Origin: Actinomycetes bacterium | GTDB taxonomy: Bacteria > Actinomycetota > Actinomycetes > S36-B12 > CAIYMF01 | DNA: 32,330 bases | Direction of reading: 5' to 3' | NCBI GenBank assembly: GCA_021784035.1 | Contig: JAJXTD010000008.1 | Span: forward strand, 1-32,330 | In this document: piece after piece, positions 1 to 32,330 of the stretch | Numbering within the stretch: the first letter of the stretch is position 1 | Layout: the number at the start of each line of letters is the position of its first letter | Program-made: the position numbers and the translations under genes | Notes under the pieces: model-generated | What the model was told of the DNA's origin: nothing | The model's database searches: none | Seen by the model: only the letters and a program-made list of their open reading frames with translations

Positions 1-16
1 GCTCCGTCAGTGCCAT
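1..16 (-). CDS. nuoE: NADH-quinone oxidoreductase subunit E, first five codons (partial)
   Basis: An ATG on the minus strand at 16-14 opens a frame reading MALTE before the window ends. It lies 69 nt after the nuoD stop, where nuoE (the 24-kDa [2Fe-2S] subunit of the NADH-dehydrogenase arm of complex I) follows in the usual nuoA-N order. A purine-rich stretch (GAGAGAGA) precedes it as a modest ribosome binding site. The gap to nuoD holds a small perfect hairpin, GGGCC-TAAC-GGCCC, at 47-60. The assignment rests on position, since five codons cannot identify the protein. Confidence 0.5.
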
Positions 17-85
17 GTCGTCTCTCTCGCTCGTCTCGTGTGTCGCGGGCCTAACGGCCCATGATCCGCTCGTGCCGTCTGCCCA

Positions 86-1465
86 TCACCGGTCGACCCC
101 GCCCAGGACGGGGTCGATCGAGGCGATGGCGCCGACGACGTCGGCGACCTGGCCGCCCTCGCACATCGCCGCGGTGGCCTGCAGGTTGTTGAACGACGGG
201 TCGCGGAAGTGCACGCGGTAGGGGCGGGTGCCCCCGTCGCTGACGATGTGCACGCCCACCTCGCCGCGGGGCGCCTCGATAGCGGCGTAGACCTGGCCGG
301 CGGGGACGTGGAACCCCTCGGTGACCAGCTTGAAGTGGTGGATCAGCGCCTCCATCGACTCGCCCATGATGTGGCGGATGTGCTCGAGGGAGTTGCCCTG
401 GCCGTCGGCGCCGATGGACAGCTGCGCGGGCCAGGCGATCTTCTTGTCCGCGACCATCACCGGGCCGGGCTCGAGCATGTCGAGGGCCTGCTCGAGGATG
501 CGCATCGACTGGTTGATCTCCTCGAGGCGGATGAGGAACCGGCCGTAGACGTCGCAGGTGTCGGTGGTGGGCACGTCGAAGTCGAACTTCTCGTAGCCGA
601 AGTACGGCTGGGACTTGCGCAGGTCGTGCGGCAGGCCGGCCGAGCGCAGCACCGGGCCGGTGATGCCCAGGGCCATGCACCCGGCGAGGTCGAGGTAGCC
701 GATGCCCGAGGTGCGGTCCTTCCAGACGCCGTTGTCCACGAGCATCTGCGGCACGCCGTCGAGCTGCTTGGGCAGCTGGCGCAGCACCGCGCGGATCCGG
801 TCGGCGCCGCCCTCGGGCATGTCCTGCGCGACGCCCCCGGGGCGGATGTACGCGTGGTTCATCCGCAGGCCGGTGATCATCTCGAGCATGTCGAGCACGA
901 GCTCGCGGTCGCGGAAGCCGTTGGTCATCGCGGTGAGGGCGCCCATCTCCATGCCGCCCGTGGCCACGGCCACGAGGTGCGAGGAGATGCGGTTGAGCTC
1001 GAGGGTGATGATCCGCATGAGCTGGGCACGCGGCGGCACGTCGTCGACGATGCCGAGCAGCTTCTCGACGCCGAGGCAGTAGGCCGCCTCGTTCGCGATC
1101 GGCGCGAGGTAGTCCATCCGCGTGACGTAGGCGACGGCCTGCGTCCAGGTGCGGTACTCGAGGTTCTTCTCGATGCCGGTGTGCAGGTAGCCGATGCCGC
1201 AGCGGGCCTCCGTGACGGTCTCGCCCTGCAGCTCGAGGATGAGCCGGAGCACGCCGTGGGTCGACGGGTGCTGCGGGCCCATGTTGACGACGACGCGTTC
1301 CTTCTCCCCCTCCGGGGCCGCGAGCACGCTGTCCCAGTCGCCGCCGACGACGGTGTAGACGCGGCCCTCGGTGGTGTCGTAGGCGCCGGCGTACGCGTCG
1401 GCCGGTGACGGGCCGCCGGCCGGACCGCCCTCGTCGTAGTCGGCCTCGTAGGTGACCTCGTTCAT
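86..1465 (-). CDS. nuoD: NADH-quinone oxidoreductase subunit D (49-kDa)
   Basis: Quinone-site subunit of the peripheral arm of complex I. With NuoB it forms the pocket where electrons pass from cluster N2 to menaquinone at the cytoplasmic membrane face. The 459-residue product carries the family signature GPQHPSTHG at about residues 63-71, followed by the long 49-kDa domain. The first 55 residues are acidic and glycine-rich (EADYDEGG) and form an extension beyond the conserved core, so the protein is somewhat longer than usual. The ATG overlaps the nuoC stop as ATGA, indicating translational coupling. The stop at 86-88 is followed by a 69-nt spacer and the presumed nuoE start. Identification is secure. 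Confidence 0.97.
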
Positions 1466-2190
1466 GAGTACGACCTCCGCTCGTCGGGCGGCGGGATCGT
1501 CGCGCCCTTGTACTCGACCGGGACTCCGCCCAGCGGGTAGTCCTTGCGCTGCGGGTGCCCCGCCCAGTCGTCCGGCATGAGGATGCGGGTCAGACCGGGG
1601 TGTCCGTCGAAGACGATGCCGAACATGTCGAACGTCTCGCGCTCGTGCCAGTCGTCGGCCGGGTAGACCGAGACGATGCTCGGCACGTGCGGGTGCGCGT
1701 CGGGCGCCGAGACCTCCACGCGCACGCGGCGGTTGTGCGTGACCGACAGGAAGTGCCAGACGGCGTGCAGCTCGCGGCCGGCCTGGTGGGGGTAGTGGAC
1801 GCCGGAGACGCCGGTGCAGACCTCGAACCGCAGCGCCGGCTCGTCACGCAGGCGACGGACGAACGCGAGCAGGTGCTCCGCACGCACGTGGAACGTGATC
1901 TCGCCACGGTCGACGACGACCGCCTCGACCGCGACGTCCAGGGACAGGCCGTCCTCCTGCAGCGCGAGGTCGAGCTCGTCCGCGACCTCGTCGAACCACC
2001 CGCCGAACGGGCGGACCGACGGCGCGGGCAGCTCGATCGTGCGGACCAGGCCGCCGTAGCCGGACGTGTCGCCGGCGCCGGACACCCCGAACATGCCGGT
2101 GCGCACGTCGACGACGGGCAGGGTCGGGGCGCCGGCAGGGACGACGTCGAGAGCCGCGTCGGCGCCTGGGGTCTCGGGGGAGTCGCTCAC
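1462..2190 (-). CDS. nuoC: NADH-quinone oxidoreductase subunit C (30-kDa)
   Basis: Peripheral-arm subunit that braces NuoB and NuoD; it has no cofactor. The ORF-track frame is open far upstream, but a GTG at 2190 overlaps the nuoB stop as GTGA and gives a 242-residue protein of normal size, so I place the start there. The first 50 residues are low-complexity (Ala/Pro/Asp). The C-terminal half holds the 30-kDa signature: [12 protein letters not shown], then GHPGLTRIL and a [10 protein letters not shown]-type ending. Separate nuoC and nuoD genes, as here, contrast with the fused nuoCD of enterobacteria. Confidence 0.96.
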
Positions 2191-2741
2191 CGCAGCAGGC
2201 CCTTCATCGCCGAGGTCGGCTCCGCCACGAGGGCCGCCGCCTCGAGCTCGGTGATCTCGTTCTGGCGGTTGACGCCGAGCTTGGTCGCCTGGACCTGCTC
2301 GTGCAGCTTGAGGATCGCGTCGAGGAGCATCTCGGGGCGCGGCGGGCAGCCGGGGAGGTAGATGTCGACAGGCACGATGTGGTCGACACCCTGGACGATC
2401 GCGTAGTTGTTGAACATGCCGCCGCTCGACGCACAGACGCCCATGGCGAGCACCCACTTGGGCTCGGGCATCTGGTCGTAGATCTGGCGCAGCACCGGTG
2501 CCATCTTCTGGCTGAGCCGGCCGGCCACGATCATGAGGTCGGCCTGTCGCGGCGAGGGGCGGAAGACCTCCATGCCGAAGCGGGCGAGGTCGAAGCGGCC
2601 CGCGCCGGTCGACATCATCTCGATCGAGCAGCAGGCCAGCCCGAACGTCGCGGGCCACATCGAGTGCGACCGGGCGGCGCCCGCGAGCTTCTCGACGGTC
2701 GTCAGCAGCACGCCGCTGGGGAGGCTCTCCTCGAGTCCCAT
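2187..2741 (-). CDS. nuoB: NADH-quinone oxidoreductase subunit B (N2 cluster subunit)
   Basis: Binds the terminal [4Fe-4S] cluster N2, which passes electrons to quinone. The 184-residue protein shows all four expected cysteines: the tandem pair in [11 protein letters not shown] (about C37, C38), GVCASSGG (about C103) and [10 protein letters not shown] (about C132). Length is typical. ATG start at 2741, 57 nt after nuoA. The stop overlaps the nuoC GTG by four bases. Confidence 0.97.
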
Positions 2742-2798
2742 GGGTCTAGCCCTCCAGTCCGTCTACGGGTGGTCGCTGCGCGGCGTTCGTCCGTGGGC

Positions 2799-3161
2799 TC
2801 AGTCCCACTCCAGCCCACCCCGTCGCCAGACATAGCCGTAGACCACGAGCACGGTGACGATGAACAGCACCATCTCGACGAGACCGAACAGCCGCAGCTG
2901 GTCGAACGCGACCGCGAACGGGTAGAGGAACACGATCTCGATGTCGAACACGATGAACAGCATCGCCGTCAGGTAGTACTTGATCGGGAACCTGCCGCCG
3001 CCCATCGGCTGCGGGGTCGGCTCGATGCCGCACTCGTACGCGTCGAGCTTGGCCCGGTTGTAGCGACGGGGACCCAGGAACGTCGGCGCGGCGACCGAGA
3101 ACGCACCGAAGGCGGCCCCGAGGATGCCGAGGACCAGGATCGGCAGGTAGACCTGGCCCAT
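2799..3161 (-). CDS. nuoA: NADH-quinone oxidoreductase subunit A
   Basis: Small membrane subunit at the junction of the peripheral and membrane arms of complex I. The 120-residue sequence has three hydrophobic helices (about 5-27, 63-83, 88-112) and the conserved loop with YECGIEP, whose cysteine is the one known to change exposure between active and deactive enzyme states. FDIEIVFLYP in the second helix is diagnostic. A GAAGGGG-type ribosome binding site stands just before the ATG at 3161. First gene of the nuo operon in this window. Confidence 0.96.
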   Translation of the reverse strand: MGQVYLPILVLGILGAAFGAFSVAAPTFLGPRRYNRAKLDAYECGIEPTPQPMGGGRFPIKYYLTAMLFIVFDIEIVFLYPFAVAFDQLRLFGLVEMVLFIVTVLVVYGYVWRRGGLEWD

Positions 3162-3194
3162 GTCGGTGCCCCTTCCGTCGGTGAGACCGTCGCG

Positions 3195-3200
3195 ATCCTA
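3195..3200 (-). promoter_or_regulatory. nuoA: Possible -10 element for the nuo operon (TAGGAT)
   Basis: Reading toward nuoA, TAGGAT fits the TAnnnT pattern and would place a transcription start about 27 nt before the ATG, leaving room for the visible ribosome binding site. The sequence 17 nt upstream (CTACTT) is a poor -35, so this is tentative. A lone Rex-like half-site (TTCACGA on the minus strand) overlaps the spacer, but no second half is present. Confidence 0.35.
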
Positions 3201-3227
3201 GTCGTGCCGGACTCGTGAAGTAGTGGT

Positions 3228-3246
3228 GGCGGGTGGTGCTCCCGCC
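3228..3246 (-). terminator. GC hairpin after the menJ-like gene
   Basis: GGCGGG-TGGTGCT-CCCGCC forms a perfect 6-bp GC stem six bases beyond the stop codon of the reductase gene, between it and nuoA. There is no T-tract, as is common for actinobacterial hairpin terminators. It could separate transcription of the reductase from the nuo operon. Confidence 0.4.
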
Positions 3247-3251
3247 CCGGT

Positions 3252-4541
3252 TCAGGCAGCGGGCGCCACCTTCGCCAGGGCGTTGACGATCCGGTCGGTC
3301 CAGTCGCCGCCGCGCGGGTCCCGGAGGTTCGACAGGGTCGTCATGGTCAGCTTCATGAGCAGGGGCCGGGACAGGCCCTTCTGCGTGGCGAGCCGCATGA
3401 TCTCGGGGTTCCCGATGAGCTTCACGAAGACGCGGCCCATCGTGTAGTAGCCGCCGTACTCCTGCTTGAGCAGGCGCGGGTAGTCGGCGAGCGCCTTCTC
3501 CCGGGAGTCGGCCGTCGGGCGGCGCAGCGCCTGGGCCATGACGTCGGCGGCGAGCGCACCGGACTCCATCGCGTAGGCGATGCCCTCCCCGTTGAACGGG
3601 TTGACCATGCCGGCCGAGTCACCGACGAGCAGCAGGCCGTCGGCATAGTGCGGCTTGCGGTTGAACGCCATGGGCAGCGCCGCGCCCCGGATCGGCTCGA
3701 CCCGGGACTCCTCGGAGAACCCGTAGGAGGCGTCGGCCCGGTCGACCCAGCGCTGCATGAGCGCCTTGTAGTCGACCTTCCCGAAGGCCGGGCTCGAGTC
3801 GAGGATCCCGAGGCCGACGTTCACCGTGCCGTCGCCGAGGCCGAAGATCCAGCCGTAGCCGGGGAGAAGCTTGTCGCCGTCCCACAGCTCGAGGTGGCTC
3901 TCCAGCCACTCGTCGTGCGTGAAGGCCTCGCTGCGGTAGTAGGTGCGGACCGCGACGCCCATCGGGCGGTTCTCCAGCCGTTCGCGGCCGGCGGCGACGG
4001 ACAGCCGGCTGGAGTTGCCGTCGGCCGCGACCACGAGCGGGGCGCGGTAGGTGACCTCGCCGTGCTTCGTGCCGTCGGCGTCGGCGGTCCGCGCGGTGAC
4101 CCCGACGATCCGGCCGGAGCGCTCGTCGCGGACCGGGCCGGTCACGTTGGTGCGCTCGAGCAGCCGCGCGCCGGCCTTCTCGGCCTGGCGGGCGAGGATC
4201 TCGTCGAAGTCCTTGCGGGTGCGGGTGAGGCCGTAGTCGGGGAACGTGGCCAGGTCCGGCCAGCGCATCTCCAGCCGGTGGCCGCCGCCGATGATCCGCA
4301 GCCCGACGTTGCGGGCCCAGCCCGCCTCGGGGCCGGTGTCGATGCCCATCTCGACGAGCTGCTTCACCGCGCGCGGGGTGAGGCCGTCGCCGCAGACCTT
4401 CTCCCGCGGGAAGGCGGTCTTCTCCAGGACGAGGACGTCGAGCCCGCGCTGGGCGAGGTGGAAGGCAGTCGCGGACCCGGCAGGGCCGGCGCCGACGACG
4501 ATGACGTCGGCGTCGTACGCCGGTGGTGGTGTCGTGGTCAC
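3252..4541 (-). CDS. menJ: Geranylgeranyl reductase family FAD protein, probably menaquinone reductase
   Basis: FAD-dependent reductase that saturates isoprenoid double bonds. In mycobacteria the family member MenJ hydrogenates the beta-isoprene unit of menaquinone, and the surrounding men genes make that the likeliest role here. From the GTG at 4541 the product is 429 residues. It has the dinucleotide-binding motif VVGAGPAG (about 15-22), the family motif PREKVCGDGLTPRAV, and the second FAD motif LLVGDSAGMVNPFNGEGI. The ORF track starts at a GTG at 4598, which also has an AGGAG upstream. That codon lies inside a Rex-like palindrome and only a few bases after a candidate -10, so I prefer 4541, which has GAGGA ten bases upstream. 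Reduction of another prenyl lipid is possible. Confidence 0.85.
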   Translation of the reverse strand: MTTTPPPAYDADVIVVGAGPAGSATAFHLAQRGLDVLVLEKTAFPREKVCGDGLTPRAVKQLVEMGIDTGPEAGWARNVGLRIIGGGHRLEMRWPDLATFPDYGLTRTRKDFDEILARQAEKAGARLLERTNVTGPVRDERSGRIVGVTARTADADGTKHGEVTYRAPLVVAADGNSSRLSVAAGRERLENRPMGVAVRTYYRSEAFTHDEWLESHLELWDGDKLLPGYGWIFGLGDGTVNVGLGILDSSPAFGKVDYKALMQRWVDRADASYGFSEESRVEPIRGAALPMAFNRKPHYADGLLLVGDSAGMVNPFNGEGIAYAMESGALAADVMAQALRRPTADSREKALADYPRLLKQEYGGYYTMGRVFVKLIGNPEIMRLATQKGLSRPLLMKLTMTTLSNLRDPRGGDWTDRIVNALAKVAPAA

Positions 4542-4582
4542 GGCTGAAGGATCCTCGGGGTCCGGACGGCGCGCGCGTGCGC

Positions 4583-4600
4583 TTGTGAAAACCTTCACGA
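4583..4600. promoter_or_regulatory. Candidate Rex operator upstream of menJ
   Basis: TTGTGAAAACCTTCACGA matches the Rex operator consensus TTGTGAA-N4-TTCACAA at 13 of the 14 defined positions. It lies 41 bp upstream of the chosen menJ start and just after a -10-like TAGGGT on the same strand, where a bound repressor would block early elongation. A rex gene is encoded in the same window, with a similar site at its own promoter. The match is seen directly; binding is inferred. Confidence 0.65.
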
Positions 4601-4610
4601 AGGCGCTCCT

Positions 4611-4616
4611 ACCCTA
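4611..4616 (-). promoter_or_regulatory. Possible -10 element for menJ (TAGGGT)
   Basis: TAGGGT on the minus strand fits TAnnnT. Transcription starting about seven bases downstream would place the Rex-like palindrome at roughly +4 to +21. No good -35 is visible 16-18 nt upstream (GCCGGG region), so support comes mainly from geometry. Confidence 0.3.
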
Positions 4617-4670
4617 CCCCCGCTCCCGGGATGCCCGGCACCGGGTTGGCCCCGCTCCTGCCCCTCCCCT

Positions 4671-4706
4671 CCGGTCCGGCGCCGCCCCCGGACGCCGTCG
4701 GACCGG
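4671..4706. other. Long inverted repeat in the menJ-menF divergent region
   Basis: CCGGTCCG and CGGACCGG are perfect 8-bp inverted arms separated by 20 GC-rich bases, midway between the divergent menJ and menF starts. It could be an operator or simply a structured GC-rich spacer. Apart from this, the Rex-like site and the -10 candidates, I see nothing else in the 232-nt gap. Confidence 0.3.
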
Positions 4707-4761
4707 GGAGACGTTCGCCACGTCGGGCTCCCGTCGGGCTGCCGAGCCGACCACCTGCCCC

Positions 4762-4767
4762 TAGCCT
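4762..4767 (+). promoter_or_regulatory. -10 element positioned for a leaderless menF mRNA (TAGCCT)
   Basis: TAGCCT ends six bases before the menF GTG, so transcription would start at or next to the first base of the start codon. No Shine-Dalgarno sequence precedes the GTG, which agrees with leaderless translation, common in actinobacteria. No clear -35 is visible. Confidence 0.5.
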
Positions 4768-4773
4768 GGTCGG

Positions 4774-6081
4774 GTGTCCACCGCGCTCGTCGCCGCGCCC
4801 GCGCCTCCGGCGACGGTCCGGACGGTCGCCCTGCCCGAGCACCTGTCCCACCGGCCGCTGCTGTCGCTCCTGCCCCGTGGCGTCGCGTCGACGTCGTGGG
4901 TGAGCACCGACGAGGTCGGGGCGGACAGCGGTCTCGTGGGCTGGGGCGAGGCCACGCGCGCCGAGTTCGGTGGCGCGGAGCGCTTCTCCCGCGCCCAGCG
5001 CTGGTGGGCCCGCTACCTGGCCGACGCCGACGTCGTCGACGAGGTCGGCGTACCCGGCACGGGCCCGGTCGCGTTCGCGTCGTTCGCGTTCGACCCGACC
5101 CCGGGCAGGTCCGTCGCCGTCGTCCCCTCGGTCGTGGTCGGGCGCCGTGACGGCGTCACCTGGCTGACCGTCGTCGCCGGGAGCCCGCGCGAGGCCCGGC
5201 TCGCGGTCGAGGAGACGGTGGCCGCCCTCGGCCACCCGACGGCCGTCCCCGAGGCGCCCCGTGGCGTCGCCTACTCGGAGGGCTCGCTGCCGGTGACCGA
5301 CTGGCAGGCCGCCGTCCGCGAGGCCGTCCGGCGGATCGACGACGGCGAGCTGGACAAGGTGGTCCTCGCGCGCGACGTCGTGGTCACGACCGACGCACCT
5401 GTCGACACGCGCTACCTGCTCACCCACCTCGCCGCGCGGTACCCGTCGTGCTGGACGTTCTCCGTCGACGGGCTGCTCGGCGCGACGCCGGAGATGCTCG
5501 TGCGCCGGATCGGCGACACGGTCACCTCCCGCGTCCTCGCCGGCACCATGCGCCGCTCGTCGGACGCGTCGTCGGACGCCTCGCTGGCCTCGGCGCTGCT
5601 CGACTCGGCGAAGGACCACGCCGAGCACGAGTACGCCGTCCAGTCCGTCGCCCTGGCGCTGGCCGCCCACTGCACCGACCTCGACGTCCCGGCCACGCCG
5701 CGGCTGCTGCGCCTCGCCAACGTCCAGCACCTGGCCACCGACGTGTCCGGCGTACTCGCCGACGGCGCTCCGGTGCTCGCTCTCGCGGCGTCGCTGCACC
5801 CGACCGCGGCGGTGTGCGGCACCCCGACCGAGCGCGCCCTCGCGGTGATCCGCGAGCTCGAGGGCATGGACCGCGGCCGCTACGCCGGCCCGGTCGGCTG
5901 GGTCGACTCCCGCGGCGACGGCGAGTTCGGCATCGCCCTGCGCTGCGGGTCGGTCGAGGCCGAGGACCGGCTGCGGCTCTACGCCGGCTGCGGCCTCGTC
6001 TCCGGCTCGGACGCCGACGCCGAGCTCGCCGAGACGCAGGCCAAGCTCGTCGCGATGCGCGACGCCCTCGAGCCGGACTGA
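4774..6081 (+). CDS. menF: Isochorismate synthase (menaquinone type)
   Basis: Converts chorismate to isochorismate, the first committed step of menaquinone synthesis. The 435-residue product has a variable N-terminal half and a chorismate-binding C-terminal half. GELDKVVLARD holds the lysine (about K195) that acts as general base in MenF-type enzymes. Also present are GATPEML (236-242), the HPTAAVCGTP segment (about 342-351) and acidic residues in REL-EGMDRGRY that bind magnesium in the family. A short imperfect repeat (SSDASSDAS, about 262-270) sits in a loop. EntC/DhbC siderophore enzymes are similar, but the men neighbours favour MenF. The GTG start is supported by the -10 spacing and the lack of any better start. 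The gene converges on the metallopeptidase gene, with a hairpin repeat between them. Confidence 0.92.
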   Translation: MSTALVAAPAPPATVRTVALPEHLSHRPLLSLLPRGVASTSWVSTDEVGADSGLVGWGEATRAEFGGAERFSRAQRWWARYLADADVVDEVGVPGTGPVAFASFAFDPTPGRSVAVVPSVVVGRRDGVTWLTVVAGSPREARLAVEETVAALGHPTAVPEAPRGVAYSEGSLPVTDWQAAVREAVRRIDDGELDKVVLARDVVVTTDAPVDTRYLLTHLAARYPSCWTFSVDGLLGATPEMLVRRIGDTVTSRVLAGTMRRSSDASSDASLASALLDSAKDHAEHEYAVQSVALALAAHCTDLDVPATPRLLRLANVQHLATDVSGVLADGAPVLALAASLHPTAAVCGTPTERALAVIRELEGMDRGRYAGPVGWVDSRGDGEFGIALRCGSVEAEDRLRLYAGCGLVSGSDADAELAETQAKLVAMRDALEPD

Positions 6082-6103
6082 GCCGGACCGTCCCGGCACG
6101 GAT

Positions 6104-6169
6104 CGCGAGTTACACGTCTTACCGACCTGTTCGCCCGGGTGGACCGGTCGGTCCGAGGTGTAACTCGCG
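6104..6169. repeat. Hairpin repeat element, copy 1
   Basis: CGCGAGTTACAC at 6104-6115 and GTGTAACTCGCG at 6158-6169 form a perfect 12-bp stem. Pairing continues inward with three mismatches to an eleven-bp extension, around a loop of about 20 nt. A near-identical element in the same orientation lies at 7317-7380. Copy 1 sits between the convergent menF and metallopeptidase stops, so it may act as a bidirectional terminator. The long conserved arms also suggest a dispersed repeat family. Confidence 0.8.
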
Positions 6170-6180
6170 GCTGGGCCGGG

Positions 6181-7236
6181 TCAGGGCAGGAGGCCGCGCT
6201 GGGTGAAGGCCTGGCGCACGGTGTTCGCCACCCCTGCGTTGTACAGGCGCCGGGCGGTGTCGACGGTGGTCTGGGCGGCCGCGGCGAACGTGGTGTCTGC
6301 GGTGAAGCCGAACTGCGCGTCGATGATCACGCGGCTCGCCCTCGTGTCACCGAGCGCGCCCCGGATCGCCCACAGGGCGCTCGACCAGATCTCGCCGTCG
6401 GCGTGCACCTCGCCCACGGCGTCGGCGGGGTAGACCTTCGTGCCGTCGAGGCGGCGCAGGCAGTGCGGCGTCGTCCTCGTGTACGACGTCGAGTCCCAGT
6501 CGGCGACGCACGCCGGGTCGCCGAGCGCGCCGGACCCGGCGGCCCACTCGCTCACCGCCACGGCGAGGTAGTCGCTGAAGCCCTCGCCGATCGAGCCGGA
6601 CTGCAGGTTCGTGCCGAAGCCGGGGACCTGCGAGTCCTGCACCGAGTGGCCGTACTCGTGGACGATCACCTCGCCGTCCTCGGCGTCGTCGACGCCGCCC
6701 TTGCCCAGCGTGATGTCGGCCTTGGTGTCGCGGAAGAACGAGTTGTCGCCGCCGTACTGGTTGATCCGCAGCTCGATCTGCCGGTCGTTCACCGCAGGCA
6801 AGGCGCTGCCGAAGCCGAGGCTCTGCAGGTAGTGCTGCGCGGTTGTCACCCAGTAGTAGCCCATCACCTGCTCGAACTGGTCGGCGTCGCGGTGGTACGC
6901 CGGCAGCGACGGGCCCGTCACCGCGACCGCCGTCCCGGTCTCGCTCCTGACCCGCACGTACCGTCCGGACAGCGTCCCGCTGCCGTCGAGGTCGGTGAGC
7001 GTGACCTGGTGGTAGGCGGGCGCGAGCGCGGCGTAGTCCGTGTCCTTGCGGTCGGTCAGGGTCTCGTCGCCGGTCGACTGCACCGGGTTGGGGAAGAAGA
7101 CGGTCGCCGCGACGTCCTGGCCGGCCGCCTCCGGCGCCGCCTGCACCGGGGTCGCGCCCGCGGCCACTCCCGTGGCGGCGCACAGGCCGATCGTGGAGAC
7201 GAGCGCGGTGATCCGACGTGCGCGGCGCGACGACAT
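6181..7236 (-). CDS. Secreted zinc metallopeptidase, M4/M36-like (HEYGH)
   Basis: Probable exported protease. The 351-residue product begins with a Sec signal peptide: RRARR, a hydrophobic core at about 10-28, and a likely cleavage after VQA near residue 33. The zinc motif HEYGH (193-197) is followed at a short distance by GEGFSDY, whose glutamate (about 218) is the expected third ligand of the gluzincin clan. A later GEIWSSALW resembles the fungalysin (M36) pattern. The protein is much shorter than typical fungalysins or thermolysins, and I see no FTP or PepSY propeptide. The ORF track starts nine codons earlier, but AGGGGG just before the ATG at 7236 fixes the start. The gene has its own consensus-like promoter and lies between two hairpin repeats, an odd place within a menaquinone cluster. 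Substrate unknown. Confidence 0.85.
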   Translation of the reverse strand: MSSRRARRITALVSTIGLCAATGVAAGATPVQAAPEAAGQDVAATVFFPNPVQSTGDETLTDRKDTDYAALAPAYHQVTLTDLDGSGTLSGRYVRVRSETGTAVAVTGPSLPAYHRDADQFEQVMGYYWVTTAQHYLQSLGFGSALPAVNDRQIELRINQYGGDNSFFRDTKADITLGKGGVDDAEDGEVIVHEYGHSVQDSQVPGFGTNLQSGSIGEGFSDYLAVAVSEWAAGSGALGDPACVADWDSTSYTRTTPHCLRRLDGTKVYPADAVGEVHADGEIWSSALWAIRGALGDTRASRVIIDAQFGFTADTTFAAAAQTTVDTARRLYNAGVANTVRQAFTQRGLLP

Positions 7237-7280
7237 GGGTCCCCCTGTGTCCTTCGGGCGCACCGGACGCGCCCCTCGCC

Positions 7281-7310
7281 AACGTAGGGTCCCGTCCGGA
7301 CGCAGGTCAA
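7281..7310 (-). promoter_or_regulatory. Sigma-70-type promoter of the metallopeptidase gene
   Basis: On the minus strand TTGACC (7310-7305) and TACGTT (7286-7281) are separated by 18 nt, close to the housekeeping consensus and the best -35/-10 pair in this part of the window. It predicts a start near 7274 and a 5' leader of about 38 nt containing the AGGGGG ribosome binding site. The second hairpin repeat abuts its upstream edge. Confidence 0.6.
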
Positions 7311-7316
7311 CGCCAC

Positions 7317-7380
7317 GCGAGTTACACCTCGGACCGACATGTTCGACCCGGTGAACCGGTCGGTCCGAGGTGTAACTCGA
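7317..7380. repeat. Hairpin repeat element, copy 2
   Basis: CGAGTTACACCTCGGACCGAC (7318-7338) and its exact reverse complement (7359-7379) form a perfect 21-bp stem around a 20-nt loop. Most of the sequence, including the right arm and the loop pattern TGTTCG-CCCGG-TG, matches copy 1 at 6104-6169 in the same orientation. It lies 5 nt beyond the menD stop, so it may terminate the menC-menD transcript, and just upstream of the metallopeptidase promoter. Confidence 0.85.
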
Positions 7381-7384
7381 GCCC

Positions 7385-9247
7385 TCAGGCCTCGGGGGCG
7401 GCGTCGGCGGCGAGGTCGGCCAGCGCGGCGGAGACGTCGGCCTGGACGTCGCGCAGCAGCGCCGCCTCCGCCCCGCGGTCGCCGACCTTCGCGACGATGA
7501 CGCGCACGCTCCCCCGCGCCGTCGCCTCGTCGAGCGCGTGGACGAGGCCGGTGACGTCGTCGACGACGGTGACGTCGTCGACGGCCGCGGCCCGCGCCAC
7601 GGCCGCGAGGTCGAGACCGAGCGGGGTGCCGAAGACCCGCTCGAAGTGCTCGGTGCCCGCCTGCTCGAGCTGCCCGAAGATCCCGCCGCCGTCGTTGTCG
7701 ACGACGACGATCACGAGGTCCGGGCGCGGCTCGTCGTCGCCGACGAGCAGGCCGTTGTGGTCGTGCAGGAACGCGAGGTCGCCGAGCAGTGCGTACGCCG
7801 TGCCGCCCGTGACGCTGATGACCTCGGCGCCGCCCTCGTCGTCGACGCTGACCGCGGTGCGCGTCGACTGGTGCGCGAGCGCCGCGCCCCACGCCGTCGA
7901 GACGAGCCCGTCGATGCCCGAGGTGCCGCGGTTGCCGACGACGTACGGCGCGTCCTCGGACTCGCGCACGCGGGCGAACGCCTCGAGGTGCCGGACCGGC
8001 CACGACGCCGCGGCGAGCAGCAGGGCGCTGGAGTCGAGCACGTCCCAGAGCGTGCGGGCGACGTCGGGGCCGGTGAGGCCCGCGGCGTCGTCGAGCCGCT
8101 TGGACACCGCGGCCGCGGCGCGGGCGTCGGCGGCGAGCCACGAGTCGAGCCAGGCGTCGTCGTAGTCCTCGTAGGCCCCCGGTGGCTCGGGCACGACGGA
8201 CACGAACAGGGTGGCATTGCGGGTCGGGTCCGGGCGGCGGACGGCGGCGCGCTCGTCGGCCACCACCACCAACGGCGCCTCGCGGACCATCCGCAGCACC
8301 GACCGCGACAGGCCGGGGGTGCCCACGCACACGACGATCTCGGGCCGGTGCGCGGCGGCGAACGCGTCGTCGGCGAGCAGCAGCGGCCCGTGGGCGAGCG
8401 CGGTGTCGCCGGACCGCGCGTTGCCGCTCGGCTCGCTGAGCAGCGGCCAGCCGCACGCCTCCGCGAGCGCGATCGCGGCGTCGCTGGTCTCGACGTCGGC
8501 CACGTCGCCGACCACGACGACCCCACGGGTCGGGACGACGTGGTCGAGGTCGGTCTCCGGGCCGGAGAGCAGCGCGAGGATCTCGTCGAGCGGCTGCGCC
8601 GCCGCCATGCCGAGGCGGGCGTCCACCGCGACCGGCACGCGCTCGGCCGGCTCGGTTCCCAGCGGGGCGAGACCGAGCGGCTCGACCCAGGTCTCGTCGG
8701 CGTCGGGCACGAGCGGCTCGCGGAACGCGACGTTGAGGTGCACCGGGCCCGAGTCGGCCACCTCGGTGGCGACCGCCACGGCCCGGGCGACGACCGAGCG
8801 CCAGTAGCGGACCTGGCCCGCGCGCGGCTCCGCGACCGCGACCTCGTGCGACCACCGCACGCCGCTGCCGAAGAACCGCGCCTGGTCGATCGTCTGGCTG
8901 GCCCCTGTGTCGCGCAGCTCGGCGGGGCGGTCGGCGGTGACGACGATGACCGGCACGTCGGCGTAGGACGCCTCGACGACCGCCGGCGCGAGGTTCGCGA
9001 CGGCCGTGCCGCTCGTGACGACGACGGCCACCGGCTCGCGGGCGACCTTCGCGAGGCCGAGCGCGAGGAAGCCGGCGCTGCGCTCGTCGATACGGACGTG
9101 CAGGCGCAGGTCGCCGCGCGCGTCCGCGTCGGCCAGGGCGATGGCCAGCGCCGCGCTCCGGCTGCCGGGCGCGAGCACGACCTCGGTGACACCGTTGGCC
9201 ACGAGCTCGTCGACGAGGACCCGGGCCATCGCGGTGGACGGGTTCAC
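7385..9247 (-). CDS. menD: SEPHCHC synthase (MenD)
   Basis: Thiamine-diphosphate enzyme joining isochorismate and 2-oxoglutarate to give SEPHCHC, the second step of menaquinone synthesis. The ORF-track frame runs 300 codons too far upstream. The GTG at 9247 overlaps the menC stop as GTGA and yields the classic N-terminus NPSTAMARVLVDEL, so I place the start there. The 620 residues include APGSRSAAL (Pyr domain) and a C-terminal PP domain with GDLAFLHDHNGLL and VVDNDGGGIF, which bind magnesium-diphosphate. It is somewhat longer than many MenD proteins, with Ala/Asp-rich loops near the C-terminus. Cytoplasmic. Co-transcribed with the small ORF and menC. Confidence 0.95.
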   Translation of the reverse strand: MNPSTAMARVLVDELVANGVTEVVLAPGSRSAALAIALADADARGDLRLHVRIDERSAGFLALGLAKVAREPVAVVVTSGTAVANLAPAVVEASYADVPVIVVTADRPAELRDTGASQTIDQARFFGSGVRWSHEVAVAEPRAGQVRYWRSVVARAVAVATEVADSGPVHLNVAFREPLVPDADETWVEPLGLAPLGTEPAERVPVAVDARLGMAAAQPLDEILALLSGPETDLDHVVPTRGVVVVGDVADVETSDAAIALAEACGWPLLSEPSGNARSGDTALAHGPLLLADDAFAAAHRPEIVVCVGTPGLSRSVLRMVREAPLVVVADERAAVRRPDPTRNATLFVSVVPEPPGAYEDYDDAWLDSWLAADARAAAAVSKRLDDAAGLTGPDVARTLWDVLDSSALLLAAASWPVRHLEAFARVRESEDAPYVVGNRGTSGIDGLVSTAWGAALAHQSTRTAVSVDDEGGAEVISVTGGTAYALLGDLAFLHDHNGLLVGDDEPRPDLVIVVVDNDGGGIFGQLEQAGTEHFERVFGTPLGLDLAAVARAAAVDDVTVVDDVTGLVHALDEATARGSVRVIVAKVGDRGAEAALLRDVQADVSAALADLAADAAPEA

Positions 9248-10245
9248 GACCGCTCCCCCAGCACGTCGAGGCACCGGCCGAGCCGGTCGAGCCACCACCG
9301 GGCCCGCGACCCGTCGACGCGGGACCGGGCCTCGGACAGCCGCGTCGGATCGGGGGCGTGGCGCACGACCGACAGTCTGCCGTCCCGCGGCAGGGCCGTC
9401 TGCCCGGTCAGGTCGGCCGCGAGCAGCCGCCCCGTACCGAAGCCGCAGGCGTACGGCGCGTCCGGCAGCGCGGCGGCGAGCGCGAGGCCGGCCGAGAGCC
9501 CCACGGTCGAGTCGAGCGCGCCGCTGACCGTCACGGGGAGCCCCACCGCCTCCGCCACGGCGAGCGAGCGGCGTACGCCGCCCATCGGGACGGCCTTGAG
9601 CACGAGGACGTCGGCCGCCGCGCGCACGCGGTCGGCGAGGTCGCCGGCGGCGTCCGCGGCGAGGCGCACGCCCTCGTCGACGGCGAGGCGCACCTCGGTG
9701 CGGCCCCGCAGCGCCGCCATGTCCTCGAGCGTCGCGCACGGCTGCTCGGCGTACTCGAGGCCCTCGGCGATGTCGTCGAGCACGGCCAGCCGGACGGCTG
9801 CCTCGTCGACCGTCCAGGCGCCGTTGACGTCGACGCGCACGCGGCCACCCGCCGCCCCGCAGTCGTCGAGCGCGGCGCGCACGGCGGCCACCCGGGCGAC
9901 GTCCTCGGCGAACGCCTGGCCGCGCTCGCCGACCTTGACCTTCACCGTCGTGCAGCCGTCGGCCGTGACGGCGTCGACGACGAGCCGCGTGACCGTCCCG
10001 GGGTCGAGCGCCGGGACGATCGCGTTGACCTCGACGCTGTCGCGGCGCGGTGCGGGCCAGTCGTCCCGGGCCGCCTCGAGCGCCCCCTCGAGCCAGCGGG
10101 CGGCCGTGGTGTCGTCGTACTCCGGGAAGGGCGCCCACTCGCCCCACGTCCCGCCGACCCGCAGCAGCACCCCCTCGCGCAGCTCGGTGCCGCGGAAGCG
10201 GCGGGACAGCGGGAGGGCGAACGGGACCGCGTCGTCGACGCTCAT
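9244..10245 (-). CDS. menC: o-Succinylbenzoate synthase
   Basis: Enolase-superfamily dehydratase producing o-succinylbenzoate. From the ATG at 10245 the protein has 333 residues. The catalytic set is complete: lysines in TVKVKVG (K102/K104), metal ligands D139 in VDVNGAW, E167 in EYAEQP and D190 in VDEG, and the second catalytic lysine in VLKAVP (about K217). The ORF track begins nine codons earlier at a GTG. I prefer the ATG because it overlaps the upstream small ORF stop as ATGA, like the other couplings here. Its stop overlaps menD by four bases. Confidence 0.93.
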   Translation of the reverse strand: MSVDDAVPFALPLSRRFRGTELREGVLLRVGGTWGEWAPFPEYDDTTAARWLEGALEAARDDWPAPRRDSVEVNAIVPALDPGTVTRLVVDAVTADGCTTVKVKVGERGQAFAEDVARVAAVRAALDDCGAAGGRVRVDVNGAWTVDEAAVRLAVLDDIAEGLEYAEQPCATLEDMAALRGRTEVRLAVDEGVRLAADAAGDLADRVRAAADVLVLKAVPMGGVRRSLAVAEAVGLPVTVSGALDSTVGLSAGLALAAALPDAPYACGFGTGRLLAADLTGQTALPRDGRLSVVRHAPDPTRLSEARSRVDGSRARWWLDRLGRCLDVLGERS

Positions 10246-10544
10246 CCGAGACCCGACACGAACGCGCACCACAGCGCCTTGGCCCGCTGGAGCAGCGTGG
10301 GCGCCGGCTCGTCCGGCGCGGCGGCCGACCCGCCGCTCGCGGGGTCCGTCGGCGGGCGTCGTGCGGCGTCGTCCTCGGCGCGCGGGTCCCCCGAGGGGGA
10401 CGGGCCCGGCCCGGGCCGGGTCGTCATGACCGCACCGCGCGCGTCGGGAGCGGGTGACGGGTGCGCGGGTCCATCGGCGTCCTCCGTCCGGACCGGCCCG
10501 GCCGGCGGCGCGGGCTCGCGCCGCGCGGGGTGGGGCGCGCTCAT
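10242..10544 (-). CDS. Small Pro/Ala-rich protein coupled to menC, function unknown
   Basis: A 100-residue frame from an ATG at 10544 whose TGA overlaps the menC ATG as ATGA. Residues 1-80 are Pro/Ala/Asp-rich and probably disordered. The end, LLQRAKALWCAFVSGLG, is a short amphipathic or hydrophobic segment that looks like a membrane-touching or partner-binding tail. An in-frame ATG at 10427 would give a 61-residue form. A -10-like TAGGCT lies five bases before the 10544 ATG. I do not recognise the family. The exact stop/start overlap and lack of other content argue that it is translated, perhaps mainly to deliver ribosomes to menC. Confidence 0.5.
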   Translation of the reverse strand: MSAPHPARREPAPPAGPVRTEDADGPAHPSPAPDARGAVMTTRPGPGPSPSGDPRAEDDAARRPPTDPASGGSAAAPDEPAPTLLQRAKALWCAFVSGLG

Positions 10545-10549
10545 CGGCC

Positions 10550-10559
10550 AGCCTAGGCT
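10550..10559. promoter_or_regulatory. Symmetric -10 element shared by divergent men operons
   Basis: AGCCTAGGCT is a perfect 10-bp palindrome containing TAGGCT on both strands. On the plus strand the hexamer (10554-10559) ends seven bases before the menE GTG. On the minus strand it (10555-10550) ends five bases before the small-ORF ATG. Only 22 bp separate the two start codons, so one element probably serves both directions and both mRNAs would be leaderless or nearly so. Confidence 0.6.
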
Positions 10560-10566
10560 GCGGGAC

Positions 10567-11802
10567 GTGAGCGGGCAGGACGGGGACGGCGGGGCGCCGC
10601 GGGGCGCCGGCCGCCCCGTGCGGCTCCTCGAGGTCGTGCCCGGGCTAGCCGGGGCGGCCACCCTCCTCGCTTCGCTTCCCGACGCCCTCGCCGGTGCCGG
10701 GCCCGCGCTCGGTGTCGCGCCCGCGGGGGACGACACCGCCGCCGCGCGTGCCCGCGACGCCGTCGTCGGCGGCGGTCGCGGCGAGGGGGCCAGGACGGTC
10801 GCTGCCGACGTCGCCGTCGTCCTCGCGACGAGCGGGTCCACCGGCCGGCCCCGAGGCGTGCAGCTCCCCGCCGCGGCGCTCCTGGCCTCCGCCCGCGCGA
10901 CGTACGCCCGGCTCGGCGGCCCCGGGGCCTGGCTGCTGGCGCTGCCCGTGACGGGGGTCGGCGGGCTGCAGGTCCTCGTGCGCTCGCTCGTCGCCGAGGT
11001 CGAGCCGCTCGTGCTCGCGTCGGTCGGCGGTGCCGGCCGCTTCGACCCGCGCGAGTTCGCCGACCTCACGTGGCGCCTCGACCCGTCGCTGCCGGCGTAC
11101 ACCTCGATCGTGCCGGCCCAGGCCGCGCGGCTCCTCGCCGACGAGGCAGGTCTCGCCGCGCTGCGGGCGTACGAGGCCGTGCTGCTCGGCGGGGCACGAA
11201 CGCCACCGGCGCTGCTGGCCCGGCTGCGCGAGCACCACGTGGCCGCCGTCACGACGTACGGCATGACCGAGACCTGCGGTGGGGCGGTGTACGACGGCCG
11301 TCCGCTCGACGGGGTCGGCGTACGCGTCCTGGACCCCGACGAGCGGGGCGTCGGGCGCCTCGCCCTCACCGGCCCGACGATCGCGCGCGGCTACCTCGGC
11401 GACGACGGGCTCACCCGCGCCACGTTCGTCGACGGCGCGCACCTGACGGGCGACCTCGGCCGCGTGACCGACGGCGTGGTCGAGGTGCTCGGCCGGCTCG
11501 ACGACGTCGTGCAGGTCGGCGGCGTCAACGTCGCCGTGCAGGCCGTCGAGGACCTGCTCCTGTCGGTCAACCGCGACGCGTGCGTGCTCGCCGCACCCGA
11601 CGACGAGTGGGGCCACCGGCTGACGGCGTACGTCGTGGACCCGGCCGACGGCGGCGAGGTGGCGACCGACGCGGCGCTGGCCGCGCTGGTGGCCGACCGT
11701 CTCGGCCGAGCCGCCGTACCCCGCACCTGGGTGCGGCTGGACGCGATCCCCCACCTCCCCAACGGCAAGCCCGACCGCGAGTCGCTGCGCCGGCTCGGCT
11801 GA
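10567..11802 (+). CDS. menE: o-Succinylbenzoate-CoA ligase
   Basis: Adenylate-forming ligase activating o-succinylbenzoate as its CoA ester. The GTG at 10567 gives 411 residues. Motifs in order: P-loop TSGSTGRPRGV (88-98), TTYGMTETCGG (229-239), the ATP-binding aspartate in HLTGDLG (about 292-298), and the C-terminal catalytic lysine in LPNGKPDR (K401). The adenylation domain is compact, as is usual for MenE. The ORF track extends 400 codons upstream into menC antisense and should be ignored. Start choice rests on TAGGCT seven bases upstream and a plausible N-terminus; a GTG at codon 18 is the alternative. Followed by a strong hairpin and menA. Confidence 0.92.
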   Translation: MSGQDGDGGAPRGAGRPVRLLEVVPGLAGAATLLASLPDALAGAGPALGVAPAGDDTAAARARDAVVGGGRGEGARTVAADVAVVLATSGSTGRPRGVQLPAAALLASARATYARLGGPGAWLLALPVTGVGGLQVLVRSLVAEVEPLVLASVGGAGRFDPREFADLTWRLDPSLPAYTSIVPAQAARLLADEAGLAALRAYEAVLLGGARTPPALLARLREHHVAAVTTYGMTETCGGAVYDGRPLDGVGVRVLDPDERGVGRLALTGPTIARGYLGDDGLTRATFVDGAHLTGDLGRVTDGVVEVLGRLDDVVQVGGVNVAVQAVEDLLLSVNRDACVLAAPDDEWGHRLTAYVVDPADGGEVATDAALAALVADRLGRAAVPRTWVRLDAIPHLPNGKPDRESLRRLG

Positions 11803-11823
11803 GGCGCGCCCGGCTCCAGCGGG

Positions 11824-11856
11824 GGGCCGCAGGTGCGTCCCGCTCCCCTGCGGCCC
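11824..11856 (+). terminator. Strong hairpin between menE and menA
   Basis: GGGCCGCAGG and CCTGCGGCCC form a perfect 10-bp stem with a 13-nt loop, 21 nt after the menE stop. There is no T-run. It probably ends or attenuates the menE transcript, with menA read from its own start signal at about 11906. Confidence 0.5.
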
Positions 11857-11905
11857 GTCCATCGACGCCGGCGGGGCACCGTCATGCGGATCCGGCCCGG
11901 CCTGA

Positions 11906-11911
11906 CAGACT
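11906..11911 (+). promoter_or_regulatory. Weak -10-like element before menA (CAGACT)
   Basis: CAGACT ends eight bases before the menA GTG, repeating the close spacing seen at menF and menE. The first base departs from TAnnnT, so confidence is low. No Shine-Dalgarno sequence precedes the GTG. Confidence 0.3.
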
Positions 11912-11919
11912 CGGGCGTT

Positions 11920-12954
11920 GTGGCGACCGTCGGGCAGTGGGTGCAGGGCGCGCGGCCGCGGACGCTGCCGGCGGCGGTCGCGCCGGTGCTCGTGGGCACG
12001 GCCGTGGCGTACTACTCCCTCGCCGACGTGCTGCGGTCCCACGGCTGGTTCGCCTACTCCCCGCTCGTCGCGGACCCGGGCCCCGTCCCCGCCAGCGGCG
12101 TGTTCGGGACGCAGCTCGGCGTCGGGCAGATCCCCGAGCTGGTCGCCGACCACGCCAGCCTGACCTACGGCGCACTGGCCGTGCGCGCGCTGCTCGCGCT
12201 CGTCGTCGCCCTCGCGCTGCAGGTCGGGGTCAACTACGCCAACGACTACAGCGACGGCATCCGCGGCACCGACGACGCCCGGGTCGGCCCGGTGCGCCTC
12301 GTCGGCCAGGGCCTCGCCGCACCGCGGCAGGTCAAGCTCGCCGCGTTCGCGTCCTTCGGTGTCGCCGCGCTCGCCGGCCTCGTCCTCGTGCTCGTCACGC
12401 AGGCGTGGTGGCTCGTGCTCGTCGGCCTCGCGGCCATCGTCGCGGCCTGGCTCTACACCGGCGGGCCGCGGCCCTACGGCTACGCCGGGCTCGGCGAGCT
12501 GTTCGTGTTCGTGTTCTTCGGGCCCGTCGCGGTCGTGGGGTCGGCGTACGTCCAGACCCTGCAGGTCACGTGGCTCGCGGTGGCCGGCGGCGTCGCCTGC
12601 GGCGCGCTGTCGGTCGCGATCCTGCTCGCGAACAACCTGCGCGACATCCCCACCGACACCGTGGCGGGCAAGCACACGCTCGCCGTCCGCCTCGGCGACC
12701 GCGGGACGCGTACGGCGTACGCCGTCACGGTCGCGACGCCGTACGTCGTCGTGCTGGCCGTCGCTGCCGGCGGGGTGCCCTGGGCGCTCGTGGCGCTCGC
12801 GTCGCTGCCCCTGGCCGTGCGGCCGATCCGCGTCGTGCGCTCGGGCGCCGTCGGCCGCGAACTCGTCCGGGTGCTCGCCGGCACCGGGAGACTGCTGCTC
12901 GGCTACTCCGTCTCCCTCGGCCTCGGCCTCGTCGTGGCGGCCCTCGTCGGGTAG
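11920..12954 (+). CDS. menA: 1,4-Dihydroxy-2-naphthoate polyprenyltransferase
   Basis: Integral membrane prenyltransferase attaching the polyprenyl tail to DHNA. From the GTG at 11920 the protein has 344 residues. GARPRTLPAAVAPVLVG opens helix 1, NYANDYSDGIRGTD (about 105-118) is the first Asp-rich prenyl-diphosphate/Mg site, and NNLRDIPTDTVAGKHTLA is the second. About eight to nine hydrophobic helices follow the UbiA fold. Residues 32-82 form an unusually long loop between helices 1 and 2. The ORF-track start 29 codons earlier lacks conserved sequence. It converges on the DUF4229 gene with an 8-bp gap. Confidence 0.94.
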   Translation: MATVGQWVQGARPRTLPAAVAPVLVGTAVAYYSLADVLRSHGWFAYSPLVADPGPVPASGVFGTQLGVGQIPELVADHASLTYGALAVRALLALVVALALQVGVNYANDYSDGIRGTDDARVGPVRLVGQGLAAPRQVKLAAFASFGVAALAGLVLVLVTQAWWLVLVGLAAIVAAWLYTGGPRPYGYAGLGELFVFVFFGPVAVVGSAYVQTLQVTWLAVAGGVACGALSVAILLANNLRDIPTDTVAGKHTLAVRLGDRGTRTAYAVTVATPYVVVLAVAAGGVPWALVALASLPLAVRPIRVVRSGAVGRELVRVLAGTGRLLLGYSVSLGLGLVVAALVG

Positions 12955-12962
12955 CCGCGTCC

Positions 12963-13376
12963 TCAGCGGGAGGGCGGGGCGGCGTCGTCGCCGGCCCGGG
13001 CCGGCGGCGGATCGCCGAGGTCGTCCAGGTCGTCGAGGTCGTCGTCCTCGGCCCGGGCGGTGGCGTCGATCCGGGCGTTGACGCCCTTGACCGCCGTCGT
13101 GATGCCGAGCACGGCCCCCTCGCGCGGGCGGGTCAGCGCGAACGCCGAGACCACGCCCGAGACCAGGAACGCGAACAGCAGCAGCCACACGCCGCGCAGC
13201 CCCACCAGGTAGAGCACGGTCCCGACCGCCGCGAGCATCGCGAGGCGCAGCAGCGTGTAGACGACCACCGGGTGCTGGCGGGCGAGCGGGCCGGCACCGG
13301 CCTCGGGGGCGTCGACCGCGGCGGCGTCGGGTGCGGCCGGCTCGGCCGGCTCGGGGCTGCTGGCGGGATCGGTCAC
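12963..13376 (-). CDS. DUF4229 family small membrane protein
   Basis: A 137-residue protein from a GTG at 13376. It has an Ala/Pro/Glu-rich N-terminus (1-32), two hydrophobic helices (about 40-60 and 63-82, YTLLRLAMLAAVGTVLYLVG) and an acidic tail with DDDLDDLDDLGD. The double helix followed by TRPREGAV is what I know as DUF4229, found beside men and cytochrome c genes in actinobacteria. Function unknown. The start is favoured over the track's earlier one because TACCGT lies exactly seven bases upstream and the conserved region is complete. Confidence 0.75.
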   Translation of the reverse strand: MTDPASSPEPAEPAAPDAAAVDAPEAGAGPLARQHPVVVYTLLRLAMLAAVGTVLYLVGLRGVWLLLFAFLVSGVVSAFALTRPREGAVLGITTAVKGVNARIDATARAEDDDLDDLDDLGDPPPARAGDDAAPPSR

Positions 13377-13383
13377 GCGCACC

Positions 13384-13389
13384 ACGGTA
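13384..13389 (-). promoter_or_regulatory. -10 element positioned for a leaderless DUF4229 mRNA (TACCGT)
   Basis: TACCGT on the minus strand ends seven bases before the GTG at 13376. No ribosome binding site lies between them. Same geometry as menE and the HAD gene. Confidence 0.4.
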
Positions 13390-13437
13390 CGTCGCGCCCG
13401 CGGGCGCCGGGGGCACGGCCCCCCGCGGCGGAGCGGG

Positions 13438-13833
13438 TCAGTGCCCGTCCTCGGCGCTCTCCGGGTCGCGGCCCTCGGCGGCCGTCGGACCCTCCCGGCG
13501 GTCGCGGCGATCGCGGCGGTCACGCATCTTGCGCGACCACTCGTCGTCGGCGAGCTTGCGCAGGAACGTCGGGTCGTCGTCGGGCGCGACCGGCGCGCGC
13601 GAGCGGCGGGGCAGGACCCGGGCGACGGAGCCGCCCGGCACCCCCGAGGGCTCCCGGGCCGGCCGGCCGGCGAGCAGCCACGCCACCGCGCCGAGGAACG
13701 GGACCAGCACGATGACGACCAGCCAGACCCACTTGGGCAGCGCGCGCGTCAGGGCTCCGGGGATGAGCAGGCAGTCGATGAACGCGTACAGCGTCACGAC
13801 GACGGGGACCGCGTAGAGCAGGAACCTCGCCAT
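13438..13833 (-). CDS. PLDc_N-type small membrane protein
   Basis: A 131-residue protein. Residues 1-57 contain two membrane helices (FLLYAVPVVVTLYAFIDC and WVWLVVIVLVPFLGAVAWLL) separated by ALPKW, matching the phospholipase-D-nuclease N-terminal (PLDc_N) pattern. The rest is charged, with DDEWSRKMRDRRDRRDRREG near the end. There is no phospholipase HKD motif, so it is not an enzyme of that class. The ATG at 13833 has GGGAGG eight bases upstream; the track's GTG three codons earlier lies on top of that ribosome binding site. A TACTCT at 13867-13872 could be its -10. Found near ccsB in related gene orders; role unknown. Confidence 0.75.
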   Translation of the reverse strand: MARFLLYAVPVVVTLYAFIDCLLIPGALTRALPKWVWLVVIVLVPFLGAVAWLLAGRPAREPSGVPGGSVARVLPRRSRAPVAPDDDPTFLRKLADDEWSRKMRDRRDRRDRREGPTAAEGRDPESAEDGH

Positions 13834-13889
13834 GCCCGTCACCTCCCGTTGCCGACCGACACCATGAGAGTACGTCGGACTCGGGAAGT

Positions 13890-13909
13890 GCGCCGCCGGT
13901 GGGCGGCGC
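13890..13909 (-). terminator. Hairpin after ccsB
   Basis: GCGCCGCC-GGTG-GGCGGCGC is a perfect 8-bp GC stem with a 4-nt loop, 8 nt beyond the ccsB stop. It is well placed to end the heme/cytochrome c operon before the PLDc_N gene. There is no T-tract. Confidence 0.5.
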
Positions 13910-13917
13910 CGACGTCG

Positions 13918-14907
13918 TCAGACGCCGGCGTAGGAGTGCAGGCCGGTGATGAGGATGTTCACGCCGAAGTAGTTGAACAGGAAGCATCCGAACGCGACGA
14001 GCGCGATGATCGCGGCCTTGCGGCCCTTCCAGCCCACGGTCGCGCGGGCGTGGAGGTAGGCGGCGTAGGCGACCCAGGTGATGAACGCCCAGGTCTCCTT
14101 CGGGTCCCAGCCCCAGTAGCGGCCCCAGGCGTTCTCCGCCCAGATCGCGCCGGCGACGATCGCGAACGTCCACAGCGGGAACATGAACGCGTGGATCCGG
14201 TAGGCCATCGCGTCGAGCCGGGGCGACTCGGGCAGGCGGCGGGCCAGCCAGTCGAGGCGGTAGGGCCGGCCCAGCCGCGCGCGGCGCTCCCCCGCGTCGG
14301 CCACGAGGAACAGCAGCGTCACCGCGGCGCCGACCGCGAAGGCACCCCCGCAGATCATCGCCGCGGAGACGTGGATCACGAGCCAGTAGGACTTGAGCGC
14401 GGGGACGAGCTGCTCGGCGTCGGTGTAGAGGAACGTCATCGCCGCACCGAGCGTGAGCAGCACCGGTGTCACGACGAAGACGCCGAGCCAGCGCACGTCA
14501 CGGCGCAGCGAGATCACGAGGAACGTGGCGGCGACGGCGAACGCGGACGCGGTGGAGAACTCGCACATGTTGCCCCACGGCGCACGCTGCACCGACAGGC
14601 CACGCAGCAGCACGCCGACCCCGAGCAGGAGCGTGCCGAGCCAGGTGAGCGACATGCCGATGTTGCCGGCGCGGCGACCGGGCGGCAGCGCCCCGTCGTC
14701 CGGGCCGCCCACGGCGATCTCGACCTTCGTCGCGACCGCGACGCCGCCGACGCCCTGCTCCGCCGGCGCGGCGGCCACGGGGACCAGGTCGCGGCCACGC
14801 AGGGCCGCGAAGCCGACCGCGAACGCGATCATCGCGATCGTGTAGGCGGCCATGGCGCCGTACACGAGGTAGTTGCTGTACGTCGCCAGCGTCTCGTTGA
14901 CCGTCAC
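13918..14907 (-). CDS. ccsB: Cytochrome c biogenesis protein CcsB/CcsA (ResC)
   Basis: Heme-handling subunit of System II cytochrome c synthetase. It brings heme to the outer face of the membrane for attachment to CXXCH motifs. The 329-residue protein has about eight hydrophobic helices and the tryptophan-rich heme motif WGRYWGWDPKETWAF, diagnostic of the CcsA/CcmC/CcmF family. Conserved histidines flank it (YRIHAFMFP; VIHVSAAMI). The ORF track merges this frame with resB and ccdA antisense. The real start is the GTG at 14907, which overlaps the resB stop as GTGA and has GAGGAG five bases upstream. Last gene of the chain. Confidence 0.94.
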   Translation of the reverse strand: MTVNETLATYSNYLVYGAMAAYTIAMIAFAVGFAALRGRDLVPVAAAPAEQGVGGVAVATKVEIAVGGPDDGALPPGRRAGNIGMSLTWLGTLLLGVGVLLRGLSVQRAPWGNMCEFSTASAFAVAATFLVISLRRDVRWLGVFVVTPVLLTLGAAMTFLYTDAEQLVPALKSYWLVIHVSAAMICGGAFAVGAAVTLLFLVADAGERRARLGRPYRLDWLARRLPESPRLDAMAYRIHAFMFPLWTFAIVAGAIWAENAWGRYWGWDPKETWAFITWVAYAAYLHARATVGWKGRKAAIIALVAFGCFLFNYFGVNILITGLHSYAGV

Positions 14908-16547
14908 CGGTTCTCCTCTGCGCCCTCGGGCGCGGTCGTCCTCGTGCTGGTGGTCGTACCGATGGCCGCCGCCAGGGCGTCGACATCCTCGGCCACGCTG
15001 GCGTGCTCGGACCGGGTCAGGCCCGCGACGTCGACAACGGTAACGCCCCCCGGTTCCGCGGACACGCGGACCCACACCCGGCGGCGGCGGACGAGCAGCG
15101 ACAGCGCCAGCCCCGTGATCGCGGCGACGGCGGCGAGCAGCGCCAGCTCCTTGCCCGGATCGCTCGCCACGGTGAACGAGGCCCACTGGATGTAGCCGTC
15201 GAGGGTGACCGTGCCGTGGCCGCCGGGGAGGGTCCAGGACTCGCCGGGGCGCAGGGCGTCGATGCCGAGGCGGGTCATGCGTGTGGTGTCGAGCTTGTAG
15301 ACCGACTGCGGCCGCCCGGAGTCCAGGCCGAGGTCCCCGGTCCACGCCGACAGGAAGACGGCCGGGTCGTCCGCGGCGGGGAACGTCGAGTGCGGGCCGA
15401 GCGTGCTGTCGACGGCCGCGGTCGGCAGGAAGAAGCCCTGGAGGCCGAGCTGCGGCACGGTGTCGGGGGCCTTCACGACCCCGGTCGAGGTGAAGTTGCC
15501 GTCCTGCGGGAGGAACACGACCGAGTCGCGGAAGACGACCTCGCCCTTCGCGTCGCGGACCGTGATCGTCGGGGCGTAGCCGTGCCCGACGAGGAAGACC
15601 TTGACGCCGCCGACGACGAGCGGGTCGTTGACCTGGATGTTCTGGGTCGTGGGTGCGGCACCCGGCTCGCTCACGACGCGGACGTCGGCGGAGAACTCGC
15701 GCGCCGCCCCGTTCTGCTGGCCGCCGCGCTGGTAGTCCGCGGTGAACTTCGTGAGCGTGAACGCGAACGGCGGGAGGGTGGCGTCGTCGTAGGCCTTGCC
15801 CGGCGTGAACGAGTCGAACTGCCCACGGGTGTCGGCGAAGGACGACCCCTCGCGCACGATCACCGTGCCCTTGAAGCCGAACAGCGAGCCGTAGGCGATG
15901 GCGACGAGCAGGCCGAGCAGCGCGAGGTGGAAGACCAGGTTGCCGGTCTCGCGGGCGTAGCCCTTCTCCGCGGCGACCGTGCCCGTGCTGCCGTCGTACG
16001 AGGTGGTGTCGACGCGCCACCGGGCCTTGCGCAGCCACGCGGCAGCGGCGTCGAGCGACTGCTGCGGGGAGGTGCCCGGGGCGGGCTCGACCCGACGGTG
16101 CTCGGGGAGCCGGCCGAGGTTGCGCGGCGCGGCCGGGGGGCGGGAGCGCAGGATCCGCCAGTGCTGCAACGACCGCGGCAGGACGCAACCCGCGAGCGAG
16201 ACGAACAGCAGCAGGTAGATGGCCGCGAACCAGGGGGCGGAGAAGACGTCGAAGAACCCCAGCCGGTCGAGGATGCGGCCCTTGACCGGGTCGTTCGCGA
16301 GGTAGTCGTTGACCCGGATCGGGTTCGTGCCGCGCTGCGGCAGCAGCGACCCCGGCACGGAGGCGAGCGCCAGCAGGAAGAGCAGGATCAGCGCGGTGCG
16401 CATGCTCGTGAGCGTGCGCCAGACCCAGCGCAGCCAGCCGGAGACGCCGATGCCGACGGGTGCGGCCGGGTCGGTCTCGACCGGTGCGGTGGAGAAGCTC
16501 TGCCGCGCGTCGACCGTCTCCGGCGCGGTGTCGCGGACCTCCGTCAC
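14904..16547 (-). CDS. resB: Cytochrome c biogenesis protein ResB
   Basis: Partner of CcsB in the System II synthetase. The 547-residue protein has a polar N-terminus, a first helix (ALILLFLLALASVPGSLLPQ), a second (AAIYLLLFVSLAGCVLP), a third (LVFHLALLGLLVAIAYGSLFGFKG), a large extracytoplasmic domain, and a final helix before a basic RRRRVWVRV cytoplasmic tail. LPQRGTNP and GCVLPRSLQHWR are typical of actinobacterial ResB. GTG start at 16547 overlapping the ccdA stop; the ORF track begins far too early. GTGA overlap with ccsB implies co-translation of the two partners. Confidence 0.94.
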   Translation of the reverse strand: MTEVRDTAPETVDARQSFSTAPVETDPAAPVGIGVSGWLRWVWRTLTSMRTALILLFLLALASVPGSLLPQRGTNPIRVNDYLANDPVKGRILDRLGFFDVFSAPWFAAIYLLLFVSLAGCVLPRSLQHWRILRSRPPAAPRNLGRLPEHRRVEPAPGTSPQQSLDAAAAWLRKARWRVDTTSYDGSTGTVAAEKGYARETGNLVFHLALLGLLVAIAYGSLFGFKGTVIVREGSSFADTRGQFDSFTPGKAYDDATLPPFAFTLTKFTADYQRGGQQNGAAREFSADVRVVSEPGAAPTTQNIQVNDPLVVGGVKVFLVGHGYAPTITVRDAKGEVVFRDSVVFLPQDGNFTSTGVVKAPDTVPQLGLQGFFLPTAAVDSTLGPHSTFPAADDPAVFLSAWTGDLGLDSGRPQSVYKLDTTRMTRLGIDALRPGESWTLPGGHGTVTLDGYIQWASFTVASDPGKELALLAAVAAITGLALSLLVRRRRVWVRVSAEPGGVTVVDVAGLTRSEHASVAEDVDALAAAIGTTTSTRTTAPEGAEENR

Positions 16548-17365
16548 AGGAACACCCCGAAGCCGCCCGCCCAGGAGCGCAGTCCGATGGTGAGGTCGTC
16601 CCAGAGCCCGGTGATGAGCAGGAAGCCGATCGCGACGAGCATCGCGCCGCCGATGCGCATGACGAGCAGGCTGTGGCTGCGGACCCAGCCGATCGTGCCC
16701 ATCGCGCGGCGGAACAGCAGCCCGACGATGACGAACGGCAGGCCGAGGCCGAGGCAGTAGAAGAACGACAGCAGCGCGCCGCGGGCGGCGCTCGCCTCGG
16801 TGAACGCGAGCGTCTGGACGGCGCCGAGCGTCGGGCCGATGCAGGGGGTCCAGCCGAGGCCGAACAGCACGCCGAGCATGGGGGCGCCCCACAGCCCGAT
16901 CTGCGGCAGCTTGTGCACGCGGAACTCGCGCTGGAACCCGGGGACGAGCCCGAGGAACGCCAGGCCGAGCACGATGACCAGCAGGCCGAGGACCTTCGTG
17001 ATGGTCGCCTGGTACTGCACGAGCGCCTGCCCGAGGGCACCGAAGAGCGCGCCGTAGGACACGAACACGAACGTGAAGCCGAGCACGAACAGCAGCGAGC
17101 CGAGGAGCACGCGCCCCTTGGTGCGCACGAGGGTCTCGGTGTCGGCCACGCGCACCGCGCCCGCCGCGGCCGGGGCTCCGGGCGCCGGGGTCGCCGCCGG
17201 CCGCTCGCCCGAGAGCTCCGCGCCGGTGAGGCCGGTGATGAACGAGAGGTAGCCGGGCACGAGCGGCAGGACGCACGGCGACAGGAACGACACGACGCCG
17301 GCGGCGAACGCGATGGGCGCCGCGAGCAGCAGGGAGCCCGTGGTGACGGTGTCGACGGCGCTCAT
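16544..17365 (-). CDS. ccdA: Cytochrome c biogenesis protein CcdA
   Basis: Membrane thiol-disulfide transporter passing electrons from cytoplasmic thioredoxin to extracytoplasmic thioredoxin-like proteins, so that apocytochrome cysteines stay reduced. The 273 residues form six helices with the two redox cysteines in SFLSPCVLPLVPG (C31) and GLGWTPCIGPTLGA (C175). An Ala/Pro linker (about 52-72) separates helix 1 from helix 2. The ATG starts one base after the tlpA stop. Confidence 0.95.
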   Translation of the reverse strand: MSAVDTVTTGSLLLAAPIAFAAGVVSFLSPCVLPLVPGYLSFITGLTGAELSGERPAATPAPGAPAAAGAVRVADTETLVRTKGRVLLGSLLFVLGFTFVFVSYGALFGALGQALVQYQATITKVLGLLVIVLGLAFLGLVPGFQREFRVHKLPQIGLWGAPMLGVLFGLGWTPCIGPTLGAVQTLAFTEASAARGALLSFFYCLGLGLPFVIVGLLFRRAMGTIGWVRSHSLLVMRIGGAMLVAIGFLLITGLWDDLTIGLRSWAGGFGVFL

Positions 17366-17366
17366 G

Positions 17367-17957
17367 TCAGGCCTTCTCGGCGAGGACGGGCTCGATCATG
17401 CCGAGCAGCCGCGACCGGTCGACCGCGTCGATCGCACGGGCCGCGACGCGTCCCTCGCGGTCGAGCACGAGGGTGGTCGGGATGGCGCTCGGCGGCAGCT
17501 GCCCGGCGAACGCGAGCACGAGGGAGTTGTCCTGGTCGAACATCGACGGGTAGGTGATGTCGAACCGGCGGGTGAACGCCTTCGCGTTGTCCAGCGAGTC
17601 CTTGCCGCCGGAGACGATCCCGACGAAGTCGACGCCCTTCGCGTGGGTCTCGTCGTAGACCTGCTGCAGCGCTCCCGCCTCCTCGCGGCACGGCGCGCAC
17701 CAGGAGGCCCAGAAGTTGACGACGACGACCTTGCCGCGCAGCGACGCGAGGTCGAGACGTGCGCCGTCCAGCGTGGTCCCGGCCACCTTCGGGGCGGGCG
17801 CGCGCTCGTCGGGCGAGAGCAGGACGGTCGAGCCGTCGCCGGCGACGAAGCGGGTCGAGCCGTCGGCCGTGCCGGTCGTCGTGCCGCAGCCGGCGAGCGC
17901 CAGCGCCGCGAGCGCCAGCGCGGCGACGCGGGCACGGCGGGCGGTCAGGGCGGTCAC
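17367..17957 (-). CDS. resA: TlpA/ResA-like thiol-disulfide lipoprotein
   Basis: Extracytoplasmic thioredoxin-fold protein, probably receiving electrons from CcdA and reducing the CXXCH of apocytochromes. The 196 residues begin with a lipoprotein signal ending LALAGC (C24), then a thioredoxin domain with FWASWCAPCREE (C87, C90) and the cis-proline loop in SAIPTTLVLD. The GTG at 17957 has GGAGGA six bases upstream; the 600-codon ORF in the track is spurious upstream of this. An 89-nt gap separates it from the phosphatase gene, the only real break in the rex-to-ccsB run. The order resA-ccdA-resB-ccsB supports the assignment, though TlpA is an equally fair name. Confidence 0.9.
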   Translation of the reverse strand: MTALTARRARVAALALAALALAGCGTTTGTADGSTRFVAGDGSTVLLSPDERAPAPKVAGTTLDGARLDLASLRGKVVVVNFWASWCAPCREEAGALQQVYDETHAKGVDFVGIVSGGKDSLDNAKAFTRRFDITYPSMFDQDNSLVLAFAGQLPPSAIPTTLVLDREGRVAARAIDAVDRSRLLGMIEPVLAEKA

Positions 17958-18018
17958 GGCGGGTCCTCCGGGGGAGAGCTGTCGAGGGGCGGACGTACGG
18001 CGAGGGGTCGGGGTTCCG

Positions 18019-18041
18019 GTGCCGCGGAGCGGCTCCGGCAC
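18019..18041 (-). terminator. Possible weak hairpin after the heme gene cluster
   Basis: GTGCCG and CGGCAC form a 6-bp stem with an 11-nt GC loop just beyond the phosphatase stop. An alternative stem, GAGCGG/CCGCTC, overlaps the stop codon. Either could slow or partly end transcription before resA. The rest of this 89-nt gap shows only the resA ribosome binding site. Confidence 0.25.
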
Positions 18042-18046
18042 ACCGC

Positions 18047-18700
18047 TCAGGCTCCCTTCGCCTTCAGGGCCGAGGCGCCGGCCAGCCGCACGAGGTCGGC
18101 CGACGGCTCGGTGTAGGTGATGGCCACGAGCGTGTTGTCGTCGAAGGTGAGCGACGTGAGGCTGGCGAGGCCGCACTGCCGCTTGCGCGGGTCGTGCACG
18201 AAACGCCGGTTCTCCGCGTCGAGGCGCGCGATCCAGATGGGGAGCTGGTGGCTCACGAGAACGGCCTCGTGCCCGCGCGCCGCGGACCGGGCGGCCGCGA
18301 CGGCGGCGCGCATGCGGCCGGCCACCTCGCGGTAGGGCTCGCCCCAGCTCGGGGTGAGCGGGTTCCACAGGTGGCGCCACGCCGTCGGGTGCTTGAGCAC
18401 CCCGTCGCCGACGCCGACCCGCTGGCCCTCGAAGACGTTGTCCGCCTCGATGATGCGGTCGTCGATCGACACCGGGAGACCGTGGCCGGCCGCCACCGGC
18501 GCGGCGGTCTGCTGCGCCCGCTCGAGCGGCGAGGAGATGACGGCGGCGACGTCGCGGTCGGCGAGTGCCTCGGCCGCCCGGACGGCCATCCGCTCGCCGA
18601 GCTCGGAGAGGCGGAACCCGGGCAGGCGGCCGTAGAGGACGCCGGTGGGGTTCGACACCTCGCCGTGGCGCAGCAGGTGGACGACGGTTCGCGTCCTCAC
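18047..18700 (-). CDS. Histidine phosphatase family protein (phosphoglycerate-mutase-like)
   Basis: A 217-residue member of the histidine phosphatase superfamily. [12 protein letters not shown] carries the phospho-accepting histidine (H12), and [10 protein letters not shown] the second catalytic histidine (H151). The region [11 protein letters not shown] is the third family motif. The MSMEG/Streptomyces-style location between hemL and resA is conserved in actinobacteria, but the substrate is unknown; it need not be a glycolytic mutase. GTG start overlaps the hemL stop, with AAGGAG five bases upstream. Confidence 0.88.
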
Positions 18701-20040
18701 GCGTACTCCTTCGCGATGTCCGGGTGCGCGGCCGCGGCCGCGCGCGCCGCGGCGGGCAGGGCGTCGACGAGCCGGTCCAGCGCGGTGTCGTCGTGCGCGG
18801 CCGAGACGAACCAGGCCTCGTACGCGCTCGGCGGCAGGTAGACGCCCCGGTCGAGCATCGCATGGAAGAACGCGGCGTACCGCCAGGCCTCCTGGGTGCG
18901 GGCCTCGTCGTAGTCGCGCGGGACCTCGGGGCGGAAGAAGACCGAGAACAGGTTCCCCGCGGTGGACAGCGTGTGGGTGACGCCCTCGGCGGCGAGCGCC
19001 TCGGACACGAGCCGGCCGACCTTCGCCGCGGTGGCGTCGAGGCGGGGGTAGAGCTCGGGGGTGCACTGGCGCAGCGTCGCGAGGCCGCAGGCGGCGGCGA
19101 TCGGGTTCCCGGCCAGCGTGCCGGCCTGGTAGACGGGGCCGGCGGGTGCGAGGTGGGCCATGACGTCGGCACGACCCCCGAACGCGGCGGCGGGCAGGCC
19201 GCCGCCCATGACCTTGCCGAACGTCACGAGGTCGGGCGACCACGACGCGTCGGAGCGGGCCTCGAGCTCGAGCCAGCCGCCGCGGGCGACGCGGAACCCG
19301 GTCATCACCTCGTCGACGACGAGGAGCGCGCCGTGCGCGTGCGCGATGCGCGCGAGCCCGGCGTTGAAGCCGTCGTGCGGCCCGACGACACCCATGTTGG
19401 CCGCGGCGGCCTCCGTGATGACGACGGCGATGTCGTCACCGTGCGCCCCGAACGCGGCCTCGACGGCGGACAGGTCGTTGTAGGGCAGCACGATCGTGTC
19501 GTGGGCCTGGGCACCGGTGACTCCGGGGGTGTCCGGGAGCGCGAACGTCGCGAGCCCCGAGCCGGCCGCGGCGAGCAGCGAGTCGACGTGGCCGTGGTAG
19601 CAGCCGGCGAACTTGACGACCTTCGACCGACCCGTGACGCCGCGGGCGAGCCGGATCGCGGACATCGTCGCCTCCGTGCCGCTGCTCACCAGCCGCACCT
19701 GCTCGACCGCGGGGACGCGCGCGACGATCTCCTCCGCGAGCAGGACCTCGCCGACACCCGGGGTGCCGAAGGAGAACCCACGGGTCGCGGCCGCGCGCAC
19801 GGCCTCGACGACCTCGGGGTGCGCGTGGCCGAGGATCATCGGACCCCACGAGCACACGAGGTCGAGGTAGTCGCGGCCGTCGGCGTCGGTGATGTACGGG
19901 CCGCTGCCCGAGGCCATGAACCGCGGCGTGCCACCGACCGACAGGAACGCGCGCACCGGGGAGTTGACGCCGCCGGGCGTGACGGCCCGGGCGCGGCCGA
20001 ACAGGGCCTGCGACTCCGGTGCCGCGTCGGCGTAGGTCAT
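18697..20040 (-). CDS. hemL: Glutamate-1-semialdehyde 2,1-aminomutase
   Basis: PLP enzyme converting glutamate-1-semialdehyde (made by HemA) to 5-aminolevulinate. The 447 residues include [14 protein letters not shown] near the N-terminus, [16 protein letters not shown] (about 119-134), DEVMTGFR (243-250) and the PLP lysine in [13 protein letters not shown] (K276). Full length. The ATG at 20040 overlaps the hemB stop and has GGAGGGGAAGGC before it. The ORF track's 655-codon version is not real at its N-terminus. Confidence 0.96.
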
Positions 20041-21023
20041 GCCTTCCCCTCCACGAGCCAGCGGGCGACCTCGGCCGCCCAGTAGGTGAGCACGATGTCG
20101 GCCCCGGCGCGGTGGATCGAGGTGATCGACTCGAGCACCATGCGGTCGCGGTCGATCCAGCCGAACTCGGCGGCCGCCTCGACCATGGCGTACTCCCCCG
20201 ACACCTGGTAGGCCGCGACGGGGACGTCGACGACGTCGGCGACCTCGCGCAGCACGTCGAGGTAGCTGCCAGCCGGCTTCACCATGACGAGGTCGGCGCC
20301 CTCCTCGACGTCGAGGCGCACCTCGCGCATCGACTCGCGCCGGTTGGCCGGGTCCTGCTGGTAGGCGCGCCGGTCGCCGAGCAGCTGGGAGTCGACGGCC
20401 TCGCGGAACGGGCCGAAGGCGGCGGACGCGTACTTCGCGGCGTAGGCCAGGACAGCGACGTGCTGGGCGTCCGCGGCGTCGAGGGCCGCCCGGACGACGC
20501 CGACCTGGCCGTCCATCATGCCGCTCGTGCCGACGACGTCGGCGCCCGCGTGCGCGAGCGCGACCCCCATGTCGGCGTAGCGCTCGAGCGTCGCGTCGTT
20601 GTCGACCTCGCCGGTGCCGGTGAGCACGCCGCAGTGGCCGTGGTCGGTGAACTCGTCGAGGCACAGGTCGGCCATGACGACGACCTCGTCGCCGACCTCG
20701 GCGCGGATGTCGGCGATCCCGACGTTGAGGATGCCCCGGGGGTCGGTGGCGCCGGAGCCCACGGCGTCGCGGTGGGCCGGGACGCCGAAGAGCATCACGC
20801 CGCCGAGACCGAGCTCCACCGCCTCGCGCGCCGCGGCGCGCAGCGACTCGCGGGAGTGCTGCACGACGCCGGGCAGCGACGAGATCGGGGCCGGCTCGTC
20901 GAGGCCCTCGCGCAGGAAGAGCGGGAGGACGAGGGCCGCCGGGTGCAGCCGGGTCTCCGCCACGAGCCGGCGCAGCGCCGGCGTACGCCGGAGCCGTCGG
21001 GGTCGCTCGACCGGGAAGGCCAT
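20037..21023 (-). CDS. hemB: 5-Aminolevulinate dehydratase (porphobilinogen synthase)
   Basis: Condenses two 5-aminolevulinate molecules to porphobilinogen. From the ATG at 21023, one base after the hemD stop, the protein has 328 residues (the track begins nine codons earlier inside hemD). Active-site lysines are in [15 protein letters not shown] (K197) and [12 protein letters not shown] (K249, the Schiff base). The metal-site segment reads [14 protein letters not shown]: two of the three zinc cysteines are present (C121, C131), and the middle one is aspartate (D123). Confidence 0.95.
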
Positions 21024-21024
21024 C

Positions 21025-22635
21025 TCAGGTCGCCTTGCGCCGAGCGGCACCGCGGCGCTTGCTCGGGCGCCAGACCGACTCGCCGGCCTCCGCGGCGGCG
21101 AGGCGCAGCGCGTCGCCGTGGGCCGCGAGGGCCTCGGCTAGCGCCGAGACCGACGGGGTCTCGGCGAGGACGTCGACCCGCAGGCCGTGTTCCTCGGCCG
21201 TCTTGGCCGTGGCCGGTCCGATGCAGGCGACCACGGTCGACGCGTGCGGCTTGCCGGCGATGCCGACGAGGTTGCGCACGGTGCTCGACGAGGTGAACAG
21301 CACGGCGTCGAACCCACCGGTCTTGATCGCCTCGCGGGTCTCGGCCGCCGGCGGAGCCGCGCGCACGGTGCGGTAGGCCGTGACGTCCTCGACCTCCCAG
21401 CCGAGGTCGACGAGCCCGGCGACGAGCGTGTCCGTCGCGATGTCGGCGCGCGGCAGGAAGACCCGGTTGATCGGGTCGAAGACCGGGTCGAACTCGGGGA
21501 AGTCCTCGAGCAGCCCGGCGCTGCTCTGCTCGCCGCTGGGGACGAGGTCGGGACGGACGCCGAAGGCCGTGAGCGCCGCGGCGGTCTGCTCACCGACGGC
21601 CCCCACCTTCAGCCCGGCGAACGCGCGGGCGTCCAGGCCGTACTCGTCGAACTTCTCGCGAACCGCCCGCACGGCGTTGACGCTCGTGAACACCACCCAC
21701 TGGAAGCGGCCGGACACGAGCCCGGTGATCGCGCGCTCCATCTGCTGCGGCGTGCGCGGCGGCTCGACCGAGATGGTCGGGACCTCGACGCCGACGGCGC
21801 CGAAGCGGGTGAGCTGCTCGGAGAGCGCGCCCGCCTGCTCCCGGGTGCGCGGCACGAGCACCCGCCAGCCGAACAGCGGCTTGGTCTCGAACCAGGACAG
21901 CTTGTCGCGGGTCGCGACGGTCTCGCCGACGACGACCATGCCCGGCCCGGCCTGCTTGGCTGCCTTGACCGCCGCCGGCAGGTCGCCGAGCGTCGAGGCG
22001 ATCGTGCGCTGCTCGACCGTCGTACCGCCGCGGGTGATCGCGATGGGCGTGCCGGGCGCGCGCCCGGCGTCGACGAGGGCCCGGGCGACGTCGACGGCGC
22101 GGTCCGCACCGTTGAGCACGACCAGGGTCACCCGCGGGTCGGCGTGCTGCGACCAGTCGACGCCCGGGTCGTCGGCGTCGACGACGCGCACCTCGCGCGC
22201 CTTGCCACCGAGCAGCGCGATGCCGGCGTAGGCCGGCACGCCGGTGAGGGTGGAGACGCCCGGCGCGATGTCGAAGTGGATCTTGGTCTTCGCGAGCGCC
22301 GCGGCCTCGGTCTGCAGCGCGCCGTCGAGGAGGGGGTCGCCGGAGAGCAGACGTACGACGGCGTGCCCGGCCTTGGCGGCGTCGCCGACGATCTTGGCGC
22401 GTGCCGCGTGGCTCAGCGGCAGCCCGTCGTCGTCGACGGCGGGCCGGACCTCCGCGGTGGCCGAGGCGAACGTGCGCGCGAGCGGCACGACGTCGACGTC
22501 GGCGACGACGACGTCGGCCTCGCGCAGCAGGGCCGCGGCACGCAGCGTCAGCAGGTCGGGGTCGCCGGGGCCGACCGCGACGAACGCGACGCTGCCGAAC
22601 GGCTTCTTGCGGGCACGGGTGGTGACGGCGCTCAT
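21025..22635 (-). CDS. hemD: CobA-like / uroporphyrinogen-III synthase fusion
   Basis: A 536-residue two-domain protein. Residues 15-245 resemble uroporphyrinogen-III methyltransferase (CobA/SUMT): [11 protein letters not shown] and [14 protein letters not shown] are present, but the GDPF motif is SGDPLLDG and the usual THR after PAYAGIP is missing. Residues 256-515 are the HemD synthase, which closes hydroxymethylbilane with ring-D inversion ([41 protein letters not shown]). The same fusion is standard in streptomycetes. The C-terminus is basic ([12 protein letters not shown]). ATG overlaps the hemC stop as ATGA. HemD activity is confident; methyltransferase activity is doubtful. Confidence 0.93.
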
Positions 22636-23570
22636 GATGCGCTTCCCCTCACGGGACTGAGACCGGGAGCACCCGAGGCGAGGAGGTCCCGTGCGAGCTC
22701 ACGCCCGACCGCGACCGCATCGCCGGCTGCGCCGGTGACGGACTTCCGCACCTGGGTCCGGCCGTCGAGGCTGACGACCGTCCCGGTCAGGTGCACGAGC
22801 ATCCCCGCGCCGTCCCCGGTGACGGTGGCGTAGGCGCCGACGGGCGCCGAGCAACCGGCCTCGAGGGTGGCGAGGAGCGAGCGCTCCGCCGTGACGGCGG
22901 CGCGGGTCGCGGCGTCGTCGAGCGAGCGGAGCGCGTCGAGCAGTGCGGCGTCGACGTCGACGTCGCGGCACTCGACCGCCAGCGCCCCCTGGCCGGGGGC
23001 GGGCAGCATCAGGGCGGGGTCGATGGCCTCGGTCACCGCGTCGAGGCGGTCGAGGCGGGCGAGCCCCGCGCGGGCGAGGACGACGGCGTCGAGCGTGCCG
23101 TCGGTGACCGTGCGCAGTCGGGTGTCGACGTTGCCCCGCACGGGGACGACGTCGAGGTCGGGGCGGACGGCGAGCAGCTGGGCGGCGCGCCGCGGCGAGC
23201 CCGTGCCGACCCGGGCGCCCGGGGGCAGGGTGAGGACCGTGGCGCCGGCGCGCGACACGAGCACGTCGCGCGGGTCCTCGCGCGCCGGGATCGCGGCGAG
23301 GACGAGGCCGGCGGCCGGCTCGGTCGGAAGGTCCTTGAGCGAGTGCACCGCGACGTCGGCGTCGCCGCGCAGCACCGCCTCGCGGACGGCGGCGACGAAC
23401 ACGCCGACGCCGCCGAAGGACGCCAGCGGGGTGCGCTGGTCGGCGTCGCCGCGGCTGCGCACCTCCACGATCTCGACCGGCAGCCCGGAGAGGCCGCGGA
23501 GCGCCTCGGCCACGTGGCCGGACTGCGTGCGCGCCAGGAGACTGCCCCGGGTCGCGAGCCGGATCGTCAC
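22632..23570 (-). CDS. hemC: Hydroxymethylbilane synthase (porphobilinogen deaminase)
   Basis: Polymerises four porphobilinogen units on a dipyrromethane cofactor. The GTG at 23570 overlaps the hemA stop and gives 312 residues starting TIRLATRGSLLA. VHSLKDLPT (75-83), GTGSPRRAAQL (123-132) and the cofactor-bearing cysteine in EAGCSAPVGAYA (C240) are all present. The ORF track joins it to a 400-codon antisense stretch of hemA. Confidence 0.96.
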   Translation of the reverse strand: MTIRLATRGSLLARTQSGHVAEALRGLSGLPVEIVEVRSRGDADQRTPLASFGGVGVFVAAVREAVLRGDADVAVHSLKDLPTEPAAGLVLAAIPAREDPRDVLVSRAGATVLTLPPGARVGTGSPRRAAQLLAVRPDLDVVPVRGNVDTRLRTVTDGTLDAVVLARAGLARLDRLDAVTEAIDPALMLPAPGQGALAVECRDVDVDAALLDALRSLDDAATRAAVTAERSLLATLEAGCSAPVGAYATVTGDGAGMLVHLTGTVVSLDGRTQVRKSVTGAAGDAVAVGRELARDLLASGAPGLSPVRGSAS

Positions 23571-24928
23571 GAGAGACCCCCCAGGAGCTCGTCGTACGAC
23601 GGGTCCGACGGCAGCGCGTCGGCCGACGGAGCGGCGGACTCGTCCGCTGCGGAGAGCGCCTCGATCGCCGCAGGGTCGAGGTCGAAGAGGCGGTGCAGCG
23701 CGGTGGCGTAGCGGGCGCCGTCCGGGTCCGCCGCCAGCTCCTTCATCCGCACGGTCGGCGTGTGCAGCAGGGTCGACACGGCGCGGCGCAGCGAGCGCGC
23801 GAGCTCGGCCGCGGCGGTGTCGTCGAGCTCGGGCAGCCGCATGCGCAGCCGCTGCAGCTCGGCCTCGACGACGCGGTCGGCGCGGGCCCGCAGCGAGACG
23901 ACGATGGGCTCGACGCGCAGCGCCGCCATCGCGGCCAGGTGGGCCCGGACCTCGTCGGCGACGATCGACCGGGCCAGCTCGACGTCGCGCTCCGGCGCGT
24001 TGGCCTCGGGGACCTCGGCGAGCGACGCGAGGTCGATGCGGCGCACTCCGTCGAGGTCGGCGATCGATTCCTCGGTGTCGTGCGGCAGGGCCAGGTCGAC
24101 GACGACGAGCGGCGTGGTGGCACCCATCCGCGCCGCGACGACGTCGGCCTCGCTGAGGACGAGGCCGGTCGAGCCGGTGCAGGACACGACGACGTCGACG
24201 TCGGGCAGCACGTCGGCCAGCGTCGAGAGCTCGATCGCGGTGCCCCCGACCTGCGCGGCGAGCCGGGCTCCGTGCGCGAACGTGCGGTTCGCGACCACGA
24301 TGTCGGTGACGCCCGAGCGCTGCAGCTGCGTGGCGGCGAGCGAGCTCATCGCACCGGCGCCGACCACGAGGGCACGGACGCCGTCGAGCGTTCCGCCGAA
24401 GTCGGCGGCCGCGATGTGGAGCGCCACGCTGACGACCGATGCGCCGGCGCGGTCGATGCCGGTGTCCTGGTGGACTCGCTTGCCCACGCGCAGTGCGGCC
24501 TGTGCGAGGTCGTTGATGCTGCGCCCGGCCGTGGCCGTCTCCTGCGCCGACCGCAGCGCGCCCCGGACCTGGCCGATGATCTGCTGCTCGCCGACCACCA
24601 TCGAGTCGAGCCCGGACGCCACCTCGAACATGTGCTGGACCGCGCGGTCCTCGTAGCGCACGTACAGGTGAGGTGTCAGCTCGTCGCGCGGCACCCCGGT
24701 GGCCTTGGCGAGCGACTCGGTGACGTCGACGACACCGCCGTGGAACCTGCTCACCTCGGCGTAGATCTCGACCCGGTTGCACGTGGAGAGCACGAGCGAC
24801 TCGGCCACGTGCGGGGAGCCGAGCAGGTCGACCTGCAGCCGCTCCGCGGCGTCGTCGACGAGGGCGAGACGGTCGAGCAGCGCCACCGGTGCGGAGCGGT
24901 GGCTGATCCCCACCACGAGGAGCGTCAT
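23567..24928 (-). CDS. hemA: Glutamyl-tRNA reductase
   Basis: NADPH-dependent reduction of glutamyl-tRNA to glutamate-1-semialdehyde, the entry to C5-pathway heme synthesis. The 453 residues have the catalytic cysteine in LSTCNRVEIYA (C50), the substrate motif GLDSMVVGEQQIIGQV, a Rossmann GAGAMSSLAA and a C-terminal dimerisation helix. The acidic tail (about 420-453) is variable. ATG overlaps the rex stop as ATGA, coupling it to the redox repressor. Confidence 0.96.
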   Translation of the reverse strand: MTLLVVGISHRSAPVALLDRLALVDDAAERLQVDLLGSPHVAESLVLSTCNRVEIYAEVSRFHGGVVDVTESLAKATGVPRDELTPHLYVRYEDRAVQHMFEVASGLDSMVVGEQQIIGQVRGALRSAQETATAGRSINDLAQAALRVGKRVHQDTGIDRAGASVVSVALHIAAADFGGTLDGVRALVVGAGAMSSLAATQLQRSGVTDIVVANRTFAHGARLAAQVGGTAIELSTLADVLPDVDVVVSCTGSTGLVLSEADVVAARMGATTPLVVVDLALPHDTEESIADLDGVRRIDLASLAEVPEANAPERDVELARSIVADEVRAHLAAMAALRVEPIVVSLRARADRVVEAELQRLRMRLPELDDTAAAELARSLRRAVSTLLHTPTVRMKELAADPDGARYATALHRLFDLDPAAIEALSAADESAAPSADALPSDPSYDELLGGLS

Positions 24929-25620
24929 GCGCGCACCTCCGGGTGCTTGCGTTGCTCGTGGAAGGCGAGGATCTGCAGCTCCGTGGCGAGGTCGACCTTG
25001 CGGACGTCGACCCCGGCCGGGGTGGAGAGGACGGCGGGGGCGAAGTTCAGGATGCTCGTGACGCCGGCCGACACGAGCCGGTCGCAGACCGCCTGGGCGG
25101 CCGAGGCGGGGGTGGCGATGACTCCGATGCTGGCCTCGCCGTCGAGTACGACGGTCTCGAGCTCGACGAGCGGGCGCACCTCGATCAGCTCGCCGTCCCG
25201 TCCCGCCGGGATCCGCTCGCCGACGCGGAGCGGGTCGGCGTCGACGAGGCCGACGACGCGGAAGCCGCGCGAGGCGAAGCCGCCGTAGTTGGCCAGGGCG
25301 TGCCCGAGGTTGCCGACGCCGACGATGACCACGCGCCAGTCCTGGGTCAGGCCGAGCTCCCGGGCGATCTGGTAGACGAGGTACTCCGTGTCGTAGCCGA
25401 CGCCGCGGGTCCCGTAGGAGCCGAGGTGGGACAGGTCCTTGCGCAGCTTCGCGCTCGTGACGCCGCTCGCGGCCGCGAGCTCCTCGCTGGACACCGTCGC
25501 CACGCCCCGCTCGGCGAGGTGGCTCAGCACGCGGTGGTAGATGGGCAGCCGGGCCACGGTGGCCTCGGGGATGCCGCGCCGGGACACGTCGGACGGAGGT
25601 GACAGCGGCACGACCCTCAC
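24925..25620 (-). CDS. rex: Redox-sensing transcriptional repressor Rex
   Basis: Repressor that binds DNA when NADH/NAD+ is low and is released by NADH. The 231-residue protein has a winged-helix N-domain starting RRGIPEATVARLP (about 14-26) with TVSSEELAAASGV and SAKLRKDLSHLGSYG, then a Rossmann domain with VGVGNLGHALANYGG. The swapped C-terminal helix ends LATELQILAFHEQRK. The track starts 26 codons earlier at a GTG lying inside the Rex operator and upstream of the likely transcript. The GTG at 25620 has AGGGA seven bases upstream and yields a family-typical N-terminus. It heads the heme operon, as in Streptomyces coelicolor rex-hemACD. Confidence 0.96.
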   Translation of the reverse strand: MRVVPLSPPSDVSRRGIPEATVARLPIYHRVLSHLAERGVATVSSEELAAASGVTSAKLRKDLSHLGSYGTRGVGYDTEYLVYQIARELGLTQDWRVVIVGVGNLGHALANYGGFASRGFRVVGLVDADPLRVGERIPAGRDGELIEVRPLVELETVVLDGEASIGVIATPASAAQAVCDRLVSAGVTSILNFAPAVLSTPAGVDVRKVDLATELQILAFHEQRKHPEVRA

Positions 25621-25671
25621 CCCGGCTTCCCTGGCGCGCGGCACCGCGTGGATCGGATGCTCGGCTCCGTC

Positions 25672-25700
25672 AGGGTAGGTAGTTGTGAACGAACGCACAA
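25672..25700 (-). promoter_or_regulatory. Promoter of the rex-hem operon
   Basis: On the minus strand TTGTGC (25700-25695) and TACCCT (25677-25672) are 17 nt apart. This predicts a start near 25665 and a leader of about 45 nt before the rex GTG. The Rex-like palindrome covers the -35 and most of the spacer, the layout expected for autorepression. Confidence 0.55.
25683..25700. promoter_or_regulatory. Rex operator at the rex promoter
   Basis: TTGTGAACGAACGCACAA matches TTGTGAA-N4-TTCACAA at 12 of 14 positions, with one perfect half-site. It lies between the -35 and -10 of the rex promoter. Rex autoregulation through such a site is established in Streptomyces; here it is inferred from sequence. 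Confidence 0.75.
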
Positions 25701-25742
25701 AGTCGCGGCGGATCCGCGTTCCACATTCCGGACAGCACGGGA

Positions 25743-25758
25743 CGTGACCCTGGTCACT
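25743..25758. promoter_or_regulatory. Crp/Fnr-type palindrome upstream of rex
   Basis: CGTGACCCTGGTCACT contains GTGA-N6-TCAC, matching the Crp consensus TGTGA-N6-TCACA at 8 of 10 positions, and is a perfect GTGAC-CCTG-GTCAC inverted repeat. Its centre is about 85 bp upstream of the predicted rex start. It could bind a GlxR/Crp-type activator. A chance palindrome is possible. Confidence 0.35.
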
Positions 25759-25801
25759 GTCCTGGACCCCCGGTGTCGGAACGAGAGATGTCCCACAACG
25801 A

Positions 25802-25822
25802 GGCCCCCGCGCGGCGCGGGCC
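25802..25822 (-). terminator. GC hairpin after the desaturase gene
   Basis: GGCCC/GGGCC arms with further pairing inside (one mismatch) form a stem 10 nt beyond the desaturase stop. There is no T-tract. It may separate the desaturase transcript from the rex promoter region. Confidence 0.35.
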
Positions 25823-25831
25823 GGGCGTGGC

Positions 25832-26773
25832 TCAGCGGGCGGCGGCGCGGGCCGCGCGGGCGGCGCGCTTGTCCTCGAACCGGGCCGCGGTCGCGTCCAA
25901 CCCGGCCATGAACGTCGCGAGCCGCTCCCGGGCGGCCTCGCCCGCGGGTCCGAAGTCCGTCCGGTCCCACACGTTCCAGGCCCGCAGCACCGGGGCGAGG
26001 ACCTCGTCGTGGTGGATGCGCAGGTCGTAGATGCCGGCCAGCGCGATGGTGAGCGAGCGGCGGGTGAACCCCTCGACCTCGTTGCCGGGCATCGCGAAGT
26101 CCTCCGCGATCTCGAGCACCGCCTCCATCGAGGCGTCCGGGTCGATCTCGAACGCGGCCAGCATCACGTTGCGGTAGAAGAGCATGTGCAGGTTCTCGTC
26201 CGCCGCGATGCGGGCGAGCAGGCGGTCGCAGCCGGGGTCGTCGGTGTGCCGCCCGGTGTTGCGGTGCGAGATGCGCGTCGCGAGCTCCTGGAAGGAGACG
26301 TAGGCCATCGTCGTGAGGACGTTGCGCTCGGCGTTCGAGGCGAAGCCCCGGCCCATGTGGTCCATCCGCTCCCGCTCGAGGGCGACCGGGTCGACCGAGC
26401 GGGTCACCGTGAGGTAGTCGCGCATGGCGATGCCGTGGCGGCCCTCCTCGGCCGTCCAGCGGTGCACCCACTCGCCCCAGGCGCTGTCCCGGCCGACGAC
26501 GTCGGACAGGGCGCGGTGGTAGCTCGGCAGGTTGTCCTCGGTGAGCAGGTTGACCACGAGGGCCGTGCGGGCGACCCCGTCGACCGGCGACTGCTCCTCG
26601 GCCCAGGCCTCGCCGGCGTACTCGCCGTCGAAGTCGCGGCCCTGGCCCCACGGCACGTACTGGTGCGGGAACCACTCCTTGGCCGTCGACAGGTGCCGCT
26701 CGAGCTCGCGGGCGGCCACCGGCTCGAGCTCGCGGACGAGGTCGGCGGACAGACGGTCGTCGACGGCGGTCAT
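25832..26773 (-). CDS. Acyl-ACP desaturase (soluble diiron, DesA-like)
   Basis: Ferritin-like diiron enzyme introducing a double bond into ACP-bound fatty acids. The 313-residue protein has the full ligand set: NLLTEDNLPSYH (E79), WTAEEGRHG (E110, H113), SFQELATRISH (E163) and AADENLHMLF (E193, H196). EEGRHG and DENLH are diagnostic of the stearoyl-ACP desaturase family, whose mycobacterial members are DesA1-A3. The C-terminus is Ala/Arg-rich (DKRAARAARAAAR). ATG at 26773 has AAGGGG seven bases upstream. Monocistronic, between the rex control region and a repeat-rich gap. Electron donor and chain position cannot be told. Confidence 0.92.
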   Translation of the reverse strand: MTAVDDRLSADLVRELEPVAARELERHLSTAKEWFPHQYVPWGQGRDFDGEYAGEAWAEEQSPVDGVARTALVVNLLTEDNLPSYHRALSDVVGRDSAWGEWVHRWTAEEGRHGIAMRDYLTVTRSVDPVALERERMDHMGRGFASNAERNVLTTMAYVSFQELATRISHRNTGRHTDDPGCDRLLARIAADENLHMLFYRNVMLAAFEIDPDASMEAVLEIAEDFAMPGNEVEGFTRRSLTIALAGIYDLRIHHDEVLAPVLRAWNVWDRTDFGPAGEAARERLATFMAGLDATAARFEDKRAARAARAAAR

Positions 26774-26802
26774 GAAGGGTCCCCTTACTTCGTGGTTACG
26801 CC

Positions 26803-26831
26803 ACCGTAGCCTGTGCTTCCTGCCCCTCCAA
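26803..26831 (-). promoter_or_regulatory. Possible promoter of the desaturase gene
   Basis: TTGGAG (26831-26826) and TACGGT (26808-26803) on the minus strand are 17 nt apart and predict a leader of about 22 nt. The -35 falls in the first 12-bp repeat of the adjacent tandem array. Confidence 0.4.
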
Positions 26832-26969
26832 GCTCGCGCCCTCCGGGCGCTCGCGTCGGGGCCGGCTCCGCTGCCCGGCCTGGTCGGCGCGGGTTGTCTG
26901 CCCCTCCAAGCGCCCGCGCTCGCGCGCGGTCGCGTCGGGGCCGGCTCCGCTGCCCGGCCTGGTCGGCGC
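26821..26969. repeat. Two-copy tandem repeat, unit about 78-79 bp
   Basis: A 12-mer (TGCCCCTCCAAG at 26821 and 26899) and a 40-mer (26851-26890 and 26930-26969, identical) recur in the same order, with a diverged 18-19 nt core between them. A further 17-mer (CGGCGCCTCCCGCTCGG) occurs at 26973 and 27051. The stretch 26774-27110 has no credible gene; frames through it give low-complexity Pro/Arg/Ala shadows. It lies between the desaturase start and the end of the glutaredoxin gene. Confidence 0.85.
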
Positions 26970-26987
26970 CTGCGGCGCCTCCCGCTC

Positions 26988-27023
26988 GGTCGAGGACGAC
27001 CCCTTCGGGGCCGGTCCTCGACC
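26988..27023 (-). terminator. Large nested hairpin downstream of the glutaredoxin gene
   Basis: GGTCGAGGAC and GTCCTCGACC are perfect 10-bp arms, and inside them CCCC-TTC-GGGG forms a second stem. It is placed about 90 nt beyond the end of the ligase-glutaredoxin operon and could terminate it. Otherwise it is part of the repeat block. Confidence 0.5.
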
Positions 27024-27035
27024 TCGGGCCGCTCC

Positions 27036-27097
27036 GCTTCGCCGTAGTTCCGGCGCCTCCCGCTCGGCTTCGCCGTAGGGCCGCCCGCTTCGCCGTA
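27036..27097. repeat. Three copies of GCTTCGCCGTA
   Basis: The 11-mer GCTTCGCCGTA starts at 27036, 27067 and 27087, with irregular spacing (31 and 20). It completes the repetitive block before the glutaredoxin stop codon. Spacing and lack of conserved spacers exclude a CRISPR array. Confidence 0.7.
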
Positions 27098-27110
27098 CAG
27101 CGGCGCGGGG

Positions 27111-27362
27111 TTACGCCGGCGGGGGGAGGGTCAGGGCGGCCTTGAGGCGGGCGGGGTCTACTCGCCAGAAGTCGTGCTCCACGCCGTCGACGAGCGTGAC
27201 GGGGATCTGCTCCCAGTAGCGGTCGGCGAGGACGGGGTCGTCGAGGATCGATCGCTCGACGAACGAGTCGCCGGTCTCGGCGCACACCGCGGCGATCACC
27301 TCGCGGGCGGCCTCGCACAGGTGGCAGTCCGGCTTGCCGACGAGCGTCACCCGGGCGGTCAC
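27111..27362 (-). CDS. Glutaredoxin-like (DUF836) thioredoxin-fold protein
   Basis: An 83-residue protein with [17 protein letters not shown] near the N-terminus, a redox CXXC (C13-HL-C16) at the end of strand 1, and the cis-proline region in QIPVTLVDG. Size and motif fit the glutaredoxin-like DUF836 family, probably a cytoplasmic thiol-disulfide reductase; partner unknown. The GTG at 27362 overlaps the ligase stop as GTGA, so the two are co-translated. It is the only TAA-terminated gene here. Confidence 0.82.
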
Positions 27363-28879
27363 GCGTCGCCCGCGCGCAGCCGGGCCCGGGCGATCTTGCC
27401 GGTGGAGGAGTGCGGCAGCCGCTCGACGAGCTCGATGACCGTCGGGCACTTGAACCGGGCGAGCCGCGACTCGCACAGCGCCGCGATCTGCTCCCGCGTG
27501 ACCGCCCGCCCGGGCAGTGGCGCGACGAACGCCTTGACCGCCTCCCCGGTGTGCTCGTGCGGGATTCCCACCACCGCGACCTCGGCGACGTCGGGGTGCG
27601 AGGCGATGACCTGCTCGATCTCGAACGGGTAGACGTTGAACCCGGACACGATGATCAGGTCGCGCCGGCGGTCGACGAGGTGCAGGTCGCCGTCCTCGTC
27701 GCGGTAGGCCACGTCGCCCGTGGCGTACCAGCCGTCGGCGTCGGGGCCGTCGGAGCCGTCCGGCCAGTAGCCGGAGAACAGGTTGGCGCCGCGCACCCAG
27801 ATCTCGCCCGGGTCGTCCTCGTCGGCGTCCTCGCCGGCCTCGTCGACGAGCCGGACCTCCACGCCCGGCAGGGGCGAGCCGACGCAACCGGGCTTGGGCC
27901 GTCGCCCGACCATCGTCGAGGACACGACCGGGGCGGCCTCGGTGAGCCCGTAGCCCTCCCACACCGGCTGGCCCGCGAGCTCGGCGAACGCGGTGAACAC
28001 CGACGGCGCGAGCGGCGCGGCACCGGAGACCAGCGTGCGCACCCCGGCGAGCTGGTGGTCGAGGTCGGGGACGTGGGACCAGGCGACGAACACCGGCGGC
28101 GCCGCGGGGACGTTCGTGACCTCGAACGTGCGGACCAGCTCGAGGGTCTGGGTCGGCGAGAACCTCGGCACGAGGACCGAGCGCGCGCCCGTCGCCACCG
28201 CCATGCCGAGCACGGCGTTGAGCGCGTAGACGTGGAACAGCGGGAGCACGACGAGCACGACATCGTCGGGCTGCACCGGCTCGGGGTCGATCCCGCGCAG
28301 CTGCTCGATGTTGGCGAGCAGCGCCCGGTGGCTCAGCATCGCGCCGCGCGACGGCCCGCTCGTCCCGGACGTGAACAGCAGGACCGCGAGGGACTCCGGG
28401 TCGAACTCCTCCGCGTCGGGCCTCGGGGCGTCGGCCCGGTGTCCGGCCCGCTCGATCGCGAGGTAGTCCCGGTCGCCGACGACGACGAGATCGGTCGGCA
28501 CGTCGGCGGTCGCGAGGCCGGCCACCTCCTCCACGGACTCGTCGGCGACGAGCAGCCGCGCCCCGGACCGGGCGAGCAGGTCGGCGACCTCGTGGGCGGT
28601 GTACGCCGTGTTCAGCGGCAGCGCGACCATCCCGGCACGCAGCGTGGCGAAGTACACGGCGACGAACTCGATCCGGTTACCGAGCATGAGGGCGACGCGG
28701 TCGCCGCGTTCCAGGCCGTGCCGCCGCAGACCCGCCGCCATGGCGTCCACGGAGGCGTCGAGCGTCGCCCACGTGGTCTCGCGGGCGGTGACGGCGTCGA
28801 CGAAGGCCACGTCGTCCGGCCGCGCCGCGGCGGTGGCGTGGAGCAGGTCGGCGAGGTTGGTCGCCCCGGAGCGGGTCAC
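27359..28879 (-). CDS. Acyl-CoA synthetase (AMP-binding, long-chain type)
   Basis: Activates a carboxylic acid as its acyl-CoA through an acyl-adenylate. From the GTG at 28879 the protein has 506 residues. It shows [18 protein letters not shown] (P-loop), [13 protein letters not shown], the [15 protein letters not shown] aspartate, [15 protein letters not shown] hinge and the C-terminal lysine in HSSTGKIAR. Neighbours (acyltransferase, HAD-IB, epimerase) suggest a fatty acid substrate. There is no Shine-Dalgarno sequence at good spacing; a -10-like CACGAT lies seven bases before the GTG. The track's 1168-codon frame is artefactual upstream. Confidence 0.9.
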
Positions 28880-28886
28880 GGTCCTG

Positions 28887-28914
28887 ATCGTGGCACAGCC
28901 GTGCTCGCTAGGCT
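28887..28914. promoter_or_regulatory. Back-to-back -10 elements between the ligase and HAD genes
   Basis: Only 42 bp separate the divergent start codons. TAGGCT (28909-28914, plus) ends seven bases before the HAD ATG. CACGAT (28892-28887, minus) ends seven bases before the ligase GTG. The plus-strand element is the same hexamer and spacing as at menE. Both transcripts would be leaderless. Confidence 0.45.
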
Positions 28915-28921
28915 CCCGGGC

Positions 28922-29797
28922 ATGGCAGCGACTCCCCGGCTCGGCCTCGTGCGCGCCTCCCAGGTCGCCGGCGAGGCCTCTGCCGCCGCGGCCGACGTGA
29001 CGCCCGCGGCCCTGGTCGAGCCCGACCTGACCGGCGCCGCGTTCTTCGACGTCGACAACACGGTCATGCGCGGCGCGAGCATCTTCCACCTCGCCCGCGG
29101 CCTGGCCAGCCGCAAGTTCTTCACCGTGCGCGAGGTCGGCGACTTCGCGTGGAAGCAGGCCAAGTTCGTGATCAACGGGTCCGAGGACCTCGAGGACATG
29201 GCCCAGGCCACCGAGGCCGGCCTGGCGTTCGTCAAGGGCAAGCGCGTGGCGGACGTCGTGAGCCTCGGCGAGGAGATCTTCGACGAGCTCATGGCCCGCA
29301 AGCTCTGGCCCGGCACCCTCGCCCTGGCGCAGGGACATCTCGACCGCGGGCAGCGGGTGTGGCTCGTGACCGCGACGCCGGTGGAGCTCGCGTCGATCAT
29401 CGCCCGCCGGCTCGGCCTCACCGGGGCGCTGGGCACGGTGAGCGAGATCGAGAACGGCGTCTACACCGGCCGCCTCGTCGGCGCGCCGCTGCACGGCAAG
29501 GCGAAGGCGGAGGCGGTCCGCGCGCTGGCCGAGCGCGAGGGCCTCGACCTCGTGCGCTGCACGGCGTACTCCGACTCGGCGAACGACGTCCCGATGCTCT
29601 CGCTCGTGGGTCGCGCGGTGGCGGTCAACCCCGATGGCGCGCTGCGCAAGCACGCGCGCGCCGTCGGCTGGGAGATCCACGACTACCGCCGTGCGCGGAT
29701 GAACCAGCGGTACTACGTGCCGGCCGCCGTCGCGGCGGCCGCCGGGCTGGGCGTCGGCATAGGTCTCGGCATCGGCGCCGCGAAGCACCATCGCTAG
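28922..29797 (+). CDS. HAD-IB family phosphatase (SerB-like), membrane-tailed
   Basis: HAD-superfamily hydrolase of 291 residues from the ATG at 28922. Motif I is [12 protein letters not shown] (D43, D45), motif II VTATP, motif III the lysine of HGKAKAEAV, motif [13 protein letters not shown]. Subfamily IB includes phosphoserine phosphatase and phosphatases of phospholipid pathways. The C-terminal [20 protein letters not shown] is a likely membrane anchor, and a variable 35-residue N-terminus precedes the fold. Neighbouring acyltransferase and epimerase genes make a lipid phosphate substrate plausible. It converges on the reductase gene with a 5-bp gap. Confidence 0.88.
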
Positions 29798-29802
29798 CCG
29801 CC

Positions 29803-30330
29803 TCAGCCGCGGTCGTAGCGCAGCTGCACCAGCCCGTGGGGATACGGCGTAGCCGAGACGAGGCGCAGCGGGGTGACCGCGGGGATCTCGTGGAACAACC
29901 GCGACCCCGAGCCGAGGAGCACGGGCACGACCGTGAGCGTGAGGTCGTCGACGAGCCCGGTGGCGAGGAACTGGCTGATGAGCCGACCGCCGTCGACGTA
30001 GACGTGACGGAGACCGGCTGCCTCCCACTCGGCCACCGCCTGCGCCGGCGTGCGCGCCCAGAACGTGACGCCCGCGCGCTGCCCGGCCCCGCGGCCGGTG
30101 AAGACGTAGACCGGCCGGCCCTCGAACGGGAGGTCGGGCTCGTCCGCGATGAAGTCCCAGGTGCCGCGCCCCATGGCGAGCCCGTCGACCCCGGCCATGA
30201 AGTCGGCGTAGCCGTAGTCCTCGGTGCCCGCACGGGAGAACAGCCAGTCGAGCGAGCCCTCGGCGTCGGCGATGTATCCGTCGACCGAGTGCGCGATGTA
30301 GACCGAGATGCGCGGGCGCACCGGCGTCAC
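29803..30330 (-). CDS. Dihydrofolate reductase / RibD C-terminal family protein
   Basis: A 175-residue reductase-fold protein: RISVYIAHSVDGYIAD at the N-terminus, LAMGRGTWDFI, VYVFTGRG, YVDGGRLISQFLATGLVDDLTLTVVPVLLGSG, typical of the RibD_C family of stand-alone reductases, often NADPH-dependent with unknown substrates. The GTG at 30330 overlaps the acyltransferase stop as GTGA. Unlikely to be the housekeeping DHFR. It seems a passenger between lipid genes. Confidence 0.85.
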   Translation of the reverse strand: MTPVRPRISVYIAHSVDGYIADAEGSLDWLFSRAGTEDYGYADFMAGVDGLAMGRGTWDFIADEPDLPFEGRPVYVFTGRGAGQRAGVTFWARTPAQAVAEWEAAGLRHVYVDGGRLISQFLATGLVDDLTLTVVPVLLGSGSRLFHEIPAVTPLRLVSATPYPHGLVQLRYDRG

Positions 30331-31355
30331 CGGAAGACGGAGCGGCGCTGCACCAGCAGGCGGTAGAGGGTCTGCTGGATCGTCTCGCGCACCTGGTCGG
30401 TGATGTTGAACACGAGCATCGGGTCGTCGGCGGCGCCGTCGGGGTAGTGGTCGGTGCGGATCGGCTCGCCGAACTCGATGATCCACTTGCTCGGCAGCGG
30501 CACGAGGCCGAGCGGCCCGAGCCATGGGAACGTGGGGGTGATCGGGAAGTACGGGAGGCCGAACAGCCGCGCCACCGTCTTCGCGTTGCCGAGGATGGGG
30601 TAGATCTCCTCCGCCCCGACGATCGCGCAGGGGACGATCGGGGTCCGCGTGCGCAGTGCCGTCGCGACGAAGCCGCCCCGGCCGAACCGCTGCAGCTTGT
30701 AGCGCTCCGAGTACGGCTTGCCGATGCCCTTGAACCCCTCGGGCCACACGCCGACGACCTCGCCGTTCGACAACAGCCGCTCCGCGTCGGGGTTCGTCGC
30801 GAGCGTGTGCCCGGACTTGCGCGCCATCTCGCCCAGGAACGGCGCCTGGAAGACGAGGTCGGCACCCAGCATGCGCAGGTTGCGGTGCGCGGGGTGGTGG
30901 TCGTGCAGCGCCAGCTGCGTCATGACGGCGTCCAGCGCGATCGTCCCGGAGTGGTTGGCCACGACGAGGGCGCCGCCCTCGGACGGCACGTTCTCGATCC
31001 CCCGCGTCTCGGTCCGGAACCAGTGCTCGTACAGCGGGCGCATCGGTGCCATGTAGACGCGGTCGGTCAGCTCGGCGTCGAAGCCGAACTCGTCGATCTC
31101 GTACTCGCCGGTGATCCGGCGGCGCAGGAAGTCCAGCCAGTCGGCCAGCGTGGCGTCGATACGGGCGGGCGCACCGTCGACGTCGTGGGCGTCGTCCTCG
31201 GGCTCGTGCCCGACGGCCGGCTCCGCGGCCGGCGGCCTCGGGGGGGTCCGCTTGTGCGGGCGCGGTCCGGTGGCCCCGGCCTCGCGCGCGGCGCGGCTGG
31301 CGGCCTTGCGGCCGCCGTCCTCGCCGCCGATCGGGATGACGGTGGCGTCAGGCAC
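30327..31355 (-). CDS. Lysophospholipid-type acyltransferase (PlsC-like)
   Basis: Probable membrane-associated glycerolipid acyltransferase. The GTG at 31355 (AGGAGG nine bases upstream) gives 342 residues. Residues 1-66 are a charged, Pro-rich, probably disordered extension. The catalytic region is VVANHSGTIALDAV (H135, D142) and GVWPEGFKG, which takes the place of FPEGTRS. The His-Asp spacing is HX6D, not the standard HX4D; I believe related actinobacterial proteins share this but could not check. No transmembrane helix is obvious beyond short hydrophobic patches. The start overlaps the epimerase stop by eight bases. Confidence 0.86.
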   Translation of the reverse strand: MPDATVIPIGGEDGGRKAASRAAREAGATGPRPHKRTPPRPPAAEPAVGHEPEDDAHDVDGAPARIDATLADWLDFLRRRITGEYEIDEFGFDAELTDRVYMAPMRPLYEHWFRTETRGIENVPSEGGALVVANHSGTIALDAVMTQLALHDHHPAHRNLRMLGADLVFQAPFLGEMARKSGHTLATNPDAERLLSNGEVVGVWPEGFKGIGKPYSERYKLQRFGRGGFVATALRTRTPIVPCAIVGAEEIYPILGNAKTVARLFGLPYFPITPTFPWLGPLGLVPLPSKWIIEFGEPIRTDHYPDGAADDPMLVFNITDQVRETIQQTLYRLLVQRRSVFR

Positions 31356-32330
31356 GGCCGCGTGCCTCCTCCCGCAGTCGCGCGGCGAGCCGCGCCTCGG
31401 ACAGGGTCGACGAGCCGAGCGCGTGCGCGAGGCCACGCTCGATCGCCTCGGCGCGGTGCTTGGGCAGCGCGTGGTCGAGCCCGCGCTCGTGCACGAACTC
31501 CACGAACGCGTCCCGCGTCGTGTACGACGGCGTGAATCCGAACCTGTCCCGCAGCCGGGTGGTGTCGAGCCCGCGACCGTAGGTGAGGAACTTGATCTGC
31601 TCGGGCGAGAAGTCGGCCAGCCCGGCCCGCCGGAACCAGCTGCCGACGATCCCGACGGCGGGTGTCGGCACCGGCAGGGCGGGCTTGCCGGCGATGCGCA
31701 GCGCCTGGGACAGCATGAGGATCCCGTCGCCGGCGACGTTGTACGTGCCGGGGTGGTCGAGGACAGCGGCCCGTCGGATCGCCTCGAGGCCGTCGTCCTC
31801 GTGGATGAACTGCAGCCGGGCGTCGTGGCCGAGCACCGTGGGGACGATCGGGAGGCTGAAGTACGCCGCCATCGGTGTGTCCGACCTGGGGCCGAGGAAG
31901 TTCGCGAAGCGGAACGTCGTGACCGAGACGTCGGGGCGTCGCCGGGCGAAGCCGCGCACGTAGGACTCCACCTCGACGGAGTCCTTGGCCCACCCGGAGC
32001 GCGGCTGGCTGCGCGGCTCGGTGTCCTCGGCGAACATCGCCGGGTCCTTCGGGCCTGCGCCGTAGATCGACGACGTGGACTTCACCACGAGCCGCGAGAC
32101 GCCTTCGGCCTTCTGGCAGGCGGCGAGCAGCTGCATGGTGCCGATGACGTTGATCTCCTTCATCGACACCCGGCCGCCGGCCTGGACGGGGGTCGACAGG
32201 ACACCCATGTGCACGACCGTGTCGACGCCGGCCGCCGCGATCACCTTGCCGATGATCGGGTTGCGGATGTCGGCGCGGACGAACTCGGCGCCGCCGATGT
32301 CCTCGCGCGGCGGCACGATGTCGACGCCGA
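31348..32330 (-). CDS. NAD-dependent epimerase/dehydratase (extended SDR), N-terminus outside window
   Basis: The frame stays open to the window edge (the codons before the track's start read VDI-V-PPRED), so the N-terminal GxxGxxG is missing and the start is not visible. Conserved segments: FVRADIRNP, TVVHMGVLSTP, NVIGTMQLLAACQ, STSSIYG and TTFRFANFLGP. Where the catalytic YxxxK should stand the sequence reads SGWAKDSVE, with tryptophan for tyrosine. It may bind NAD(P) and a sugar- or lipid-linked ligand without normal catalysis. Coupled to the acyltransferase. Confidence 0.85.
   Translation of the reverse strand, partial: GVDIVPPREDIGGAEFVRADIRNPIIGKVIAAAGVDTVVHMGVLSTPVQAGGRVSMKEINVIGTMQLLAACQKAEGVSRLVVKSTSSIYGAGPKDPAMFAEDTEPRSQPRSGWAKDSVEVESYVRGFARRRPDVSVTTFRFANFLGPRSDTPMAAYFSLPIVPTVLGHDARLQFIHEDDGLEAIRRAAVLDHPGTYNVAGDGILMLSQALRIAGKPALPVPTPAVGIVGSWFRRAGLADFSPEQIKFLTYGRGLDTTRLRDRFGFTPSYTTRDAFVEFVHERGLDHALPKHRAEAIERGLAHALGSSTLSEARLAARLREEARGRA

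What the first reader, a model, noticed from the sequence alone, without database searches (positions are those of the whole stretch)
4583..4600. Near-consensus Rex operator upstream of a menaquinone-tail reductase
TTGTGAAAACCTTCACGA matches the Rex consensus at 13 of 14 positions, better than the site at the rex gene itself, and sits in the menJ control region with rex encoded 20 kb away. It would tie saturation of the menaquinone side chain to the NADH/NAD+ ratio. I know Rex control of nuo, cyd, ndh and heme genes, but not of a geranylgeranyl-reductase-type menaquinone gene.
Basis: partly seen in the sequence, partly recalled or inferred. Interest (0 to 1): 0.75.

Follow-up and report, generated by a model that had tools for sequence, protein, structure and literature searches.

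The report
Rex operator of a ggr-nuo operon
The site is a genuine, evolutionarily conserved binding site for the NADH-sensing repressor Rex, but it is the well-known switch of the complex I (nuo) operon, which in this bacterium happens to start with a geranylgeranyl-reductase gene, so the lipid-reductase link is real but probably a by-product of gene order.

Summary
The palindrome at 4583-4600 is real: 13 of 14 consensus positions, expected about 2e-5 times in the window, and the strongest such site in it. It lies just downstream of a conserved -10 element and upstream of a geranylgeranyl-reductase-family gene (ggr, 3252-4541, minus strand) that is followed on the same strand, after 90 bp, by nuoA-nuoD. 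Comparative genomics shows whose operator it is. Where ggr directly precedes nuoA, the Rex site lies before ggr only (33 of 42 loci; one has both, 8 neither). Where other DNA separates them (Streptomycetaceae/Actinospica, 26 of 26), the site lies before nuoA and not before ggr. In order relatives without this ggr it lies before nuoA in 24 of 30 rex+ and 0 of 10 rex- genomes, including same-genus members. Unlinked MenJ-like reductases of relatives carry no Rex site (0 of 27). So this is the nuo-operon Rex operator, a known target (footprinted in Streptomyces avermitilis), with ggr as first gene. The gene scores 239 bits against a MenJ cut-off of 700, so 'menJ' is unproven. Rex co-control of ggr is likely in this lineage, but the operator's conservation follows nuo. 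New member of a known kind.

The parts
4583..4600 (-). Rex operator (ROP), TCGTGAAGGTTTTCACAA in the ggr/nuo sense
   Evidence: 1 mismatch to TTGTGAANNNNTTCACAA; expected 2.5e-5 in the window; present at the head of ggr-nuo or nuo in 39 of 50 rex+ and 0 of 13 rex- order relatives
4611..4616 (-). predicted -10 element TAGGGT of promoter P1, ending 10 bp upstream of the ROP
   Evidence: TANNNT ends 7-17 bp upstream of the ROP in 35 of 35 ggr-headed loci
3252..4541 (-). ggr: geranylgeranyl-reductase-family FAD protein (429 aa, GTG start), first gene of the operon; the 'menJ' of the finding
   Evidence: TIGR02032 257 bits (cut-off 158.8); MenJ NF045655 238.7 bits (cut-off 700)
3195..3200 (-). predicted -10 element TAGGAT of a second, ROP-free promoter P2 just upstream of nuoA
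   Evidence: TAGGAT or a near form lies in the ggr-nuoA gap of most relatives shown; no ROP with at most 2 mismatches there
2799..3161 (-). nuoA
   Evidence: NF005922 200 bits, cut-off 155; 90 bp after ggr, no terminator-like site found
2187..2741 (-). nuoB
   Evidence: NF005012 249 bits, cut-off 116
1462..2190 (-). nuoC (approximate; the start lies within ORF 1462-2658)
   Evidence: ORF list; position between nuoB and nuoD, NuoC-like sequence by inspection, not scanned
86..1465 (-). nuoD; the window begins at the start of its contig, so the rest of nuo is not seen here
   Evidence: ORF, NuoD-like sequence by inspection; window is G000:C25:1-32330
24925..25698 (-). rex, followed by heme genes (hemA, hemC/D, hemB) on the same strand
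   Evidence: NF003992 353.7 bits, cut-off 226; heme genes by inspection of the ORFs
25683..25700 (-). Rex operator at rex itself, TTGTGCGTTCGTTCACAA
   Evidence: 2 mismatches; matches the known rex autoregulatory site type (PMC5355995)
4774..6081 (+). divergent isochorismate synthase gene (menF/entC type), with its own -10-like TAGCCT at 4762-4767; not thought to be the ROP target
   Evidence: TIGR00543 291 bits, cut-off 224.75; in other families the ROP stays by ggr/nuoA while menF is far away

Best explanation
4583-4600 is the Rex operator of the ggr-nuoABCD... operon. Rex, encoded 20 kb away with the heme genes, would bind the palindrome when NADH/NAD+ is low. The palindrome lies immediately downstream of the P1 -10 element, so Rex covers the transcription start and blocks P1. 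High NADH releases Rex, and P1 then transcribes ggr and reads through the 90-bp gap into nuo. A second promoter without a Rex site (P2), just before nuoA, would give a Rex-independent basal supply. The conserved object of control is complex I. ggr is co-regulated because it is the operon's first gene in this lineage. Shown here by sequence: site, promoter geometry, gene order, conservation, rex co-occurrence. Inferred: Rex binding, transcript extent, and the enzyme's substrate.
For: (1) The site is far beyond chance. (2) In 42 loci with ggr directly before nuoA, 33 have the ROP only before ggr, 1 before both, 8 none; in 26 with ggr and nuoA separated, all 26 have it only before nuoA (Fisher 8e-12, or 1e-5 after collapsing at 90% ggr identity). 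(3) In order relatives without this ggr, the ROP lies before nuoA in 24 of 30 rex+ and 0 of 10 rex- genomes; over all 63 relatives, 39 of 50 rex+ and 0 of 13 rex- (Fisher 2e-7). (4) Natural deletions: G023 (L147) keeps promoter and ROP followed by about 45 N-terminal and 27 C-terminal codons of ggr and then nuoA; G008 (L139) keeps ROP, leader and start-codon region but no ggr body. (5) MenJ-like reductases elsewhere in relatives have no ROP: 0 of 20 plus 0 of 7. (6) TANNNT upstream of the ROP in 35 of 35. (7) Rex is experimentally shown to bind and repress nuoA1-N1 in S. avermitilis at TTGTGACCTGCTTCACAT (PMC5355995), the sequence seen before nuoA in Streptomyces loci here. (8) The same genome has a ROP before whiB1/wblE, another known Rex target.
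Against: No binding or transcript data exist for this organism. P2 means nuo is not wholly dependent on P1. The nuoA-only placement with ggr present is one clade, so its 26 cases are about one evolutionary event. 11 of 50 rex+ relatives lack the site at the operon head.
Confidence: 0.86

Rival explanations
1. The operator exists to control the reductase itself, so that menaquinone side-chain saturation is set by NADH/NAD+; nuo downstream relies on its own promoter P2.
For: The site lies directly before ggr, and nuoA has a separate conserved -10-like element without a ROP. ggr adjacency to nuo is kept across many actinomycete families.
Against: The site stays with nuoA when ggr is lost or separated, never stays with ggr when nuoA moves away (0 of 26), and is absent from MenJ-like genes (0 of 27).
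Confidence: 0.1
2. The site serves the divergent isochorismate synthase gene (menF) and so menaquinone or siderophore supply.
For: The site lies in the shared menF-ggr intergenic region in close relatives.
Against: menF has its own -10-like TAGCCT immediately before its GTG, about 160 bp from the site. In other families menF is roughly 0.8-2 kb or more from the ROP or not in the locus, while the ROP keeps its place by ggr/nuoA.
Confidence: 0.03
3. The palindrome is a chance sequence or the site of another regulator.
For: CRP/FNR-family sites (TGTGANNNNNNTCACA) resemble Rex sites; no binding data exist for this organism.
Against: Expected 2.5e-5 per window; conserved in 39 of 50 rex+ and 0 of 13 rex- relatives, which ties it to Rex rather than to a CRP-type factor.
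Confidence: 0.02

Closest known systems
Rex operator of nuoA1-N1 in Streptomyces avermitilis (PMC5355995)
   Same: Same operator sequence type, same operon, same repressor family; Rex binding shown there by EMSA, ChIP and DNase I footprinting, repression by RT-qPCR
   Different: There the operator is directly before nuoA. Here the ggr gene lies between operator and nuoA
Rex autoregulatory site of rex-hem operons (Streptomyces)
   Same: rex-hem gene order and a ROP at rex are both present in this window
   Different: The rex site here has 2 mismatches, the ggr-nuo site 1
Mycobacterial MenJ (menaquinone beta-reductase, NF045655)
   Same: Same GG-reductase superfamily; likely FAD-dependent reduction of a polyprenyl chain
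   Different: Window protein 238.7 bits against a cut-off of 700. Most order relatives without this ggr carry a MenJ-like protein (complete copies 515-621 bits) unlinked to nuo; only 1 of 99 genomes has both
ggr-nuo neighbourhood of Actinomyces oris (PMC5478893)
   Same: ggr beside nuoA, with ubiE next to it; transposon insertions in ggr and nuo gave the same phenotype class
   Different: Rex is not mentioned there

Membership tests
Rex operator (ROP) | Palindrome TTGTGAANNNNTTCACAA within 1-3 mismatches | tested here: met
   1 mismatch
Rex operator (ROP) | Located in a promoter region of a respiratory or NADH-linked operon | tested here: met
   10 bp after a conserved -10 element, 41 bp before the ggr start, ggr-nuo operon
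Rex operator (ROP) | Genome encodes Rex, and the site co-occurs with rex in relatives | tested here: met
   rex at 24925-25698; 39 of 50 rex+ and 0 of 13 rex- relatives
Rex operator (ROP) | Rex binds and NADH releases it | not testable with these tools
   Needs protein; binding at the nuo operator and NADH release at the cydA1 promoter were shown in S. avermitilis (PMC5355995)
Rex-controlled nuo operon | Operator at the head of the transcription unit that includes nuoA-N | tested here: inconclusive
   Same strand, 90-bp gap, no terminator-like site; the operator follows nuoA across relatives; the transcript itself could not be tested
MenJ (NF045655 equivalog) | Score above the curated cut-off of 700 bits | tested here: not met
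   238.7 bits. No relative passes the cut-off either, but unlinked MenJ-like ones reach 515-621
Geranylgeranyl reductase family (TIGR02032) | Score above the subfamily cut-off of 158.8 bits | tested here: met
   257 bits; nearest solved structure by sequence 3oz2, digeranylgeranylglycerophospholipid reductase
Geranylgeranyl reductase family (TIGR02032) | Reduces the menaquinone side chain | not testable with these tools
   Suggested only by linkage to nuo/menF and near-exclusive distribution with MenJ-like genes

The most novel reading that the evidence does not exclude
In Nanopelagicales and several other actinomycete lineages, placing a non-MenJ menaquinone-chain reductase inside the Rex-controlled nuo operon makes the saturation state of menaquinone rise with NADH/NAD+ together with complex I, tuning the quinone to the dehydrogenase. 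Sister species that use an unlinked MenJ-like enzyme have no such coupling.
Probability: 0.25. Interest if true: 0.6.

Novelty: new member of a known kind. Interest (0 to 1): 0.36.

Why it matters
It extends the known Rex control of complex I to an uncultured actinobacterial lineage and shows by natural gene loss which gene the operator serves. It also identifies a second, nuo-linked clade of GG-reductases that nearly never co-occurs with MenJ-like enzymes and is under Rex by operon membership. That gives a testable, lineage-specific link between redox state and menaquinone saturation.

Tried and rejected
(a) menF as target: rejected on conservation of position. (b) MenJ identity: equivalog cut-off not met. 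(c) A ROP at unlinked MenJ-like genes, which would have supported selection for redox control of saturation: none found in 27. (d) Consensus sigma-70 and terminator scan of 2700-4850: nothing found; the scan does not fit actinobacterial promoters, so TANNNT spacing was used instead. (f) One adjacency script did not flip minus-strand loci; its table is superseded. (g) The comparative Rex paper (10.1128/JB.06412-11) is not held, so prior computational prediction of a ggr-nuo Rex unit cannot be excluded.

Full report
OBSERVATION. The 18-mer TTGTGAAAACCTTCACGA is at 4583-4600. It matches TTGTGAANNNNTTCACAA at 13 of 14 positions. The site overlapping the 5' end of the rex ORF (25683-25700) matches at 12 of 14, and nothing else in the window comes closer than 10 of 14. 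A first-order Markov model of this 74% G+C window gives an expectation of 2.5e-5 sites with at most one mismatch in the window and 0.0023 in the whole 3.0-Mb genome. The genome is an assembly of 271 contigs, 88.6% complete. The nearest named record is a Candidatus Nanopelagicales MAG (L057, 92% ggr identity).

ANATOMY. On the minus strand the site is preceded by TAGGGT (4611-4616), which ends 10 bp upstream, and followed after 41 bp by the GTG of a 429-residue FAD protein (3252-4541). That protein passes the GG-reductase subfamily model (257 bits, cut-off 158.8) but not the MenJ equivalog (238.7, cut-off 700). After a 90-bp gap without a terminator-like site come nuoA and nuoB, then nuoC and nuoD by inspection of the ORFs, all on the same strand to the contig end. 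The gap holds a second -10-like TAGGAT (3195-3200), conserved in most relatives shown, but no Rex site. A divergent isochorismate synthase gene starts at 4774 with its own -10-like element.

WHOSE OPERATOR. Of 103 loci with an orthologous ggr, nuoA follows within 400 bp in 42. Of these, 33 have a Rex site only before ggr, one (L040) has sites before both, and 8 have none. In 26 loci a longer stretch separates ggr from nuoA; all 26 have the Rex site before nuoA and none before ggr. In the other 35 the locus does not reach nuoA. The 26 are Streptomycetaceae and Actinospica, a single clade on the ggr tree, so they count as about one event. Their site is of the same type as, and often identical to, the S. 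avermitilis nuoA1 site that Rex protects in footprinting (PMC5355995).

INDEPENDENT GENE LOSSES. Many order relatives lack this ggr. In 40 of them the 500 bp before nuoA were read: a Rex site with at most 2 mismatches is present in 24 of 30 with rex and 0 of 10 without. Same-genus genomes G004, G007, G008 and G009 have the site 114-360 bp before nuoA and no ggr there. G008 keeps the leader up to the old start codon, and G023 keeps the two ends of a decayed ggr between operator and nuoA. The operator therefore persists when ggr is gone. Over all 63 relatives examined, the site is at the operon head in 39 of 50 rex+ and 0 of 13 rex- genomes; this ties it to Rex. These are related genomes, so the Fisher values are descriptive, not independent-sample probabilities.

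THE REDUCTASE. Across 99 relatives, 23 have the nuo-linked ggr, 66 a MenJ-like protein, and only one both (expected 15 under independence; beyond the first 40 genomes the MenJ-like class rests on identity to the window ggr of about 40% or less, not on the MenJ model). The two look like alternatives for one job, probably polyprenyl-chain saturation of menaquinone; this is an inference. If redox control of saturation were itself selected, the MenJ-like genes might carry Rex sites too. None of 27 does.

MECHANISM. All 35 ggr-headed operators have a TANNNT ending 7-17 bp upstream, so Rex would sit at and just after the transcription start and block P1 until NADH releases it. Read-through into nuo is inferred from gene order and the loss cases. 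P2 would give Rex-independent nuo expression.

COMPARISON AND NOVELTY. Rex control of nuo is established in Streptomyces (PMC5355995; PMC8981147). ggr next to nuoA is on record for Actinomyces oris (PMC5478893). I found no held paper that joins ggr and Rex, but key subscription papers are not held. I file this as a new member of a known kind: a Rex-controlled nuo operon whose first gene is ggr.

CONTEXT. Elsewhere in the same genome, Rex sites lie before whiB1/wblE, also a known Rex target, and before serA. The serA site is conserved in 17 of 30 relatives' loci. An earlier count said 18; 17 is the recount.

Noticed in passing
L179 (G000:C109:2822-2839); L183-L212: serA (3-phosphoglycerate dehydrogenase) has a 1-mismatch Rex site 46-95 bp before its start, conserved in 17 of 30 relatives' loci and in 0 of 5 rex- ones. 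Rex control of serA was not found in the held papers and may be the more novel Rex target here.
   Followed up: partly
G000-G098: Nuo-linked ggr and MenJ-like reductases are nearly mutually exclusive across 99 relatives (1 with both, 15 expected), even within one genus, which suggests non-orthologous replacement.
   Followed up: partly
L178 (G000:C88:5054-5071): A 2-mismatch Rex site (TTGTGAACGCCGTCACGA) lies before a whiB1/wblE gene next to a histidine kinase gene; wblE is a known Rex target in S. avermitilis.
   Followed up: yes
L177 (G000:C212:1842-1859): A 2-mismatch Rex-like site (TCGTGAAACCGTTCACGA) lies about 430 bp before a periplasmic-binding-protein gene (Peripla_BP_6).
   Followed up: no
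window 3195-3200 and ggr-nuoA gaps of relatives: A conserved TAGGAT -10-like element without a Rex site lies just before nuoA, a likely second nuo promoter.
   Followed up: partly
L073, L080, L085, L094, L119 upstream of nuoA: Streptomycetaceae nuo promoters carry repeated AGATCACA motifs upstream of the -10 and Rex site, perhaps the site of another regulator.
   Followed up: no
L041-L044, L048 (genus g21, 1.0-1.3 Mb genomes): These small genomes have rex and ggr-nuo but no Rex site at the operon head, so nuo appears to have left the Rex regulon there.
   Followed up: no
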